In this document: positions 1 to 64,000 of the stretch, one piece after another
Position numbering within the stretch: position 1 is the stretch's first letter
How the letters are laid out: every line of letters begins with the position of its first letter
Source of the DNA: an uncultured Bacteroidales bacterium
GTDB lineage: Bacteria > Bacteroidota > Bacteroidia > Bacteroidales > Muribaculaceae
Length of the DNA: 64,000 bases
NCBI GenBank assembly: GCA_947573135.1
Contig: CANPDU010000006.1
Span: 1-64,000 of the forward strand
Direction of reading: 5' to 3'
Notes under the pieces: generated by a model
Told to the model about the DNA's origin: nothing
Database searches by the model: none
Seen by the model: the letters and a program-made list of their open reading frames with translations, nothing else
Translations under genes and position numbers: made by a program

Positions 1-223
1 CAAGACTGACACTGGCTCACCTGAAGCGCAGATTGCATTATTCTCGGTCCGTATTGCTCATTTGACTCAGCATCTGAAGTCAAATCACAAAGATCATACA
101 ACAGAGCGCGCTCTTAAAATGCTTGTAGGCAAGCGTCGTCGTCTTCTTGACTATCTCGCCAAGAAAGACATCACCCGCTACCGCGCAATCATTGCCCAGA
201 AAGAGCTCGGTATCCGCAAGTAA
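1..223 (+). CDS. rpsO: 30S ribosomal protein S15, C-terminal part (5' end outside window)
   Basis: The frame starting at base 2 runs 73 codons to a TAA at 221-223 and encodes the conserved S15 core: TGSPEAQIA, then HLTQHLK, then the H-K-D-H turn, and the basic KRRRLLDYL helix followed by a short tail ending in GIRK. S15 is normally about 89 residues, so roughly the first 15 are missing at the window edge. S15 binds 16S rRNA in the platform of the small subunit. A strong hairpin with a T-run follows, so the transcript probably ends here. The longer open frame that overlaps this region from 147 and runs into the next gene is in another frame and is not its start. Confidence 0.96.
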
Positions 224-259
224 GACGCCACAAAGCGCTCGCTTAAAGATTACACATGG

Positions 260-295
260 GGCTGCCGCATTAATTGTCGGCAGCCTTTGTTTTTT
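260..295 (+). terminator. rho-independent terminator of rpsO
   Basis: An 8-bp GC-rich stem (GGCTGCCG at 260-267 pairing with CGGCAGCC at 278-285) with a 10-base loop is followed by a T-rich tract (286-295). It lies 36 bases after the rpsO stop codon. Confidence 0.85.
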
Positions 296-398
296 AAGAC
301 GTATCATATATAAGATAAGACGGCCATATAACATTTTCAGGCTCCGGAGCGTTATAAAACCAATGATACGCATTAATCAAATATTAAAATTATCAAAT

Positions 399-1271
399 AT
401 GAAACTGACCGATATTCTTATCATTTCAATCGCTGCGACTACAATCAGCTCCTGCTCTCTTTTGAGTCCGAAATCTAAAACAACTGATATGACACCCATA
501 AAAGTCTCAACAGCCAAATCTGACGGATCAAACAAAAACGCCGCATCTTCAGCCGAAGATCTGGCAGACCGCATCACCGGCGAATGGGTTATTGTTTCTG
601 CCGGGGGTAAATCCATAGGTCAGATTGACGATATGCCTTATATCACTTTCGAAAAATCGTCAGGTCGGTTCTATGCGTCCAACGGTTGCAATGTGCTCAA
701 TGGATCCTATACATTGTCTCCGTCAGGCAAGCTGACTTTCGGAGAAGTACTGTCAACTATGAAGATGTGTCAGGATCTGCCTTACGAATCATCAATAACC
801 GCGGCACTCTCCGGAGAGTCGCCACTCAATGCAAGCATTAAGAAGCTCGGCCATGACAGCTATCTCACTCTTACAGATGCTAAAGGCGTTGAGCTATTAT
901 CAGCAAAGAAACATAATATGGATTTCCTCAACGGCAACTGGCAGATCACATCTGTCGGCGGCAAAACTGTCGAAGGTGACGAAGCCTCGATATTTATCGA
1001 CATCAACGAACTTAAAGTACACGGCAACACCGGATGTAACTTTTTCAACGGTGTGCTTTACATAAACCCCGACAAGTCAAATGCTATCGATTTCAGCAAT
1101 CTCGGCTCGACAAGAATGATGTGCCCGAATATGGAACAGGAGTCAGCAATCCTTCTTGCACTCGAAGAGACTGTCAGCGCTATTCAAGGTTCTGAAGGTA
1201 ACGTAATGCTGCTGAACTCTGCAGGCAAAGAGCTGATGACCCTACGGTCTATTCCCGTCGAGAAAGAATAG
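399..1271 (+). CDS. lipoprotein with two META (HslJ-like) domains
   Basis: I chose the ATG at 399 because it gives a clean lipoprotein signal (MKLTDILIISIAATTISSC) of 290 residues. The same frame is open upstream to 147, but that part overlaps rpsO and its terminator. Two META-domain copies follow. The first is at about residues 55-140 (GEWVIVSAGGK, SNGCNVLNGSY, MKMC), and the second at about 180-275 (GNWQITSVGGKTV, HGNTGCNFFNG, RMMCPNME). META/HslJ domains occur in bacterial envelope proteins, some linked to novobiocin resistance or secretion stress, and their biochemical role is unclear. The paired cysteines in each copy (NGC and MxxC) look conserved. The protein is probably anchored in the outer or inner membrane facing the periplasm. 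No promoter of the usual form was found. Confidence 0.85.
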   Translation: MKLTDILIISIAATTISSCSLLSPKSKTTDMTPIKVSTAKSDGSNKNAASSAEDLADRITGEWVIVSAGGKSIGQIDDMPYITFEKSSGRFYASNGCNVLNGSYTLSPSGKLTFGEVLSTMKMCQDLPYESSITAALSGESPLNASIKKLGHDSYLTLTDAKGVELLSAKKHNMDFLNGNWQITSVGGKTVEGDEASIFIDINELKVHGNTGCNFFNGVLYINPDKSNAIDFSNLGSTRMMCPNMEQESAILLALEETVSAIQGSEGNVMLLNSAGKELMTLRSIPVEKE

Positions 1272-1335
1272 ACGATTCTGAAACGCCGAACTCTTTCCCC
1301 CGACAGCTGTTCTAATTATAGAAAAAGTAAAAGCA

Positions 1336-2622
1336 ATGAGCAGCAAACAAAGGATTGTAGTCATCGGTGCCGGATTCGGCGGCTTGTCATTCATCAAAAA
1401 AATCGATAAGAGGAATTTTGATATCACCGTTGTCGACCGTAACAACTACCATAGTTTCCCCCCGCTTTTCTACCAGATAGCATCATGCGGACTCGAGCCG
1501 ATGAGCATATCGTTCCCGATGAGACGAGAATTGAGGTCAAAGAAAATGCGCGGTGTCAGTTTTTGTTACGGAGAGGTGAGCTGTATTGACACATTGAATA
1601 GAACGATCACCACCGAATACCAGACCTTGCATTATGACATTCTTGTCATTGCTGCCGGGACCACCAACAATTTCTTTGACATCGAAAACCTGCGACAGCG
1701 TGTCTGCACTCTGAAATCCACTTCTCAGGCCATACGTACTCGTAACGAAATCCTGCTGAAACTCGAACGCGCCGCAATCGAACACGATCCCGACCTACGC
1801 AGAAGGCTGCTGACTTTTGCTGTCATCGGCGGAGGCCCGACAGGGGTTGAGATCGCCGGGGCGCTGGGAGAAATGAAGCGTTACGTCATAGCCCGCGAAT
1901 ATCCGTCCATCTCGCCCGACGAAGTAAGGGTCATTTTAGCCGAAGGCTCAGGACGACTTTTGCACACAATGTCAGAAGCGTCGTCCGAAGACGCGCTGCG
2001 CGATCTGCGTAAACTCATGGTCGACGTAAGACTCAACAAGACGATGAGGTCTTACGACGAAAACGATCTGATAACATTCACAGACGGCGATACCATCGAG
2101 GCCGGTACACTCATATGGACGGCCGGAATAACAGCCGAGACATTCAACTTTAAAGGATCAGCACCCTCACAGACATCGGGAGGCCGTCTGAGTGTCGACG
2201 AATACAACAAAGTCGCAGGTACAGAAGGAATTTATGCGATAGGCGATATCGCCTGCCACAGCGCCCCGGCCTGGCCCAAAGGATGTCCTCAGCTCGCCCA
2301 GGTCGCCATACAGCAGGGCAAACGGCTCGCCGAAAACCTGAATTCACCCGACAGGCGCCGTCCGTTTGTCTATAACGACAAAGGGTCGATGGCTACGATC
2401 GGACGCAACCGTGCGGTCGTAGACCTGCGTCACGTCCATTTTTCAGGATGGTTTGCGTGGATCACATGGATGTATATCCATCTGATCAGCCTTCTCGGCA
2501 TGCGTAATAAGGCTGTTGTGCTGCTGAACTGGATATGGTCCTACTTCACATTCTCGTCATCGCTGCGTCTCATAATGCGACCGAGCAGCAATCCTTCTTC
2601 TTCAAATAAAATCAGATCATGA
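1336..2622 (+). CDS. ndh: type II NADH:quinone oxidoreductase (NDH-2), FAD/NAD-dependent
   Basis: This 428-residue flavoprotein has an N-terminal FAD-binding dinucleotide fold (VVIGAGFGGLSF, residues 7-18), a second NAD-binding fold (AVIGGGPTGVEIAG, about 163-176), the ATG-like segment IAAGTTNNF and the C-terminal FAD motif with YAIGDIA followed by QLAQVAIQQG. The C-terminal amphipathic region (about 370-410, rich in W, I and L) fits the membrane-anchoring tail of NDH-2. It would oxidise NADH and reduce menaquinone without pumping ions, complementing the Na+-pumping Nqr complex encoded at 34.9-40.8 kb. The stop codon overlaps the start of the next gene (ATGA), indicating translational coupling to the GNAT protein. 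Confidence 0.93.
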   Translation: MSSKQRIVVIGAGFGGLSFIKKIDKRNFDITVVDRNNYHSFPPLFYQIASCGLEPMSISFPMRRELRSKKMRGVSFCYGEVSCIDTLNRTITTEYQTLHYDILVIAAGTTNNFFDIENLRQRVCTLKSTSQAIRTRNEILLKLERAAIEHDPDLRRRLLTFAVIGGGPTGVEIAGALGEMKRYVIAREYPSISPDEVRVILAEGSGRLLHTMSEASSEDALRDLRKLMVDVRLNKTMRSYDENDLITFTDGDTIEAGTLIWTAGITAETFNFKGSAPSQTSGGRLSVDEYNKVAGTEGIYAIGDIACHSAPAWPKGCPQLAQVAIQQGKRLAENLNSPDRRRPFVYNDKGSMATIGRNRAVVDLRHVHFSGWFAWITWMYIHLISLLGMRNKAVVLLNWIWSYFTFSSSLRLIMRPSSNPSSSNKIRS

Positions 2623-3662
2623 GCACTCAAAGCGGCATACGCAAACTTTTTGAAAAAAGTTTCAGCGAATCTACCGACTGGACAGACTGGTATTTCAACA
2701 ATGTCTATTCCGACGGCAATGCAATGATTTCCTATGTCAATTCTCAGCCGGCAAGTTGTCTGATGCTTGACAGGTATAAATTCAAAATCGCTTCGCAACA
2801 GGTCGGCATGTCATATATATCATGCTGCGCCACTGCCCCTCAGTTCCGCGGTCATGGCCATATGTCACGGCTCCTTATCGATGCTCTGCTCGAGTCAGCA
2901 GCCGGAGGAGCCGCTTTCGCATCGCTGATCCCGGCTAACCGGCGTCTTTACTTCTATTACGACCGTCTGGGCTTTTCCACTGTGTTTTATAGCGACGAAC
3001 AAAGATACACATCTCTCCATAGTTTCCGGTCAGGCAACGATTATATCGAACTTTCGCCGTCATATGATGCGTTTCACGCTCTCGAATGCGGCCGTACAGC
3101 CACAGTAATTCATTCGGCAACTGATTTTGACAATATTCTTGCCGACAACAGGCTCGACTCGGGCATTGTGATTTACAAAGCAGAAAAAGAGACAAGTAAG
3201 CCCGCAGCCATGCTGTTTGCCACTGTCGGACAACATGCCGCGGTTGTCAGGGATCTTCTGTCCGCGTCGGAAGCAGCTTCTGAGTCAGCTCTCGCCTCGC
3301 TCCGCGAGCGTATCGGCGAACGCATGATCATAGTCCATACACTGCCCGGCGAAAATCCGTTTTACCTCAAATCACACGGCATGGTCCGCATTGTCAACCC
3401 ACTTCCGCTGTTCGAGGCCATCGGCGCCGAACATCCATCGACAGAGCAGGTCATACGATTGCGCGATCCGATCATTCCTGACAACAATGCAGTTTTCATT
3501 ATCCACGGCGGCCATGTCGAACGCTCCAACTCCACTATGCGGCGTATCACACTTGATGTAAACGTCGATATTCTGGCAAAAATAATTTTCAATTCCCGGC
3601 GTGTAGGCGATATTTTCTCCATCCCGTCATTCCGTCCGTCAATGTCGCTGATGCTTGACTGA
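2619..3662 (+). CDS. GNAT-family N-acetyltransferase, possibly Eis-like
   Basis: The 347-residue protein overlaps the NDH-2 gene by 4 bases (ATGA). An acetyl-CoA-binding GNAT core lies at about residues 55-120: a beta strand ending ISCCATAPQFRGHGHMSRLL (Q/R-x-x-G-x-G/H loop), then SLIPANRRLYFYYDRLGF, a typical GNAT motif B. A second, weaker half follows (about 130-345) and contains a run resembling a duplicated acetyltransferase or sterol-carrier-like domain, as in Eis-type proteins. The Eis comparison rests on size and layout only. The substrate cannot be deduced. The overlap with ndh suggests co-expression, but no functional link is visible. After the stop there is a 186-base gap that ends with the glycogen synthase promoter. 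Confidence 0.82.
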   Translation: MSTQSGIRKLFEKSFSESTDWTDWYFNNVYSDGNAMISYVNSQPASCLMLDRYKFKIASQQVGMSYISCCATAPQFRGHGHMSRLLIDALLESAAGGAAFASLIPANRRLYFYYDRLGFSTVFYSDEQRYTSLHSFRSGNDYIELSPSYDAFHALECGRTATVIHSATDFDNILADNRLDSGIVIYKAEKETSKPAAMLFATVGQHAAVVRDLLSASEAASESALASLRERIGERMIIVHTLPGENPFYLKSHGMVRIVNPLPLFEAIGAEHPSTEQVIRLRDPIIPDNNAVFIIHGGHVERSNSTMRRITLDVNVDILAKIIFNSRRVGDIFSIPSFRPSMSLMLD

Positions 3663-3789
3663 GCGATCACGCAAAGATGCACCGTTTCGTATGACAAGCC
3701 GCGAATTTCATTTCGTGCTTCGCTTCGTTTCGCAATTTAAGTTTTACAAAGTTTTTAGTCTTTTCATAATTATACAGACCCCTAACCGC

Positions 3790-3820
3790 TTGAATATTCC
3801 AAAAATAATGACTACCTTTG
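3790..3820 (+). promoter_or_regulatory. Bacteroidota-type promoter for the glycogen operon
   Basis: TTG at 3790-3792 (-33 element), a 20-base spacer and TACCTTTG at 3813-3820 (-7 element) match the Bacteroidota housekeeping form. The expected start is near 3826, which leaves a leader of about 23 bases before the ATG at 3849. Confidence 0.7.
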
Positions 3821-3848
3821 CACTTTGTAATAGCCGAATTTGATTTGT

Positions 3849-5522
3849 ATGGATAATTGCATATCGGAGTTTGACCTGCTTTTAGAGACAAGCTGGGAAG
3901 TCTGTAACAAAATAGGTGGCATATACACCGTCCTTTCCACAAAAGCAGCGACGCTCCAAAAAAATTACAAAGATAAGACAATCTTCATTGGACCTGACGT
4001 ATGGTCAGACGATAACCCTTCGCCATATTTCATCGAAAGCCGAACGCTTTTAAAAAAATGGGTACTCGAAGCCGAGTTGCCCGAAGGCGTGGACGTTCGT
4101 GTCGGGCGATGGGACATCCCCGGCAAACCTATCGTCGTTCTTGTTAAATTCGCCGGCATGTATGCCGTCAAAGACCGGTTCTACGGCCGCATGTGGCAAC
4201 TTTACGGTGTAGATTCACTCCATGCCTACGGAGACTACGACGAGGCCTGCGCTTTCGCTCACGCCGCCGGCATTGTAGCCAAAAGCATTTTCGAATATTA
4301 CCGAAGCCACAATCTTGTAGCCGATCCCGCTAATCCGCGCTTCATCAGCCATTACGACGAATGGACTACCGGCATGGGGCTGCTTTACATCAAGGCCGAA
4401 TATCCCGAAGCCGCTACAATTTTCACCACTCACGCCACAAGCATCGGACGAAGCATATGCGGCAACGGCAAACCCCTCTACGATCAACTGCCCAACTATA
4501 ACGGCGACCAGATGGCCCGCGAACTCAACATGGAGTCAAAACATTCGCTCGAAAAAGCCGCTGCCAATCAGGCCGACTGCTTCACAACGGTCAGCGAAGT
4601 CACAGCCCGCGAATGCGCCCGGTTGCTTGGCCGCCGCCCCGACATCGTGACACCCAACGGTTTTGAAAACAATTTCGTTCCGGCCGCAGCCAAATTTGCT
4701 GCCGCCAGAAATGCCGCGCGTGACAGGATGCTCTCAGTCGCTTCGGCTCTGACCGGACGCAAATTCGGCGACGACACATTCATCGTAGTCACCTCAGGCC
4801 GCTGCGAATACCGCAACAAGGGCATCGATCTTTTCCTCGACTCCATTAACAAACTGGCTTCATATCATCCGGCACGTCCGGTGCTGGCCTTTGTCATGGT
4901 TCCGGCATGGGTCGACAAATTCCGTCCCGATTTATTTTCCGCTCTTACGGATGTAACCGTGTCGCGTCTTGCCGATCCCGTCATAACCCATACCCTGCAT
5001 AATTTTAACTCCGACCCGATAATTAACCGTATCCACCAGCTCGGCTTTTCCAACGACGACGCTGCAAGAGTATCGGTAATTTACGTTCCATGCTATCTCA
5101 ACGGCGCCGACGGCATATTCGATATGACTTATTACCAATTGCTTCCCGGCTTCGACGCATCTGTGTTCCCCTCTTATTACGAACCGTGGGGCTATACGCC
5201 GCTTGAAAGCGTTGCATTCGGGGTCCCGACTGTAACGACATCTCTGTCGGGCTTCGGACAATGGATACTCGACAGCTTCGACGACACTTTCACCGCTTGC
5301 GGGGTTCGCGTCGAGCAGCGCACCGACAGCAACTACGATCATGTACGTGATAATATCGCCGACGACGTTCTGTCACTGGTAAACTCAACGGATCATGAAA
5401 TAAAGATCATATCCAAAGCAGCCAGAGCGACCGCAAAGGCGGCGGCATGGAGCAACTTCATAAGCTTTTACATCAAAGCCTTCAGCATTGCCTTGGACAA
5501 TGCCCGGGCAAGAAACAAATAA
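3849..5522 (+). CDS. glycogen synthase, GT3 (eukaryote-like) family
   Basis: The protein (557 residues from the ATG at 3849; an in-frame TTG lies at 3840) starts [23 protein letters not shown]. This is the UDP-glucose-type glycogen synthase signature of GT3 enzymes from fungi and animals, rather than the KTGGLADV of bacterial GlgA (GT5). Near the C-terminus [19 protein letters not shown] followed by TTSLSGFG gives the GT3 nucleotide-sugar site, including the E-x7-E pair. It would extend alpha-1,4-glucan in the cytoplasm. It is shorter than eukaryotic synthases (about 700 residues) and lacks their phosphorylated tails, as is usual for bacterial GT3 members. It is followed after 29 bases by the glucan phosphorylase gene, so synthesis and breakdown of glycogen are co-transcribed. 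Confidence 0.93.
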
Positions 5523-5551
5523 AGAATTACAACACTCTAATTTATTATATT

Positions 5552-8110
5552 ATGAAACTACCGGTAAGCAACACCAACGCCCCCGTATGGCGTGACGTTA
5601 CTGTCAAATCCGAACTTCCCTCCAAACTCAAGGCCCTCGATGAGCTTGCTAAAAACTTATGGTGGGTATGGAACAGCGAGGCAAAGGCCCTGTTCCGCGA
5701 TCTTAATCCCGATCTATGGCGCTCGACCGGCGAAAACCCTGTAATGCTGCTTCAGCAGCTCAGTTTCGAGCGCATCAAAGAAGTCATGGCCTCTGAAGAG
5801 ATGATGAGCCGCATTGCTCACGTATATGCCGACTTCAAAGAATACATGAAGAAACCGATGCGCAAAGACGTTCCTTCGGTTTCTTACTTCTCGATGGAAT
5901 ACGGTCTGTGCAACTGCCTCAAGATCTACTCCGGCGGTCTCGGCGTCCTCGCAGGCGACTATATCAAGGAAGCATCCGACAGCTGTGTCGACATGACGGC
6001 CGTAGGTTTCCTCTATCGTTTCGGTTATTTCACCCAGACTCTAAGCGTCGACGGTCAGCAGATCGCCAATTATGAGGCTCAGAACTTCAACCAGCTCCCC
6101 ATCGAGCAGGTGCTCGACAACAACGGACAGCCGATGATCCTCGAGGTGCCCTACCCCGGACGCATCATCTACAGCCACATATGGCGTGTCAACGTCGGCC
6201 GCATGAAACTCTATCTCCTCGACACCGATTTCGACATGAACAGCGAGTTCGACCGCTCGATCACCCACCAGCTCTATGGCGGCGACTGGGAGAACCGCAT
6301 CAAGCAGGAATATCTTCTCGGTATCGGCGGCGTGCTGATGCTCAAGAAACTCGGCATCCGCAGCCAGCTCTATCACTGCAACGAAGGTCACGCAGCCCTG
6401 CTCAATCTCCAGCGCCTCGTCGATTATATCCACGAAGACGGGCTTGATTTCAACACCGCCCTCGAAATAGTCCGCGCATCGTCGCTTTACACCGTCCACA
6501 CTCCGGTGCCCGCAGGTCACGACTACTTCGACGAAGGACTCTTCGGAAAATACATGGGCGAATATCCCGCAAAACTCGGCATATCGTGGAACGACCTCAT
6601 GAACATGGGACGCGAAAACCCCAACACCAACGAACGCTTCTCCATGAGCGTATTCGCGCTCAACACCTGTCAGGAAGCCAACGGTGTAAGCTGGCTTCAC
6701 GGCGAGGTTTCGAAGAAAATGTTCGCCGGCATCTGGAAAGGCTACTCCTGGGAAGAAAGCCATGTTGGCTATGTCACCAACGGCGTCCATATGCCGACCT
6801 GGGCTGCAAGCGAATGGAAAGAATTCTACTGGAACCGTCTCGGCTCTCAGGTATTCACCGACTCAAGCAACCCCGAAGCATGGAAGGGTATCTTCGATGT
6901 CGCCGACGAAGATATCTGGGCGATGCGCTGTCAGCTCAAAGAAAAATTCGTCAACTTTGTCAAACGCGACTTCAAAGCCAAATGGCTTGCCAATCAGGGC
7001 GATCCCTCGGCTGTGGTCAAAGTTCTTGACAAGATCAACCCCAACGCTCTTATCATCGGTTTTGCCCGTCGTTTCGCAACTTATAAGCGCGCTCATCTCC
7101 TCTTCACCGACCTCGACCGTCTCGCCAAGATTGTCAACAACGAGCAATTCCCTGTCCAGTTCGTGTTCTCAGGTAAGGCTCACCCCGCCGACGGCGCCGG
7201 CCAGGGCCTGATCAAACGCATCATGGAGATCTCGCATATGCCTCAGTTCGAGGGCAAGATCATCTTCCTTGAAGACTACAACATGATCGTGGCCAAGCGT
7301 CTCGTGACAGGTGTCGACATCTGGCTCAACACTCCGACACGCCCCCTCGAGGCATCAGGTACATCGGGCGAAAAAGCCGAAATGAACGGAGTCCTCAACT
7401 TCTCTGTCCTCGACGGATGGTGGTATGAAGGCTACCGCTTCAACGAAAAAGCAGGCTGGGCTCTCACCGACAAACGCACCTATACCGATCAGGCTCAGCA
7501 GGACAAACTCGATGCGGCCACGATCTACTCTATGCTCGAAAACGAGATCATCCCGCTCTATTTTGCCAAGAACTCCAAGGGCTACTCTCCCGAATGGATA
7601 CAGTATATCAAGCGTTCGATCGGCGACATCGCGCCCCACTTCACCATGAAGCGTATGATCGACGACTATATCGCACGTTTCTACGATCCTGAAGCTGCAC
7701 GCTCAAAGAAACTCGCAGCAAAAAACTTCGCTCTCGCCAAAGAAATCGTTGCCTGGAAAGAGAAAGTAGCTGCTGACTGGGACGGCATCAAAGTGTTTGA
7801 CATCCGTCATTCAGGCGAGATTTCAAACTCTACCACCGGCCGGAATGTGCGCATCGAAGCCATCATCGACACTAACGGCCTCGGCAAGGATCTCCACCTC
7901 GAACTCGTCATCCATCGCGTTGAGAACGGTGAAGAGCATTTCGTCGGTACTCAGCAGTTCAAGGTTGTCAAAGAGGAAGGCAACGTTCTAACCTACGAAC
8001 TCACTACCGAGACCAAAGATCCGGGTGTGTTCCGCATCGGTTACCGTATCTATCCTTACAATCCAGCTCTGCCTCACCGTCAGGACTTCGCGTTCACCCG
8101 CTGGATCTGA
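5552..8110 (+). CDS. glgP: alpha-glucan phosphorylase, GT35 family (short type)
   Basis: The ATG at 5552 gives 852 residues starting [16 protein letters not shown]. The same frame is open further upstream into the synthase gene, but that part is not conserved-looking. An N-terminal DUF3417 segment ([17 protein letters not shown], about 30-46) marks the short bacterial/archaeal alpha-glucan phosphorylase type. Then come the [20 protein letters not shown] and HCNEGHAAL motifs, and the pyridoxal-phosphate region [14 protein letters not shown] followed by [10 protein letters not shown] (about 590-625). The lysine in GEKAEMNG is the expected cofactor-binding residue. The enzyme releases glucose-1-phosphate from glycogen or maltodextrin. 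A C-terminal domain of about 130 residues after the catalytic part resembles a beta-sandwich. The gene ends in a clear terminator. Confidence 0.94.
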
Positions 8111-8135
8111 TACGACATTATACACTAAATTTCAT

Positions 8136-8170
8136 AAAGCCCTTGACAAATACGTCAGGGGCTTTTTCTT
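8136..8170 (+). terminator. terminator of the glycogen operon
   Basis: AAAGCCCTTGAC (8136-8147) pairs with GTCAGGGGCTTT (8154-8165), with one G-T pair and a 6-base loop, followed by a T-run. It lies 26 bases after the phosphorylase stop codon. Confidence 0.85.
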
Positions 8171-8348
8171 GTCGTTTGTTAAAATCCTAATTTTTAGACA
8201 CTTGTACAATATAATGAAAATCAGGGTGTTACAGCCGAGCTTTTACCATGTAACGAAAATAAATAAATCACAAAGTATAACTAATTGATTACCTGTTGAT
8301 TACAAAGATTATTCTTTAAGACTTGTAACACCGAAATGCCGCTGATTT

Positions 8349-8380
8349 TTTGGTGACGCTTAATTTATTTGATAATTTTG
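8349..8380 (+). promoter_or_regulatory. Bacteroidota-type promoter, apparently leaderless
   Basis: TTTG at 8349-8352, a 20-base spacer and TAATTTTG at 8373-8380 form a perfect -33/-7 pair. The next gene's ATG is at 8387, only 6 bases beyond the -7 element, so the transcript would begin at or next to the start codon. Confidence 0.75.
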
Positions 8381-8386
8381 CAAGCG

Positions 8387-10012
8387 ATGAAACATATAAT
8401 CAGCGTCATATTATCTTTTGCATTGATCTGTGTCGCATGTGACCACCGAGGCACAGTCAGCGACAGACTCATGCTTGCCGACTCCCTGATGTCGGTGTGC
8501 CCCGACTCGGCGTTTGTCATATTGGACAGCCTCGACAGTCGCAACGAGTCACAGATGACTCAGGCGTGGCACGCTCTCCTGCTCGCCAAAGCCAATGAAA
8601 AGACTTTCCGGCGCTTTCACAATGATTCGCTCACCGCGATGGCCGCCGATTATTTCCGCGGCCGCGGCGACAGCCTCGAGATTCAGGCTCTGTTTTATAA
8701 TGGCGTCATCAACGGTTATAACCGCAACTATGCCGATGCTCTTATTTCTTTAATAGAAACAGCCGAAAAAGCAGCCGCGGCCGGAGATTATTTCTATCAG
8801 GCAATGGCCTACCGCGAGCAGGCCGACATATATAGTTCGCTGTACGTCGAGTCAAAACATCTTGAATATGCCGACTCTGCTCAGCGCTACTTTTCAAAAG
8901 CCGGCCGACCGGTCCACGCTCTGCGCGAAAAACTTTCACTGGCCGAAGCGCTTGTCTCGCTCGACCGGACCGACAGCGCACTCACAGTCCTTTCCGACAT
9001 TCGCTCCGACTCGGCGTTTGCCAACGCGCCGGCATTTAATACGGCCTACCATCGGCTGATGTCTGATATTCTCACAAAAAATCATGACTACTCAATGGCT
9101 CTGACTCATCTTGATTCCGTCGCAGTCTATGCCAACGGACTGTCATCAGTCGAACTGTCGCAACAGGCACGCTTACTCGCCTTTTTAGGTGAATACCGCT
9201 CTGCATATGATGCACTCGGGCAAGCCAATATGTTTGCATTCGAGCCGATTGACTCGGCCCAGATAAAACTCAGCGAGGCCATCATAGCTGCTCGCACCGA
9301 TGATTACCGCAGGGCCTACAACGCGTTCTTGTATTTTTTCAATAACTATGCCGGCACACGTCAATTTCTGCTGACGCACCCCTATACGACCGTCATCAGC
9401 GAATACTACCGCCAGCAATCCGAGAGCAGAAATGAAGAATTGCGGTCAACCCGGACAAGTCTGATCGCATGGATTGTAATAGCGCTTCTGACAGCGGCTC
9501 TGGCCATAACTGTAATCATGATATACCGCCGTCGGCTAAAGGAAAAAGGATATCAGAGTGAAGCCCTGCTTGCCGACATCGAGCATCTGCAGAAAATAGT
9601 CGACACCCGCGTTGAGCCGCAGGCCTACAAAAACCATTATGCCATAATCAATTCGCTCTGTGAAATTGCAGACTGCATGCCCGACACAAGCGACGGCTAC
9701 GCCCTGCTGGGCAAAAACGTTTCCAGACTAATCTCCACTTTCCGAACCGACGAGACTCTGACCGAAATAGAAAATTTTGTCAACGAACATTTCGACGGTC
9801 TCATGAAACGTTTCCGCGAACAAAACCCCGATTTCACCGACCGGAACTACAAATATGTTCTGCTCTCGTTTGCAGGCTTTTCGAGCCAGTCTATAACGAT
9901 CATCCTCAACATCAAGTCGCCAAACGCCTTGCGCACAATGCGCCATCGCATCAAAAAACAGATCGAAGACTCAAAGTCTGCCGACTGCGGCTTGTTCCTT
10001 TCCATGCTTTAA
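8387..10012 (+). CDS. membrane-anchored lipoprotein with TPR-like sensor region and cytoplasmic regulator-like domain
   Basis: The ATG at 8387 gives 541 residues with a lipobox-like signal (SFALICVAC). The next 330 or so residues are helical and repeat-like (SLEIQALFYNGVINGYNRNY, then ADALISLIETAEKAAAAGDY), consistent with tetratricopeptide-type repeats in the periplasm. A transmembrane helix lies at about 360-383 (LIAWIVIALLTAALAITVIMI), followed by a basic RRRLKEKG stop-transfer and a coiled segment. The last 110 residues (LMKRFREQNPDFTDRNYKYV, then FAGFSSQSITIILN and MRHRIKKQI) look like a helix-turn-helix domain of the kind found at the end of Bacteroidales TPR regulators. The gene at 63092 has the same C-terminal layout. 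It lies 49 bases upstream of the twin-TonB_C genes and may sense envelope state to control them. The regulatory role is inference. Confidence 0.75.
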   Translation: MKHIISVILSFALICVACDHRGTVSDRLMLADSLMSVCPDSAFVILDSLDSRNESQMTQAWHALLLAKANEKTFRRFHNDSLTAMAADYFRGRGDSLEIQALFYNGVINGYNRNYADALISLIETAEKAAAAGDYFYQAMAYREQADIYSSLYVESKHLEYADSAQRYFSKAGRPVHALREKLSLAEALVSLDRTDSALTVLSDIRSDSAFANAPAFNTAYHRLMSDILTKNHDYSMALTHLDSVAVYANGLSSVELSQQARLLAFLGEYRSAYDALGQANMFAFEPIDSAQIKLSEAIIAARTDDYRRAYNAFLYFFNNYAGTRQFLLTHPYTTVISEYYRQQSESRNEELRSTRTSLIAWIVIALLTAALAITVIMIYRRRLKEKGYQSEALLADIEHLQKIVDTRVEPQAYKNHYAIINSLCEIADCMPDTSDGYALLGKNVSRLISTFRTDETLTEIENFVNEHFDGLMKRFREQNPDFTDRNYKYVLLSFAGFSSQSITIILNIKSPNALRTMRHRIKKQIEDSKSADCGLFLSML

Positions 10013-10061
10013 ATACAAAGCTTTGCGCTACAATTTTAAGATACAGACTAAATTAAAAGCC

Positions 10062-11708
10062 ATGACATATTTAAGACTCTATGTTGCAATACTGCTGCTA
10101 TTTGTATCGTTCGGTATACATGCCGCCGATCAGACCTCACCTCGTTATATAAATCCGGCGAAAAGCTTCGATAATTACATTGAGAAGTTCAGAGAAAATG
10201 ATGTCTTCATAACACTACCCGAAAAATTTTCTCCACTGGATGTCAGGGGAAATGCTGACGTGAGATATACCATCGGCTGTGGGACGCCAATTGGAAGCAT
10301 CGACTGGTATTACGCCACTACTGATATAGAAACTATAATTGAAGATGACAGCTGTCGTGTTGCAATATGTTTCCCGAAGACCCCAAAAGATGGGGTAAGA
10401 TCCATCCTCGGTGGCAAAGGTATTGAGGCGGACTTACGCATGACCAATAACGATATGTATCTCGATGTAAGACCAATGATTAAGATTATAGCCCAAGATG
10501 ATATGTCACAATATGCCAATGCAGACACAGTAGTCATGTATGAATTTGAAATGTTTAACAGACCTTTTATGGCGACTTATTGCATGGGAACAGGCATATA
10601 TTTAAAGAAAAACGCCCATCCGTCAATTCTTCTCAGACTAATGTTTAACTTAAATTCAGTAAAAGATAAAGAAAAATACATACGCATTGCCCTTGACAAC
10701 ATACACTTCGGTGACAGTCCGACGGACAGATACATAGAATACGAAAAACAAGCGGGTAAAGTTTCTGACCTGGCTTTTCCTACAAAATATAGAGAACTTA
10801 CCGGTATACTGCCCGATGTTAACGATGAGACTCTCGCGGAACTGAACAGGATAAGGGCGTGGCGTGAGGCTCACGGCATGAAAGAACTGCCTCAAATCTC
10901 TGATGAAGTTCTTGATGCGCTGAACCACTCTAAAAATTATGTAACGGTTAAAAGGCATCAGGCAGATTCAATTCTTGAAGCTCCTGTCCCTGAAAGGAAA
11001 AAAATACTTTCAGCCCGAATACTCGACAAAGAACCGAGTTTTCCGGGAGGAGATACGGCTATGCGTGAATGGCTGAGACAACACATGCAATATCCTGCCA
11101 AAGCAGAACAAAAGGACAAGACTGTAACCGTAATAGTTGATTTTGTAGTCGGCTCTGATGGTTCGATTCGTGATGCCAAAGTAGTTGGTCAGTCTAATGA
11201 CAGCGTATTTGACCGGGAAGCCATCAGGCTGATTATGTCTATGCCAAAATGGCACCCGGCCACTTACAAAGGCAAATCCGTAAATGCATATTATTCTCGA
11301 CCGGTAGAATTCAGGCCGGAGAAAACAGTAACGAATTCTAACGCATCGGAGAGATCGTCCGTCTTGGCGTGGAATCATGAGCCGTATAAAATGTCATCGG
11401 TACCACAGATACCCAAATATCCCGGCGGGACTGATGCAATGTACAGCTGGATTGCCGACAATATCATTTATCCGGCCGAAGCCGTAAAAGCGAAAATCGA
11501 AGGAAAAGTGATTGTCGAATTCATTATCTCCGAAACAGGATCTGTCGAGAACCCGAAGATAGTAAAAGGCGTCACTCCGAGCCTCGACAAGGAAGCCCTG
11601 CGCATAATCGGAGCGATGCCACGCTGGGAACCGGGTCGCGCACATGGAAACCCGGTAAAGACATCGTTCACAGTCCCCGTGACCTTCAGACTCGCGAAAG
11701 ACAGATAA
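10062..11708 (+). CDS. exported protein with two TonB C-terminal-like domains (paralogue 1 of 3)
   Basis: The ATG at 10062 gives 548 residues with a signal peptide (MTYLRLYVAILLLFVSFGIHA). An N-terminal region of about 250 residues is shared with the next two genes: SFDNYIEKF, DMYLDVRPMI, DMSQYANADTVVMYEF, then the LP-DVNDETLAELNR and HGMKELPQ linker. Two TonB C-terminal-like domains follow, at about 326-418 (PSFPGGDTAMREWL, QYPAKA, VGSDGSIRDAKVV, MSMPKWHPATYKGKSV) and 452-543 (KYPGGTDAMYSW, YPAEAV, GSVENPKIVKG, MPRWEPG). Unlike a real TonB there is no proline-rich spacer, and the only hydrophobic stretch is a cleavable-looking signal, so energy transduction is doubtful. It might instead bind or chaperone envelope proteins. 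It is more AT-rich and more divergent than paralogues 2 and 3. Confidence 0.85.
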   Translation: MTYLRLYVAILLLFVSFGIHAADQTSPRYINPAKSFDNYIEKFRENDVFITLPEKFSPLDVRGNADVRYTIGCGTPIGSIDWYYATTDIETIIEDDSCRVAICFPKTPKDGVRSILGGKGIEADLRMTNNDMYLDVRPMIKIIAQDDMSQYANADTVVMYEFEMFNRPFMATYCMGTGIYLKKNAHPSILLRLMFNLNSVKDKEKYIRIALDNIHFGDSPTDRYIEYEKQAGKVSDLAFPTKYRELTGILPDVNDETLAELNRIRAWREAHGMKELPQISDEVLDALNHSKNYVTVKRHQADSILEAPVPERKKILSARILDKEPSFPGGDTAMREWLRQHMQYPAKAEQKDKTVTVIVDFVVGSDGSIRDAKVVGQSNDSVFDREAIRLIMSMPKWHPATYKGKSVNAYYSRPVEFRPEKTVTNSNASERSSVLAWNHEPYKMSSVPQIPKYPGGTDAMYSWIADNIIYPAEAVKAKIEGKVIVEFIISETGSVENPKIVKGVTPSLDKEALRIIGAMPRWEPGRAHGNPVKTSFTVPVTFRLAKDR

Positions 11709-11733
11709 TTAAAAACTCAACAAATTTTAAGCC

Positions 11734-13416
11734 ATGAATATAGCTAAAGCAATTATCAGCTCCATACTTTTATCCGTCACTGTCTCAGCTTTCGCCTCAC
11801 CCGAGGGATCGGAATATTCCGGGACTACTGTACGTCAACGTCAGGACAAACAGTTCGAAGACTATGTTTCCAAACTCAGAGATGCATATGATATAAGCAT
11901 AACAAAACCTGACAACTTCAGCATAGCCGACATAAGAGGACGCGAAAACATCGAGCGCAACATAAATCCCGATTGGCGGACTTCGGTCCGCTACAACCGG
12001 TCTATTGCTGCGGCAATCATTGAGGCCGATAATGAAGAGGCAGCCTTTATACTACCTAAGCTGAACGAGACCGAACTGCTGTTGCCGCCTCTGCGCAATG
12101 CCGCTCAGATTGAGCTCGAACTCCGCAACAGTCAGAGCAATATGGATCTTGACATCAATCCGCTGATCACAATCATCGCTGACGCTGATATGTCGCGGTA
12201 TGCCGAAGCCGACACAGCAGTCATCTATGAGTTCGACTTCCAAACGAGTGTGCTCGGCCGCTACAACCATTGTATCGGCATCTATCTCCGCAAGGCGGCT
12301 TATCCGGCTTTGCTCCTGAAAGTCGCGCTCAACGACAAAGGATATGAAAAGAAAGACGAATACGTTCGTCTGATCCTCGACAACATCCGTTATGGATCGT
12401 CGCCAGATCAATTGATGGTTTATGAGGAAAATGCCGCTAATGACAATGACTCGGAATTCGTTTTCCCGAATAAATTCCGGACTTATACGGGTATACTTCC
12501 CTCCATCAATGATGAAACTCTTGAAGAAATCAACCGCCGGAAAGCGTGGCTCGACGCCCACGGCATGACAACGCTTCCCGAGTTATCCGAGGATGCTCTC
12601 GACGCCCTTAACCACAGTAAAGTCTGGCGTGAACGCCGACAGACTACCGTTGATTCTATCAATCAGCTCGATATTCCCTATAGCCAAAGGCTATGTCCCA
12701 CTCACGTACTCGAACGCCTGCCACACTTTCCGGCAGATCATCCTCTTGTAGCCAAAGACAAATGGATCAAAGAAAACATGAAATATCCTGCCGATGCGCG
12801 AAAGAAAGGTATTCAAGGGATGGTGATACTTGATTTTACAGTTTTGTCTGACGGTTCGATAGAGGATATAACAGTCCGAGAAGAAAGTTCTGACAACGCG
12901 TCACTCAGAAAAGAAGCCGTAAGACTCTTAAAATCAATGCCGAAGTGGATTCCGGCCAAATATGACGGACATGAAGTCTGCGCGAGAGCGCACTCGTATT
13001 TCTATTTTGTACTTCCGGCCAAAGAAAGAGCCAAAATCGCATTAAAAGTCAAAGCTTCAGATGCAGATGCCGACAACAACATCTATAGTGACGTGATGAC
13101 CGATATAAGGGCCGAATACCCCGGAGGTGAAGAGGCAATGAATAAATGGATTTCCGAGAACATAAATTACACCGACGAAATCATTGAGGCTGTAAAGCAG
13201 GATCAGTTCAAGAGCACTCCTGTATCATTTACCATCGGACGCGACGGATCAGTTGAAAATCCCCATAGTCAGTTAAATTTTAACAGACAACTTGCCCTGG
13301 AAGCTATGCGCGTGGTCGGAAAAATGCCTAAATGGATCCCGGCTTTCAAAAACGGCAAACCGGTCGCCTCCCGACATGACATAATCGTCAATTTCGTCAT
13401 TCCGTCTGAAGAATAG
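11734..13416 (+). CDS. exported protein with TonB C-terminal-like domains (paralogue 2 of 3)
   Basis: 560 residues with signal peptide MNIAKAIISSILLSVTVSAFA. It has the same plan as its neighbours: FEDYVSKLRDAYDISITKP, then NMDLDINPLITIIADADMSRY, YNHCIGIYLRKAAYPALLLK, ILPSINDETLEEINRRKAWL and DAHGMTTLPELSEDALDALN. The first TonB_C-like domain is good (FPADHPLVAKDKWIKENMKY, PADARKKGIQGMVILDFTV, DGSIEDITVREE, MPKWIPAKYDG). The second is degenerate: AEYPGGEEAMNKWIS is present, but the usual YPxxA-x-x-x-GxxG stretch is replaced. The gene follows paralogue 1 after 25 bases and is evidently a tandem duplicate in the same operon. A scrap of paralogue-type 3' coding sequence sits just after its stop codon. 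Confidence 0.85.
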   Translation: MNIAKAIISSILLSVTVSAFASPEGSEYSGTTVRQRQDKQFEDYVSKLRDAYDISITKPDNFSIADIRGRENIERNINPDWRTSVRYNRSIAAAIIEADNEEAAFILPKLNETELLLPPLRNAAQIELELRNSQSNMDLDINPLITIIADADMSRYAEADTAVIYEFDFQTSVLGRYNHCIGIYLRKAAYPALLLKVALNDKGYEKKDEYVRLILDNIRYGSSPDQLMVYEENAANDNDSEFVFPNKFRTYTGILPSINDETLEEINRRKAWLDAHGMTTLPELSEDALDALNHSKVWRERRQTTVDSINQLDIPYSQRLCPTHVLERLPHFPADHPLVAKDKWIKENMKYPADARKKGIQGMVILDFTVLSDGSIEDITVREESSDNASLRKEAVRLLKSMPKWIPAKYDGHEVCARAHSYFYFVLPAKERAKIALKVKASDADADNNIYSDVMTDIRAEYPGGEEAMNKWISENINYTDEIIEAVKQDQFKSTPVSFTIGRDGSVENPHSQLNFNRQLALEAMRVVGKMPKWIPAFKNGKPVASRHDIIVNFVIPSEE

Positions 13417-13439
13417 CGGTAAAGACATCGTTCACTGTC
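13417..13439 (+). repeat. vestige of duplicated TonB_C coding sequence in the spacer
   Basis: The 23 bases at 13417-13439 match 11653-11675, the PVKTSFTV-coding end of paralogue 1, at 22 of 23 positions, yet here they lie after the stop codon of paralogue 2. This looks like a leftover of the tandem duplication. Confidence 0.7.
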
Positions 13440-13482
13440 TGCTACATTTATTAATCCATCACCTACAACATAACTATAGATC

Positions 13483-15195
13483 ATGAAACCGGTCAGATTT
13501 ATATTCGTATATGCTTTAGCATCTGTATCAATCATTGCCAAGGCTAACGTTCCAAACTCCACCTCACATCCATTGGGCTACTCACCGACATCTGTAATGG
13601 AGCGTCAGAAAATGAGCTTCGACAACTATATCGACGATCTCGGATATTATGATGTCAAAATTACTGTGCCGGCATCATTCAGCATCGCCGATCCGAGAGC
13701 AGTCAATGACATATACTATAATATCAATCCCGACTGGAAAGAAACCGGTTTTGTTTCACGAATGAATAACCGGCCGGCAGCTATACTTGAGGCCAACAAT
13801 GAAGAAGCGGCCTTTATTTACCCTATTGTGACGCAAAAAGCCGGCAGATCATATCTCATGCCAAAGCTACAGACTGCCTGCAATATCGAACTTGATCTGC
13901 GGATAAGTCAGAATAATATGCAACTCGATGTCAATCCGATGGTTGACATAATATCAAAAGATGACATGTCAGTGTATTCCGGAGCCGACACCGTGGCCGT
14001 CTATGAACTCGAATTCAAGAAAAAACTGTTTGACCGTTACAGCCGCTGCATAGGCATCTATCTGCGCAAGGCCGCTCACCCGGCTATGCTTCTGAGAATC
14101 GCCCTGACCGATGAATCATATCCGCAAAAAGACGATTATATCCGTCTGCTGCTCGACAATATCACATATGGCGATAATCCGTCGACCGAGCTTGCCGCAG
14201 CCGAAAAAAGCATTTTCATGCAAGGATCTGAATTTGGCTTCCGGACAAAACACCGCGAATTCACCGGCCTCCTGCCCGACGTGAATGACGAGACTCTCGA
14301 CGAACTGAACCGCCGAAAAGCGTGGCTTGAAGCCCACGGCATGACAGAGATGCCAAATTTCAGCGATGATGTTCTTGAGGCTCTTAATGAAAGCCGTGAA
14401 TTCAGAAGACAGGCGCAGGCAAAGGCGGATTCTCTCAATAATGAAAAATATGTAGATCCTGCCGACAAGATATATCCGCTGCCTGTTCTTGACAAGCACC
14501 CGCAATTTCTGGGAGATTATTATGGCTCGATCAAAAAATGGATCGAAGATAATATGAAATATCCTGCCGACGCCGCTGAAAAAGGACTTCAGGGTAAAGT
14601 TATTGTCGACTATACCGTCCGTTACGACGGATCTGTCGCGGATGTCTCAGTCCGTGAAGCGGTTCCCGATATTACGTCATTCCGCAATGAAGCGGTAAGA
14701 CTCATCAGTTCGATGCCGAAGTGGACTCCGGGTACCTACGGCGGTCACAATGTAAGTGTCAGAATGACAATGCCGGTCAACTTCACACTTCCCGATACCG
14801 TTTGTGCTGAAATTGCAGCCAATATCGACAATTATGATCTCCCGGTCGATGATAACGTATATTCATTTCCGATGGTCGACGTCAGGCCAAAATCGCCTCT
14901 TGGCGAAATCAACGACCGTGAGATATGGACAAAGCTGTCAAAAAACATCCGCTATACAGATAAAATCATCAATGCTCTTGGCGAGAACAAGACAGGACGT
15001 GTCTTTCTCAGATGTGTCATAAACAAGGACGGTACAATGGGAGATCCGGTAATCGAAATGAGCACGGCCAAAGAGCTGAACGAAGAAGCGATCCGCGTTG
15101 TAAAATCGATGCCTAAATGGATCCCCGGCTTTAAAAAGGGTGTTCCGGTAAAAACGCTCTTCGATGTCCTGATAACATTCAAAGCTCCGCACTGA
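13483..15195 (+). CDS. exported protein with TonB C-terminal-like domains (paralogue 3 of 3)
   Basis: 570 residues with an N-terminal export signal (MKPVRFIFVYALASVSIIAKA). It shares with paralogue 2 the N-terminal domain (MSFDNYIDDLGYYDVKITVP, NMQLDVNPMVDIISKDDMS, YSRCIGIYLRKAAHPAMLLR), the linker (LPDVNDETLDELNRRKAWL, EAHGMTEMPNFSDDVLEALN) and a TonB_C-like domain (HPQFLGDYYGSIKKWI, YPADAAEKGLQGKVIVDYTV, YDGSVADVSVREA, MPKWTPGTYGG). The second TonB_C-like copy is degenerate (LGEINDREIWTKLSKNIRYT, then EEAIRVVKSMPKWIPGFKKG). Paralogues 2 and 3 are clearly closer to each other than to paralogue 1. No membrane anchor other than the signal is visible. The gene ends the cluster, and a new promoter overlaps the region just after its stop. 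Confidence 0.85.
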   Translation: MKPVRFIFVYALASVSIIAKANVPNSTSHPLGYSPTSVMERQKMSFDNYIDDLGYYDVKITVPASFSIADPRAVNDIYYNINPDWKETGFVSRMNNRPAAILEANNEEAAFIYPIVTQKAGRSYLMPKLQTACNIELDLRISQNNMQLDVNPMVDIISKDDMSVYSGADTVAVYELEFKKKLFDRYSRCIGIYLRKAAHPAMLLRIALTDESYPQKDDYIRLLLDNITYGDNPSTELAAAEKSIFMQGSEFGFRTKHREFTGLLPDVNDETLDELNRRKAWLEAHGMTEMPNFSDDVLEALNESREFRRQAQAKADSLNNEKYVDPADKIYPLPVLDKHPQFLGDYYGSIKKWIEDNMKYPADAAEKGLQGKVIVDYTVRYDGSVADVSVREAVPDITSFRNEAVRLISSMPKWTPGTYGGHNVSVRMTMPVNFTLPDTVCAEIAANIDNYDLPVDDNVYSFPMVDVRPKSPLGEINDREIWTKLSKNIRYTDKIINALGENKTGRVFLRCVINKDGTMGDPVIEMSTAKELNEEAIRVVKSMPKWIPGFKKGVPVKTLFDVLITFKAPH

Positions 15196-15197
15196 TA

Positions 15198-15228
15198 TTG
15201 GCCGTAAAGGAATTATTATGTAATTTTG
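15198..15228 (+). promoter_or_regulatory. Bacteroidota-type promoter of the DUF1016 nuclease gene
   Basis: TTG at 15198-15200, a 20-base spacer and TAATTTTG at 15221-15228 match the -33/-7 form. The leader before the ATG at 15252 is about 17 bases. This gives the nuclease gene transcription separate from the upstream cluster. Confidence 0.7.
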
Positions 15229-15251
15229 CCGCATAATTATATATTATTCCG

Positions 15252-16292
15252 ATGGATCAATTAATCAACACTCATATGGCCGATGATCTATATAAGGAGA
15301 TCAAATTAATTCTTTCAAAGGCTAAAACAAAAGCCTTAGTTGCCATAAATTCAGAAATGGTTATGGCATATTGGAGAATAGGCAAACTGATTGTTGAGAC
15401 ACAGAAAGGCGAGCATAGAGCTTCATATGGAGCCAATCTCATTAACGAATTATCACAACGACTGACAATTGAATTTGGAAAAGGGTTTGATAGTTCAAAT
15501 CTGAGAAATATGAGGCAGTTCTTCCTTACGTTCCCAAATTGTGACTCACTGCGTCACAATTTAAGTTGGACGCACTATAGACAACTGATAAGAGTCAGTA
15601 ATGCAGCAGCTCGTGAATATTATACCGATGAAGCCGCAAAAGGCCAATGGAGTGTCAGGCAGCTTGAAAGGCAAATTCATTCACAATCGTATGAACGTCT
15701 TTTATCAACACACCGGGATAAATCAAATATCACTCGATTGAATAAGACAAATCTGCCAACAGATCAGGCGAGCTATGATCCATTAACACTAATTCATGAC
15801 CCCTTTGTTCTTGAATTTCTTGATATAAAACCAGATGTCGCACTGCAGGAGACTGCACTTGAAGAAGCAATAATCACTCATCTTGAACAATTTTTACTTG
15901 AACTTGGCAGAGGATTCGCATTTTTAGGCAGACAAAAAAGAATTATCCTTGATGGACAAAGTTTTTACCCGGACTTAGTATTCTATAATATACCTGCGCG
16001 CTGCTATGTTATTATTGACCTCAAGATGGGACGAGCAGACTACTCTGACATAGGTCAAATGCAACTCTATGTAAATTACTATAACATGGAGATATGTAAT
16101 AAAACAGATAATCCAACAATAGGCATAGTATTATGCGCCGAAAAAAATGACGCAGTAGTCAGATATACACTTGGAGACCGAAAAGATATTGGAGTGTTTT
16201 CCGCTAAATACAAACTATTTATGCCTACGGAAGAAGAATTAAAACGAGAAATTGAAATTTCACGTGAAAATTTTCGCCTCATAAATGATTAA
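15252..16292 (+). CDS. DUF1016 / PD-(D/E)XK nuclease family protein (YhcG-like)
   Basis: 346 residues; a second in-frame ATG at 15276 (MADDLYKEIK) is an alternative start. The N-terminal DUF1016 helical domain shows MAYWRIGKLIVETQKGEHRA, YGANLINELSQRLTIEFGKG, then LSWTHYRQLIRV and WSVRQLERQI. The C-terminal PD-(D/E)XK domain has FAFLGRQKRIILDGQSFYPD, LVFYN, then VIIDLKMGRADYSDIGQMQL. The D of YPDLVFY and the D-L-K triplet are the expected metal/catalytic residues, so the enzyme looks active. YhcG-type proteins often sit near type I restriction genes or in defence islands, but here the gene stands alone. Its sequence is visibly more AT-rich than its neighbours, suggesting transfer. Its stop overlaps the start of the first chromate transporter half by 8 bases. 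Confidence 0.9.
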   Translation: MDQLINTHMADDLYKEIKLILSKAKTKALVAINSEMVMAYWRIGKLIVETQKGEHRASYGANLINELSQRLTIEFGKGFDSSNLRNMRQFFLTFPNCDSLRHNLSWTHYRQLIRVSNAAAREYYTDEAAKGQWSVRQLERQIHSQSYERLLSTHRDKSNITRLNKTNLPTDQASYDPLTLIHDPFVLEFLDIKPDVALQETALEEAIITHLEQFLLELGRGFAFLGRQKRIILDGQSFYPDLVFYNIPARCYVIIDLKMGRADYSDIGQMQLYVNYYNMEICNKTDNPTIGIVLCAEKNDAVVRYTLGDRKDIGVFSAKYKLFMPTEEELKREIEISRENFRLIND

Positions 16293-16896
16293 AAATAAAC
16301 CGAATAACATCTCGTCTTTGGCGCGGCTTTTCGCAACGTTCTTCAAGATCGGCGCGTTTACTTTCGGTGGCGGATGGGCCATGATCAGTATAATCGAGCG
16401 TGAAATTGTCGATAAATATCATTGGATCGAGCGCGACGAGTTTCTCGATCTGCTTGCTGTGGCACAATCGCTGCCCGGCATACTCGCAGTTAATATTTCG
16501 GTGGCCGTGGGCGACAAGTTACGCGGACTCAAAGGCAGTGTCTGCGCTGCAGCCGGCACGATAGCTCCGAGTTTCATGATCATACTGGCCATCGCTATGT
16601 TTCTCACGCCTGATCTTATCACAGGCAATCCGGTTCTCTCCGCGATTTTCAAGGGCATACGCCCGGTTGTCGTGGCTCTGATCGTGGCTCCGGTCATCAC
16701 CTCGGCCCGATCAGCCGGCATCAACTGGAAGACAGTATGGATACCGGTTGTCGTAGCACTGCTGATATGGTCAAAGCTGCCTTACATCTCAAATCCTATT
16801 CTGTTTATCATCCTGGGGGGACTCAGCGGATGGTATCTGCTCCACCGCAGCGTAAAAGCCAATAAGCGCCGCAAGGAAGGAGGTGACGCGCTATGA
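16285..16896 (+). CDS. chromate transporter family protein, first half of a split pair
   Basis: 203 residues, about half the size of a full ChrA. It contains the CHR-family signature FGGGWAMISIIEREIVDKYH near the N-terminus (about 29-48), LAVAQSLPGILAVNIS and several membrane helices. Short CHR proteins work as pairs, and the second half follows with a 4-base overlap. Some members export chromate by proton or other coupling, but many gut bacterial copies have no proven substrate. The start at 16285 lies within the end of the nuclease gene (8-base overlap), so the three genes are probably on one transcript. The basic C-terminal tail (KANKRRKEGG) is cytoplasmic. Confidence 0.88.
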   Translation: MIKNKPNNISSLARLFATFFKIGAFTFGGGWAMISIIEREIVDKYHWIERDEFLDLLAVAQSLPGILAVNISVAVGDKLRGLKGSVCAAAGTIAPSFMIILAIAMFLTPDLITGNPVLSAIFKGIRPVVVALIVAPVITSARSAGINWKTVWIPVVVALLIWSKLPYISNPILFIILGGLSGWYLLHRSVKANKRRKEGGDAL

Positions 16897-17465
16897 TGAT
16901 ATATCTTAAACTCATCTGGAGCTACCTGAAGATAGGATTCTTCGGTTTCGGAGGCGGCTATGCGATGCTCGCGCTTATCGAGAACGAGATCGTCACGCCG
17001 GGATGGATCACCGAAAAAATGTTTACCGACATAGTGGCCATATCGCAGATGACACCGGGTCCGATAGGTATAAACTCCGCAACTTACATAGGTTATGTAG
17101 CGCCGATGCACTCGTCGGAGGCTCTCAACGCTCCCTGGTTGGGCATTTTAGGTTCGATAATATGCACACTTGTTGTAATCATTCCGTCGTTTCTACTTGT
17201 CAGATATGCGAGTCACTATATCCGGCGTCATCGCGACAGCGTGATGATCAAAGGCATATTCAACGGTCTGAGGCCGGTAGTCATCGGTCTTATCGCCTCT
17301 GCGGCTCTGATACTGATGAACAGTGAAAATTTCGGTACAACAGATCCCGACATCATCAAAAGCGTCAGTCTGGCAGCCGTAGCTCTGGCGGTGACTTTAT
17401 TTACGAAAGTACACCCTATACTTATCATTGTCTGCGCCGGCATCGCAGGCTACCTATTATTCTAA
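16893..17465 (+). CDS. chromate transporter family protein, second half of a split pair
   Basis: 190 residues with the partner CHR signature FGFGGGYAMLALIENEIVTP (about 15-34) and the MTPGPIGINSATYIGY stretch. About five to six membrane helices can be read. It overlaps the first half by 4 bases, as expected for translationally coupled subunits of a heterodimer. The two halves show the antiparallel-repeat relationship of full-length ChrA (both carry an FGGG motif near the N-terminus). FolC follows after 10 bases, so folate metabolism is probably co-transcribed by position rather than by function. Confidence 0.88.
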   Translation: MMIYLKLIWSYLKIGFFGFGGGYAMLALIENEIVTPGWITEKMFTDIVAISQMTPGPIGINSATYIGYVAPMHSSEALNAPWLGILGSIICTLVVIIPSFLLVRYASHYIRRHRDSVMIKGIFNGLRPVVIGLIASAALILMNSENFGTTDPDIIKSVSLAAVALAVTLFTKVHPILIIVCAGIAGYLLF

Positions 17466-17475
17466 GCATACAAAA

Positions 17476-18765
17476 ATGAATTATCAGGAGACTCTTGATT
17501 TTCTATATACCCAGGTACCGATGTTTCAGTCAGTCGGTGCCGGAGCCTACAAACCGGGGCTTGACACGGTTAAGGCACTTAGTGCAAAATTCGGCAATCC
17601 GCATCTCGGACTCCGCACGATCCATGTAGGCGGAACCAACGGCAAAGGATCCACAGCTCACACTCTGGCCGCCGTCCTTCAGTCGGCAGGCTACAAAGTC
17701 GGACTTTTCACGTCACCTCACCTTTTGGACTTCCGTGAACGCATACGCATCGACGGCCGCATGATCGGACGCGACGACGTCGTCGATTTTGTTGACCGTT
17801 ACCTCTCGAACGGGAGCGACAGCTTGAAACCGTCATTTTTCGAACTGACAACGATAATGGCGTTTGAGTATTTTGCTAAAAACAATGTCGACATAGCCGT
17901 GCTTGAAGTCGGGCTTGGCGGGCGGCTCGACAGCACAAACATCATTACTCCCGATCTTTGTGTCATCACCAACATCTCGCTTGATCATACCGCTCTCCTC
18001 GGCGATACTCCTGAAGAAATAGCCGGTGAAAAAGCCGGGATAATCAAAGACAGCATTCCAGTTGTAATAGGAGAATCATCAGGCGCTGTCCGACGAGTAT
18101 TCGCCGATAAGGCAGCCGGCTGCCTCGCTCCGATCTGCTATGCCGACGATCTGAAAGGCTATGTTTCGGCCGAGCAGTCAGACGATCATATAACATTCAG
18201 TGGCACACGTTTCGGCGACATCCGGGGCGAACTGTGCGGCGACTGCCAGATCAAAAACGCATCGACCATTCTCTGCGCACTCGACCGGCTGTCAGAACTC
18301 GGCTACAGAATCAGCAACGAGGCCGTCGCCGAAGGCTTCGCCAATGTATGTGAGCTTACGGGGCTCGCCGGACGATGGATGAAAGTCGGAGACAAGCCGA
18401 CCGTGATATGTGACACAGGTCACAACACCGGAGGATGGACATATCTCGCAAAGAGGCTCGAAACGTACGGCGACCGTCTGCACATGGTCATAGGATTCGT
18501 CAATGACAAGGATGTGTCAGGCATTCTGAAGATGATGCCTGCAAAGGCTCACTATTATTTTGTCAGGCCATCTGTTCCTCGCGGACTTGACTCCGGCTCA
18601 CTCGCCGAAGTCGCTTCCAAAGCCGGAAAGAAAGGGTCTGTATGGCCAGACGTCAAGTCAGGATACGAAAACGCCCTCTCTCAGGCGAAAGAGGGCGATA
18701 CGGTCTTTGTCGGCGGCAGCACGTTTGTGGTCGCCGATCTGCTGGCTGTTATCGAAGGGCAATAA
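17476..18765 (+). CDS. folC: bifunctional folylpolyglutamate / dihydrofolate synthase
   Basis: The ATG at 17476 gives 429 residues starting [20 protein letters not shown]. It has the Mur-ligase-like ATP-binding motif [15 protein letters not shown] (about 52-66), [19 protein letters not shown], the [11 protein letters not shown] helix, [15 protein letters not shown] and [14 protein letters not shown], followed by AGIIK and the C-terminal ligase domain with DTGHNTGG. All are standard for FolC. It adds glutamate to dihydropteroate or folates in the cytoplasm. A longer in-frame start upstream lies inside the chromate transporter gene and is unlikely. The 3' end overlaps the convergent ridA gene by 17 bases. 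Confidence 0.95.
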
Positions 18766-19123
18766 CCTCGATTTCAACAAGTACGTTTTTCGGAAGGGTC
18801 TTGACTGCCACAGCAGAACGGGCCGGATAAGGCTCGGTGAACACTTTGCCATAGACTTCGTTCATTGCAGCGAAATCGTTCATATCGGCGAGGAAAACCG
18901 TAGTCTTCACCACGTTGTCGACAGTCAGACCGGCTTCAGCAAGAATAGCCTTGACATTGGCAAGAGACTGCTCGGTCTGAGCCGTGATGCCTTCGGGGAT
19001 TTCACCGGTGACGGGATTCAAGGGGATCTGACCGGAAGCATAAACAAATGACCCGGTATCGATAGCCTGGCTGTAAGGACCGATCGCGCCGGGAGCGGCT
19101 GAAGTTGAGATTACTTTTTTCAT
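18749..19123 (-). CDS. ridA: RidA family enamine/imine deaminase
   Basis: 124 residues, standard for the YjgF/YER057c/UK114 family. It shows the N-terminal [11 protein letters not shown], the [12 protein letters not shown] segment, the [13 protein letters not shown] helix, [13 protein letters not shown] and the signature [11 protein letters not shown] with the arginine that binds the carboxylate of the substrate. It hydrolyses reactive 2-aminoacrylate-type enamines produced by PLP enzymes. It is the last gene of a minus-strand operon and overlaps the YihY-family gene by 4 bases. The tail-to-tail overlap with folC leaves no room for a separate terminator. Confidence 0.95.
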
Positions 19124-20550
19124 AATGAATTATTTTGGTTTTTATTATTTGGGGATGATTTTTTCGTTTTATCGACCGTAGAGAGACGGCATTTATTATC
19201 AACGCATATCAAATCGTCGATATCAAGATCTATCAGGCGGATGTGACCGGCAAGTTCGTTGAGACGGTCGGTCATCTGATTATAGACTTCGACAACACCC
19301 GAAAACATTTTGTCGAACGACGGTATGAAACCGTGACGGCCACTTGCCTCAAGACGGTCGCGAACCATCGAGACCGTGATCCTGTCGACATCGATAGCCG
19401 GCTGGAGACCATAGATCTCCTTTTTGCCGTCAATGATAACTCTCGAGACCAGTCCGGCCGACACAAGAGCGCCGACTGCATCGCCTACAAGCCGCGACGG
19501 CAGATGATAGCCTACGATTATATCGCGCTCGGTAAGTGGCGGTTCGGACGCGGCAAAACGACGCGCCACCACAACCGCAACAGCCATTATGACCTTCTCG
19601 CGATAACGTAATGAGATGCGGTCAACATCATCTTTGAAATCAAATTCGAAGATATTCTGAGAGGCAAAGCAGAGGACGGCCCCCGACAACGTTATCACCC
19701 ACACCAACTGAAACCATATGAGCATCAGCGGAATAAATGACACACTGCCGTAAATCGCATTATATTTGGCGACATACATCTGACCTGTGACGAACACCCA
19801 CTGGAGTATCAAAAAACCGGTGCCGGCAATGATACCGGCGATAAACGCATTGGCAAACTTCACCTTTGCATTGGGTATAAGCATATAGACGGCCGTAAAG
19901 AAAAGCCATGTGAAAATCCAAGAACCTGCCTCGATAAAAACGCTGATCAGCGGTGTAAGAAATTTAAAGTGGAACACTGTGTTGAGTGCCGACGACAGAA
20001 GTATGTTAAGACCTCCGGCACAGATCATCAATACCGGCAGGATCAGAAGCATAGCCGTGTAGTCGGTCACCTTGCGCCATATGCTGCGTCCCTCTTTCAC
20101 GCCCCAAATGCCGTTGAAGCTGTCTTCAACGCTGCTGACGAGTGAAATAAGAGTCCACAGCAAAAACAAAATTCCGATGCCGACAAACACACCCTCGCTC
20201 GCCTGATTAAGGTAAGAATCGACGAAGGCGAGCATACGGGTTATAGCCTCGCGCTGAGCGTGGAAAATCGAATATATCTCATTCTCGAGAACAGCCTGAA
20301 GGCCGAAGCCGCGTCCGAGCGCAAAAAGCATGGCCAAAGCCGGCACAATCGCAAGCACCGTTCGGTAAGTCATGGCGCATGCCTGAGTCTGAATGTCAGA
20401 GCTCATAAACGACCGCACAGAGAGATTTACAGTCTTGATAATTTTGACTCTCAATCCGTTTGTGCGTTCACTCCAGACACCGACAGAGCCATAATGCCAC
20501 ATCTGTGCAGCACGCTTCCGCAAACTGTCTATTTTGACTCCGATGTTCAT
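19120..20550 (-). CDS. YihY/UPF0761 family inner-membrane protein
   Basis: 476 residues. The N-terminal 310 residues hold about six membrane helices with the family hallmarks: [58 protein letters not shown]-type stretches, then [20 protein letters not shown] and [21 protein letters not shown] cytoplasmic C-terminal domain of about 150 residues ([18 protein letters not shown], then [11 protein letters not shown]) looks like a winged helix, which is found in many long Bacteroidota members. The transported substrate, if any, is unknown; the old RNase BN label is wrong for this family. The gene overlaps both neighbours by 4 bases, giving a tightly coupled three-gene unit with the ion channel and ridA. 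Confidence 0.9.
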
Positions 20551-21371
20551 TCCGCTGGTTGAGCTTCCGGTTGTTTTGAATTATCATCGGCAAAGTTAGC
20601 ATTATTTCCGGCTTGATCAGTTTTTTTCGCTCCATTTTTATCGTCATCGTCAGCAGTATCATCTGACTGAGAGGATGAAGAATTTCCGGAAACGGCATTG
20701 GCGACGTAGACCGTAAAAACCGGGAACAATATCAGGCCGCCCCCTGACAGGACAACGGACAATATCTTGCCGACCGTCGTGACCTCGGTTATATAGCATC
20801 CGGCTGTGGTCAGTGTCATCACCGTCCACCACAATGCCGACCAATAAGAATCTACATCCTTATTGATTGAATGCTCCTCGACATAAAACATAAGGCTCGA
20901 GAAATAAACGACAACAATAAACAGTGTAATATAAGCCCTGAACAGATTAGTAACTTTGTCTGTGTTAATCGTACTCGTCACCTGAACGATCACATAGGTC
21001 GCGCGCAGCATAGGCATCGCCCTGAGAAGAAACATCACCTCGCCCGAAACATGGATATGATAATAGTCAATGATGTTGATGAACGGTATGCACAAAAAGA
21101 AAAAAACGGCCTCGATCAACAGTCGCCGCCATGTGCGCGCGCCGAGAAAGAACTCGACGACGATGTCGAACATAAATATCACACAAATCCAGAACTGAAA
21201 TGAAAGATAGCGCGGATCGACAAGAAACGATACATTATCGAATATGTCACGCGTTATTATAAGTATGAGGAGTATAGCGGAAAGCAGTACAATCGTACGA
21301 AGCACAGCAAGCACAATATGCCGCAGCCCAGATGCCTTTTTATTTACAGTCACATTATTCACGGCTCTCAA
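20547..21371 (-). CDS. potassium-channel-like ion transporter with unusual pore sequence
   Basis: Up to 274 residues with the layout of a six-helix voltage-gated-like channel: four helices, an S4-like segment with few arginines (LLRAMPMLRATYVIV), then SYWSALWWTVMTLTTAGCYI as pore loop and a last helix. The selectivity filter reads TTAGCY instead of TVGYG. The tail (last 50 residues) is acidic, low-complexity and probably disordered. There is no in-frame ATG near the start: candidates are TTG at 21371, GTG at 21362 and GTG at 21353, while an out-of-frame ATG at 21375 opens a six-residue frame. It is the first gene of the operon with yihY and ridA (4-base overlap). Ion specificity cannot be told from the sequence. 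Confidence 0.8.
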   Translation of the reverse strand: MRAVNNVTVNKKASGLRHIVLAVLRTIVLLSAILLILIITRDIFDNVSFLVDPRYLSFQFWICVIFMFDIVVEFFLGARTWRRLLIEAVFFFLCIPFINIIDYYHIHVSGEVMFLLRAMPMLRATYVIVQVTSTINTDKVTNLFRAYITLFIVVVYFSSLMFYVEEHSINKDVDSYWSALWWTVMTLTTAGCYITEVTTVGKILSVVLSGGGLILFPVFTVYVANAVSGNSSSSQSDDTADDDDKNGAKKTDQAGNNANFADDNSKQPEAQPAE

Positions 21372-21450
21372 ACATTAGGATATAGTTGAAGCTGCAGACA
21401 GCCGGTCTGCATATTTTATCAACAAATACCCACGGCTATTGTTTGAGAGC
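21364..21450. repeat. inverted repeats between the glycosidase gene and the ion-channel gene
   Basis: GCTCTCAAAC (21364-21373) is repeated inverted as GTTTGAGAGC (21441-21450), and inside lies a small hairpin GCAGAC (21394-21399)/GTCTGC (21405-21410). The outer arm overlaps the possible starts of the channel gene. It could act as terminator for the glycosidase gene (minus strand) or as an RNA structure at the channel start. Confidence 0.5.
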
Positions 21451-21456
21451 GGATGA

Positions 21457-23154
21457 TCAATAATTCAGTTCCTTGACAACGTCTGATCCGCGGCGCACGA
21501 CGGTTATAGCGCCGCGCTGCGGTGCCGCCGCCCGGACACCGTCCAATCTATAATATTCAGGATCGCTTTCGTCCGCGACAGCAGGATCTGCAATACCGGC
21601 GGTCACAAACTCACCGCCGCCGTTGACGTTGACAGGCACTGAGTGGACGAGACCATTGTAGGTCGCAGTAAGCATACCGGAGAATGAACCTTCAGATGCA
21701 ATAATATCATTGCCCTTTACCTCTGCAAGCTGTGAAGGGATCTCAAAACTGCATCCGGCAAGATCGGTCGAAATCATGACACCATACTGATTATAGGCAT
21801 ACACTACCGGCCTGAAAGTTTCGCCGGTCCTGAGTTCGACTTTTTTATCGCGCATCTCTATTCTTGCCACGACATTATCGACCGGAGCAACAGCAACAGC
21901 AAAAAGAGCATTGACGACAGTGCGCGGCTGACCTTCGGGGCGCTGGTCGAGGCTTGAACTCGACGGCACATTCTTAACGCCGAAACCGTTGACATACATA
22001 GTCGAGGATCCCCCGCCGTCGAAATTCATAGCATCACTACAGCCGATATTGCGCATAATCCAAGCCAGTTGCTGCTGAGTAACCCCACTCGAACCGCCTG
22101 CTTTGCGGCCGTCGACAACAAGCATGTATAACAGGGACTTATCAGAGTTGTACCCTACTGCCGTACGTGGTTCGGGATTTGACAAGTGGCCGGGATAAGC
22201 GGGAGTAGACAGAATTTGTCCGTTGGCGAGCATACGCGGGAAACCACCGAGGAGCTCACGTACACTTGTCTTCTTTCCGTCGGCAGAGAAATCAACCGAA
22301 GCAACGACAATATCGCCTTTTTTAAGCGCACGGATATAGTCACGGGCCGCTCCATGGGCTGAAAGCACATAACCGTCGGAGGGAACGGCCATGTTTCCGA
22401 CGCCTTCCTCCGGATCGCCGATCACCTCAAGACTAAGTGAAGATCCATAAAGAACATTCTTATCTACGGGACGCAGTCTGACCTCGACTCCGTATTGATT
22501 GGTACCGGTATGCCCTACCTCATACATAACGTCCTCCCACCAATTGTAGAACTGCCATTGCGGAGTGTAGAGCAAAAGTTCATCCTCACCTCGCTGGGTA
22601 TTGACAAGCAACGGATAAGAATCGCCATCGTGGAAAATGACATTTCCCGTCCAGGATCTGTCGATATGACGCACAAGTGCGGGAACACCGTCAGCGTCAA
22701 AAATAATGTAATACGGGTCAATATCAGCGCCGTCGGTCTCATAGTTGGTCAGAAATCCGTCGGCAACGCACATGCCGATCGAGTTATACGGCTCACCCAT
22801 GTTGAAAAAATCGGCATTCACACCAGCAAAATAACTTTCGCCAGGTTTCGTCATGCGTTCGGCGATATCAGGTACGGTCTCAAGCATGCGCATATGATTT
22901 CCGGCCTTTGCAGCACGCATCTCAACATAAGGATCGGAAAGATCAGTCACGGTATAGAAAATATTGTTTACATTTCCGCCACCGGATGCTTCTTCTATAC
23001 GGAGCTCAGTCTCAACGGTGCCCGGGCCGACCGTGGCATGATAGAGAGTGTCAACATTATATGTCTGACCTAAAATAGTCCAAGTTCCGCGAGCCGAAAC
23101 CCCGAAAACCGCAAAAGCCGCCATAATCGCAGCAGAAACCAATGATTTTTTCAT
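21457..23154 (-). CDS. exported phosphodiester glycosidase (NAGPA-domain) protein
   Basis: 565 residues with signal peptide MKKSLVSAAIMAAFAVFGVSA. The NAGPA domain (named after human N-acetylglucosamine-1-phosphodiester alpha-N-acetylglucosaminidase) is read from ESYFAGVNADFFNMGEPYNS (about 112-131) through RTAVGYNSDKSLLYMLVVDG to AMNFDGGGSSTMYVNGFGVK and PRTVVNALFAV. After it comes a beta-rich region of about 100 residues and a tail YYRLDGVRAAAPQRGAITVV with a basic end, resembling a shortened type IX secretion sorting domain. It probably cleaves phosphodiester-linked sugars outside the cytoplasm, with substrate unknown. The gene has its own promoter (23178-23209) and ends 86 bases from the next operon. 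Confidence 0.88.
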   Translation of the reverse strand: MKKSLVSAAIMAAFAVFGVSARGTWTILGQTYNVDTLYHATVGPGTVETELRIEEASGGGNVNNIFYTVTDLSDPYVEMRAAKAGNHMRMLETVPDIAERMTKPGESYFAGVNADFFNMGEPYNSIGMCVADGFLTNYETDGADIDPYYIIFDADGVPALVRHIDRSWTGNVIFHDGDSYPLLVNTQRGEDELLLYTPQWQFYNWWEDVMYEVGHTGTNQYGVEVRLRPVDKNVLYGSSLSLEVIGDPEEGVGNMAVPSDGYVLSAHGAARDYIRALKKGDIVVASVDFSADGKKTSVRELLGGFPRMLANGQILSTPAYPGHLSNPEPRTAVGYNSDKSLLYMLVVDGRKAGGSSGVTQQQLAWIMRNIGCSDAMNFDGGGSSTMYVNGFGVKNVPSSSSLDQRPEGQPRTVVNALFAVAVAPVDNVVARIEMRDKKVELRTGETFRPVVYAYNQYGVMISTDLAGCSFEIPSQLAEVKGNDIIASEGSFSGMLTATYNGLVHSVPVNVNGGGEFVTAGIADPAVADESDPEYYRLDGVRAAAPQRGAITVVRRGSDVVKELNY

Positions 23155-23177
23155 GAATTACCCTTTCTATTATTCTA

Positions 23178-23209
23178 CAAAGGTAAACAATCTCATTTCA
23201 CTGAACAAA
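23178..23209 (-). promoter_or_regulatory. Bacteroidota-type promoter of the NAGPA-domain gene
   Basis: On the minus strand TTTG (complement of 23206-23209), a 20-base spacer and TACCTTTG (complement of 23178-23185) form a perfect pair. Transcription would start near 23172, giving a leader of about 18 bases. Confidence 0.78.
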
Positions 23210-23566
23210 TATTTGATTTTGAGAATGAAAAAAAACGGATTTTTTAATAACTTTGCAACTGAACATAGAGCCGAGGAGTCGGCTCGTTACATAAATCAAA
23301 AGGTGTTATTTGAATTATCTTCTGTGATAAATTCTCGCAAAATTTAGCAACCAGAGATTAAGATAAACGCAAATAGCATCTGCACTGTCAGCTTATACCT
23401 ACCTCTTACCGGGTATCTATATAGCTCAAACGGTGTGGGGCTACTGTTTTATCAATCTCCGGGCAATGCGAGAAGCCTATCACTGGATAAAGCAAGTACA
23501 ATCCCGCACCTTTTTTATATTAATAACCGTTTCATCGGGATTGTGAAACACACCAATCAAAAAGTA
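23210..23566. other. AT-rich intergenic region between divergent genes
   Basis: About 357 bases without a convincing gene. Reading frames through it (for example from 23435) only extend the next gene upstream of its signal peptide. A -7-like TAACTTTG stands at 23248-23255 but has no -33 partner at the right distance. I see no RNA gene. The plus-strand lipoprotein gene may have a long leader. Confidence 0.5.
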
Positions 23567-24634
23567 ATGAAAAAACTACCTCTATCTCTTATGACACTCG
23601 TTGCGATAGCGACGGGCACGATGTTTGTATCTTGTTCAAGCAATGATGACGCACCCACAGAACCCGCTCGCGAGACAGAAGACACGACTTATGAAGTCAG
23701 TCTCAGTCTTGCGGGAGAATACACTGATGTCAGCGAGGAACCGCTCGGCCGCGCAGATGCCGGAGCGCCCAAGAAATATTACGGTGTCAATGTGTACTGC
23801 ATGAAAACAGACGGGAGCGAAAGCAGTTACAGTAAATATGCTTTTGGTGTGTTTGATAATGCAGCCGACATGACTATCACCCTTTTGGGCGGCTACAAAT
23901 ACAAGTTCGAATGCACTTCAGTCAAGGACGAAGCGGACAGCCTATTCATACAAAAAGATTACAATGATTGCTTTCTCTATCCTTTTGGAGTCTACTACTA
24001 CAGGTACAATTTCTATTGTTATTACATCAAAGATATCAATAAATTCATCACTTCACAAACTGATTATCTAAGACATATCAAAAATGGAAAATCTACAGTC
24101 GAAGGTACAGATCTACAATATCCCCGGATGGACCGTTTCTATGGCGAACTGGAAGATTTCGTACCGTCGGACGGAGCGACAGCCAGCATACCCATGAAAC
24201 GAACTGCATTCGGCATCAAGGTAATCGTCAACGGAGTTCCTGACGGCAATTTAACATGGACAGATACCAACGACGGCAATTACGGATACTTGCGCTTTGA
24301 TTGCGAGGGATGCACGGGCACGGATAAATCAGAGTATCCTCAAATATTCACATTTGAGAATGTGTACGATTGCTGGAAATCGGAGGAAGTCTACACGAAA
24401 GACTTTACAATCTATTTCACCTGGACCAGAGCCAACGGCTATAAGCAATACTTCAATGAAAGTATCACAGTCAAACGCAATGTGATGACAAGTATCACCG
24501 TCAATCTCAAAGGCGGAGCAAATGATGTCACCATCGGTGTGAATGAAGACGAAACACCTATGGGGAACGAAGATATCAGTATAGAGTATGACGGCGGAAA
24601 TCTTAACGACACACCTGTCGATCCCCAAGAATAA
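23567..24634 (+). CDS. surface lipoprotein, possibly fimbrillin-like
   Basis: The ATG at 23567 gives 355 residues starting with a lipoprotein signal and lipobox (MKKLPLSLMTLVAIATGTMF, then VSCSSNDD). The acidic residues just after the cysteine fit the Bacteroidota lipoprotein export signal for the cell surface. The body is beta-rich and aromatic (KKYYGVNVYCMKTDGSESSY, FGVFDNAADMTITLLGGYKY, FTIYFTWTRANGYKQYFNES, ITVKRNVMTSITVNLKGGAN). This layout, with a final ITVNLKG-type strand, resembles fimbrillin/FimB-Mfa-type proteins, but I cannot identify a family with certainty. No chaperone, usher-like or other fimbrial gene is nearby. A hairpin follows the stop. Confidence 0.6.
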   Translation: MKKLPLSLMTLVAIATGTMFVSCSSNDDAPTEPARETEDTTYEVSLSLAGEYTDVSEEPLGRADAGAPKKYYGVNVYCMKTDGSESSYSKYAFGVFDNAADMTITLLGGYKYKFECTSVKDEADSLFIQKDYNDCFLYPFGVYYYRYNFYCYYIKDINKFITSQTDYLRHIKNGKSTVEGTDLQYPRMDRFYGELEDFVPSDGATASIPMKRTAFGIKVIVNGVPDGNLTWTDTNDGNYGYLRFDCEGCTGTDKSEYPQIFTFENVYDCWKSEEVYTKDFTIYFTWTRANGYKQYFNESITVKRNVMTSITVNLKGGANDVTIGVNEDETPMGNEDISIEYDGGNLNDTPVDPQE

Positions 24635-24663
24635 ACGCCTATCAGAGAAATAGGCGCCGCAAT

Positions 24664-24705
24664 AAAAAGAGATATGCCAAAAACCGATTTGACATATCTC
24701 TTTTT
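24664..24705 (+). terminator. hairpin terminator that contains the next promoter's -33 element
   Basis: AAAAAGAGATATG (24664-24676) and CATATCTCTTTTT (24693-24705) form a perfect 13-bp stem ending in a T-run, and it reads as a terminator on both strands. The loop and its edge include TTTG (24688-24691), the -33 element of the rmuC promoter. Confidence 0.8.
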
Positions 24706-24719
24706 ATTGTATATATTTG
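24688..24719 (+). promoter_or_regulatory. Bacteroidota-type promoter of rmuC, apparently leaderless
   Basis: TTTG at 24688-24691, a 20-base spacer and TATATTTG at 24712-24719 match the consensus exactly. The first rmuC ATG is at 24724, only 4 bases further on. Either the message is leaderless or translation starts at a later in-frame ATG (24730 or 24736). Confidence 0.75.
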
Positions 24720-24723
24720 CAGC

Positions 24724-25923
24724 ATGAACATGACTATGATATTTATCACCGGATTAACAATTGTCGGGCTGATTATTGTAATTGCGATACTGGCGCGAAA
24801 GAACAAATCGCTCGCCGAGGAAAACAGAAGTCTCGCACTTGACAAGGCCAGAGCCGACGAACGTCTGGCAGTGATAAACGAACAAAGTGAAAAAAACGAA
24901 ACGACAATGCGTGAGCGCTTTGCAGCTATGGCATCTGAATCGCTCCAACAGAATTCAAAAGCGCTCAATGAACAGAGCCGTATGCAAATAGCCGAACTTC
25001 TGGCGCCTATGAAGGCCAACCTCGAGGATTTCCGCAGATCATACACCGACGCCTACGGCAAGGAAAGCGAAAAACGCGCGATGCTCGAACAGCAGCTCAA
25101 CGAACTTTTCAGACTTAATATCTCGTTAGGAGAAGAGACGCGCAAACTCGGAGAGACACTCAAAGGCAACCCAAGCGTACAGGGACAGTGGGGCGAGATG
25201 GTACTCGAAAACATCCTCGAAAGATCAGGCTTGCAGAGGGGTCATGACTATTACGTACAGAAGACTGTCGACTCGCCGGACTCAAAAGCGCGTCCGGACA
25301 TAATAATATCATGTCCGGGCGACCGTAATATTGTCGTTGACTCCAAGGTCTCCATGTCAGACTACATGAAGATGCTTGAGGCGCCTGACCGCACGACAGT
25401 GAAAGCTGCGGGAGAAGCACATGTCGCATCGGTCAAAAAACACGTGGCCGAACTCAAGCGCAAAAACTATCAGGACCTGCTGAGCGGACGCAACGCAGAT
25501 TTCGTGATGATGTTCATTCCTAACGAAGGAGCCTATCTTGCAGCAATGCAGCTTGACAACACACTGTGGCAGACGGCATTTGACAGCCGTGTGATAATCG
25601 TATCACCCACGCATCTCGTCTCTGTGGTCAAACTGGTAGAAATGATGTGGCGTCAGGATAAACAGAACCGTAACGCAGTCGAGATCGCAGATCTCGGAGC
25701 CAAGATGCTTGACAAACTCAGCAATTTTCTATCAGACATGAACAAGATAAAAAACAGTATTGACGCAGCCAAGCGATCGTATGACGCGGCAATGACTAAA
25801 CTCGAAGGCCGTGGCGGGATGCGCAGTATCGGAGAAAATATGCGCGACAAAGGCATTAAAGGAGCTCGCGAGCTGCCACCACGCCAATACCATTATCCGG
25901 AAGACAATAACGATCAGGCCTGA
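24724..25923 (+). CDS. rmuC: DNA recombination protein RmuC homologue
   Basis: 399 residues: an N-terminal membrane helix (MIFITGLTIVGLIIVIAILA), a long coiled coil (about 30-140, KNKSLAEENRSLALDKARAD and following) and the RmuC nuclease-like core. The core shows GNPSVQGQWGEMVLENILER, SGLQRGHDYYVQ, ARPDIIISCPGDRNIVVDSK, then MFIPNEGAYLAAMQ and IIVSPTHLVSVVKLVEMMWR. The D-x14-DSK pair fits the PD-(D/E)XK fold proposed for RmuC, which limits inversion at short inverted repeats. The three closely spaced ATG codons at the start leave the exact N-terminus open. The 3' end overlaps the convergent sigma factor gene by 10 bases. Confidence 0.93.
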   Translation: MNMTMIFITGLTIVGLIIVIAILARKNKSLAEENRSLALDKARADERLAVINEQSEKNETTMRERFAAMASESLQQNSKALNEQSRMQIAELLAPMKANLEDFRRSYTDAYGKESEKRAMLEQQLNELFRLNISLGEETRKLGETLKGNPSVQGQWGEMVLENILERSGLQRGHDYYVQKTVDSPDSKARPDIIISCPGDRNIVVDSKVSMSDYMKMLEAPDRTTVKAAGEAHVASVKKHVAELKRKNYQDLLSGRNADFVMMFIPNEGAYLAAMQLDNTLWQTAFDSRVIIVSPTHLVSVVKLVEMMWRQDKQNRNAVEIADLGAKMLDKLSNFLSDMNKIKNSIDAAKRSYDAAMTKLEGRGGMRSIGENMRDKGIKGARELPPRQYHYPEDNNDQA

Positions 25924-26423
25924 CGGAAATCCTTGAGTTCAGCCTGAAGACGCTGCCGGGCAAAATATATACGGCTCTTGACTGTGCCGAGCGGGAGGCC
26001 CGTTTTCTCTGCTATCTCAGCATACTTGTAACCACTAAGATGCATTGAGAACGGCACACGATAATCGTCAGTGAAAGAATCTATCACACGATGTATTTCT
26101 TGTACAGCGAGCGATCCGTCGGGAGTCTCATAACCCGAATCCTGAGGAAGATTAAGCAGATACAGATCTTCGCTATCGTCGGTTATCGTCGCTTTTCGCG
26201 AGGCCTTACGGTAATTATTGATAAACAGATTTCTCATAATAGTGAAAACCCATCCCTTAAAATTGACGTTGTCAACATATTTTTCTTCGTTGTCAAGCAC
26301 TTTAAGGGTTGTATCCTGAAGCAAATCATAGGCGTCATCACGATTGGAGGTCAAAGTATAGGCAAAATTCAGCATGTTATTTTGAATCTCCAAAAGCTTG
26401 GACTGAAAATTCTTTGATACCAT
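25914..26423 (-). CDS. ECF-type RNA polymerase sigma factor
   Basis: 169 residues. Region 2 (NNMLNFAYTLTSNRDDAYDL, LQDTTLKVL, then FKGWVFTIMRNLFINNYRKA) and region 4 (YKYAEIAEKTGLPLGTVKSR, IYFARQRLQAEL) are both complete, separated by a short linker. This fits the small RpoE-like sigma factors common in Bacteroidota. No anti-sigma factor gene lies next to it: the gene downstream is the convergent rmuC and the one upstream is a helicase. It therefore belongs to the free-standing type, which may be controlled by expression level. No -33/-7 promoter is visible in the 184 bases upstream. Confidence 0.93.
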   Translation of the reverse strand: MVSKNFQSKLLEIQNNMLNFAYTLTSNRDDAYDLLQDTTLKVLDNEEKYVDNVNFKGWVFTIMRNLFINNYRKASRKATITDDSEDLYLLNLPQDSGYETPDGSLAVQEIHRVIDSFTDDYRVPFSMHLSGYKYAEIAEKTGLPLGTVKSRIYFARQRLQAELKDFRQA

Positions 26424-26607
26424 AAAGCATATGTTTTATAATTACGAAATAAAATCAATAACACTCTCACTCATCGTTGAAGCGATGCAGGTATTTATTC
26501 CTTACTTTAATTATAAAACAAAAGCCATTGACATATTCCCTTGAAATTATATTTTCTTAAAAAGAATTGCGTTAATATGTTATAATATTAACTAAACCGT
26601 GGGGCAA

Positions 26608-28653
26608 TTAACAATTCGAGCCGTTTTTCTTTACCGACGAACGCAGTTTTGCGGCGGCTTTACGGTGACGTTTCGCCAAGCGCAAGTCATCGACAGCATC
26701 ATATAGGTCGGCCAGAGAATCATGAATAAGCGCCACTCTATCGTTTCGCTCAAGAGCCTTTAGAAAACAGTTGAGAGCGTTTGTATAATCCTCGCACGAC
26801 TGAAAAAAACGGCCAAGTTCGTAAGGCGGACGATAGTCATGGAGATCAGAGTCTGAAGCCTGATTGAGCAAAGCAATCGCACCATCGGCGTCGCTCATAG
26901 CAAAAAGAGCCTGGGCCTTGCCGAGACAAGCCTCTACATAGCCCGGCAGAATATGAAGCGCCTTATCATAATTGCACAGCGCGTTTTCGACATCCCAGTC
27001 GGCACGCAAGCGGTCGGCACGCTCAACGTATTCATCGGCCAAGTGCCGCAAACGCAATGTCAGTTCTGCATTTTCTGCCCTGAGATCAAGACATCGCTGC
27101 TCGTAATCATCGACAAGGCGGCCGACTTTCGAAGCAACCAACCGTCCGACAGCATTATCAGCGAGATCATTTCTCAAACCGGAAGCCCAGCACAACAAAC
27201 GCGCGGCACGGCGATAATCACCCTTACCGAAGGCCTCAGTCGCATCGTGATAAAGACCGTCGGCCTGAGCTGACCGTATCGCCGAATCAACAGCCGAAGC
27301 GTCATTATAAGTCCGGCTGAAATGTACGACAGTCGGATTAACAAAAATATCACGCTCGTTAAGCGTACTTTTCAAACTGATGCCTTCAAGCGATCTGCAT
27401 CTGCTCAATGCGACATAACTCTGTCCGCCAGTAAAAGCACCACGTCCGACATCGACATTAATGCGGTTAAACGTCAGACCCTGACTTTTGTGAATCGTCA
27501 GCGCCCAGGCAAGTTTCAGAGGATACTGAGTGAATGATCCTATTTCCTCTTCAATCACACGATGAGATTCCTTATCCCACTTGAACCGGATATTTCCCCA
27601 GCGCTCAGGTTCGACCGTGTATTCACTCCCGTCTTCAAGACATACACGCACCTCATCGTCGGTAGCCTCGACGACGCGGCCGAGAGTGCCGTTGACCCAA
27701 CGGCGCACGCTGCCGGCGTCATTCTTGACGAATACGACCTGCGCCCCCTCCTTTAGCGTCAGTTCAAGGTCAGTCGGGTATGAAGCCTCCGGAAATTCCC
27801 CGGTGACAGATCCGATATATGTCCGCAAAGGAGTCTTCAGTTCAGACAGATGCTCCTCGTTTATATGGTCGACCATGTCGCGTCTTGTGGCTATTGTCAT
27901 GGACATTTCCGATCCATCATATCTGTCATCAGCCGGAGCCAATCTCGCATTCAACGCATGAATATCATCAACGGTGGGCACTCCGAGCCGGATGCGGTCA
28001 AGCAGTTCGACAAACGAGCGGTCGGTCTGACGGTAAACCTTTGTCAGCTCGACAGAGACGAGCTTCATCTCATCAAATACCCTGGCGTTGAAAAAATAGG
28101 TTGTTTTATACCAACGCTTCAATATTTCCTTCATGTCGGGCGTGACGACAGGTTCGAGCTGGAATATATCACCGACAAACAAAAGTTGCTTGCCTCCGAA
28201 AGGCTGACGCCGATTACCCGTGGCGAAACGCAATATCTTATCGACAAAGTCAATCATATCAGCCCTGACCATGGAGATCTCATCGATAATGATAAGCTCA
28301 AGTTCACGGATCAGCTGCAGCCTCGCCGAATTTAATTTAAGAACTGAGAAAAGCCTTTTAGGAGTGGCAAAGTCAGGATCGTCGGGCAAAAGCGGTTTGA
28401 ACGGAAGATGGAAAAACGAGTGAAGAGTCTGACCTCCGACATTGACGGCGGCGATGCCGGTCGGAGCGAGAACCACATGTTTTTTGGAAGTGGTTTCGGT
28501 TATATAACGCAGAAAGGTCGATTTACCTGTGCCGGCCTTTCCGGTAAGGAAAACAGAGTGACGGGTCGACTCGATCAGAGACAAGGCAGTGCGGAACTCG
28601 CAATTATCGAGATCTATGCCTGAACCTGATTTCTTGTCCTCACTCATAATCAT
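26608..28653 (-). CDS. PIF1-like helicase with C-terminal TPR domain
   Basis: 681 residues from the ATG at 28653 (a second ATG at 28647 and a TTG at 28656 are alternatives). The SF1B helicase core has Walker A VFLTGKAGTGKSTFLRYI (about 35-52), the LAPTGIAAVNVGGQTLHSFF motif Ia, LIIDEISMVRADMIDFVD (Walker B), FVGDIFQLEPV, then LTKVYRQ and the C-terminal AWALTIHKSQGLTFNRINVD and YVALSRC. This is the PIF1/RRM3 type, a 5'-3' DNA helicase acting on replication and G-quadruplex structures. The last 220 or so residues hold TPR-like repeats (ALCNYDKALHILPGYVEACL, DYTNALNCFLKALERNDRVA), which probably mediate protein contacts. A terminator separates it from the upstream OMP gene. Confidence 0.92.
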   Translation of the reverse strand: MIMSEDKKSGSGIDLDNCEFRTALSLIESTRHSVFLTGKAGTGKSTFLRYITETTSKKHVVLAPTGIAAVNVGGQTLHSFFHLPFKPLLPDDPDFATPKRLFSVLKLNSARLQLIRELELIIIDEISMVRADMIDFVDKILRFATGNRRQPFGGKQLLFVGDIFQLEPVVTPDMKEILKRWYKTTYFFNARVFDEMKLVSVELTKVYRQTDRSFVELLDRIRLGVPTVDDIHALNARLAPADDRYDGSEMSMTIATRRDMVDHINEEHLSELKTPLRTYIGSVTGEFPEASYPTDLELTLKEGAQVVFVKNDAGSVRRWVNGTLGRVVEATDDEVRVCLEDGSEYTVEPERWGNIRFKWDKESHRVIEEEIGSFTQYPLKLAWALTIHKSQGLTFNRINVDVGRGAFTGGQSYVALSRCRSLEGISLKSTLNERDIFVNPTVVHFSRTYNDASAVDSAIRSAQADGLYHDATEAFGKGDYRRAARLLCWASGLRNDLADNAVGRLVASKVGRLVDDYEQRCLDLRAENAELTLRLRHLADEYVERADRLRADWDVENALCNYDKALHILPGYVEACLGKAQALFAMSDADGAIALLNQASDSDLHDYRPPYELGRFFQSCEDYTNALNCFLKALERNDRVALIHDSLADLYDAVDDLRLAKRHRKAAAKLRSSVKKNGSNC

Positions 28654-28654
28654 C

Positions 28655-28705
28655 AAAAAATTAGCCTGAAAAGCCAGAGCGAAAACCGCCGTGGCCTTTC
28701 AGGCT
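28655..28705 (-). terminator. terminator after the FadL-type gene (minus strand)
   Basis: Read on the minus strand, AGCCTGAAA (complement of 28697-28705) pairs with TTTCAGGCT (complement of 28663-28671), and TAATTTTTT follows. It lies 30 bases beyond the stop at 28735 and touches the start of the helicase gene. Confidence 0.75.
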
Positions 28706-28734
28706 ATAAAGTTACTAAAAATATCGGAATGAAA

Positions 28735-30396
28735 TCAGAATTTGTAGCCTACTGACAACACAACCGAATTATAATTTTCTTTCACGTCGGCCGACGGAGC
28801 AATGTTACCGTCCCAATTGGTATAGGCGCGGAATTTGCTTTCACGGTTTTTGTGGACATAAGCAGCATCAAAGTACCATCCTTTATATTTGTAGCCGAGA
28901 CCGCACGAAATATACTGCGTCAGTTTGCTGTCAAGAGAGAAACTGGGGTCGGTGCCGGAAGTAAGCACTTCGACATTACCGTCAACAGCGGCCTGCTTAA
29001 CATTACATTTCTGAGCATTGTAGCCAGCGCGAAGACTCAACTGAGGAGTGACACGGTATTCAATGCCAAGACGGACTATGTCAGAACCTTTGAACACATC
29101 TTTTATGTTGTTGTTGACATTGTCATCGGGCGCAAAATCATCGTAACCGTAACCGTACTGATATTTAACGTGCATGGCATTGTAAGCCTGATGCTCATAA
29201 TCTACACTGACGATTGCCTGATTACCGATAACGAGAGCCGCACCGGCCATGATGCGCCAGGGAGTGCGGAGACGCGAGTCAAACGAAGCCCACTCGGTGT
29301 ATTCGTCGCCCTGCTGAGGATTGGCGGGCTGAGTTTCGTCAAGATGACCTGCATCGTCAGGGTTCTTGGCTAATGACGGATCATAATAGCTAAAGTTTGT
29401 CGAAGCTTCATAACCATGAGTCAGAGTGTAATATGTCGGCGTATGGACAGCAAAACCGAGTCTCAGAGCCGGAACAGGTTTTACAATAACGCCGGCTTTG
29501 AAATTCCATCCGTTACCGGTAATATGCTTGGAGTTATACAGATCAAATCCGGCATCTCCGGTTGTCAGAGAAGATCCGCCAGGAGACATTATCCGGGCGT
29601 TCTCCATACTCTCGCTATAATATGCGTCGCGAGTATAGCTGATGTCTGTCACCCCGATACCGAGACCCCAGTAGACCATATCACTGACATTACCGCCAAG
29701 ATCGAAATTATACTGATCAACATAACCGCGTTCGCGGACATTATATAACGCATCTCCGACAGTACCGTTCTGGTATAGTCCCAGGTATTGGTTGGGAGCT
29801 CCCGGGCGCGGACTGATCATATAGCTTGTGTAAGCCAGAATACTCAGCCAATCACAATCAGAATCAAGATAGGGGTTGTAAGTGCACTGACCGTTACTGC
29901 CATATTCAAACGAAAGATCCGACGGAGACTGGCCGCCGCTGAAACCGGCGACATAGTTAGTCAGCGAAGTCGAGGTCGGATTATTATAACCGTTCGTCAC
30001 GCGATCGAACGACGATACACGGCCGTAAGTCACGCCCCAAGAGATGGAGCGCATGCCCGAACCAAGCCAGGCAGTGCCGACATAGCCGAAGTTGTTGCAG
30101 AACACCTTTGTCTGATTGTCTTTCGAAGATCCGTAAGGTGTCTGTGTGTTATATGAGCGAAAATTAAGATCAAGCGTTGCACCGATCTCGCTACCACGGT
30201 AAACGGCTACGCCGGCCGGGTTCTGACTGAGAGTCGACAGATCACCGCCAAGAGCTGTAAACGCGCCACCCATCGACATAAATCGTGCTGTGCCACGGAG
30301 CTCAGTCTGAGAAAGGCTGTATGCGTCGACCGTGCTTTGAGCAAAGCCAAGCACCGGCAATGAGAGCATAATAGCCGGAATGATTATCTTTTTCAT
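28735..30396 (-). CDS. OmpP1/FadL/TodX family outer-membrane transport protein
   Basis: 553 residues with signal peptide MKKIIIPAIMLSLPVLGFA. The mature start STVDAYSLSQTELRGTARFM, followed by SMGGAFTALGGDLSTLSQNP and AGVAVYRGSEIG, is the family's hatch-region signature. The rest is amphipathic beta-barrel, with repeated alternating strands and a C-terminal YNSVVLSVGYKF ending in phenylalanine as expected for BamA-dependent insertion. FadL-type proteins take up hydrophobic compounds such as fatty acids through a lateral opening. It follows the tryptophan-rich gene by 50 bases, and the two may be co-transcribed. A -7-like TACATTTG lies between them (complement of 30432-30439) but has no -33 partner. 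Confidence 0.9.
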   Translation of the reverse strand: MKKIIIPAIMLSLPVLGFAQSTVDAYSLSQTELRGTARFMSMGGAFTALGGDLSTLSQNPAGVAVYRGSEIGATLDLNFRSYNTQTPYGSSKDNQTKVFCNNFGYVGTAWLGSGMRSISWGVTYGRVSSFDRVTNGYNNPTSTSLTNYVAGFSGGQSPSDLSFEYGSNGQCTYNPYLDSDCDWLSILAYTSYMISPRPGAPNQYLGLYQNGTVGDALYNVRERGYVDQYNFDLGGNVSDMVYWGLGIGVTDISYTRDAYYSESMENARIMSPGGSSLTTGDAGFDLYNSKHITGNGWNFKAGVIVKPVPALRLGFAVHTPTYYTLTHGYEASTNFSYYDPSLAKNPDDAGHLDETQPANPQQGDEYTEWASFDSRLRTPWRIMAGAALVIGNQAIVSVDYEHQAYNAMHVKYQYGYGYDDFAPDDNVNNNIKDVFKGSDIVRLGIEYRVTPQLSLRAGYNAQKCNVKQAAVDGNVEVLTSGTDPSFSLDSKLTQYISCGLGYKYKGWYFDAAYVHKNRESKFRAYTNWDGNIAPSADVKENYNSVVLSVGYKF

Positions 30397-30446
30397 AATC
30401 TACTGATTGCGTTATAAATTAGCCAAAACGTCAAATGTAGCAACAT

Positions 30447-31619
30447 TTATCGCCGACCTCTGCCGCCACCACCGGTCGATGTACCGTGTGAACCGGAATA
30501 TCCTCTTGAACCGCCACCGCTGGGACGGGAGAAAGATCCCGATGAAGACGAACGATAATTCGAGTTGCTGTTTGTGTTATATGAATTACGGTTGTTCGTG
30601 TTATAGTTGTTGCTGCTGTTGTTAAATGTCGAGCGGCCGCGGCCTGAATTGCCGGGACGGGAGGTGCCGACATTAGAATTGCTGTTAGATCCTGACGATG
30701 CCGGATTATAGTTTCCAGGACGTGAGGACGGAGCTGACACAGCAGAACCCGATGATCCGTAACGGCCTCGTCCCATATTTCCCGGACGCGAAGTCGATGC
30801 AGGCGTATAAGCCGAGCCGGGACGATGAGTTGCCATCGACCCCGAACCTACATAGTTATGAGGTCTTGACGAACCAGAAGGGGTTGTCGGGCGCCATGCG
30901 TGTGCAGGTCCCCATCCGGGAGCAGGTCCCCAAGAAGGCCCCCAGCCCGGTCCCCAGCTCCATGCCGGCCCCCACGACCACGACGGGCCCCAGCCCCAGG
31001 AAGGTCCCCAGCCCCATGACCAATACGGATCCCAGGCCCACGAATTCCAGCCCCAGCTGAAAGATGGATACCACGAATTCCAGTACCATGGGCTACCGTA
31101 ACGCCATGACCACGAAGGACCGTAGAAATTCCACGGATCGTTGTCTATGACATAAATATTGATATTCTGTGGCTGCTGCATTGCATATGTGTAGACTTCC
31201 TTAAGGTCTTCGTCAGAACTTCCGGACACAATGTCAGGATTGTGGAAGCGCTCTATGCGCTGTGTATAAGCGAAATCGGCATCATTGTCAGCCGCCGCGC
31301 CGACACTGTCCTGGACAAGAAACTGTCCGCGCCGGTTATAGGCGTCAACATCGACATTAAGCGCCGAAGAAGCCGGCACAGTATATGTATCAGCCGGAGC
31401 ATAATCACCTACAGCCGTATTGCCGGACACGATATATGATCTGCGGCCGGTGTCAGCCGACTGCCGTTTGCTGATTTCTTTCTTTTGTTCTTTTTTTGCC
31501 TTAGACGCATCATAGTAGATATCGTCATCATAATAGTTCTGAGCTATCGCCGCTGAAGTAAGCGAAGCCAGAGCGACTAAAGCCAGACAACGTCTTGAGA
31601 TATTTGATAACTTTGTCAT
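30447..31619 (-). CDS. exported tryptophan/glycine/proline-rich low-complexity protein
   Basis: The ATG at 31619 gives 390 residues with a signal peptide (LALVALASLTSAAIAQ); an ATG at 31643 would add 8 residues. A folded-looking N-terminal part of about 150 residues ends at NINIYVIDNDPWNFYGPSWS. Then come about 80 residues of W-G-P-S repeats (23 Trp), and a C-terminal half made almost only of S, N, G, R, P and Y (SRPGNMGRGRYGSSG and similar, ending TGGGGRGRR). The W-rich part suggests a sticky, surface-binding or aggregating segment; the R/G/S/N tail is disordered. Similar proteins occur in Bacteroidales without known function. Its promoter is at 31724-31757, so the leader is about 100 bases. 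Confidence 0.8.
   Translation of the reverse strand: MTKLSNISRRCLALVALASLTSAAIAQNYYDDDIYYDASKAKKEQKKEISKRQSADTGRRSYIVSGNTAVGDYAPADTYTVPASSALNVDVDAYNRRGQFLVQDSVGAAADNDADFAYTQRIERFHNPDIVSGSSDEDLKEVYTYAMQQPQNINIYVIDNDPWNFYGPSWSWRYGSPWYWNSWYPSFSWGWNSWAWDPYWSWGWGPSWGWGPSWSWGPAWSWGPGWGPSWGPAPGWGPAHAWRPTTPSGSSRPHNYVGSGSMATHRPGSAYTPASTSRPGNMGRGRYGSSGSAVSAPSSRPGNYNPASSGSNSNSNVGTSRPGNSGRGRSTFNNSSNNYNTNNRNSYNTNSNSNYRSSSSGSFSRPSGGGSRGYSGSHGTSTGGGGRGRR
30894..31133 (-). repeat. DNA encoding W-G-P-S repeats
   Basis: About 240 bases encode short imperfect units such as WGWGPSWGWGP and SWSWGPAW. The DNA is correspondingly repetitive (runs of CCC-CAG-C type on the plus strand) and prone to slippage, so the repeat number may vary between strains. 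Confidence 0.75.
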
Positions 31620-31723
31620 CAGAGAGAAGTATTTAAAGGTCATTAATTCTAATTAATTTGTCAAATTCAATAATTAGACTCCGAACGACCGATATAGTTT
31701 AACGGCCAAGCCTTATTATTCAA

Positions 31724-31757
31724 CAACAAAGATAATCAATAAATCGTTTAAATCAAA
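31724..31757 (-). promoter_or_regulatory. probable promoter of the tryptophan-rich protein gene
   Basis: On the minus strand TTTG (complement of 31754-31757), a 22-base spacer and TATCTTTG (complement of 31724-31731). The spacer is 2 bases longer than usual. Confidence 0.5.
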
Positions 31758-31810
31758 GCCATCGGCAAATATGACATCAAAAAGCGTCTTAAAGACAAAT
31801 ACCGCTGTCA

Positions 31811-31861
31811 AAAAACCGCCGGCAGACTGACCTTAAAAATAATACGGTCGGCATGCCGGCG
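31811..31861 (-). terminator. terminator of the HdeD-like gene (minus strand)
   Basis: On the minus strand CGCCGGCA (complement of 31854-31861) pairs with TGCCGGCG (complement of 31817-31824). A smaller inner stem (GACC/GGTC) adds to it, and a GTTTTTTG run follows. It starts about 52 bases after the stop at 31913. Confidence 0.7.
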
Positions 31862-31912
31862 AGTGTTCAGTATGCCTTGCTGCGAGGCTACATCTTTATT
31901 ATGCAAACCTGA

Positions 31913-32458
31913 TTATCGTTCGGGTTTAAGATCATAAGCAGCTATGGCGACAGTGAATCCCCAATAGATAAATGCGATCGAAGCGAGGAACGAAACCATA
32001 TACATGTCACTTGTCCAGCCGGCTTCAAGGAAGAAGAAGCCAATCACAACGAGCAGAATGCCGTTGATGATATTAAGCCACCAGTAGCGGTTGCGGCGGC
32101 GAGATGCTCCTGCAAACGCCTCGATACCCCAATACAAGAACACAAATGCCAGGAAATAGGGGAATACGGCCTCAGAAAGAATCACGCTGCGGACAAGCAT
32201 AAAGCCTACAAACATATCAATGACGCCGCCTGCTATCCACCATCCCCATCCTTTTGGTGAATTCGGTCCTGCTGCGACACATAGCTGGACAATGCCGGCG
32301 AGGACAAGCAACCAGCCGAATATCTGAGATGCGACAGCATAACCTGCGGCAGGCCAGAACCAATAAGCAAAGCCTCCTATGACCAGCAAAATGCCAACGA
32401 CAAGAACCAGCCACCACCATCGCGTCTGACCCATTTTACTTAAATCTACTGATTTCAT
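31913..32458 (-). CDS. HdeD/DUF308 family membrane protein
   Basis: 181 residues with six membrane helices arranged in pairs: WWWLVLVVGILLVIGGFAYW, then QIFGWLLVLAGIVQLCVAA, GWWIAGGVIDMFVGFMLV, YFLAFVFLYWGIEAFAGA, WLNIINGILLVVIGFFFLEA and MYMVSFLASIAFIYWGFTVA. This internal triplication is the DUF308 pattern of HdeD-like proteins. HdeD in E. coli is linked with acid resistance at high cell density, and a similar protective role in the inner membrane is possible but unproven here. It stands alone between terminators, and no clear promoter of the -33/-7 form was found upstream. Confidence 0.85.
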   Translation of the reverse strand: MKSVDLSKMGQTRWWWLVLVVGILLVIGGFAYWFWPAAGYAVASQIFGWLLVLAGIVQLCVAAGPNSPKGWGWWIAGGVIDMFVGFMLVRSVILSEAVFPYFLAFVFLYWGIEAFAGASRRRNRYWWLNIINGILLVVIGFFFLEAGWTSDMYMVSFLASIAFIYWGFTVAIAAYDLKPER

Positions 32459-32563
32459 AACATAAATAAATTAGTTAAACCTATATTATATATATTTATC
32501 TTTCTATATACTAAACAAACAGATATGCGAATGGTTGCACGCCATTATTTATTTTTTCTGATG

Positions 32564-33877
32564 TCAGAATGAAAACTGAGCCATCACACCGACTCTGCGA
32601 GCCCAGCGCGACTCGCCGCTGAAATTCTTGCGGCAGCCGAGATCAAACTCTGCCCCGACCTGCATTCTCGGAGTCAGATTCCAAAATGCGTTGACTGCAT
32701 AAAACTGCCCCCTGCGGTAGGTATCGGGGCGGACGTCACCATCAGGACAATAACATGTCTGACTCGCCGTCACAGATGCAAACAGAGCATGTGTGAAATT
32801 ATACTGCACACCTATATTCCATCCATAAGAAGCCGGAGCATATAATCGTCCGGGAGAATCCTTATCGGCGATAAGATCATAGTTACCTATAAGCAGATCA
32901 CCTCCGAGGCTCTGATATCCGTGTCCATAGGAAGTGTTCAGATAGACAGTCAGCGCAGGCGCCGGATGTGAGACAGAGCTAAACTGCACGCCCCATCCCA
33001 AAGTGTTGTGATTTCGTTCGGTCATCAGATTTCGATAAGAAAGCGTTCTGACGATACCCGACAGGCGCACATGCTGTCCCCTCGCCCATTGATACTGGGC
33101 AAACGCAGCCCAGTCAGGCATCCAGTTGTCGCATTTTGACGAAAGACTGTTGTCGGCATCGATCTGGGGTGCAGGAGTCTCAGCCGACAAAGCGAAAAAC
33201 CAACGGTCTCTGATGACAGGCATCCATCTTACCAGCACGGCGGTCGGTGAAATCTTATTATTAGGACCCTGAGCATCTACTGTCGGCGGTGTCGCAGCCG
33301 GATCGCTGAATGTCGAAGACGCGTATCCAATAGTAAAATCATTGATCACCGCATATGCTTTTTTCAGACGAAAGTCGCGCGACTGATAGCCGTTGAAATT
33401 GGCTTCGATATATAATTGATAATAACCGAGAGTCTTGTTGCGGCCTATCACGCGAAAAAACAGACAAGTGCCGGCGGGCGTGGTGTCGAAATGTTTCATT
33501 TTCGTCGGATCGGGATGCATGGGAATAAGATATGGAGCGAAGCCGCTCGCAGGGATCGCGCCACCCCAGTCAAAGTAGCCGCGCATTCTCACGCAACCGC
33601 CAATACCCATCGCCAGCTTGGCATCCTTACTCATAAATAAGAAATACGGAGCGTCGGGATCCTGAAAGTGGCGGAACTGATCATAATAGAAATCCTCTAT
33701 CAGAGTTCTTACCGAATCAACATAACTGTCAGACGCTGAAACATTTCCGTCGAGAGCAACAATTTTGTTCATTGCGATAATCGAATCAATATGATCATCA
33801 ACAAGACTCTGACGACCTGAAACACAGAACGATATAAGAACGCATATTGCAAATAACGCTATCCGGTATATACACAT
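32564..33877 (-). CDS. DcaP-like outer-membrane porin
   Basis: 437 residues with signal MCIYRIALFAICVLISFCVSG. After a helical N-terminal stretch (about 25-75), which fits the periplasmic coiled coil of trimeric DcaP, the barrel begins with DAKLAMGIGGCVRMRGYFDW and continues with GYYQLYIEANFNGYQSRDFR, LKKAYAVINDFTIGYASSTF and SDPAATPPTVDAQGPNN, the typical DcaP pore-loop region. The strand-rich C-terminal part ends RVGVMAQFSF with the terminal phenylalanine of outer-membrane barrels. DcaP porins admit dicarboxylates and related small anions in Acinetobacter; the substrate here is unknown. It is transcribed divergently from the gene at 33999. Confidence 0.82.
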   Translation of the reverse strand: MCIYRIALFAICVLISFCVSGRQSLVDDHIDSIIAMNKIVALDGNVSASDSYVDSVRTLIEDFYYDQFRHFQDPDAPYFLFMSKDAKLAMGIGGCVRMRGYFDWGGAIPASGFAPYLIPMHPDPTKMKHFDTTPAGTCLFFRVIGRNKTLGYYQLYIEANFNGYQSRDFRLKKAYAVINDFTIGYASSTFSDPAATPPTVDAQGPNNKISPTAVLVRWMPVIRDRWFFALSAETPAPQIDADNSLSSKCDNWMPDWAAFAQYQWARGQHVRLSGIVRTLSYRNLMTERNHNTLGWGVQFSSVSHPAPALTVYLNTSYGHGYQSLGGDLLIGNYDLIADKDSPGRLYAPASYGWNIGVQYNFTHALFASVTASQTCYCPDGDVRPDTYRRGQFYAVNAFWNLTPRMQVGAEFDLGCRKNFSGESRWARRVGVMAQFSF

Positions 33878-33998
33878 AATAGTAATGAATTTTTATATTT
33901 TAAAACCGACACGCATTGAAATTGTTCGCGAATTTTAACACTCAGACATCCCTTATTTTTATATGAATGACTAATTTTGCGTCAAATGATCAATATAG

Positions 33999-34835
33999 AT
34001 GAATTCATCACATAACTTCAGTAAAATTCTCACTCTTGCCGCCCTGCTCCTCATTCCGTACACTTCTTTCGGACGCCGCACAGTCATCTCGGCGACAACT
34101 CGCGAACCGATAGCATACGCAAGCGTAGGTATCATCAACAAGACATTGGGTACAGTCACAGACAGTTGCGGAAATTTCACCTTGAAAGTGCCGGACATGT
34201 CCACTCAGGATACGCTGAAAATATCATGCGTCGGATTTGCTTCGAAATGCTACTCTCTTGCTGATTTTGCGACAATTCCCGATACAATAGTATTGTCGGA
34301 GACATCTGTTCCTCTGAAGGAAATTACCGTCAAGCCACAAAAGATAAAGAGCCGCACGGCCGGACGCAAAAATGGAGGAGGATTTATCTATATAAACGTC
34401 GAGGGATATAAGGCCGCAGGTCAAGGGCTGGCCATACCTATGAAAGTAAAGAACAGGGCGTGGCTGAAAGAGCTGGGGTTCTCAATTATCAACGACAAGC
34501 GCACTCTGAGGACGATGAAATTCAGGATCAATGTCTACCGCAAGGACGGCGATGAATACGAACTTGAAAATATAGAGCCGCTATATTTTGACTATTCGCG
34601 AGAGGATCTTGATAGTGACGGACGTTTTATCTATCACTTCCCGACTGAAATCATGCTAGACAAAGGCGAATATTATGTTGAACTTGAATTCTTACGCAAC
34701 TTCAACAATGAAATCTTTGTCATGAAGAGCAAGCCTGTGACCGGCCGCACCCACTACCGTTATGCCAGCCAGTCAGGATGGGAAACGCTGCCGTTCGGAG
34801 CGCCGCTGTATGTCGATTATGACAGCGCGGAATAA
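33999..34835 (+). CDS. exported carboxypeptidase-regulatory-like domain protein
   Basis: 278 residues with signal peptide (KILTLAALLLIPYTSFG). The first 95 mature residues form a CarboxypepD_reg-like beta-sandwich (RRTVISATTREPIAYASVGI, TVTDSCGNFTLKVPDMSTQD, LKISCVGFASKCYSLADF, TIVLSETSVPLKEITVKPQK), as found at the N-terminus of SusC-type receptors. Here it is joined to a different C-terminal domain of about 150 residues (MKVKNRAWLKELGFSIINDK, FRINVYRKDGDEYELENIEP and FVMKSKPVTGRTHYRYASQS) that looks like a lectin-like or discoidin-like beta domain. No TonB-dependent barrel is attached. A -7-like TAATTTTG at 33972-33979 lies upstream, without a recognisable -33 element. Confidence 0.75.
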   Translation: MNSSHNFSKILTLAALLLIPYTSFGRRTVISATTREPIAYASVGIINKTLGTVTDSCGNFTLKVPDMSTQDTLKISCVGFASKCYSLADFATIPDTIVLSETSVPLKEITVKPQKIKSRTAGRKNGGGFIYINVEGYKAAGQGLAIPMKVKNRAWLKELGFSIINDKRTLRTMKFRINVYRKDGDEYELENIEPLYFDYSREDLDSDGRFIYHFPTEIMLDKGEYYVELEFLRNFNNEIFVMKSKPVTGRTHYRYASQSGWETLPFGAPLYVDYDSAE

Positions 34836-34885
34836 GAGCCTTCTTTTTTGTTACACATCTTTAATATATTTTGTGTAAAAAATCG

Positions 34886-34893
34886 TAACTTTG
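34886..34893 (+). promoter_or_regulatory. -7 promoter element of the nqr operon
   Basis: TAACTTTG at 34886-34893 matches the Bacteroidota -7 form, 60 bases before the nqrA ATG. No good -33 element lies 20 bases upstream, so an activator or alternative sigma factor may be involved. Confidence 0.45.
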
Positions 34894-34953
34894 CATAGGA
34901 ATTCCAATCCGATACTGAAATCATACAAAATCACTCACTAACGGACCGTCCGT

Positions 34954-36291
34954 ATGGAAATAAAACTCAAAAAAGGTCTTGACCTTAAGATCGCCGGTGC
35001 TGTGACAGATCTGACTGTCCATCAGGCCGACACAAAGGTCTTTGCCATAACGCCCGACGACTTTCCGGGATTCAGACCCAAGGTCGATGTCAAGGAAGGT
35101 GACGCGGTTATGGCCGGTGCTCCTATAATGCACGATAAAAATCATGAAGACGTCAAACTCGTGTCGCCGGTCGGAGGCATTGTAAAAGCTGTCGTCAGAG
35201 GCGAGCGACGGAAGGTGATGCGCATAGAGATCGCAAAAGACGAAAATCAGACATTCCGGCAGTTTGACGTCGCATCGTCGCTCGACGGTGACGGCGCGGC
35301 TCGTCTGCTGGCCGAGTCAGGTCTGCTGGCCGAAATGCGTCAGCGCCCTTACGACATCGTGCCTGATCCCGCTGTCGCCCCGCGAGACATTTTCGTCACA
35401 GCCATAGACTCGGCACCCCTTGCGGTGACTCCCGAGCTGGCGGTAGCCGGCAAAACAAAAGAAATCGAAGCCGCTGTCGCTTTGCTTGCCAAAATATGCA
35501 GAGGCACCATCTACATATCTGTCCGCCCGGGCTCAAAGATAGGCAATATTAACGGCGCAAAAATCGTGACTGTAAGCGGACCTCATCCCGCAGGCAACGC
35601 CGGCGTTCAGGCTGCAAATATCGCGCCGGTCAACAAAGGCGAAGTCATCTGGACTCTCGACATCGTGACGTTGGCACGTATCGGCGAACTCGTACTGAAC
35701 GGTAAGCGTGATTTTACGACACTTGTTGCCGTGACCGGGCCTGAAGTTGCCCGACCTTCAGTTGTGATGACCTGCGAAGGAGCAAGCGTTGCCTCTGTCC
35801 TCGCTGTGTCGCCGCTCAAATCGTCTGACCATCATGTGCGCATCATTTCAGGCAACGTCCTGACCGGGACGGTCACGGCAAAGGACTCGTTCCTGCACTT
35901 CCCCTACCGTCAGCTGACCGTCATAGCCGAAGGCGACGACAAGGTAGAGTTCATGGGCTGGGCGTCGCTCTCTCCGGCAAAGCAAAGCGAGAGTCCGACA
36001 TTCCCCGGACATTTCTTCAAACGACCGATCACACCCGACGCCCGTCTTAACGGCGGCCGCAGAGCAATGATCATGAGCGGCGAATATGACCGCGTGATGC
36101 CGATGGACATTCTGCCCGAATACCTCATCAAGGCTATAATCGGACGTAACATCGACTCTATGGAGAAACTCGGCATTTATGAAGTGGCTCCCGAGGATTT
36201 CGGTGCGGCCGAATATGTCGACACTTCCAAACTTCCTCTCCAGCAGATAGTCAGAGAGGGTCTCGACTATATGCGTGAAGCTCTCGAATAA
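34954..36291 (+). CDS. nqrA: Na+-translocating NADH:quinone reductase subunit A
   Basis: 445 residues, standard for NqrA. It shows the N-terminal barrel-sandwich-like start KLKKGLDLKIAGAVTDLTVH, then MAGAPIMHDKNHEDVKLVSP and VGGIVKAVVRGERRKVMRIE, the FVTAIDSAPLAVTPE segment, SGPHPAGNAGVQAANIAPVN, GEVIWTLDIVTLARIG and the C-terminal DILPEYLIKAIIGRNIDSME. NqrA is the peripheral cytoplasmic subunit near the quinone site. It is the first gene of a complete nqrABCDEF operon in the standard order, which would couple NADH oxidation to sodium export and is the main primary pump in many Bacteroidales. Confidence 0.97.
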   Translation: MEIKLKKGLDLKIAGAVTDLTVHQADTKVFAITPDDFPGFRPKVDVKEGDAVMAGAPIMHDKNHEDVKLVSPVGGIVKAVVRGERRKVMRIEIAKDENQTFRQFDVASSLDGDGAARLLAESGLLAEMRQRPYDIVPDPAVAPRDIFVTAIDSAPLAVTPELAVAGKTKEIEAAVALLAKICRGTIYISVRPGSKIGNINGAKIVTVSGPHPAGNAGVQAANIAPVNKGEVIWTLDIVTLARIGELVLNGKRDFTTLVAVTGPEVARPSVVMTCEGASVASVLAVSPLKSSDHHVRIISGNVLTGTVTAKDSFLHFPYRQLTVIAEGDDKVEFMGWASLSPAKQSESPTFPGHFFKRPITPDARLNGGRRAMIMSGEYDRVMPMDILPEYLIKAIIGRNIDSMEKLGIYEVAPEDFGAAEYVDTSKLPLQQIVREGLDYMREALE

Positions 36292-36317
36292 TAACCAACA
36301 AGAAATATATCTGTGAG

Positions 36318-37535
36318 ATGAATTTTCTGAAAAAATATCTTGACCGGGTCCGTCCGAATTTCGAAGAGGGCGGTAAGCTCCATGCTTTTCACTCGGTGTT
36401 CGACGGTTTCGACACCTTCCTTTTCACTCCGTCGACGACCTCCGGAACACGTGGGGCGCATATCCACGATTCGATCGACTCCAAACGCACGATGATCATT
36501 GTCGTGGCTGCCCTTATGCCATGCTTCTTCTTCGGAATGTACAATACCGGCTATCAGCACCAGCTTGCTCTCGGGCTCGACAAATTCCCGTTCTGGGAGA
36601 TGATGCTCTACGGTTTTCTGGCCGTGCTGCCTCGCGTCGTGGTCGCTTACGTCGTCGGCCTCGGCATCGAATTCATCGTCGCCCAATGGCGTAAAGAGGA
36701 GATTCAGGAAGGTTTCCTTGTCACCGGCATTCTCATCCCGATGATTTTGCCGATCGAGACGCCGCTGTGTATGATCGCCGTCGCTACGGCGTTCTCCGTC
36801 ATCTTTGTCAAAGAAGTCTTCGGCGGCACAGGCTACAATGTCCTTAATGTCGCTCTTGTCACGCGCGCATTCCTCTTCTTCGCCTACCCCGCCCAGATGT
36901 CGGGCGACAAAGTGTTTGTCGCCACAGGCACCGCTCTCGGCTACGGACAGCCCGTCGCCGACGGCTTCACTTGCGCTACTCCGCTCGGACAGATCGCTAC
37001 CCAGACGAGCGATCAGCTCACGCTCACCGGCATCGACGGTAAAGTGCTCACAACCTGGGACGCCTTCGTAGGCCTTATCCCGGGATCATTCGGCGAGACT
37101 TCCATGATCTGCATTCTGATCGGCGCGGTAATTCTCCTCCTGAGCCGCATTGCCGACTGGAGAGTGATGTTCTCAGTTTTTGCCGGCGGCCTGATCATGG
37201 GATGGATCGCCAACATGTGCGCTACGCCTACATATCCCGCATCTTATCTTTCTCCGCTCGACCAGCTGCTCTACGGCGGTTTCGCTTTTGCGGCCGTCTT
37301 CATGGCAACAGATCCTGTCACCGCGGCTCGCACACGGACAGGAAAATATATCTACGGTCTGCTCATCGGCGTAATCGCCGTGCTGATCCGCACCTACAAC
37401 AACGGCTATCCCGAAGGCGCGATGCTTGCAGTCCTTCTGATGAACTGCTTCGCTCCGCTCATCGACTGGTGTGTCGTACAGGCCAACATCAGCCGCCGCA
37501 TGCGCCGTGCAAATCTAACCTCTAAAAACGCATGA
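36318..37535 (+). CDS. nqrB: Na+-translocating NADH:quinone reductase subunit B
   Basis: 405 residues with about ten membrane helices and the hallmark segments FTPSTTSGTRGAHIHDSIDS, KRTMIIVVAALMPCFFFGMY, NTGYQ and GILIPMILPIETPLCMIAVA, then FGGTGYNVLNVALVTRAFLF. The covalent-FMN site, usually S/T-G-A-T, reads T-C-A-T at residues 218-221 (DGFTCATPLGQ), with cysteine where glycine is usual; the threonine that carries FMN is kept. NqrB holds riboflavin and FMN and forms the main sodium pathway. It follows nqrA after 26 bases and overlaps nqrC by 4 bases. Confidence 0.96.
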   Translation: MNFLKKYLDRVRPNFEEGGKLHAFHSVFDGFDTFLFTPSTTSGTRGAHIHDSIDSKRTMIIVVAALMPCFFFGMYNTGYQHQLALGLDKFPFWEMMLYGFLAVLPRVVVAYVVGLGIEFIVAQWRKEEIQEGFLVTGILIPMILPIETPLCMIAVATAFSVIFVKEVFGGTGYNVLNVALVTRAFLFFAYPAQMSGDKVFVATGTALGYGQPVADGFTCATPLGQIATQTSDQLTLTGIDGKVLTTWDAFVGLIPGSFGETSMICILIGAVILLLSRIADWRVMFSVFAGGLIMGWIANMCATPTYPASYLSPLDQLLYGGFAFAAVFMATDPVTAARTRTGKYIYGLLIGVIAVLIRTYNNGYPEGAMLAVLLMNCFAPLIDWCVVQANISRRMRRANLTSKNA

Positions 37536-38245
37536 TCATGAACAAGCAAAGCAACAGCTATACAATATTATATATAATAGTGCTCGTGCTTGTCGTCGGA
37601 TCGGCACTCGCACTCACGGCGATGGCGCTCAAACCTCGCCAGCAGGAAAACGCCGACGCAGACAAGAAACGCCAGATACTCGCTTCGGTTCATGTCGTAG
37701 CCGAGGCTTCGGAAATCGCCTCGACTTTCGACAAGTATGTGACCGACCAGTTCATTGTCAACGAAAAAGGCGAGCGCATAGGCGACAACGCTTTTGCGGT
37801 CAACGTTGCCAATCAGTCGAAGGAATCAGCCGCAGAGCGTCAGCTCCCGGTCTATGTATGCACAATGCCCGGCGACGGAGCTACGAAATACATCCTTCCC
37901 GTCTATGGCGCCGGCCTTTGGGGGCCGATATGGGGCTATGTCGCTCTTGACGCCGACGGCTCGACTGTCTTTGGCGCATATTTCGCTCATCAGGGCGAGA
38001 CACCGGGACTTGGAGCCGAAATCGAGAAGCCCGCATTCTCTGACCAGTTTGAAGGCAAACAGATGTTCAAGGACGGACGCTTTCTCCCGGTGACGGTTGT
38101 CAAGGCCGGCCAGAAGCCGCTCGGCGATGAAGATTATGTCGACGCCGTGTCGGGAGGCACCATCACAAGTAAGGGCGTTGCGGCAATGCTTTCCGACTGC
38201 CTGTCGCCCTACAAGAACTTTTTAGAAACACTTAGAAACAAATAA
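37532..38245 (+). CDS. nqrC: Na+-translocating NADH:quinone reductase subunit C
   Basis: 237 residues from the ATG at 37532, which overlaps the nqrB stop (ATGA); a second ATG at 37538 is possible. One N-terminal membrane helix (YTILYIIVLVLVVGSALALT) is followed by a periplasmic FMN-binding domain: LPVYGAGLWGPIWGYVALDA, then AYFAHQGETPGLGAEIEKPA and the flavinylation motif DAVSGGTITSKGV, where T210 is the expected FMN-carrying residue. In ApbE-dependent systems FMN is attached by ApbE; no apbE gene is in this window. NqrC passes electrons to NqrB across the membrane. Confidence 0.96.
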   Translation: MIMNKQSNSYTILYIIVLVLVVGSALALTAMALKPRQQENADADKKRQILASVHVVAEASEIASTFDKYVTDQFIVNEKGERIGDNAFAVNVANQSKESAAERQLPVYVCTMPGDGATKYILPVYGAGLWGPIWGYVALDADGSTVFGAYFAHQGETPGLGAEIEKPAFSDQFEGKQMFKDGRFLPVTVVKAGQKPLGDEDYVDAVSGGTITSKGVAAMLSDCLSPYKNFLETLRNK

Positions 38246-38248
38246 GCC

Positions 38249-38875
38249 ATGGCAGAAAAAGTATCCAACAAAAGTGTTTTGTTCAATCCGTTTTCGAAAA
38301 ACAACCCGGTAATTGTTCAGGTGCTCGGCATCTGCTCGGTGCTTGCAGTCACTGCGAAACTCGAGCCGTCGATTGTGATGGGACTCTCGGTCATCGCTGT
38401 CCTCGCGTTCTCAAACGTCATCATTTCGCTGCTCAGAAACACCATCCCGACCAATATCCGCATCATCGTCCAGCTCGTGGTTGTCGCCGGTCTCGTAGTT
38501 ATCGTCAGCCAGCTGCTCCAGGCCTATGCCTACGACGTCAGCAAACAGCTTTCGGTCTTTATCGGTCTTATCATCACCAACTGTATTCTGATGGGACGTC
38601 TCGAGGCCTTCGCCATGGCCAACCGCCCCTGGCCGTCGTTTCTCGACGGCATCGGCAACGGCGTCGGCTATGCGATCATACTCGTGATCGTGGGTTTCTT
38701 CCGCGAACTCCTCGGCAGCGGCACACTGCTCGGCTATCAGGTCGTGCCACAGGCCTTCTATGACGCCGGCTATGTCAACAACGGTCTTATGATCCTTCCG
38801 CCGATGGCTCTGATCGTCGTGGCCTGCATTATATGGGTTCACCGTTCGAGAAACAAAGATTTACAGGAAGACTAA
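38249..38875 (+). CDS. nqrD: Na+-translocating NADH:quinone reductase subunit D
   Basis: 208 residues, all membrane helices of the RnfE/NqrD type: NPVIVQVLGICSVLAVTAKL near the start, then TNIRIIVQLVVVAGLVVIVS, FIGLIITNCILMGRLEAFAM and DGIGNGVGYAIILVIVGFFR followed by ELLGSG. NqrD and NqrE are homologous, inverted subunits that together hold the intramembrane 2Fe-2S or Fe centre through conserved cysteines. The cysteines in LGICSV and TNCILMG are present. The gene starts 3 bases after nqrC. Confidence 0.97.
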   Translation: MAEKVSNKSVLFNPFSKNNPVIVQVLGICSVLAVTAKLEPSIVMGLSVIAVLAFSNVIISLLRNTIPTNIRIIVQLVVVAGLVVIVSQLLQAYAYDVSKQLSVFIGLIITNCILMGRLEAFAMANRPWPSFLDGIGNGVGYAIILVIVGFFRELLGSGTLLGYQVVPQAFYDAGYVNNGLMILPPMALIVVACIIWVHRSRNKDLQED

Positions 38876-38908
38876 TCTCCACCATCCCATAGCTTCAAGA
38901 TAACAACA

Positions 38909-39526
38909 ATGGAAAATCTGAATATATTCATCCGGTCGATTTTCGTCGACAATATGATTTTCGCATACTTTCTGGGTATGTGTTCGTTTCTTGCCGTGAG
39001 CAAGAATGTCAAGACAGCTTTCGGTCTGGGCATCGCAGTCACCTTCATGCTCGTAGTCAGTCTGCCTGTCAACTATCTTCTCGAAACATACGTGCTCCGC
39101 GCCGGTGCGCTGGCGTGGCTCGGGCCTGAATATGCCGATGTCGATCTTAGCTTCCTGTCGCTTATCCTCTTCATCGCCGTCATCGCATCGATGACCCAGC
39201 TTGTCGAGATGGCAGTCGAGAAATACAGTCCGGCGCTCTACGCGTCGCTCGGCATCTTCCTGCCGCTAATTGCAGTCAACTGTGCCATCCTCGGCGGTTC
39301 GCTGTTCATGCAGCAGCGCGATTTCGGCAGTGTATGGACGGCCGTATGCGCCGGCGGCGGCTGGGGTCTCGGATGGCTCCTCGCGATCACTGCTATCGCA
39401 GCAATCCGCGAGCGCATCGCCGCCTACTCCAACATACCCCGTCCTCTCCGCGGCATAGGCATCACTTTCATATTAACCGCTTTGATGGGTATAGCTTTTA
39501 TGAGCTTCCTTGGCATTAAACTCTGA
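38909..39526 (+). CDS. nqrE: Na+-translocating NADH:quinone reductase subunit E
   Basis: 205 residues of the RnfA/NqrE type with six helices: IFVDNMIFAYFLGMCSFLAV (cysteine of the iron site), SKNVKTAFGLGIAVTFML, IVIASMTQLVEM-like FIAVIASMTQLVEMAVEKYS, then YASLGIFLPLIAVNCAILGG (second cysteine). It also carries the FGSVWTAVCAGGGWGLGWLL segment and RPLRGIGITFILTALMGIAF. It pairs with NqrD in the membrane around the iron centre. It lies 33 bases after nqrD and 6 bases before nqrF. Confidence 0.97.
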   Translation: MENLNIFIRSIFVDNMIFAYFLGMCSFLAVSKNVKTAFGLGIAVTFMLVVSLPVNYLLETYVLRAGALAWLGPEYADVDLSFLSLILFIAVIASMTQLVEMAVEKYSPALYASLGIFLPLIAVNCAILGGSLFMQQRDFGSVWTAVCAGGGWGLGWLLAITAIAAIRERIAAYSNIPRPLRGIGITFILTALMGIAFMSFLGIKL

Positions 39527-39532
39527 CGCGCC

Positions 39533-40837
39533 ATGACAACAAACATTCTACTCAGCGCTTCATCGGTCACTTCGCTGACCCTTATAGCCGGCGTCGGCAT
39601 CTTCCTGCTGATCACGCTCCTGTTGGTGATCATACTCCTCATCGCTAAAAAATGCCTCGTCAACTCCGGAGCCGTAAATATCAATATCAACAATGACAAG
39701 AATGTCGAAGCCGAGTCAGGCAAAAGTCTGCTCTCGACCTTAGCCGATCAGAATATCTTCCTGCCGTCGGCATGCGGCGGCAAGGGCAGCTGCGGACAGT
39801 GCAAGGTCCGTGTGCTCGAAGGCGGCGGCGAAATCCTGCCTACCGAGGCTGTCCATTTCACCCGGCGCGAGATACGCGAAGGCTGGCGCCTCGGCTGTCA
39901 GCTCAAGGTCAAGGACGATCTTAAGATCGACGTTCCCGCTTCGGTTCTCGACGTCAAGGAATGGGAATGCGAAGTTATCTCCAACCGCAACGTCGCAACA
40001 TTTATCAAGGAATTCATCGTAAAACTCCCCGAGGGCGAGCACATGAACTTCCTGCCCGGATCCTATGCCCAGATCAAAATTCCGCCATTCATGATGGACT
40101 ATGCCACTGACATCGACCGCGAGCTTATCGGCAAGGAATATCTGCCGGCATGGGAAAAATTCGGTCTCTTCGGTCTGCATTGCAAGAACGACGACACTAC
40201 TATCCGCGCCTACTCGATGGCCAACTATCCGGCCGAAGGCGACCGCATCATGCTGACCGTCCGCATCGCCACTCCTCCCTTCAAGCCGAAACCAGCCGTC
40301 GGATTCATGGACGTCAACCCGGGCATAGCGTCGAGCTACATTTTCACCCTCAAGCCAGGCGACAAAGTTATGATGAGCGGTCCCTACGGCGACTTCCACG
40401 TCAACACCGAGTCAAAGGCCGAAATGATGTGGATCGGAGGTGGCGCCGGCATGGCACCCCTGCGCTCTCAGATCATGTACATGACCAAGACGCTCAGATG
40501 CACCGACCGCGTAATGAATTACTTCTACGGCGCCCGTGCGCTCAACGAAGTGTTCTATCTCGACGACTTCCTCGCTCTCGAAAAAGAATTCCCCAACTTC
40601 AAGTTCCATCTTGCGCTCGACCGTCCCGATCCTGTCGCCGATGAAATCGGAGTTGCCTATACCCCGGGCTTCGTCCATCAGGTGATCTACGACACCTATC
40701 TCAAAGATCATCCCAATCCCGAGGATATCGAATACTATATGTGCGGACCCGGCCCGATGAGCAACGCCGTCAACGGCATGCTCGACAGCCTCGGAGTAGA
40801 ACCGTCGTCGATCCACTACGACAACTTCGGCGGCTGA
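39533..40837 (+). CDS. nqrF: Na+-translocating NADH:quinone reductase subunit F
   Basis: 434 residues. One N-terminal helix ([20 protein letters not shown]), a 2Fe-2S ferredoxin domain with cysteines C81, C87, C90 and C122 ([20 protein letters not shown], then LGCQLKV), an FAD domain ([20 protein letters not shown], followed by GIASSYIF) and an NADH domain ([20 protein letters not shown], then [26 protein letters not shown] and the C-terminal YDNFGG). It is the NADH-oxidising entry subunit of the complex. The operon ends here with a hairpin about 45 bases downstream. Confidence 0.97.
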
Positions 40838-40881
40838 TCCCCGCCCCCGCATAACAGACACTAACATATCACACATTCGCT

Positions 40882-40910
40882 GCAGGCGACCTCTTATCGA
40901 GGCCGCCTGC
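40882..40910 (+). terminator. probable terminator of the nqr operon
   Basis: GCAGGCGACCTC (40882-40893) pairs with GAGGCCGCCTGC (40899-40910) with one mismatch and a 5-base loop. The tract after it is AT-rich but not a pure T-run. Confidence 0.6.
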
Positions 40911-41005
40911 ATTATTATATAATTTAAGCATCTTTAACGATTGGGGGGGGTAATTTGTTAAGTTTTGTGTAAATTTGTGCCTATAAACCTTATAATCATA
41001 GACAA

Positions 41006-41656
41006 ATGAAACTTGTCAATCAACTATTGCTTGCAGCCTGCTTTATGGTTGCCACGCCTTGCTCTTATGGTCAGCTTACTAAAGAGCAGATCAAAGAACA
41101 TCAGGAACTCTCAAAAATGACTAAAGAGCAGGCCAATAAAAAGGCTTCCAAAGATGCCCGTAACGAGGCCAAACGTCTGAAAAAAGAGGGCTGGAAAGCA
41201 GCTCCCGGCAGTCTGCCCATGGAAAAACAGCTCGATCGTTCATTCGCCATGTTCTATGAACTCGATACTGATTATCAGCAGAAATACTTCACTGAGCAGT
41301 CAATGGCCGTCGGCACTACTTTCAATGCCGCCAAGATGCAGGCATCCGAACTGGCGCGACTGGGACAGATCGGACAGATACAGTCCGAAGCGACGGCGAT
41401 TGTCGACAATTCGGTAGCCAACAATCAGCTGACGGCGGCCGAGGCCGAATCTATCACCAAAAGTATAATGTCGGGCAAAACCCTGTCATCGCAGTCTCTC
41501 GGCCGTATTATTCCCGTGGTCGAGCTTTACCGCGATCTGCCAAACGGCAATAAGGAAGTGATGATCCGAATCTTCTACGACGGCGCCTCGGCACGCGAGA
41601 TCGCCCGCAAGGCCGCCCTCGGTGATCTTAAAGACGAAGCCGGACAGATGAAATAA
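41006..41656 (+). CDS. exported LPP20-like protein of unknown function
   Basis: 216 residues with signal peptide MKLVNQLLLAACFMVATPCSYG. A charged helical segment follows (TKEQIKEHQELSKMTKEQAN and onward, about 24-65), then a compact domain with FNAAKMQASELARLGQIGQI, SVANNQLTAAEAESITKSIM and IIPVVELYRDLPNGNKEVMI, RIFYD. The A-x-x-x-A-x-x-LA helix followed by a strand with N-G-x-x-E-V resembles the LPP20/FlgT N-terminal fold, but I cannot prove membership. It is the first gene of the exported caspase locus and lies 24 bases before the DUF4384 gene. A run of eight G stands at 40943-40950 upstream. Confidence 0.65.
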   Translation: MKLVNQLLLAACFMVATPCSYGQLTKEQIKEHQELSKMTKEQANKKASKDARNEAKRLKKEGWKAAPGSLPMEKQLDRSFAMFYELDTDYQQKYFTEQSMAVGTTFNAAKMQASELARLGQIGQIQSEATAIVDNSVANNQLTAAEAESITKSIMSGKTLSSQSLGRIIPVVELYRDLPNGNKEVMIRIFYDGASAREIARKAALGDLKDEAGQMK

Positions 41657-41680
41657 CCCCATCGGCTACAGATCGGCACT

Positions 41681-42550
41681 ATGACGCAGTCACGGCGAAT
41701 AATATTATCTCTTGTCTTCATCTTTATAGCTGCGTCGCTACTGTCGGCATTATCAGTTGTCAAAGTCAAGGCCGAGTACGTTTATGTAGTGCCTTCCGAC
41801 GAAACTGACCGTCAGGCATCGGCCAAGGCTCTCGAATGCGCCCGTCTGAAAGCTCTTGCCGACGAATTCGGGACTTTTGTGAGCCACAGCACTTCGACCG
41901 TTGCCGCTAATGTCGACGGAGTTTCGGCGGTCTCGATAGCCGGACTCGGATCAAGCGATATTGCCGGAGTGTGGCTTGAGACAATCTACGAGAACGCCGC
42001 CCCCGAGATCGTCGACGGCCGTCTTGTGATCCGTGCCACTGTCCGGGGCAAAGCCCGCGCGAGAGACGTCTCGGCTCCCGAATTCGAGGTGCAGACCATG
42101 CGCTATATGCACGACGGTTCGCTGTCGCCGTCCGACGAGTTCAAGCATCGCGAACGTTTCGACATATCGTTCATCAGTCCGGTCGACGGCTACGTCGCTA
42201 TCTACGCTTCCGACGGCATAAACAATGCCTTCCGCCTGCTGCCCGACGCCTCGGCTAACGTTGCCGAACCGGTGCGTGTGAGCCGTGGTGTCGAATATCA
42301 CTTTTTTGAAAATTCAAATCCTGTCATGACTCTCGATCCGGGCGAGAACAGCGCAATGCTACGCATTTCTGTGATTTTTACCCCTAAGAAAAAAGCCTTC
42401 ACCCTGCCGGTTGACGAGTCGCGGCTATCGAAACAAGGCGATGTCAATGCGTGGCTCGTCTCTCAGGAACGCTACCGGTCATGGCTGTCAAAGATGCTCA
42501 ACGACAGCGCCACTCAGCGCCGCGATCTGTTTGTCTCCATAACTCGCTGA
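41681..42550 (+). CDS. exported DUF4384-domain protein
   Basis: 289 residues with a signal anchor (IILSLVFIFIAASLLSALSV). The N-terminal part (DRQASAKALECARLKALADE, FGTFVSHSTST, then LVIRATVRGKARA) again has the LPP20/FlgT-like layout. The C-terminal part (ERFDISFISPVDGYVAIYAS, AFRLLPDASANV, RVSRGVEYHFF) matches the DUF4384 pattern of a strand, a YxxIY turn and an LLP motif. DUF4384 domains are often fused to or encoded next to caspase-family proteases in bacteria, and a caspase gene lies about 1.2 kb downstream here. It may be a periplasmic partner or adaptor of that protease; this is inference. Confidence 0.75.
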   Translation: MTQSRRIILSLVFIFIAASLLSALSVVKVKAEYVYVVPSDETDRQASAKALECARLKALADEFGTFVSHSTSTVAANVDGVSAVSIAGLGSSDIAGVWLETIYENAAPEIVDGRLVIRATVRGKARARDVSAPEFEVQTMRYMHDGSLSPSDEFKHRERFDISFISPVDGYVAIYASDGINNAFRLLPDASANVAEPVRVSRGVEYHFFENSNPVMTLDPGENSAMLRISVIFTPKKKAFTLPVDESRLSKQGDVNAWLVSQERYRSWLSKMLNDSATQRRDLFVSITR

Positions 42551-42597
42551 AATATCAACAATTCCATTCATTACACATTCAAAGCCAACTCGCCAAT

Positions 42598-43129
42598 ATG
42601 AAAAAAATTATTCTTTTTGCTGTTATCGCAGTCGTTGCCCTACTTTCATCAACCCAGGCCTCTGCCCAAAAAGGCTATCGCGGCTTCGTCGACGTTGAGA
42701 TTGGGTCTTTGTACTGAGACTTTAGATAGTCGAACAGGCTTCGCTGGTGAAATATCGACAATTCATGGTTTTCAAGCAGGGAACTCATTCTTTGGAGCCG
42801 GAATTGGCATTAAGACATTAATAGTCACTGAGATTGAAAATACAGTTTCAATTCCAATGTTTGTACAGTATCGATATGATTACTCCCTTATATCAAACCA
42901 CAGTTTTTACGGAAAAGCCAAAGTTGGTTATGCGGTCATTGAAAATACTATATTCTATGGCGTAGGGTGCGGCATACGCTTTTCTCTGAATAACAATTAT
43001 ATTACAGCATTCAACTTAGGGTTAAATTTATCATTTGAGAAAGCCGGATATAGAGATTATAAAGCGTCATATTGCATAAAAGACAACCTGACAATTATGC
43101 CTGCTCTGACTTTCGGCATTGAATTCTAA
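42598..43129 (+). pseudogene. small outer-membrane barrel gene interrupted by a +1 frameshift
   Basis: The ATG at 42598 opens MKKIILFAVIAVVALLSSTQ, ASAQKGYRGFVDVE, identical to the start of the next gene. A single extra A at 42700 (GAGATTGGG here, GAGTTGGG in the paralogue) shifts the frame into a stop at 42715. Without that base the frame continues as TGFAGEISTIHGFQAGNSFF, GAGIGIKTL, QYRYDYSLISNHSFYGKAKV and ends ALTFGIEF, aligning with the paralogue along its whole length. So either the gene is a recent pseudogene, or expression is restored by a base change or ribosomal frameshifting. The rest of the frame is intact, which argues that the lesion is young. Confidence 0.85.
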
Positions 43130-43160
43130 TTTGATCATTCATCACAAAAATAATTCTTTT

Positions 43161-43697
43161 ATGAAAAAAATCATTCTTTTTGCTGTTATCGCAGTCGTTG
43201 CCCTACTCTCTTCAACCCAGGCCTCTGCCCAAAAAGGCTATCGCGGATTTGTCGATGTCGAGTTGGGTGCCGGAATTGAGACTGACTACTCAGAAAGCGG
43301 TTTCGTGGGTGGAGTATCTACAATCCACGGCTATCAATCCGGTCACTCATTCTTCGGTGCCGGAATTGGAATTAACGCTTTACCAATAACTGATATTAAT
43401 CATACAATTATGGTGCCTGTCTTCGCCCAATATCGATATGACTACTCTCTTGTCTCCAAGCATAGTTTTTACGGCAAAGCACGTCTCGGCTATGTAGTCA
43501 TTGACGGTGGTATTTTTGCCGGAGTTGGAGGAGGCATCCGTTTTTCACTGAATAACAGCCATATAACTGCTGTAAATTTAGGTCTGAACCTTACAATACA
43601 AAATCCGGAATATGAAGATTACTATTATTCAGGTTGGACTGAACATGAGAGATATATAACAATAATCCCCGCTCTGACTTTCGGTATTGAATTTTAG
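43161..43697 (+). CDS. small outer-membrane beta-barrel protein
   Basis: The ATG at 43161 gives 178 residues with signal peptide MKKIILFAVIAVVALLSSTQ-ASA. The mature protein (YRGFVDVELGAGIETDYSES, VSTIHGYQSGHSFFGAGIGI, YRYDYSLVSKHSFYGKARLG, YVVIDGGIFAGVGGGIRFSL) has alternating strands and short turns like an eight-stranded OmpW/OmpA-type barrel, and it ends ALTFGIEF with a terminal phenylalanine. It is the intact copy of a tandem pair. The first 84 bases of the two copies differ at only three positions, while the 3' parts differ much more, suggesting gene conversion or selection on the signal. It sits in the exported caspase locus, 23 bases before the caspase gene. Confidence 0.8.
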   Translation: MKKIILFAVIAVVALLSSTQASAQKGYRGFVDVELGAGIETDYSESGFVGGVSTIHGYQSGHSFFGAGIGINALPITDINHTIMVPVFAQYRYDYSLVSKHSFYGKARLGYVVIDGGIFAGVGGGIRFSLNNSHITAVNLGLNLTIQNPEYEDYYYSGWTEHERYITIIPALTFGIEF

Positions 43698-43720
43698 CAA
43701 TCAATTCACAATATAAAAAC

Positions 43721-45739
43721 ATGATCCTCAGGTTTCTTTCTTTAGTTTTATTGACCGTCGGCACTATAGCGTCGGCTGATGCCCGCGTGAAGTGGAATAA
43801 TCAGAATAATGCGTCCGGCAACGGCGAAACAATCATCAACAGCGGATCGAAAGATGTGCTGAAATCGGCCAAAGCGCTCAAAGATCAGGCAACTATCGAT
43901 GGCGTGACATATTTCAGGATCGACAACAACTATGCTGCCTGTATGGCCGATCCGGAGAAAAAAGACGCTCTGACTCAAGTCACTATTCAGCCCAAAGTGC
44001 TGATCGGAGGCAACAGTCTGGCAGTGACTACAATAGCAAAAGAAGGTTTCGCAAACTGCAAGAAACTGGTTCATGTCATAATTCCTGCAACGATCCGAAC
44101 AGTCGACGAACTGGCCTTCGCCAACAACAAGCATCTGAAAAGTGTCTCCTTTCTGTCAAACAACATCGAGTTTATCAGTTCCGACAGCAAATGGATGAAA
44201 AATCTGGGACCATTTTTCAATTCAAATAAAGTCGAGACCGTCACCTGGGCGACCGCCGACACTCCGATCTGCGCTTTCGATGCCTTTGTCGGCAACAGTT
44301 CGCCCTACGCCAAAATGCTTGAGCGCAACGCTGCCGAGATTGCCCAGAAAGCAGCCAATATCGATCCGTCGGCACAGCGTGCCGCTACTGCCGACCGTCC
44401 GAAGTTTGCCGACTTCGCCGCCGAAAAAGTATCTGACGTCTACAACAAGTGGGTGAAGAAAAAGCCCTATGAGAGTGTCGTACAATACTCAGACGAAGAA
44501 TGCGAGGCCCGCAAGCGCGAGCTTTTCGACAACGCACGCAACGAATATATCAACCTTTACACATCGTCGGAAATAGCCGGTACACTTGCCGAATATGACA
44601 ATGATTATAAGGTGTTCATAATCAATACGGCCGACGGTAACCAGGTCTTCGCTCAGGTGCCTCAGAGCGACAAAACTTTCTTCGAGGACAATTTCGCCGG
44701 TGTGACTATCCGTCCGACATACAATATCGTCAACAACGAGCTGACCATTGTCGACTGCAAGTTTGAGATCGGCGACAAGACATATGTGTCGCCCGAAATT
44801 TTCGACGGCGTTGCCGACGACTTCTCAAGCATCGACTTCGAGGCCCGCAAGATCGACATCGACGATCTTCTCGCTCAGGAAACAGCTCAGAAACAACAGG
44901 CTCAGCAGGCTAAGGCCAACCGCAGCAAGGCTTCGGCAAATCAGTCGCTCGGCGCTGTAAACATGGCGCCGACAACCGGCTACAACAACACCGGCACTTA
45001 TGCCCTGATAATCGGTAACGAGAATTATAAATACAACGATCCTGTCAGCTATGCCATCGCCGATGCGACGACTTTCGCCCGCTACTGCCGCAACACACTG
45101 GGTGTGCCGACAAGCAACATTATCGCCGTGCAGGATGTCACCAAAGGCGAGCTCCGACGCACGATACGCGAAGTGCAGTCGCTCTTCGAAGACGAAGGCG
45201 ACAGCAAGAATCTCATCGTCTATTACGCCGGACACGGCATACCCGACAAAGACAATATCGACTCCTACATCCTTCCCGTCGACGCCTCGGCCAACGATAT
45301 CGAATCGTGCTATTCGCTACAGGAATTCTACAATCAGCTCGGCGAACTGCCGGCCAAATCGGTTGTCGTCTATCTCGATGCCTGTTTCACGGGATCTTCG
45401 CGCAACGGCAGCGCACTGGTCGCTTCACGCGCCGGAGTGTCGTTCGAGCGCTCGCAGGTCGAACCCCGCGGCAACACCGTCGTCTTCGCCGCCACGTCGG
45501 CCGATGAGACCGCCCAGCCGTATGACGAAGCCGGACACGGCATATTCACATATTATCTGCTCGACAAACTGCGCTCGACAAAGGGCAACATCACTCTCGG
45601 CGATCTGTCGCAGTATCTCATTACAAAGGTAAAATCCCAGTCAATCAGCAAAGGCAAGAAACGTCAGGTGCCGTCGATGTTGGTGTCGTCGACTTTCGCC
45701 GGTGACTGGAAGACTCTGCCTGTCAATCTTATGAAATAA
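43721..45739 (+). CDS. exported caspase-family (C14) protease with LRR-like N-terminal region
   Basis: 672 residues with signal peptide MILRFLSLVLLTVGTIASA. Residues about 85-150 (VTTIAKEGFANCKKLVHVII, PATIRTVDELAFANNKHLKS) are LRR_5/BspA-like repeats. A middle region of about 250 residues has no clear family and ends in a Q/A-rich coil (AQETAQKQQAQQAKANRSKA). The C-terminal caspase domain (about 425-660) has YALIIGNENYKYNDPVSYAI, ADATTFARYCRN, LIVYYAGHG with catalytic His505, then VVVYLDACFTGSS with Cys555, and SADETAQPYDEAGHGIFTYY. Both catalytic residues are present. Export of a caspase is unusual compared with cytoplasmic defence caspases. It is followed after 1 base by the transglutaminase-like gene, so the two are translationally linked. 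Confidence 0.92.
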   Translation: MILRFLSLVLLTVGTIASADARVKWNNQNNASGNGETIINSGSKDVLKSAKALKDQATIDGVTYFRIDNNYAACMADPEKKDALTQVTIQPKVLIGGNSLAVTTIAKEGFANCKKLVHVIIPATIRTVDELAFANNKHLKSVSFLSNNIEFISSDSKWMKNLGPFFNSNKVETVTWATADTPICAFDAFVGNSSPYAKMLERNAAEIAQKAANIDPSAQRAATADRPKFADFAAEKVSDVYNKWVKKKPYESVVQYSDEECEARKRELFDNARNEYINLYTSSEIAGTLAEYDNDYKVFIINTADGNQVFAQVPQSDKTFFEDNFAGVTIRPTYNIVNNELTIVDCKFEIGDKTYVSPEIFDGVADDFSSIDFEARKIDIDDLLAQETAQKQQAQQAKANRSKASANQSLGAVNMAPTTGYNNTGTYALIIGNENYKYNDPVSYAIADATTFARYCRNTLGVPTSNIIAVQDVTKGELRRTIREVQSLFEDEGDSKNLIVYYAGHGIPDKDNIDSYILPVDASANDIESCYSLQEFYNQLGELPAKSVVVYLDACFTGSSRNGSALVASRAGVSFERSQVEPRGNTVVFAATSADETAQPYDEAGHGIFTYYLLDKLRSTKGNITLGDLSQYLITKVKSQSISKGKKRQVPSMLVSSTFAGDWKTLPVNLMK

Positions 45740-45740
45740 C

Positions 45741-47342
45741 ATGACAATTTTCCGGTCTTTATCACTTCTCGCAGCCGTAACCGTCTCGGTGATAGCAGCC
45801 TCGGCTCAGGCTCCGCAGGATAGATATAAGGCGTTCAAAGAGAATGCCACTAAAAACTATACCGATTTCCGCAAGGAGGCAAACAAGCGATACGCCGATT
45901 TTATACGCGCAGCGTGGGAAAGCTATGACGTAAACTCGCCCGTCGAGAAACCTGATATCGACTACGTCGTGCCCGAAGTCCGATATGAAGAGGGCGACAG
46001 TGTTGTCATCGTCTCGATGGAAGCACTGAAAGCTTCTGACGAGACCGACGGTCTGCAGGAAAGCGTAGCCGGACTGTTCAACAAGATAAAGCGGGGAGTC
46101 AGGAAAATCACACACCGCGACAACAAAGAGAACCGGCGGCTGGCGGCAACCGTCGTCGACAAGCCCGATGCGGCGCCGGTGCCACAACCGATTGCCCCGG
46201 TCGGCGAGGATGCAGACAACAGCCTCACAATCGACGTCCCTGCAGCACATAGTTTTACATTTTTCGGAACCGAACGCGAAGTGAGGCTGCCGACCGATCA
46301 TGAACTAAACCTTAAAAACCTAAATAACAACACCATCGCAAACGCATGGCTGCGTCTGAGCGAAAAAGATTTCGATCCGCTGCTGAAAGACTGTCTCGAT
46401 CTGCGCAGCTCGATGAATCTCAACGACTGGTGTTACCTTAAAATGCTCGAAGCGCTGAGTCAGTCAATCTACGGCGACAGCAATGAGGGACGCTTGTTCA
46501 CCGCCTACATGTTCTGTCAGTCGGGCTATGCGATGCGCCTGACGCGGACGCCCGACCGCAAGCGCCTCGGCATGATGTTTCCCAGTCAGGACACTCTCTA
46601 CTCACTGTCATATCTGACTGTCGACGGAACGGCCTACTATCTCTTCAACTGCGGCGAAGGAGCTCAGTTCGAGATCGTGCCGCGGGCGTTCGACAACGAG
46701 TCTCGGATACGTCTTCTCTATGCCGACAGCCCGAAACTCGACGTGAAGAAAAGCACGCCGCGCCGCATCAGGTCGATCCATTACCCCGATCTCGACATGG
46801 AAGTCAGTGTCAATGAAAATCTTATCGATTTCTATAATTCCTATCCTGACGGAGTTCTGGGAGGCAACTTCCTGACGCGTTTTGCCTTCCATGCCGACAT
46901 ACCGCTTGACTCATGCGTCAAGGCGAGTCTGTATCCGGCTCTCAGCGAGAAGATCAGGGACATGTCAAAAGTTGAGGCCGCCGGAGCGCTGCTCAACTGG
47001 CTCCAGACCGGCTTTGTCTATGAGTTCGACAACAAAGTATGGGGCGGCGACAGAGTGTTTTTTGCCGAAGAGACCCTTTTCTATCCTTTCTGCGACTGCG
47101 AGGACCGCGCGATACTCTATTCAAAGCTCGTCCGCGATCTCTTGGGGCTTAAAGCCGCACTTGTCTATTACCCCGGTCACCTCGCGGCTGCCGTATGCTT
47201 TGACGACGAACCGGTCAGCGGAGCCTATATCAACATCGACGGCCGCAAATTCGTAATCTGCGATCCTACATACATCGTTGCCGGCGTCGGAACGCAGATG
47301 ACCTGCGTCGACGACACAAAAATCCAGGCTATCGAACTATAA
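45741..47342 (+). CDS. exported transglutaminase-like cysteine enzyme
   Basis: 533 residues with signal peptide (FRSLSLLAAVTVSVIAASA). A helical segment follows (YKAFKENATKNYTDFRKEAN), then a linker rich in P, D and V and a domain around SFTFFGTEREVRLPTDHELN. The C-terminal 120 residues form a transglutaminase-like fold: ALLNWLQTGFVYEFDNKVWG, then YPFCDCEDRAILYSKLVRDL with catalytic C453 (C451 also near), YYPGHLAAAV with His480 and FVICDPTY with Asp508. This Cys-His-Asp set is complete. It could be a protease, an amidase or a crosslinking enzyme in the periplasm or outside. It lies one base after the caspase gene and ends the operon at a hairpin terminator. Confidence 0.85.
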   Translation: MTIFRSLSLLAAVTVSVIAASAQAPQDRYKAFKENATKNYTDFRKEANKRYADFIRAAWESYDVNSPVEKPDIDYVVPEVRYEEGDSVVIVSMEALKASDETDGLQESVAGLFNKIKRGVRKITHRDNKENRRLAATVVDKPDAAPVPQPIAPVGEDADNSLTIDVPAAHSFTFFGTEREVRLPTDHELNLKNLNNNTIANAWLRLSEKDFDPLLKDCLDLRSSMNLNDWCYLKMLEALSQSIYGDSNEGRLFTAYMFCQSGYAMRLTRTPDRKRLGMMFPSQDTLYSLSYLTVDGTAYYLFNCGEGAQFEIVPRAFDNESRIRLLYADSPKLDVKKSTPRRIRSIHYPDLDMEVSVNENLIDFYNSYPDGVLGGNFLTRFAFHADIPLDSCVKASLYPALSEKIRDMSKVEAAGALLNWLQTGFVYEFDNKVWGGDRVFFAEETLFYPFCDCEDRAILYSKLVRDLLGLKAALVYYPGHLAAAVCFDDEPVSGAYINIDGRKFVICDPTYIVAGVGTQMTCVDDTKIQAIEL

Positions 47343-47367
47343 AATCACAAAGAAAGCTGTAAAAGAA

Positions 47368-47403
47368 ATAGCGCCGATTTCCTTGCGAGGTAATCGGCGC
47401 TAT
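47368..47403. terminator. hairpin between convergent transcripts
   Basis: ATAGCGCCGATT (47368-47379) pairs perfectly with AATCGGCGCTAT (47392-47403), a 12-bp stem with a 12-base loop, followed by CTGTTTTGG. It ends the caspase operon and can also serve the minus-strand gene at 47442. Confidence 0.75.
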
Positions 47404-47441
47404 CTGTTTTGGTTCTACAAAAATGCGTGTTATCGCGGATT

Positions 47442-49061
47442 TCAGCGTATTATCATTTTTCTGACATCAGATCCTTGACGGACGACGTAGATACCGGGAG
47501 CAGGATCCTTGACTCGACGACCCTGAACGTCGTAGATCTCGCATTCGGCACTATCATCGGCGATGATGTCTTCGATCAGGCTCGTCGAACCATCGCTCCA
47601 GACAATATCCGATTTATAGGCTGTGCCGTTTGCGACATTTACACTCTGTACACCGATCACACCCAGATCCTCATATATGACTACCGTATGGCGTGTATCT
47701 TTAACCGAGAAATCATAACCGCCGTCGGTGAAACTATAAGGAACGTCGGTCATGTCTGCGCCTAAAAGCTCATACATATCTTTTTTAAACACATATGGGC
47801 TGTCGTCGCCTTTGACAAAGATATTATAGTACATGTCAGCCTTGCTGATCGACTGACCGTTGAGCGCGGTAGTCGGCAGAGTGACGGCAATAACACCGTA
47901 TTCGTCGAAATCGTCATATTCGGAGTAACGTTCGATGACGGGGTTCTGAGGAGCGCTTTCAACAAAAGCATATTCATTGATGACCGGTTTATTGTATGCG
48001 GCCAGAGCATGGAAAGATTCCGTGCCTTCGTTGATGAGCACAGCACCGTCGCTCTTAAGCAAAGTGCCGTCGGTCTTGTAATCGAAAACTAAGTTGTCGG
48101 CGGGACGATAAACGGTATAGCCCCCGTCATAATAGTCCTCGTCTTCGACAAACACACCGACTCCGCCTAACAGATAGCAGAACGAACCGCCTGATACGCC
48201 GAGATACTGGTTGTTGTCAAACGTGACTTTGCCATCGGCAAGTCTGCCGACAGCGTATCCGAAATTATCGGCAAACTTCAGATAGACATCATTGTCATTC
48301 TCCGCCATCCAGACGTTATAGTCGCCTTCAGCCGTAGACATCACTTTCTTTGATGCCACAACGTTGTCAGGCAATGCGAGAGGGGTCGCGGTCATTGGCG
48401 CCACAATTATATTGTTCTCGCCAAACCAGGCCCATGCTTCATCGGCATTTTCCTCACCGTATATATCGTAAGTAAGTCCGAGCATCACGGGGACATCCTC
48501 ATTCTCGCCAAGTTCACCTACAGAAGTAAGTACACCGTCTGCATAGTTGAACAGCAATTCGCTTTCGCCGAACGAAGGGAAATAGTAGCCCTCGTCTTCA
48601 TCATAATCAAGACGGTCGAAATTCATACGGATTGTCTCGCCCTCATATTCCCATGCCTCGGTGGCGGTCTGAGGTAACTTGGCCACATAAGTAGTGCCTT
48701 CCTTATGATCGAGTTTCAGCCAGCAGTCAGTATCATAGACAGCTATAGGATTCTTGACATACAGACAGCCGTCATCACCTTCGACTATCGCCGAGACCCT
48801 GCCTGATACCTGTCGCTGAAAAATCTCAAAGCTACGCGGATAAAGAGCAAAAGCCGAGAGCGTCATATTGTCGATAAGCTTACCGGCGGGAGTCTCGATT
48901 ATACCGTCGACTCCGGGCACGCGTACCGGCGCAGAAGCGCTGAGAGTCCGAGCCTGCAGAGGACAATTCTCAGTCAGGTCAATCTGATGTTTTACAGAAC
49001 TTTCCTGAGCCATTAGAGAGGCAGAAATCAGGAGTGCGGGAAGAAGTAGAAATTTTTTCAT
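47442..49061 (-). CDS. exported protein with sorting-like C-terminal tail, function unknown
   Basis: 539 residues with signal peptide MKKFLLLPALLISASLMAQ. The middle is rich in acidic and aromatic residues with repeated beta-type stretches (DGCLYVKNPIAVYDTDCWLK, YEGETIRMNFDRLDYDEDEG, VWMAENDNDVYLKFADNFGY). The last 60 residues contain CEIYDVQGRRVKDPAPGIYV followed by VRQGSDVRKMIIR, which is the pattern of a type IX secretion sorting domain (G-R-x-V, P-G-x-Y-x-V, K-x-x-x-R end). I do not recognise the main domain. It has its own promoter at 49130-49160. The similar tail on the NAGPA protein at 21457 supports a shared export or anchoring route. Confidence 0.7.
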   Translation of the reverse strand: MKKFLLLPALLISASLMAQESSVKHQIDLTENCPLQARTLSASAPVRVPGVDGIIETPAGKLIDNMTLSAFALYPRSFEIFQRQVSGRVSAIVEGDDGCLYVKNPIAVYDTDCWLKLDHKEGTTYVAKLPQTATEAWEYEGETIRMNFDRLDYDEDEGYYFPSFGESELLFNYADGVLTSVGELGENEDVPVMLGLTYDIYGEENADEAWAWFGENNIIVAPMTATPLALPDNVVASKKVMSTAEGDYNVWMAENDNDVYLKFADNFGYAVGRLADGKVTFDNNQYLGVSGGSFCYLLGGVGVFVEDEDYYDGGYTVYRPADNLVFDYKTDGTLLKSDGAVLINEGTESFHALAAYNKPVINEYAFVESAPQNPVIERYSEYDDFDEYGVIAVTLPTTALNGQSISKADMYYNIFVKGDDSPYVFKKDMYELLGADMTDVPYSFTDGGYDFSVKDTRHTVVIYEDLGVIGVQSVNVANGTAYKSDIVWSDGSTSLIEDIIADDSAECEIYDVQGRRVKDPAPGIYVVRQGSDVRKMIIR

Positions 49062-49129
49062 CCGGAATAATTAAGATTATTAATCGATTATTTACTATGG
49101 GATCTTTTCCCATTTATTACATTTTCGGA

Positions 49130-49160
49130 CAAAAATATACAATACAAGCTATTTTACAAA
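49130..49160 (-). promoter_or_regulatory. Bacteroidota-type promoter of the sorting-tail protein gene
   Basis: On the minus strand TTTG (complement of 49157-49160), a 19-base spacer and TATTTTTG (complement of 49130-49137). The leader to the ATG at 49061 is about 63 bases. Confidence 0.6.
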
Positions 49161-49205
49161 CAAACCCGTTGCCAATTAAGAATAATTAAGAGCTTAAAAG
49201 AAAAG

Positions 49206-49241
49206 CAATGGTGCACCGGAGTCAGATCCGATGCACCATTG
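49206..49241 (-). terminator. terminator of the LRR protein gene (minus strand)
   Basis: A 15-bp stem with one mismatch (49206-49220 with 49227-49241) and a 6-base loop; on the minus strand a CTTTTCTTTT tract follows. It lies 40 bases after the stop at 49281. Confidence 0.8.
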
Positions 49242-49280
49242 TTGTGTGTTATGTCAGTTATGTGTAAGTTCTGAAGTTGT

Positions 49281-50339
49281 TTAGAAGTTCCATTGGCATG
49301 CGATCATATGCAGGTTGGGGCAAGCTACCGTGCGGAGATCGGTGATCATGTTATAGCGGCAGTTGATATAGGTAAGTGCCTGATCAAACGATACGTCGAG
49401 CATTGTAAGTTCGTTGTTGCTGCAGATAAGACGCTGGAGGAAAGTCTGATTGCTGAGAGTAAGAGTTGTGAGGTCATTGTAAGAGCAATCCACAAACTGG
49501 AGCTGCGGGCAATTGGTGACATTGAAAGTAGTCAGATCATTGTAAGAGCAGACGATATCGAGAAGAGCATTGCAGTCACGCATGCCGAGAGTCTTCATAT
49601 TATTGTCAGAGCAAACAAATGTGGAGAGCGAAGGAAGACCCGAAACGATCAGATTGGAGATCTGGTTGTCGTCGATATTGAGGTTCTGAAGACTTTCGAC
49701 ACCGACAAGGTTGAGAGTGGTAAGCTTGTTATATCCGCAATATAGGTTTTTAAGAGCCTTGCAATTCTCGACATTGAGAGCCTCAAGATGGTTAGACTGG
49801 CAGTTGACAGTCTTCAATGTAGGCGCGAACGAAAGATCGAGAGCAACAAGATAATTTGACGCTATATTGAGGTTCTCCAACGCTGTGACACCACTGAGCT
49901 CGAATTCAGTGATACGGTTATTGTTAGCTGAGACTTTCACAACATTTGTACATCCGGTGAGATTTGCATCGGTGATCTTGTTGCGCGAAATATTAACATC
50001 TGTAAGAGCAACGTCTCCGGCAAATGATACCGAAGTAAGAGCATTACGAGAAACGTCAACACTCATAAGAGCGTCAAAACCGCTGAGATCGAGATCCCCG
50101 GCAATCTTTTTGCCCTTCCAGTCAATTTTGGTCACATGGCCGTTTTCAATGGTCACACCCTCCCACGTAGCGGGAGATTTCACATCGGTAATTTTAAGTG
50201 CCTGAGCATTGGTAGCTTCTTTTTCAGCAGGGGCAGCGAGGAAAGCCTGGAGCTGTTTCAACTCGTTCTTGTCAATTTTCTGTGCGTTAACTGCCAGACT
50301 ACTTAGTGCGACAGCAAACAATAAAGCGACTTTTTTCAT
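49281..50339 (-). CDS. exported leucine-rich-repeat protein
   Basis: The ATG at 50339 gives 352 residues with signal peptide MKKVALLFAVALSSLAVNA; an ATG 9 bases upstream is less likely. From about residue 75 there are around 12 tandem repeats of 20-22 residues with the pattern L-x-x-L-x-C/V-x-x-N-x-L/I-T-x-L (for example LKNLYCGYNKLTTLNLVGVE, LQFVDCSYNDLTTLTLSNQT). Many repeats carry C at the position before the asparagine turn, as in internalin-like and Bacteroidota surface LRR proteins. A helical cap of about 50 residues precedes the repeats. There is no sorting tail, and the protein ends inside or just after the last repeat (MIACQWNF). It probably binds protein ligands in the periplasm or outside. 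Confidence 0.85.
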   Translation of the reverse strand: MKKVALLFAVALSSLAVNAQKIDKNELKQLQAFLAAPAEKEATNAQALKITDVKSPATWEGVTIENGHVTKIDWKGKKIAGDLDLSGFDALMSVDVSRNALTSVSFAGDVALTDVNISRNKITDANLTGCTNVVKVSANNNRITEFELSGVTALENLNIASNYLVALDLSFAPTLKTVNCQSNHLEALNVENCKALKNLYCGYNKLTTLNLVGVESLQNLNIDDNQISNLIVSGLPSLSTFVCSDNNMKTLGMRDCNALLDIVCSYNDLTTFNVTNCPQLQFVDCSYNDLTTLTLSNQTFLQRLICSNNELTMLDVSFDQALTYINCRYNMITDLRTVACPNLHMIACQWNF

Positions 50340-50488
50340 ATCAAACATAAATAATAGTTGTGATTAATTTAATTCTGCATTTTACAACCGCTTTTCGGGC
50401 GATTGTACTATTCTAACATCACAGCTATTAAAAAGGTTTGATAGTGTTCGAAAAAACTTATAAAATTTTCATCACAGCGTATAACTCC

Positions 50489-52033
50489 CTAAAATGGAGT
50501 AGGTTCGTCACTCGACGACAAGAAATCGGCAGAGCCTCCGACAAGCTTCGAAGACGCCGCGGAGCCATCACCGGCCGGCATATTAAGGCGCGACGGAATC
50601 GACTCTACAATGGACTCTCCGCCCTCCTCAATCCAGTTTTCGAAACGTGCGAACTGAGCCCGGAAACGCATGTTCACATCCTTAACTGAACCGCTACGGT
50701 GCTTTGCGATGATAAACTCGGCAAGACCTCTGATATCTTTTCCGCTCGGGTCAGTGTCGCTATGATAATAATATTCCGGACGATGTATGAAACATACAAT
50801 ATCGGCATCCTGCTCTATCGCACCCGACTCTCGAAGGTCAGACAGCTGCGGACGCTTGTTGTCGCTTCGGTTCTCGACCTGACGGCTCAACTGCGAAAGC
50901 GCCACAATCGGAATATTCAGTTCCTTTGCCAACTGTTTCAACGAACGCGATATCATACTTACCTCTTGCTCACGCGATCCGAATTTCATGCCGGAAGCGT
51001 TCATAAGCTGCAGGTAGTCAATGATAATCATCTTGATATTGTGCTCTCTTACAAGTCGGCGCGCCTTGGTACGAAGCTCGAACACCGACAGCGACGCCGT
51101 ATCGTCGATATAAAGCTGCGCTCCGTTAAGATGCTTTATGCGCGCCATCAGCTGATCCCATTCCAACGACGTCAGCTGACCGCTCTTGATTTTTTCACCG
51201 GGCAACTCGCAGACATTTGATATCAGACGGTTGACAAGCTGAAGATTACTCATTTCAAGTGAAAACACAGCAATCGGAATGTTATAGTTGACAGCCATAT
51301 TCTTGGCCATAGACAACACAAAGGCCGTCTTACCCATAGCCGGACGGGCTGCGATAATTATCAGATCAGAATTCTGCCATCCGGAAGTCACCTTGTCAAG
51401 TTCATGAAAACCGGTCTGAAGACCGCTCAAGCCCGACGTCCGATTGGCAGCAGCCTGTATCTGATCCAAAGCAGCCGTGATCACCGGATCGATCTGCGTC
51501 ACGTCTTTTTTTACATTGCGCTGAGATATCTCAAACAGTTTGCCCTCTGCCTCCTGTAACAAATCATCTACATCAATGCTCTCATCAAACGCATTATTTT
51601 CGATATTGGCGGCAAACGATATCAGCTCGCGTGCCAGATATTTCTGCGCCACTATGCGTGCGTGGAATTCCACGTGGGCGGCAGAAGTGACGTTTGACGT
51701 CAGCTGTACGACAAACGCCGGGCCCCCTACTTCATCAAGAGTGCCGTTGAGACGGAGCTGCTCAGTGACAGTGAAAAGGTCGATAGGACGCTGCGAAGCG
51801 CCGAGAGTCTGTATAGCCTCATATACTTTCTGATGAGACGGTTCATAGAAACTTTCAGGCTTCAATATATCGCAGACAACCGTATATGCATCCTTTTCTA
51901 TCATCAGCGCACCCAGCACGGCCGCCTCGACGTCAGTGTCGCGCGGCGAAAGACGGCCGAGAGCGTCGGTTGTCGGAGCCGACGGCTGACGTTTCTTGTA
52001 ATTATTATATGTCTTGTTTGTCGATTCTGCCAT
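50489..52033 (-). CDS. dnaB: replicative DNA helicase DnaB
   Basis: 514 residues. The N-terminal domain (DTDVEAAVLGALMIEKDAYT, FYEPSHQKVYEAIQTLGASQ, RPIDLFTVTEQLRLNGTLDE) and the RecA-like helicase domain are complete. The latter includes GLQTGFHELDKVTSGWQNSD, LIIIAARPAMGKTAFVLSMA (Walker A), FSLEMSNLQLVNRLISNVCE, IIIDYLQLMNASG (Walker B), ALSQLSRQVENRSDNKRPQL and DLRESGAIEQDADIVCFIHR. A C-terminal tail of about 50 residues ending SSSDEPTPF is probably disordered. DnaB unwinds the replication fork. A -7-like element lies upstream at 52053-52060. Confidence 0.97.
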   Translation of the reverse strand: MAESTNKTYNNYKKRQPSAPTTDALGRLSPRDTDVEAAVLGALMIEKDAYTVVCDILKPESFYEPSHQKVYEAIQTLGASQRPIDLFTVTEQLRLNGTLDEVGGPAFVVQLTSNVTSAAHVEFHARIVAQKYLARELISFAANIENNAFDESIDVDDLLQEAEGKLFEISQRNVKKDVTQIDPVITAALDQIQAAANRTSGLSGLQTGFHELDKVTSGWQNSDLIIIAARPAMGKTAFVLSMAKNMAVNYNIPIAVFSLEMSNLQLVNRLISNVCELPGEKIKSGQLTSLEWDQLMARIKHLNGAQLYIDDTASLSVFELRTKARRLVREHNIKMIIIDYLQLMNASGMKFGSREQEVSMISRSLKQLAKELNIPIVALSQLSRQVENRSDNKRPQLSDLRESGAIEQDADIVCFIHRPEYYYHSDTDPSGKDIRGLAEFIIAKHRSGSVKDVNMRFRAQFARFENWIEEGGESIVESIPSRLNMPAGDGSAASSKLVGGSADFLSSSDEPTPF

Positions 52034-52052
52034 GTCGATTAGTTTACAAATG

Positions 52053-52060
52053 CAAAGTTA
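52053..52060 (-). promoter_or_regulatory. -7 promoter element upstream of dnaB
   Basis: TAACTTTG on the minus strand (complement of 52053-52060), 20 bases before the dnaB ATG. No good -33 element is visible at the usual distance. Confidence 0.45.
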
Positions 52061-52135
52061 CACCATAATAATATCATTGTCCTCTCCGGTTGCGCCAAGT
52101 TATCAATATTTTTTCAATACAAATAACCCGCCCGC

Positions 52136-53446
52136 TCAGACTCTGGTGATTTTGGCGCCGAGAGCGTTGAGGCGCTCGTCGATATGCTCATATCCGCGGT
52201 CGATCTGTTCGATATTGTCGATCACACTCGTGCCTTTGGCAGACATGGCCGCGATAAGCATGGCAATTCCGGCTCTGATATCAGGCGAATGCATATGATT
52301 TGCCCTCAGCTCGGAATGATGGTCAAGCCCGATAACCACAGCTCTGTGAGGATCGCATAAAATAATCTTCGCACCCATATCGATCAGACGGTCGACAAAA
52401 AACAGTCTTGATTCGAACATTTTCTGATGAATAAGGACTTCTCCACGGCATTGCGTGGCAACCACGAGCATTACAGAAAGGAGATCAGGCGTCAGACCGG
52501 GCCACGGTGCGTCGGCTACAGTAAGCACCGATCCGTCAAGATTACTTTCTATCTCATAACTCGACCTGGCCTCGACAAAAAGATCATCGCCACGCTCCTC
52601 GATGCCGATGCCGAGACGTCTGAAGCATTCCGGGATCATGCCAAGATTCTTACGCGATACATTTTTTATCAACAACGAACTTCTGGTCATGGCTGCCATG
52701 CCGATAAAACTTCCGACCTCGATCATATCCGGCAACACCTTATGCACTACACCTCCGAGGCTATCCTTTCCATGAATTGTGAGCAGATTGGAGCCTATAC
52801 CCTCAATCTCCGCGCCCATGCCGACAAGCATACGACACAATTGCTGTATATACGGCTCGCACGCCGCATTGTAGACTGTCGTCACCCCCTTGGCCAGACT
52901 TGCAGCCATGATTATATTGGCCGTACCGGTCACTGAAGCCTCGTCGAGAAGCATATACGCGCCCGACAATCTTCTGCCGCTGCATTCGAGCACATAACTG
53001 CTGTCGCGGCCTCTGACCGAAAGTTCCGCGCCGAGATTCAGAAGTCCCGTGATATGTGTGTCGACCTTTCTGCGCCCTATTTTGTCGCCGCCCGGTTTCG
53101 GGAAACAAGCTCTGCCGAAACGCGCCAAAAGCGGCCCGACGACCAGCAACGATCCGCGTAATGAAGCACAGCGGTTTACAAATTCATCGCTCGAAAGATA
53201 TGCGGCATTAATTTTATCAGCCTGAAAGCTGTAACTTCCGGCACCGAGACAACGGATCTTCACTCCCATATCCGCGAGCAGTGCGATAAGATTTCTTATG
53301 TCAAGGATATCCGGCACATTATGAACGATGACCTCCTCGTCGGTCAGCAATGTAGCGCTAAGTATCTGTAACGCTTCGTTTTTCGCTCCCTGTGGAGCTA
53401 TCTCGCCGCTCAGACGATGACCTCCTTCAATAATAAATTTGCTCAT
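52136..53446 (-). CDS. murA: UDP-N-acetylglucosamine 1-carboxyvinyltransferase
   Basis: 436 residues with the EPT fold: GGHRLSGEIAPQGAKNEALQ with the catalytic Lys22, LRGSLLVVGPLLARFGRACF, PKPGGDKIGRRKVDTHITGL, then LDEASVTGTANIIMAASLAK and the final RADIRAG-type SPDIRAGIAMLIAAMSAKGT. The loop residue that is Cys115 in E. coli MurA is Asp121 here (codon complement of 53084-53086). Cysteine at this site is the fosfomycin target, so the enzyme is predicted to be insensitive. It catalyses the first committed step of peptidoglycan synthesis. It lies 9 bases after murB, in one operon with it. Confidence 0.96.
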   Translation of the reverse strand: MSKFIIEGGHRLSGEIAPQGAKNEALQILSATLLTDEEVIVHNVPDILDIRNLIALLADMGVKIRCLGAGSYSFQADKINAAYLSSDEFVNRCASLRGSLLVVGPLLARFGRACFPKPGGDKIGRRKVDTHITGLLNLGAELSVRGRDSSYVLECSGRRLSGAYMLLDEASVTGTANIIMAASLAKGVTTVYNAACEPYIQQLCRMLVGMGAEIEGIGSNLLTIHGKDSLGGVVHKVLPDMIEVGSFIGMAAMTRSSLLIKNVSRKNLGMIPECFRRLGIGIEERGDDLFVEARSSYEIESNLDGSVLTVADAPWPGLTPDLLSVMLVVATQCRGEVLIHQKMFESRLFFVDRLIDMGAKIILCDPHRAVVIGLDHHSELRANHMHSPDIRAGIAMLIAAMSAKGTSVIDNIEQIDRGYEHIDERLNALGAKITRV

Positions 53447-53455
53447 AGGCTCCCT

Positions 53456-54499
53456 TTATAAATATTCCACTTCAGTTTCAAGTCTGACATTAAATTTCAT
53501 AGATATGTCATCCATAATCCGCGCTGCCAGATCTGCGATTTCTCTGCCTGTCGCAAAACCGTCGGCGTTGACAAGTACCAGCGGCTGCGTCGGCCACACA
53601 CGGGCATGTCCCGACTCAACGCCCTTCCATCCGGCACGATCGATCAGCCACGCTGCAGAAAGCTTACGTCCACCGGCAACATCAAAAACCGGCATACCGG
53701 TAACATCGATGCCACTCCGCGACGCCTGCGCAAGCATCAGCTCCATCTGCTGATCTGTCAATATAGGATTTTTAAAAAAGCTGCCGGCACTCCCGGTCTT
53801 GCCCACTTCGGGCAATTTGCTGCGACGCACGGCAATCACAGCTTCTCTTACGGACACTATATCATTTTTATCCGCGACAAGAGCGTCGAGCTTTCCATAA
53901 TTCAAACGAGGCTGCGGAGACCGTGAGAGTCTCAAGATAGTCGACACAACGATATAACGCTCTTTTGCCGGAGAATGCTTGAACAACGAGTCACGATAAG
54001 CATAACCTATATCGCCGACGTCAAAGCTCACAATGCGATGAGTTTCCCGATCGTAACAATTCACTTTTACGACCACATCCTTGAATTCGACACCATATGC
54101 GCCGACATTCTGAACCGCCGCACCTCCGGCCGTGCCCGGTATGAGCGACAGATTTTCAAGTCCCCACAAACAATGCCGGCAACAATATGCGACCACATCA
54201 TCCAGCGCCACACCGGCCGATACTTCCAGATCGGCATACTTATCATTCTCACCGACAAGTCTGATCGCCCGAGACGCGCATTTTGCAAGCGCGCCGCGGT
54301 AATCCCGGCTGACAAACAAAAGATTGCTCCCTTGTCCAATAAACTTTACGCCACCGTCCACCACATCAGCATACGTGCTGTCAGTGAACAGACGCCCGAG
54401 GTCTTCGGCCGTTTCCCATTCCACGAGATAGCGGAGCGTTCCGTCAACATCCATAGTATTGAGCGGCCGTAATGACACGTCACGATTTACAACAAGCAT
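53456..54499 (-). CDS. murB: UDP-N-acetylmuramate dehydrogenase
   Basis: 347 residues, type I MurB. It has the N-terminal RPLNTMDVDGTLRYLVEWET, the FAD-binding FIGQGSNLLFVSRDYRGALA and LENLSLIPGTAGGAAVQNVG-AYG, YAYRDSLFKHSPAKERYIVV and the active-site stretch LPEVGKTGSAGSFFKNP with the serine proton donor. The C-terminal AGWKGVESGHARVWPTQPLV and the LVNADGFATGREI segment are present. It reduces enolpyruvyl-UDP-GlcNAc to UDP-MurNAc, the step after MurA, and its gene is immediately followed by murA. The promoter at 54530-54561 is one of the best in the window. Confidence 0.97.
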   Translation of the reverse strand: MLVVNRDVSLRPLNTMDVDGTLRYLVEWETAEDLGRLFTDSTYADVVDGGVKFIGQGSNLLFVSRDYRGALAKCASRAIRLVGENDKYADLEVSAGVALDDVVAYCCRHCLWGLENLSLIPGTAGGAAVQNVGAYGVEFKDVVVKVNCYDRETHRIVSFDVGDIGYAYRDSLFKHSPAKERYIVVSTILRLSRSPQPRLNYGKLDALVADKNDIVSVREAVIAVRRSKLPEVGKTGSAGSFFKNPILTDQQMELMLAQASRSGIDVTGMPVFDVAGGRKLSAAWLIDRAGWKGVESGHARVWPTQPLVLVNADGFATGREIADLAARIMDDISMKFNVRLETEVEYL

Positions 54500-54529
54500 G
54501 ATTATTCCATATTTTAGGCGTTTTCATGT

Positions 54530-54561
54530 CAAAGATAGATGTTAAATACGACATACACAAA
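54530..54561 (-). promoter_or_regulatory. Bacteroidota-type promoter of murB-murA
   Basis: On the minus strand TTTG (complement of 54558-54561), a 20-base spacer and TATCTTTG (complement of 54530-54537). The leader to the ATG at 54499 is about 25 bases. Confidence 0.78.
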
Positions 54562-54641
54562 TATAAGAGCTTGATATTCGCTTATAATACCATCAGATTG
54601 GCAATTTTGTCAAATATATAGGCTGTTATATCAGTTTTTGC

Positions 54642-54649
54642 TAACTTTG
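54642..54649 (+). promoter_or_regulatory. -7 promoter element of the RND pump operon
   Basis: TAACTTTG at 54642-54649 lies 30 bases before the tolC-like ATG at 54680. No convincing -33 element is visible at 20 bases distance, which is compatible with activator-dependent control. Confidence 0.45.
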
Positions 54650-54679
54650 TAAATATATATATTTTGTACAAACACATAA

Positions 54680-56107
54680 ATGAACTGCTCAAACGTTTTT
54701 TTAGCGCTTGTGTGCGCTCTGGGATCAGTGTCGGTGGTTTCGGCCCAGTCCGACTCCGTTCCTGTACTCTCGCTTGATCAATGCATAGGTATCGCACTCA
54801 GCGAAAGCCCGACTATCAAAGTCGCGGACATGGAAGTATCAAGAGTCGACTATTCACGTAAAGAAACTCTCGGACAACTCCTGCCGTCGATCAGTTTTGG
54901 CGCGTCGTATAACCGCACGCTCGCCAAACAGGTGATGTATATGAACATGGACGGCTTCGGCGGCATGGACTCACCTGACGACGAAGATCAGCAATCCCGC
55001 GCCGGATTAGACCGCAAAGCTTCTGACGGCGGTATCAAAGTCGGTCTCGACAACTCATACAATGCCGGCTTCACGGCCTCGATGCCTCTGATAGCGCCCC
55101 AGCTATGGCAATCCATGAAACTGTCCGACAGTCAGATACTGCGCAGTGTCGAGCAAGCCCGCTCATCACGGCTTGAGCTTATAAACCAAGTTAAAAGCGC
55201 ATATTACACGCTTCTTCTGGCTGAAGACTCACGCCGCGTGATAAACGAGAGCTATGACATGGCCAAACTCAATTTCGACATTTACACAAAAAAGCATGAG
55301 GCCGGTGCCGCATCAGACTATGACGTGCTGCGCACTTCAGTAGCCATGAAAAATATTGAACCTGAGCTGATGCAGGCCGAGATTTCTATCAAGCAGGCCC
55401 GTCTGCAGCTTCTGATCCTGATGGGGCTTGATGCCGATTTCAGTTTTTCGACCGAAAACGGTCTTTCAGCCTACGAGGAGACAATGTATGAAAGCGCGCT
55501 GAACCAAAGCCGCGACTACAGCCGGAACTCTTCACTTGTGCTCAACAGCATCGACAGTTCAATCGCCCGACGCAATGTCAATATCCAAAAGGCCGCGTGG
55601 TTCCCTACTCTCGCACTGTCGGCCAACTACAACTGGACCTCTATGTCAAACGGTTCCCCGCTCCGCAATTTCCGCTGGACACCCTATTCGAGCATCGGAC
55701 TCTCGCTATCGTTTCCCATTTTCGAAGGCGGACAACGCTACTCCAGACTTAAACAGGCCAAACTTCAGGCCGCCGAACTCGTCGTACAGCGCGAAAATCT
55801 GCGCCGCAGCATTGACTCCCAGGTCACGCTTGCTATTGACAACATCAACGTCAACATCAAGCAGATCGCATCATGCTCTGAAAGCGTCAGGGAAGCCGAA
55901 CGCGCCCACGACATCATGCAGCGCAGTTTTGAAATCGGAGCCGCCTCATACCTCGACCTGCGTGACTCGGAATTATCTTTGACAAGAGCCCGTCTCACAC
56001 GCTTTCAGGCCATCTATAATTTTCTTATAGCCCAAAGCGAGCTCGAACTGCTTCTCGGCAACGCTCCGGTCGACAGCTATACAGCTTCACTTAATTCACT
56101 CAATTAA
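54680..56107 (+). CDS. TolC-family outer-membrane efflux protein
   Basis: 475 residues with signal peptide MNCSNVFLALVCALGSVSVV-SA. It has the two OEP repeats of TolC: LSLDQCIGIALSESPTIKVA, then LGQLLPSISFGASYNRT, the helical ELINQVKSAYYTLLLAEDSR region, and in the second half SIARRNVNIQKAAWFPTLAL, SFPIFEGGQRYSRLKQAKLQ and ERAHDIMQRSFEIGAASYLD, LRDSELSL. An insert in the first repeat (MYMNMDGFGGMDSPDDEDQQ) is met in Bacteroidota homologues. It is the exit duct of the tripartite pump encoded by the next two genes. Confidence 0.92.
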   Translation: MNCSNVFLALVCALGSVSVVSAQSDSVPVLSLDQCIGIALSESPTIKVADMEVSRVDYSRKETLGQLLPSISFGASYNRTLAKQVMYMNMDGFGGMDSPDDEDQQSRAGLDRKASDGGIKVGLDNSYNAGFTASMPLIAPQLWQSMKLSDSQILRSVEQARSSRLELINQVKSAYYTLLLAEDSRRVINESYDMAKLNFDIYTKKHEAGAASDYDVLRTSVAMKNIEPELMQAEISIKQARLQLLILMGLDADFSFSTENGLSAYEETMYESALNQSRDYSRNSSLVLNSIDSSIARRNVNIQKAAWFPTLALSANYNWTSMSNGSPLRNFRWTPYSSIGLSLSFPIFEGGQRYSRLKQAKLQAAELVVQRENLRRSIDSQVTLAIDNINVNIKQIASCSESVREAERAHDIMQRSFEIGAASYLDLRDSELSLTRARLTRFQAIYNFLIAQSELELLLGNAPVDSYTASLNSLN

Positions 56108-56146
56108 ACACGTTTCATCTCACTAAACAACCATAATCAATTGATC

Positions 56147-57172
56147 ATGACTTCACGTTACGCCTTAACGATAATTTCTCTCGCTGCAAGCGCAGCCATC
56201 ATTTCATGTCAGAAAAAGGATGACTCCAATCCTGCCGAGGCCGTCGTCGAGCTTCCCATTGTAGAGACCAGCGTAGTGACCGCGCGCGATGTGCCGCAGA
56301 TAAACGAATACACTGCGACAGTCGAGGCCGACAACATCAACAACATTGCGCCGGCATCACCTAACCGCATCAAATCCATCTCGGTCGAAGTCGGCGATCA
56401 TGTCAGAAAAGGCCAGACACTCGTGACCCTCGACCGCGCCGCCAGCGACCAGATGAAAATCAATCTCGAACAGATCAGACGCGAATACAACCGCGCTGTG
56501 CAGCTTCTCGAGATCGGCGCCGGCACACAGCAGAGTGTCGATCAGCTGAAGTCCCAGCTCGACGCCGCCAAATCTCAATACGACAATCTTCTTGAAAATA
56601 CGGTGCTTACATCTCCCATTACTGGTGTTGTGACCGAACGCAATTACGACCCGGGCGACATGACCGGCAATCAGCCGGTGCTGACCGTAGGCCAGCTCTC
56701 TCCCGTGGTCAAAGTGATGATCAACGTCACAGAGAGCGATCTTTCCAAACTGAAAGCCGGTATGCCTGTCAGCGTGGCTTTTGATGCGTTCCCCGATGAA
56801 ACGTTCGAAGGCCGGATATCACGCATCCACCCGACAGTCGACACCGCCACCCGCACCTTCCGCACAGAGATTGCCATCGCCAACAACAGCGAGCGCATAA
56901 TTCCGGGCATGTTTGCCCGTGTCAGCGTCAACCTCGGCGAACGCAGCAATGTGGTTGTTCCTGACCGAGCCATCGTCAAACAGACAGGTTCGGGCAACCG
57001 CTACGTCTACATTCTCCATAACGGCACGGTTAGTTTCGAGCGCGTAGAACTCGGCCGCCGGCTCGGCGACGCATATGAGCTGCTGTCAGGCGTCAATTCG
57101 GGCGACACTGTCGTTATATCGGGACAGTCACGTCTCGCCGACGGAGTTGAAGTCGAAGTGATCAACAAATAA
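56147..57172 (+). CDS. RND efflux periplasmic adaptor lipoprotein
   Basis: The ATG at 56147 gives 341 residues with a lipobox (SLAASAAIISC) after the signal. It has the adaptor order: beta strand and lipoyl half (EYTATVEADNINNIAPASPN, RIKSISVEVGDHVRKGQTLV), a helical hairpin (about 90-150, NLEQIRREYNRAVQLLEIGA, SVDQLKSQLDAAKSQYDNLL), the second lipoyl half (TSPITGVVTERNYDPGDMTG), a barrel (GMPVSVAFDAFPDETFEGRI) and the membrane-proximal domain (NVVVPDRAIVKQTGSGNRYV). It joins the RND permease to TolC in the periplasm. It lies 39 bases after tolC and 27 before the permease gene. Confidence 0.94.
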   Translation: MTSRYALTIISLAASAAIISCQKKDDSNPAEAVVELPIVETSVVTARDVPQINEYTATVEADNINNIAPASPNRIKSISVEVGDHVRKGQTLVTLDRAASDQMKINLEQIRREYNRAVQLLEIGAGTQQSVDQLKSQLDAAKSQYDNLLENTVLTSPITGVVTERNYDPGDMTGNQPVLTVGQLSPVVKVMINVTESDLSKLKAGMPVSVAFDAFPDETFEGRISRIHPTVDTATRTFRTEIAIANNSERIIPGMFARVSVNLGERSNVVVPDRAIVKQTGSGNRYVYILHNGTVSFERVELGRRLGDAYELLSGVNSGDTVVISGQSRLADGVEVEVINK

Positions 57173-57199
57173 GGATTAACACGATAACCGGCAATCATT

Positions 57200-60100
57200 A
57201 TGAGTTTATACGGCAGCGCTGTCAAGCGCCCAATCATGACGACACTCTGCTTTGTGGCAGTCGTCATTCTCGGTCTATTTTCGCTCAAGACTCTTCCTAT
57301 CGACTTGTATCCCGATATCGACACCAATACCCTGATGGTCATGACTACCTATCAGGGTGCGAGCGCCCAGGATATCGAACAAAACGTGACACGTCCGCTT
57401 GAAAATGTACTCAACTCGGTCAACGATCTCAAGCATATCACTTCAAAATCAAGGGAGAATATTTCGGTAATCACGCTCGAATTCGAATACGGCAAGGATA
57501 TCGACGTGCTCACCAACGATGTCCGCGACAAGCTCGACCTTGTGTCATCGTCGCTGCCTGACGACGCCGAGACTCCGATCATCTTCAAGTTCTCGACTGA
57601 TATGATTCCTATCATCCTTCTCTCGGTTCAGGCCGACGAGAGCATGCCCGGTCTCTATAAAATTCTCGACGAAGCCGTGGCCAACCCGCTGGCGCGTGTC
57701 AACGGTGTCGGCTCTGTATCGATCTCGGGCGCGCCCAAACGCGAGATACATATTTATGTCGATCCTGTCCGTCTCGAAGCCTACAATCTGACGATCGAGC
57801 AGATCGCTTCGATCGTCGCCTCCGAAAACCGCAATATTCCGGGCGGTGCGTTCGATATCGGCTCTGACACTTATTCGCTTCGTGTTCAGGGTGAGTTTGC
57901 TTCGTCCGACGAAATGCGCGACATCGTTGTCGGATCGTATGACGGACGCAACGTATTTTTACGCGACGTAGCGCGCATAGATGACTCGCTCGAAGAACGC
58001 GCCCAGCAGACATTCAACAACGGCGTCAAAGGCGCGATGATAGTCATTCAGAAACAAAGCGGCGCAAACTCCGTCGAGATCTCTGATAAAGTACTCAAGA
58101 TGCTGCCGTCGCTCCAGAAAAGACTGCCGTCAGACGTCAAACTCGGCATAATCGTCGATACGTCCGACAATATCCGCAACACAATCGCCTCGCTTGTCGA
58201 GACTGTGCTCTACGCATTGTTATTCGTGGTCATAGTCGTGTTCTTCTTCCTCGGACGCTGGCGCGCGACTCTTATCATTACTATCACAATCCCGATCTCG
58301 CTTATTGCATCGTTCATCTATCTTGCCATAACCGGCAATTCGCTCAACATAGTTTCTCTTTCGGCTCTATCGATCTCAATCGGTATGGTTGTCGACGACG
58401 CGATTGTGGTTCTTGAGAATGTAACGACGCACATCGAACGAGGTTCTGATCCGAAGCAGGCCGCAGTCCACGGCACCAACGAAGTCGCCGTGTCAGTTAT
58501 AGCCTCGACGCTTACTCTTATCGCCGTGTTCTTCCCGCTGACTCTCGTGACAGGAATGACGGGCGTACTTTTCCGCCAGCTCGGTTGGATGGTGACCATA
58601 ATGATGATCATTTCAACGGTCTGCGCGCTTTCGCTTACCCCGATGCTATGCTCGCTTCTGTTGCGCCGCGCAACTCACCACGGCAAAGTCTACAATGCTC
58701 TCTTCGGACCCGTCAACCGCGGTCTGGACGCCTTTGACAACGGTTACGGCCGTCTGCTGACATGGGTTGTCGGCCATAAGCTGATAACAATTATTATATG
58801 TATCGCCACATTCGTCGGATCGCTTTTCCTGATGAAGCATGTAGGTACCGAATTTTTCCCGACAGCCGATGACGGCCGACTCAGTGTCAACCTCGAACTG
58901 CCTATCGGCACACGCGTAGAAATCGCCCAGGAAGTGACCGAACGACTTGTCAGACAGTGGCAGGAAGAATATCCCGAAATCAAAGTCATAAACTTTACCG
59001 TCGGAACAGCATCAAGCGACAACACGTTCGCTTCTCTTAGTGACAACGGCCCTCACATCGTGTCTATGAATGTCAAACTCTCCGATCCCGGTCTGCGCGA
59101 CCGAGGCATCGTCGAGATCGCCGGACTGATGCGCGAGGATCTCAAACATTATCCCCAGTACAAGAAAGCTCAGGTACGTGTAGGCGGCAACATGGGTGCC
59201 ATGGGCGGTCAGGCCTCGGTCGACTTTGAGATCTACGGCTACAACTTCAGCGAGACTGACTCTGTGGCCCAGCGGCTCAAACGCGCTCTCGAAGCTATTC
59301 CGGGCACTGCCGACGTCAACATTTCTCGTTCAGACTATCAGCCGGAATATCAGGTTGATTTCGACCGTGAAAAGCTTGCAATCTACGGACTCAATCTCCA
59401 GACTGCGGCGACATATCTGCGCAACCGCATCAACGGATCGACGGCTTCACGTTTCCGTGAGGACGGCGAAGAATACGATATTAAGGTCCTTTACGATCCC
59501 GAGCACCGCACATCGCTCGACGACATCGAGAATATTCTGATCTACAATTCGGCCGGAAAGGGCGTCAGAGTACGCGATGTCGGCAAGGTAGTCGAACGCT
59601 TCACCCCCCCGACCATCGAGCGCAAGGACCGCGAGCGCATCATTACGGTCAACACTGTCGTTCAGGATGTGCCGATGAGTGAGGTCGTCGCAGCAGCGCA
59701 GGAGGCAATCGACAAGATGGATATACCGCAGGGAGTGTCGATTCAGCTTGCCGGCAACTATGAGGACCAGCAGGACTCGTTCCGCGACCTCTTGATGCTT
59801 GCCGTGCTGATCATTATTCTTGTTTATATTGTGATGGCCGCTCAGTTCGAGAGCTACACCTATCCCGCCATCATCATGACTTCGCTGCTTTTCGCGTTCT
59901 CAGGTGTGTTTATCATACTCTATCTTTCAGGCCATTCTCTCAACGTCATGTCGATGATCGGAGCGATCATGCTTATAGGCATCGTGGTCAAGAACGGTAT
60001 CGTGCTGATAGACTATATATCGCTTAACCGAGAGCGCGGCCTCTCGATCCGACGGTCGGTCATCGACGGCGGCAAATCGCGTCTGCGTCCTGTCGTCATG

Positions 60101-60319
60101 ACAACCCTTACTACAATTCTTGGCATGGTGCCTATGGCCGTTGGCACCGGTCAGGGAGCCGAGATGTGGCGGCCTATGGGTACGGCTGTGATCGGTGGTC
60201 TCACATTCTCGACCATTCTGACTCTGCTCTTCGTGCCCGTTCTCTATTGCGTATTCGCTCACAACGGCATCAGAAATGCACGGCGCAAGTTCCATAAATC
60301 ATTAAGATCTAAAAAATGA
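57200..60319 (+). CDS. RND-family (AcrB-type, HAE1) efflux permease
   Basis: 1039 residues, full length. It has 12 membrane helices with the proton-relay pair in SISIGMVVDDAIVVLENVTT (helix 4), the N-terminal VKRPIMTTLCFVAVVILGLF, the porter domain start YPDIDTNTLMVMTTYQGASA, MIVIQKQSGANSVEISDKVL, and in the second half FFPTADDGRLSVNLELPIGT and MTTLTTILGMVPMAVGTGQG. Substrates cannot be read off: it could export drugs, bile salts or cell-envelope intermediates. It overlaps the small PII-like gene by 4 bases. Confidence 0.95.
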   Translation: MSLYGSAVKRPIMTTLCFVAVVILGLFSLKTLPIDLYPDIDTNTLMVMTTYQGASAQDIEQNVTRPLENVLNSVNDLKHITSKSRENISVITLEFEYGKDIDVLTNDVRDKLDLVSSSLPDDAETPIIFKFSTDMIPIILLSVQADESMPGLYKILDEAVANPLARVNGVGSVSISGAPKREIHIYVDPVRLEAYNLTIEQIASIVASENRNIPGGAFDIGSDTYSLRVQGEFASSDEMRDIVVGSYDGRNVFLRDVARIDDSLEERAQQTFNNGVKGAMIVIQKQSGANSVEISDKVLKMLPSLQKRLPSDVKLGIIVDTSDNIRNTIASLVETVLYALLFVVIVVFFFLGRWRATLIITITIPISLIASFIYLAITGNSLNIVSLSALSISIGMVVDDAIVVLENVTTHIERGSDPKQAAVHGTNEVAVSVIASTLTLIAVFFPLTLVTGMTGVLFRQLGWMVTIMMIISTVCALSLTPMLCSLLLRRATHHGKVYNALFGPVNRGLDAFDNGYGRLLTWVVGHKLITIIICIATFVGSLFLMKHVGTEFFPTADDGRLSVNLELPIGTRVEIAQEVTERLVRQWQEEYPEIKVINFTVGTASSDNTFASLSDNGPHIVSMNVKLSDPGLRDRGIVEIAGLMREDLKHYPQYKKAQVRVGGNMGAMGGQASVDFEIYGYNFSETDSVAQRLKRALEAIPGTADVNISRSDYQPEYQVDFDREKLAIYGLNLQTAATYLRNRINGSTASRFREDGEEYDIKVLYDPEHRTSLDDIENILIYNSAGKGVRVRDVGKVVERFTPPTIERKDRERIITVNTVVQDVPMSEVVAAAQEAIDKMDIPQGVSIQLAGNYEDQQDSFRDLLMLAVLIIILVYIVMAAQFESYTYPAIIMTSLLFAFSGVFIILYLSGHSLNVMSMIGAIMLIGIVVKNGIVLIDYISLNRERGLSIRRSVIDGGKSRLRPVVMTTLTTILGMVPMAVGTGQGAEMWRPMGTAVIGGLTFSTILTLLFVPVLYCVFAHNGIRNARRKFHKSLRSKK

Positions 60320-60609
60320 AAGCAATACTTATAACGTTCGATCAGGCTCACTACGATCATATAATAGAAATACTCGACCGCAACAACTGCCGTGGTTTTA
60401 CTTCCTGGGCTCAGGTCTCCGGACGCGGCAGCAACGACGGCGAACCTCACTACGGCTCACATGCGTGGCCGTCGCTCGCGTCTGCAATCATTACGATGGT
60501 CGATGACCACCGTGTCGACACCGTACTCGGCCGTCTGAAAGCCCTCGATGACGAACGCCCGAAACTCGGACTGCGCGCATTTGTCTGGGATGTAGAAAAA
60601 AGCATCTGA
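60316..60609 (+). CDS. PG0541-type transporter-associated small protein
   Basis: 97 residues, starting inside the permease stop codon (ATGA). The fold is predicted as a ferredoxin-like PII relative: MKAILITFDQAHYDHIIEIL, DRNNCRGFTSWAQVSGRGSN, then VDDHRVDTVLGRLKALDDER, KLGLRAFVWDVEKSI. The RGFTSWAQVSGRG stretch corresponds to the T-loop region of PII proteins, but the usual uridylylated tyrosine is not there. Proteins like this accompany RND pumps in Bacteroidales (the P. gingivalis PG0541 family). It may sense a small molecule and control pump activity. This is inference from the coupling. Confidence 0.85.
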   Translation: MKAILITFDQAHYDHIIEILDRNNCRGFTSWAQVSGRGSNDGEPHYGSHAWPSLASAIITMVDDHRVDTVLGRLKALDDERPKLGLRAFVWDVEKSI

Positions 60610-60623
60610 CAATACGCCTAAAA

Positions 60624-60655
60624 TTTGACTGACTCAAAAAAATTTCGTTACTTTG
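60624..60655 (+). promoter_or_regulatory. Bacteroidota-type promoter of the PPi-phosphofructokinase gene
   Basis: TTTG at 60624-60627, a 20-base spacer and TTACTTTG at 60648-60655 (one change from TAnnTTTG). The leader before the ATG at 60718 is about 57 bases. Confidence 0.65.
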
Positions 60656-60717
60656 CCATATAATTTGCACAACTTCGCAAAAGACTATCATTAACATTAC
60701 ACATAATCATCGCATAA

Positions 60718-62367
60718 ATGAAAAAAAGCGCTTTGCAGAAAGCCCGTGCAGCTTACCAGCCCAAGCTCCCGATCGTCCTGACCGGAGCTGTAAAAGCTGT
60801 TGAAGGCAAGCCGACTGAATCAGTGGCTGATCAGGAAGCAATCAAACAACTGTTTCCTAACACTTACGGTCTCCCCGAACTCAAGTTTGAAAAGAATCCG
60901 ACGCCCGCTCAGGGTAAACCCCTCAACGTCGGTGTGATCCTCTCCGGCGGTCAGGCCCCGGGCGGACATAATGTCATCTGCGGTCTCTTCGACGGAATCA
61001 AGAAGATTCACCGCGACAGCCGCCTTTTCGGATTCACTATGGGCCCCGGCGGTTTCGTTGATCACAAATACATCGAGCTCACAGCCCCGATCATCGACGA
61101 ATACCGCAATACCGGTGGGTTCGACATCATCGGTTCCGGCCGTACCAAACTCGAAAAGAAAGAGCAGTTTGACAAAGGCCTCGAAATTCTCCGCGAACTC
61201 AATATTTCGGCTCTTGTGATCATCGGCGGTGACGACTCCAACACCAACGCAGCTATCCTTGCCGAATATTACAAGAGCATCAACGCCGGCGTTCAGGTGA
61301 TCGGTTGCCCCAAGACTATCGACGGTGACCTCAAGAACGATCTCATCGAAACATCTTTTGGTTTCGACACCGCAACTAAGGTTTACTCTGAAGTCATCGG
61401 CAACATCCAGCGTGACTGCAACTCGGCCAAGAAATACTGGCACTTCATCAAGCTCATGGGCCGTTCGGCAAGCCACATCGCCCTTGAGTGCGGACTCCAG
61501 ACACAGCCCAACATCTGTATCATCTCCGAAGAAGTCGAAGCCAAGAACATGACTCTCCGTCAGCTCGTCAACGACATCGCCGACATCGTCGCCCGTCGTG
61601 CTGCCGACGGTAACAACTTCGGTACTGTCCTCATCCCCGAAGGTCTGATCGAGTTTATTCCGGCTATGAAGGCTCTGATCGCCGAGCTCAACGATCTTCT
61701 CGCCGCCGAAGGCGAAAAATTCGCTGCCCTCGATCACGCCGCACAGCGCAACTTCGTGCTCGAGAAACTGTCTCCGGCCAACTCTGAGACATACGCATCT
61801 CTGCCCGAAGGCGTTGCCCGCCAGCTCACTCTTGACCGCGACCCCCACGGCAACGTACAGGTATCGCTCATCGAGACCGAAAAACTTCTCAGCGAAATGG
61901 TCGGCAAACGTCTTAAAGAACTCAAGGCCGAAGGAAAATACGACGGCAAGTTCTCGGCTCAGCATCACTTCTTCGGCTACGAAGGCCGCTGCGCCGATCC
62001 GTCGAACTTCGACGCCGACTACTGCTATGCTCTCGGTTTCAATGCTGCCTGCCTCGTCAACTCAGGCGTAACAGGCTACATGTCGTCGGTACGCAACCTT
62101 GTGAAACCGGCCGTACAGTGGATCGCAGGCGGTATTCCTATCACCATGATGATGAATATGGAACGCCGTCACGGTGAAATGAAACCCGTTATCCAGAAAG
62201 CTCTCGTACGTCTTGACGGAGCGCCCTTCCTCAAATTCGCTTCTCAGCGCGACGAGTGGGCTGTCAACACTTGCTACGTTTATCCCGGCCCCATCCAGTA
62301 CTTCGGTCCGTCTGAAGTCTGCGACCAGCCGACAATGACACTCCGCTACGAGCATCAGGCCAAATAA
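60718..62367 (+). CDS. pfp: diphosphate--fructose-6-phosphate 1-phosphotransferase
   Basis: 549 residues, the long PPi-dependent PFK type. It has [37 protein letters not shown], then [20 protein letters not shown] with the GGDDS motif that favours PPi over [23 protein letters not shown] with the catalytic Asp, [20 protein letters not shown] and the late [20 protein letters not shown]. It phosphorylates fructose-6-phosphate reversibly with pyrophosphate and so saves ATP in fermentation. Codon use looks like that of a highly expressed gene (many -C endings). A very clear terminator follows. Confidence 0.96.
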
Positions 62368-62411
62368 CGCCGCCGCTCAAGCGATACAACATTACCCGAA
62401 TCACAGCTTGT

Positions 62412-62455
62412 AATCCTGCCCCGGGGAGCAATAATGCTCTGGGCAGGATTTTTTA
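62412..62455 (+). terminator. terminator of pfp
   Basis: AATCCTGCCC (62412-62421) pairs with GGGCAGGATT (62441-62450), with an inner stem (GGGAGC/GCTCT) and a T-run ending near 62455. It lies 45 bases after the stop. Confidence 0.88.
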
Positions 62456-62584
62456 TTCACTGTCACCGCCTTATATCGGAAATATTCTTATCTTTGCATT
62501 ATTTACCGGTTAGCACTCATATCACTCATCTGCCTGACACTCGGATCATGCTGAAATTAATGTAACCCTTTAATCAACTAAAAT

Positions 62585-62941
62585 ATGATATTAGATAACT
62601 TTATTTTTATTGGAGCAATTATCTTTATCACAACATTGCTTTACATGTTCTTGCCTGCAGGAATAACCGGCGAAAAGAATAAATACGTTTCATATGTATT
62701 ATGCGATTTTTCAATACTTTGGATAGTAAATTTAGTTATATTGCTGACTAATTTTGAGACCGTACATCCAGAGAAGTTGATTGCTCTGCTTACATTACCT
62801 GTGTCTGCTATCGTCTATTGGATCTTCCCATTTAGAGAAATGAGAAACAAAACTGTTTCTTTCCTTATAACCGCTTTTGCAATCATTGAAATAATAGCTC
62901 TCGCATCTGTGACATTCTTAGTATACGTGAACAATATGTAG
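62585..62941 (+). CDS. small four-helix membrane protein, unknown
   Basis: 118 residues. Four hydrophobic segments can be read: NFIFIGAIIFITTLLYMFL, YVSYVLCDFSILWIVNLVIL, IALLTLPVSAIVYWIFPF and FLITAFAIIEIIALASVTFL. There is no signal cleavage site. It is AT-rich compared with the flanking pfp gene and stands alone, with a -7-like TATCTTTG at 62489-62496 upstream (no -33 partner). I do not recognise a family; the length and layout suggest a small integral membrane protein such as a toxin, immunity or regulatory protein, but nothing in the sequence decides this. Confidence 0.6.
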   Translation: MILDNFIFIGAIIFITTLLYMFLPAGITGEKNKYVSYVLCDFSILWIVNLVILLTNFETVHPEKLIALLTLPVSAIVYWIFPFREMRNKTVSFLITAFAIIEIIALASVTFLVYVNNM

Positions 62942-63079
62942 CATCAATGTTGGCTTTAATAACGATTATGACGCTGTTTCACAATTATAGATCCTGATAT
63001 AATTCCTGACGATTGCAAAATAATATCCCTGGGCGGTCAAATACTCTTTGTATTAGCGCATTAATCGAATTATTTTCGC

Positions 63080-63087
63080 TATATTTG
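63080..63087 (+). promoter_or_regulatory. -7 promoter element next to the start of the regulator-like gene
   Basis: TATATTTG at 63080-63087 ends only 4 bases before the ATG at 63092, so the message would be leaderless. A -33 element at the usual spacing is not clear. Confidence 0.5.
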
Positions 63088-63091
63088 TACT

Positions 63092-63913
63092 ATGAAGATT
63101 TTTCCGCTGATCTTGCTGCTCGGACTACTTGCCGGCTCATGCCGCAAAGACAACCGCGACACCGACATATCACCGTCGGCCGATATTTCTGCATCTACCG
63201 CGCAGGAAAATACGGACACCGCCAACAGGTCTATTTCTATTGTCGGCTCTTACAAAAGCGCAATGGAAGATTACTTTCGCGGGGAAATGAACAGAAAGAC
63301 AGTCTTGCTTGACGAAGCAGAGACTAAAATTGCAATATGGACTTCAATTTCGTCAGGGCTGATCGTTATAATTTTTCTTTTGATTTTTATATATCGGCGC
63401 AGACTGAAACTGAAAGAATCTGAGATTACAGTTTTATATGAGACAATCAATCGCCTTGAAGCGGAAGTAAGTCAGATTTCACAAAACAAGAAGTCAGCGC
63501 CCGTCGAACGGACGTTTGCCATGTCTTTGCTCAATTCGATCTGCGAGGCTCGAAACGCTATGCTTTCGACCCCCGACGGATTACACCGTTTCGGCAAGAA
63601 TATTTCTCAAATTATATGCGATCTTACATCCGACAGGAATCTTGCTGCAATGGAGACTCTGATCAACAGCAATTATGACAATCTGATGCAGCATTTCGTT
63701 AATAATGTTCCAAACCTGACCCTAAAAGAACGCACAGCCGCAATATTTATATTCTTAGGTTTTTCAAACCTATCTGTCGCTGCCATCATGCAATATAAAT
63801 CATCGGTCAATGTCCGCCAGCTCCGTTATAAAATAAAAAGCAGAATTATTGCAAATCCTTCGGAATATAGCGAACGATTTCTTACATATTTCGGAACCGA
63901 TCAAGGCAAATAA
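63092..63913 (+). CDS. lipoprotein with membrane helix and C-terminal regulator-like domain
   Basis: 273 residues with a lipobox-like signal (ILLLGLLAGSC). A short periplasmic part of about 65 residues (KDNRDTDISPSADISAS and on) is followed by a transmembrane helix at about 83-102 (IWTSISSGLIVIIFLLIFIY) with basic RRRLKLKES behind it. Then come a coiled coil (ITVLYETINRLEAEVSQISQ) and a C-terminal helical domain (FAMSLLNSICEARNAMLSTP, FVNNVPNLTLKERTAAIFIF, LGFSNLSVAAIMQYKSSVNV, LRYKIKSRI). The last part aligns by eye with the C-terminus of the protein at 8387, which has a far larger periplasmic TPR-like part. This one looks like a version without the sensor. It is AT-rich, and the ATG is almost at the -7 element. 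Confidence 0.72.
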   Translation: MKIFPLILLLGLLAGSCRKDNRDTDISPSADISASTAQENTDTANRSISIVGSYKSAMEDYFRGEMNRKTVLLDEAETKIAIWTSISSGLIVIIFLLIFIYRRRLKLKESEITVLYETINRLEAEVSQISQNKKSAPVERTFAMSLLNSICEARNAMLSTPDGLHRFGKNISQIICDLTSDRNLAAMETLINSNYDNLMQHFVNNVPNLTLKERTAAIFIFLGFSNLSVAAIMQYKSSVNVRQLRYKIKSRIIANPSEYSERFLTYFGTDQGK

Positions 63914-64000
63914 CGGCGAAATAACGCAATTCGGCAAATTTACGCTCGTATTCACCTGACGATAAACGAATTGCAAAATAGGCAATAACGCCGAATAACG

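Follow-up and report, generated by a model that had tools for sequence, protein, structure and literature searches.

A recurrent Bacteroidales operon that points to an exported caspase, DUF4384 protein and transglutaminase-like enzyme acting in the cell envelope

The window, i.e., the 64,000-nucleotide stretch of Muribaculaceae DNA that was analysed, carries six reading units on the + strand at positions 41006-47342, separated by spacers of 24, 47, 31, 23, and 1 bases and flanked by two hairpins. The preliminary description of this DNA had listed six same-strand genes spaced by 1 to 47 bases; the spacing holds, whereas five of the genes are intact and one is interrupted. The features are as follows:

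40881..40911, + strand: hairpin 5' of the operon, following the nqr operon, whose transcript it probably ends
41006..41656, + strand: G1 (gene 1), 216 aa, predicted to be exported, weakly LPP20-like
41681..42550, + strand: G2 (gene 2), 289 aa, predicted to be exported, DUF4384 protein
42598..43129, + strand: barrel 1 gene, small barrel interrupted by a single reading-frame change shortly past the leader
43161..43697, + strand: barrel 2 gene, small intact barrel, 178 aa, predicted to be exported
43721..45739, + strand: caspase gene; leader, LRR_5 repeat (102-154), middle region, and C14 domain (427-655) with His505, Asp553, and Cys555
45741..47342, + strand: transglutaminase-like (TG) gene; leader, helical N-terminal part, Pro-rich linker, and C-terminal catalytic region with Cys453-His480-Asp508
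47368..47403, no strand assigned: hairpin 3' of the operon, which it separates from the convergent gene 47442-49061; probably terminates both

RNA folding gives -22.1 kcal/mol (z -4.4) for 40865-40935 and -26.1 kcal/mol (z -4.7) for 47350-47425, and neither hairpin is among the matches of a scan for terminators with a T-run. A poly-G tract at 40943-40950 was considered as a phase-variation switch and rejected, as 31 of 100 shuffles of the window equal or exceed such matches.

That these proteins leave the cytoplasm by the Sec route, for the periplasm or the surface, is well supported by the predicted leaders. All five intact operon proteins are positive in a leader test that is home-made and unvalidated, and by this test leaders occur in 90-96% of homologues, depending on the module family, against 239/579 (41%) of flanking ORFs. 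Export signals had been ascribed to all six products; this stands for the five intact proteins, whereas the leader and body of barrel 1 lie in different frames (the leader frame, opened by an ATG at 42598, stops at 42717, and the body runs to 43129 in another frame). The claimed pair of small outer-membrane barrels is thus reduced to one intact and one interrupted gene. The two are identical at 57 of their first 60 bases and at 33-49 of 60 in later blocks. The only Pfam match of the intact barrel, MipA, lies below cut-off (0.0077), and the protein is related (28% identity, E 4e-11) to the product of the barrel gene beside the LRR caspase of contig C14. Matches to the barrel profile were found at four loci only, and conservation of the unit does not extend to the small barrels.

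The first two proteins had both been called LPP20/FlgT-like, a claim that proves weak. G1 is linked to an LPP20-like family indirectly, by a profile match of 96% with the leader included in the profile, and neither LPP20 nor FlgT was among the best 25 of 32 families matched by its 36 homologues; FlgT_N was found in 1/34 G2 homologues (E 0.072). The DUF4384 domain (PF14326) reported in the second protein is not significant in the G2 of the window taken alone (E 0.19, 12.3 bits, cut-off 27) and is recovered in 30 of 34 homologues at E <= 0.1, the best at 2.8e-8.

The caspase assignment is firm. Peptidase_C14 (PF00656) matches residues 427-655 (E 5.4e-22, 79 bits vs a cut-off of 21.4), and the previously named His505 and Cys555, which stand in GHG and DxC contexts, are invariant across the seven caspases of this genome. 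Six of these are encoded by further genes, which the preliminary description does not mention, nor does it mention a BspA-type LRR_5 repeat at residues 102-154. Among other caspases, both residues are kept in 31/32, and Asp553 is invariant in 33/33. Repeat domains vary among the 33 (LRR_5 in 15, Sel1 in 7, and WG in 3), TPR is also found in the caspase slot, and a cassette that is orphaned in this genome occupies that slot in relatives. The closest solved structures for the caspases of this genome are MALT1 paracaspases (E 8.4e-12), with the His and the Asp-x-Cys aligned, although no accessory domains in common were seen; MALT1 is a cytoplasmic signalling protease of animals. Asp553 aligns with the Asp that precedes the catalytic Cys of MALT1 by two residues and has a role in its Arg specificity, and the caspase of the window probably cleaves after Arg or Lys.

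In the TG-like protein, the previously described set of Cys453, His480, and Asp508 is present in this order and kept in 27/27 aligned homologues. Transglut_core (PF01841) is found in 33/62 homologues at E <= 0.1 (best 2.3e-4) and DUF553 (PF04473) in 9/62, and the order of the three residues is that of the Transglutaminase-like superfamily. The family differs from that superfamily in its scores, in an extra N-terminal region, and in the beta-propeller extensions of its deeper relatives: the four matching members of ten reach 13.9-18.2 bits for PF01841 (cut-off 23), and the window protein itself gave no PF01841 match in the Pfam search. The TG profile found nothing among PDB sequences up to E 10, and its comparison with 20 PF01841 domains cut from relatives gave a probability of 0.9%, which speaks against the fold, with the ad hoc alignment possibly to blame. 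A second TG-like gene, absent from the preliminary description, is present in the same genome.

This second gene belongs to another operon with the same four parts (caspase, G1, G2, and TG), and the grouping recurs well beyond this genome. Among 152 distinct TG loci, a same-strand caspase lies within 5 kb upstream in 62 and downstream in 6, which favours the proposed order of caspase then TG, and 53 hold G1 and G2 as well; direct adjacency of the two enzyme genes, as in the window, is uncommon (9/152). In the first set, such an upstream caspase was found at 35/63 TG loci, compared with 0.16 expected by chance. Before counting, 10/80 loci of one set were dropped because they lie on the same contigs as 10 loci of the other set, and in two of the counts, loci with less than 5 kb of upstream DNA were set aside (17/80 and 14/80). 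Contrary to the prospect, raised earlier, that the two enzyme genes might never co-occur, a caspase is present in 68/83 TG-bearing genomes vs 57/164 without TG (Fisher p 8e-13, uncorrected for kinship). The suggestion of a working exported unit is thus strengthened by recurrence, and overall the preliminary description is partly confirmed in its observation and partly supported in its interpretation. At 54 of the 152 loci, no caspase, G1, or G2 lies upstream, and therefore TG can act without the caspase. The caspase-TG link fades outside the family: at the level of the order, a caspase match was found at 3 of 20 fetched TG loci, 12 of which had been chosen for long frames.

Within this grouping, G2 tends to accompany the caspase and G1 tends to accompany TG, so that the operon looks like two joined units. 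Every one of the 40 TG places listed in one family as having a caspase nearby also carries a DUF4384 gene, and the caspase-TG link therefore runs through this gene. A further 26 places have DUF4384 and caspase genes with no listed TG nearby (minor TG fragments were left out of the listed places, and G196:C11, with a partial TG, is not among the 26). Conversely, G1 stands upstream of TG without caspase or G2 at 29/152 loci, 22 of which have 5 kb or more of DNA upstream. In window-type loci, evolutionary distances correlate more strongly between G2 and caspase (0.59) than between TG and caspase (0.33; bootstrap difference 0.12-0.47), and the G1-TG correlation is not significantly above that of TG and caspase (bootstrap -0.17 to 0.50). 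In operons of the WD40 type, all four proteins co-diverge (r 0.80-0.94, 28 loci), and three or more gene orders are seen among the loci that have the four parts.

Taken together, recurrence in related bacteria suggests that the cell envelope houses a protein-cutting unit that has yet to be studied. The reading we favour, with rather less than even confidence, is that of a two-enzyme proteolytic unit composed of two sub-units and working as a relay from caspase to TG. One sub-unit would comprise the caspase, whose repeat domain (LRR_5 here) is exchangeable, together with its regular partner G2; the other would comprise G1 and TG, presumed to be a papain-fold cysteine enzyme. All parts are predicted to leave the cytoplasm through Sec for the periplasm or surface. 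Because its site is MALT1/metacaspase-like, the caspase would most likely be an Arg/Lys-specific protease that is restrained until the repeat domain meets a cue, and co-occurrence and correlated divergence suggest that G2 might keep it near the TG enzyme. The active caspase could then cleave TG or G1, and TG, acting as a peptidase, could trim or free an envelope or surface protein. The sequences support export and the active sites well; the relay is our inference, and these last two steps are its most conjectural.

It is only slightly less likely that the caspase/DUF4384 and G1/TG pairs perform separate envelope jobs and are merely co-transcribed for the same condition, with no relay between them. 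The 26 places and 29 loci at which the pairs occur apart, together with the weak co-divergence of TG and caspase in window-type loci, are what such shared regulation would predict; the concerted divergence in the WD40-type operons and the variety of gene orders are not. A more far-reaching reading, which we consider unlikely, is a Bacteroidales system of extracytoplasmic caspase surveillance, in which a constant frame (G1, the DUF4384 protein, and the TG-like peptidase) would receive swapped caspase cassettes with varied recognition repeats, so that a breached envelope, or contact with something foreign outside the inner membrane, would trigger two-step proteolysis; orphan cassettes elsewhere may feed the frame. 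Slightly less likely still is an extracytoplasmic system for conflict or surveillance, whereby the repeats would sense a phage, rival, or host cue outside the inner membrane and the two proteases would damage or remodel the envelope. The exchangeable repeats and swappable cassettes would suit it, as would the patchy presence of the unit (TG in 8/25 genomes of the genus; no copy of the unit found after nqrF in the 20 congeners inspected, several stretches being short), yet patchiness is also typical of accessory envelope functions. Searches of PADLOC-DB with the six operon proteins gave no significant defence-partner model, the matches being the generic caspase model PDLC02987 (E 4.7e-13) and one chance-level match for G2. 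Excerpts of Kaur et al. 2020 (PMC7159879) describe caspases, and rarely TG-like thiol peptidases, as alternative effector domains of a cytoplasmic protein in VMAP-type ternary conflict systems, whereas in the window both enzymes occur together, with predicted leaders and no NTPase partners seen.

That TG is a true transglutaminase, crosslinking envelope proteins after being trimmed or activated by the caspase, is very unlikely. The superfamily matches of its homologues and the intact Cys-His-Asp set would allow it, but its DCED-type motif is reminiscent of LapG-type peptidases (the window protein gave no match to PF06035, the LapG-type BTLCP family, in the Pfam search), and the same fold, according to parts of PMC10318531, serves peptidases, amidases, and acyltransferases; no result favours the crosslinking proposed earlier over peptidase action. 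Finally, the view that these are chance neighbours or that the leaders are unused, to which the interrupted barrel 1 and the non-conserved barrels might lend some colour, is highly improbable given the leaders of the homologues, and its chance-neighbour form is largely refuted by recurrence.

LapG is an exported papain-fold cysteine protease found beside envelope regulators. It offers an analogy for how TG might work, as does DvhG, a periplasmic adhesin protease (portions of PMC13090378), although no c-di-GMP receptor or LapA-type adhesin was identified in the loci. Bacterial caspases have been studied chiefly as cytoplasmic defence or stress proteases, and known anti-phage caspase systems, which share the generic PADLOC model, differ in their cytoplasmic action and defence partners. 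That bacterial caspases can be exported is not in itself new, their extracellular placement having been inferred in 2012 (passages of PMC3501461). The window protein resembles prokaryotic caspase homologues (orthocaspases or bacterial metacaspases) in its C14 domain over cut-off and His-Cys dyad, and also in its fusion to repeat domains and its place in an operon (same source, whose passages mention neither transglutaminase nor DUF4384). It differs in its leader, in the attached TG-like enzyme, and in the placement of DUF4384 on a separate, putatively exported protein, whereas parts of PMC8283722 describe 23 cyanobacterial orthocaspases that have DUF4384 as an accessory domain. Literature searches found no exported system combining a caspase, a TG-like enzyme, and DUF4384 in print. 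The recurrent combination gives DUF4384 a testable role as a caspase adaptor, supplies context for an unnamed TG-like family, and shows that gut Bacteroidales have sensor-caspase cassettes that can be exchanged; should the relay prove true, it would be a proteolytic cascade operating outside the inner membrane.

Two labels for neighbouring genes at other loci were discarded. One is an "OmpA-like end" for the WD40 protein, whose best 25 of 44 families include none of OmpA type; the other is "FecR-like" for the gene after CHASE2. Because the latter gene has no Pfam match, the CHASE2-FecR biofilm operon described for Burkholderia in sections of PMC5192318 serves as a lead only. The neighbours at these loci are of envelope type, namely, CHASE2 proteins, beta-propellers, and OMP barrels.

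The operon at 41006-47342 (forward strand) lies on contig C6 of a 2.85-Mb genome (56 contigs, 99.9% complete) and encodes, in order, a weakly LPP20-like protein (G1), a probable DUF4384 protein (G2), barrels 1 and 2, a caspase, and a transglutaminase-like enzyme (TG). The preliminary description is right about the catalytic residues of both enzymes, the six reading units and the spacers between them, except that in barrel 1 a frame change separates the leader (N-terminal export signal) from the body. The leaders of the tandem barrels (42598-43697) are almost identical (57/60 bases), the bodies being far more divergent (33-49/60 per later block). The operon is bordered by the following features:

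39533-40837, nqrF, 5' neighbour
~40881-40911, strong hairpin (RNA fold), 5' flank
~47368-47403, strong hairpin (RNA fold), 3' flank
47442-49061, convergent gene, 3' neighbour

Neither hairpin was among the predictions of a T-run terminator scan.

Within 247 genomes of the family, TG is found in 83, caspase in 125, and G2 in 69. The earlier suggestion that the two enzymes belong together is supported by their co-occurrence, as a caspase is present in 68 of the 83 TG genomes vs. 57 of 164 others (not corrected for kinship). The proposed order, caspase then TG, likewise recurs: in 152 TG loci (80 from the family and 80 from named genomes, minus 10 shared contigs, plus the window and its paralogue), a caspase lies within 5 kb upstream on the same strand in 62, downstream in 6, and on the opposite strand in 4. 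Where at least 5 kb of upstream sequence was available (n=123), a caspase was present at 55 loci, G1 by itself at 22, G2 but no caspase at 3, and none of the three at 43. Two arrangements recur, the window's own G1-G2-caspase-TG (21 loci start that way) and orders of the WD40 protein-caspase type (28 loci); no large shared families were found among the genes flanking the unit at TG loci. Of 20 TG loci fetched at the level of the order (Bacteroidales), 3 have a caspase match in the stretch; the two genes pair most strongly within the family of the window and close to it.

G2 is a constant companion of the pair. When places in the family were compared (within 8 kb, same strand, among the matches listed), 40 of 110 TG places had a nearby caspase, and G2 was also present at all 40. 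Among the 91 G2 places listed, 40 had both TG and caspase, 26 caspase but no listed TG, 7 TG without a listed caspase, and 17 neither; among the 150 caspases listed, the counts were 41 with G2 and TG, 26 with G2 only, 83 with neither, and 0 with TG without G2. Distance correlations at the 21 window-type loci were 0.59 for G2-caspase, 0.48 for G1-TG, 0.46 for TG-G2, 0.33 for TG-caspase, 0.23 for G1-G2, and 0.14 for G1-caspase. Bootstrapping backs the excess of G2-caspase over TG-caspase (0.12-0.47) but not that of G1-TG (-0.17 to 0.50). At the 28 WD40-type loci, every protein pair correlates (0.80-0.94). At the level of sequence, gene clustering, predicted leaders, intact catalytic residues, exchangeable repeats, and the constant presence of G2 are shown. 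The operon proteins would be located in the periplasm or at the surface; the repeat domain may control its caspase, G2 could be an adaptor, the caspase might act on TG or G1, and TG may cleave envelope proteins as a peptidase. In the chief competing explanation, shared regulation, the genes would be controlled together without the caspase acting on TG or G1.

The window caspase carries a short LRR_5 repeat of BspA type besides its C14 domain, and its nearest solved structures are MALT1 paracaspases, followed by metacaspases. All 33 of 33 caspases keep Asp553, which precedes the catalytic Cys by two residues; the equivalent acid in MALT1 and metacaspases favours Arg/Lys. The region ahead of C14 varies among the 33 caspases at TG loci (LRR_5 in 15, Sel1 in 7, TPR_19 in 5, and WG in 3). 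All seven PF00656 genes of the genome are leader-positive by a home-made, unvalidated test. One belongs to an orphan cassette:

Contig C24, 176-aa gene, caspase P0014, 202-aa gene

Relatives of P0014 at three loci (L093, L102, and L137) are full-length caspases (55-60% identity) flanked by relatives of the side genes (42-47%; 24-31%), between G2 and TG. An orphan LRR caspase on contig C14 adjoins a barrel related to barrel 2, and a caspase filling the operon's caspase slot at locus L145 shows 46% identity to it vs. 32% to the window caspase. Contig C24 (L015:717-8511) also encodes another small exported caspase (P0015, with a C14 domain) and a pair of kinase-like genes that resemble each other, as well as genes that by eye look like FHA and PP2C-type phosphatase. 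At L149:1-11389, four consecutive caspase genes precede TG, one of which (3647-5704) has lost both catalytic residues.

The window TG alone has no match in Pfam or NCBIfam. Its homologues (E <= 0.1) show Transglut_core in 33/62 and DUF553 in 9/62, the scores shown being under the Pfam cut-off, and our own profile comparison gave no support; the transglutaminase-like fold is therefore only likely. The triad Cys453-His480-Asp508 is invariant in 27/27 homologues. A deeper scan of the order found TG in 46/198 genomes, 22 of the 46 with frames of 698-918 codons. In such long proteins (~700-920 aa; L236-L247), the TG domain is N-terminal and the C-terminal part is beta-propeller-like in those read (SBBP above cut-off in 1/7, weak in 3/7). 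A caspase-free context (L062:592-7682 and similar loci) has the order small LPP20-like lipoprotein, ~640-aa LPP20-like protein, ~600-aa PEGA/barrel-like protein, and TG.

The same genome has a second TG gene, the last of another such operon, on contig C1 (order WD40-propeller protein, TPR caspase, G2, G1, and TG). The two G2 proteins share 27% identity (E 8e-19), and the two G1 proteins align over 35 residues only (E 0.004). Between CHASE2 and the WD40 protein, a gene appears split into two overlapping frames (L014:10848-11680).

Searches of open-licence literature on caspases, transglutaminase, DUF4384, CHASE2/FecR, or Bacteroidales turned up no paper describing a caspase/DUF4384/TG operon. 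Passages of PMC3501461 already mention bacterial caspases outside the cell and operons with several caspases in Bacteroidetes, and a passage of PMC8283722 describes orthocaspases bearing DUF4384.

The DNA 3' of nqrF (39533-41006) is variable among congeners. The window's post-nqrF genes were seen in 0/20 congeners (fetched stretches of 1.5-11.8 kb), even with nqrF identity of 89-92%; one of the 20 has a barrel relative (28%) behind nqrF. An eight-G run (40943-40950) lies upstream of the operon start, and 31/100 shuffles have at least as many 7-G matches as the window. Behind the operon, a leucine-rich repeat protein is encoded on the opposite strand (49281-50348; LRR_4, E 5.1e-21).
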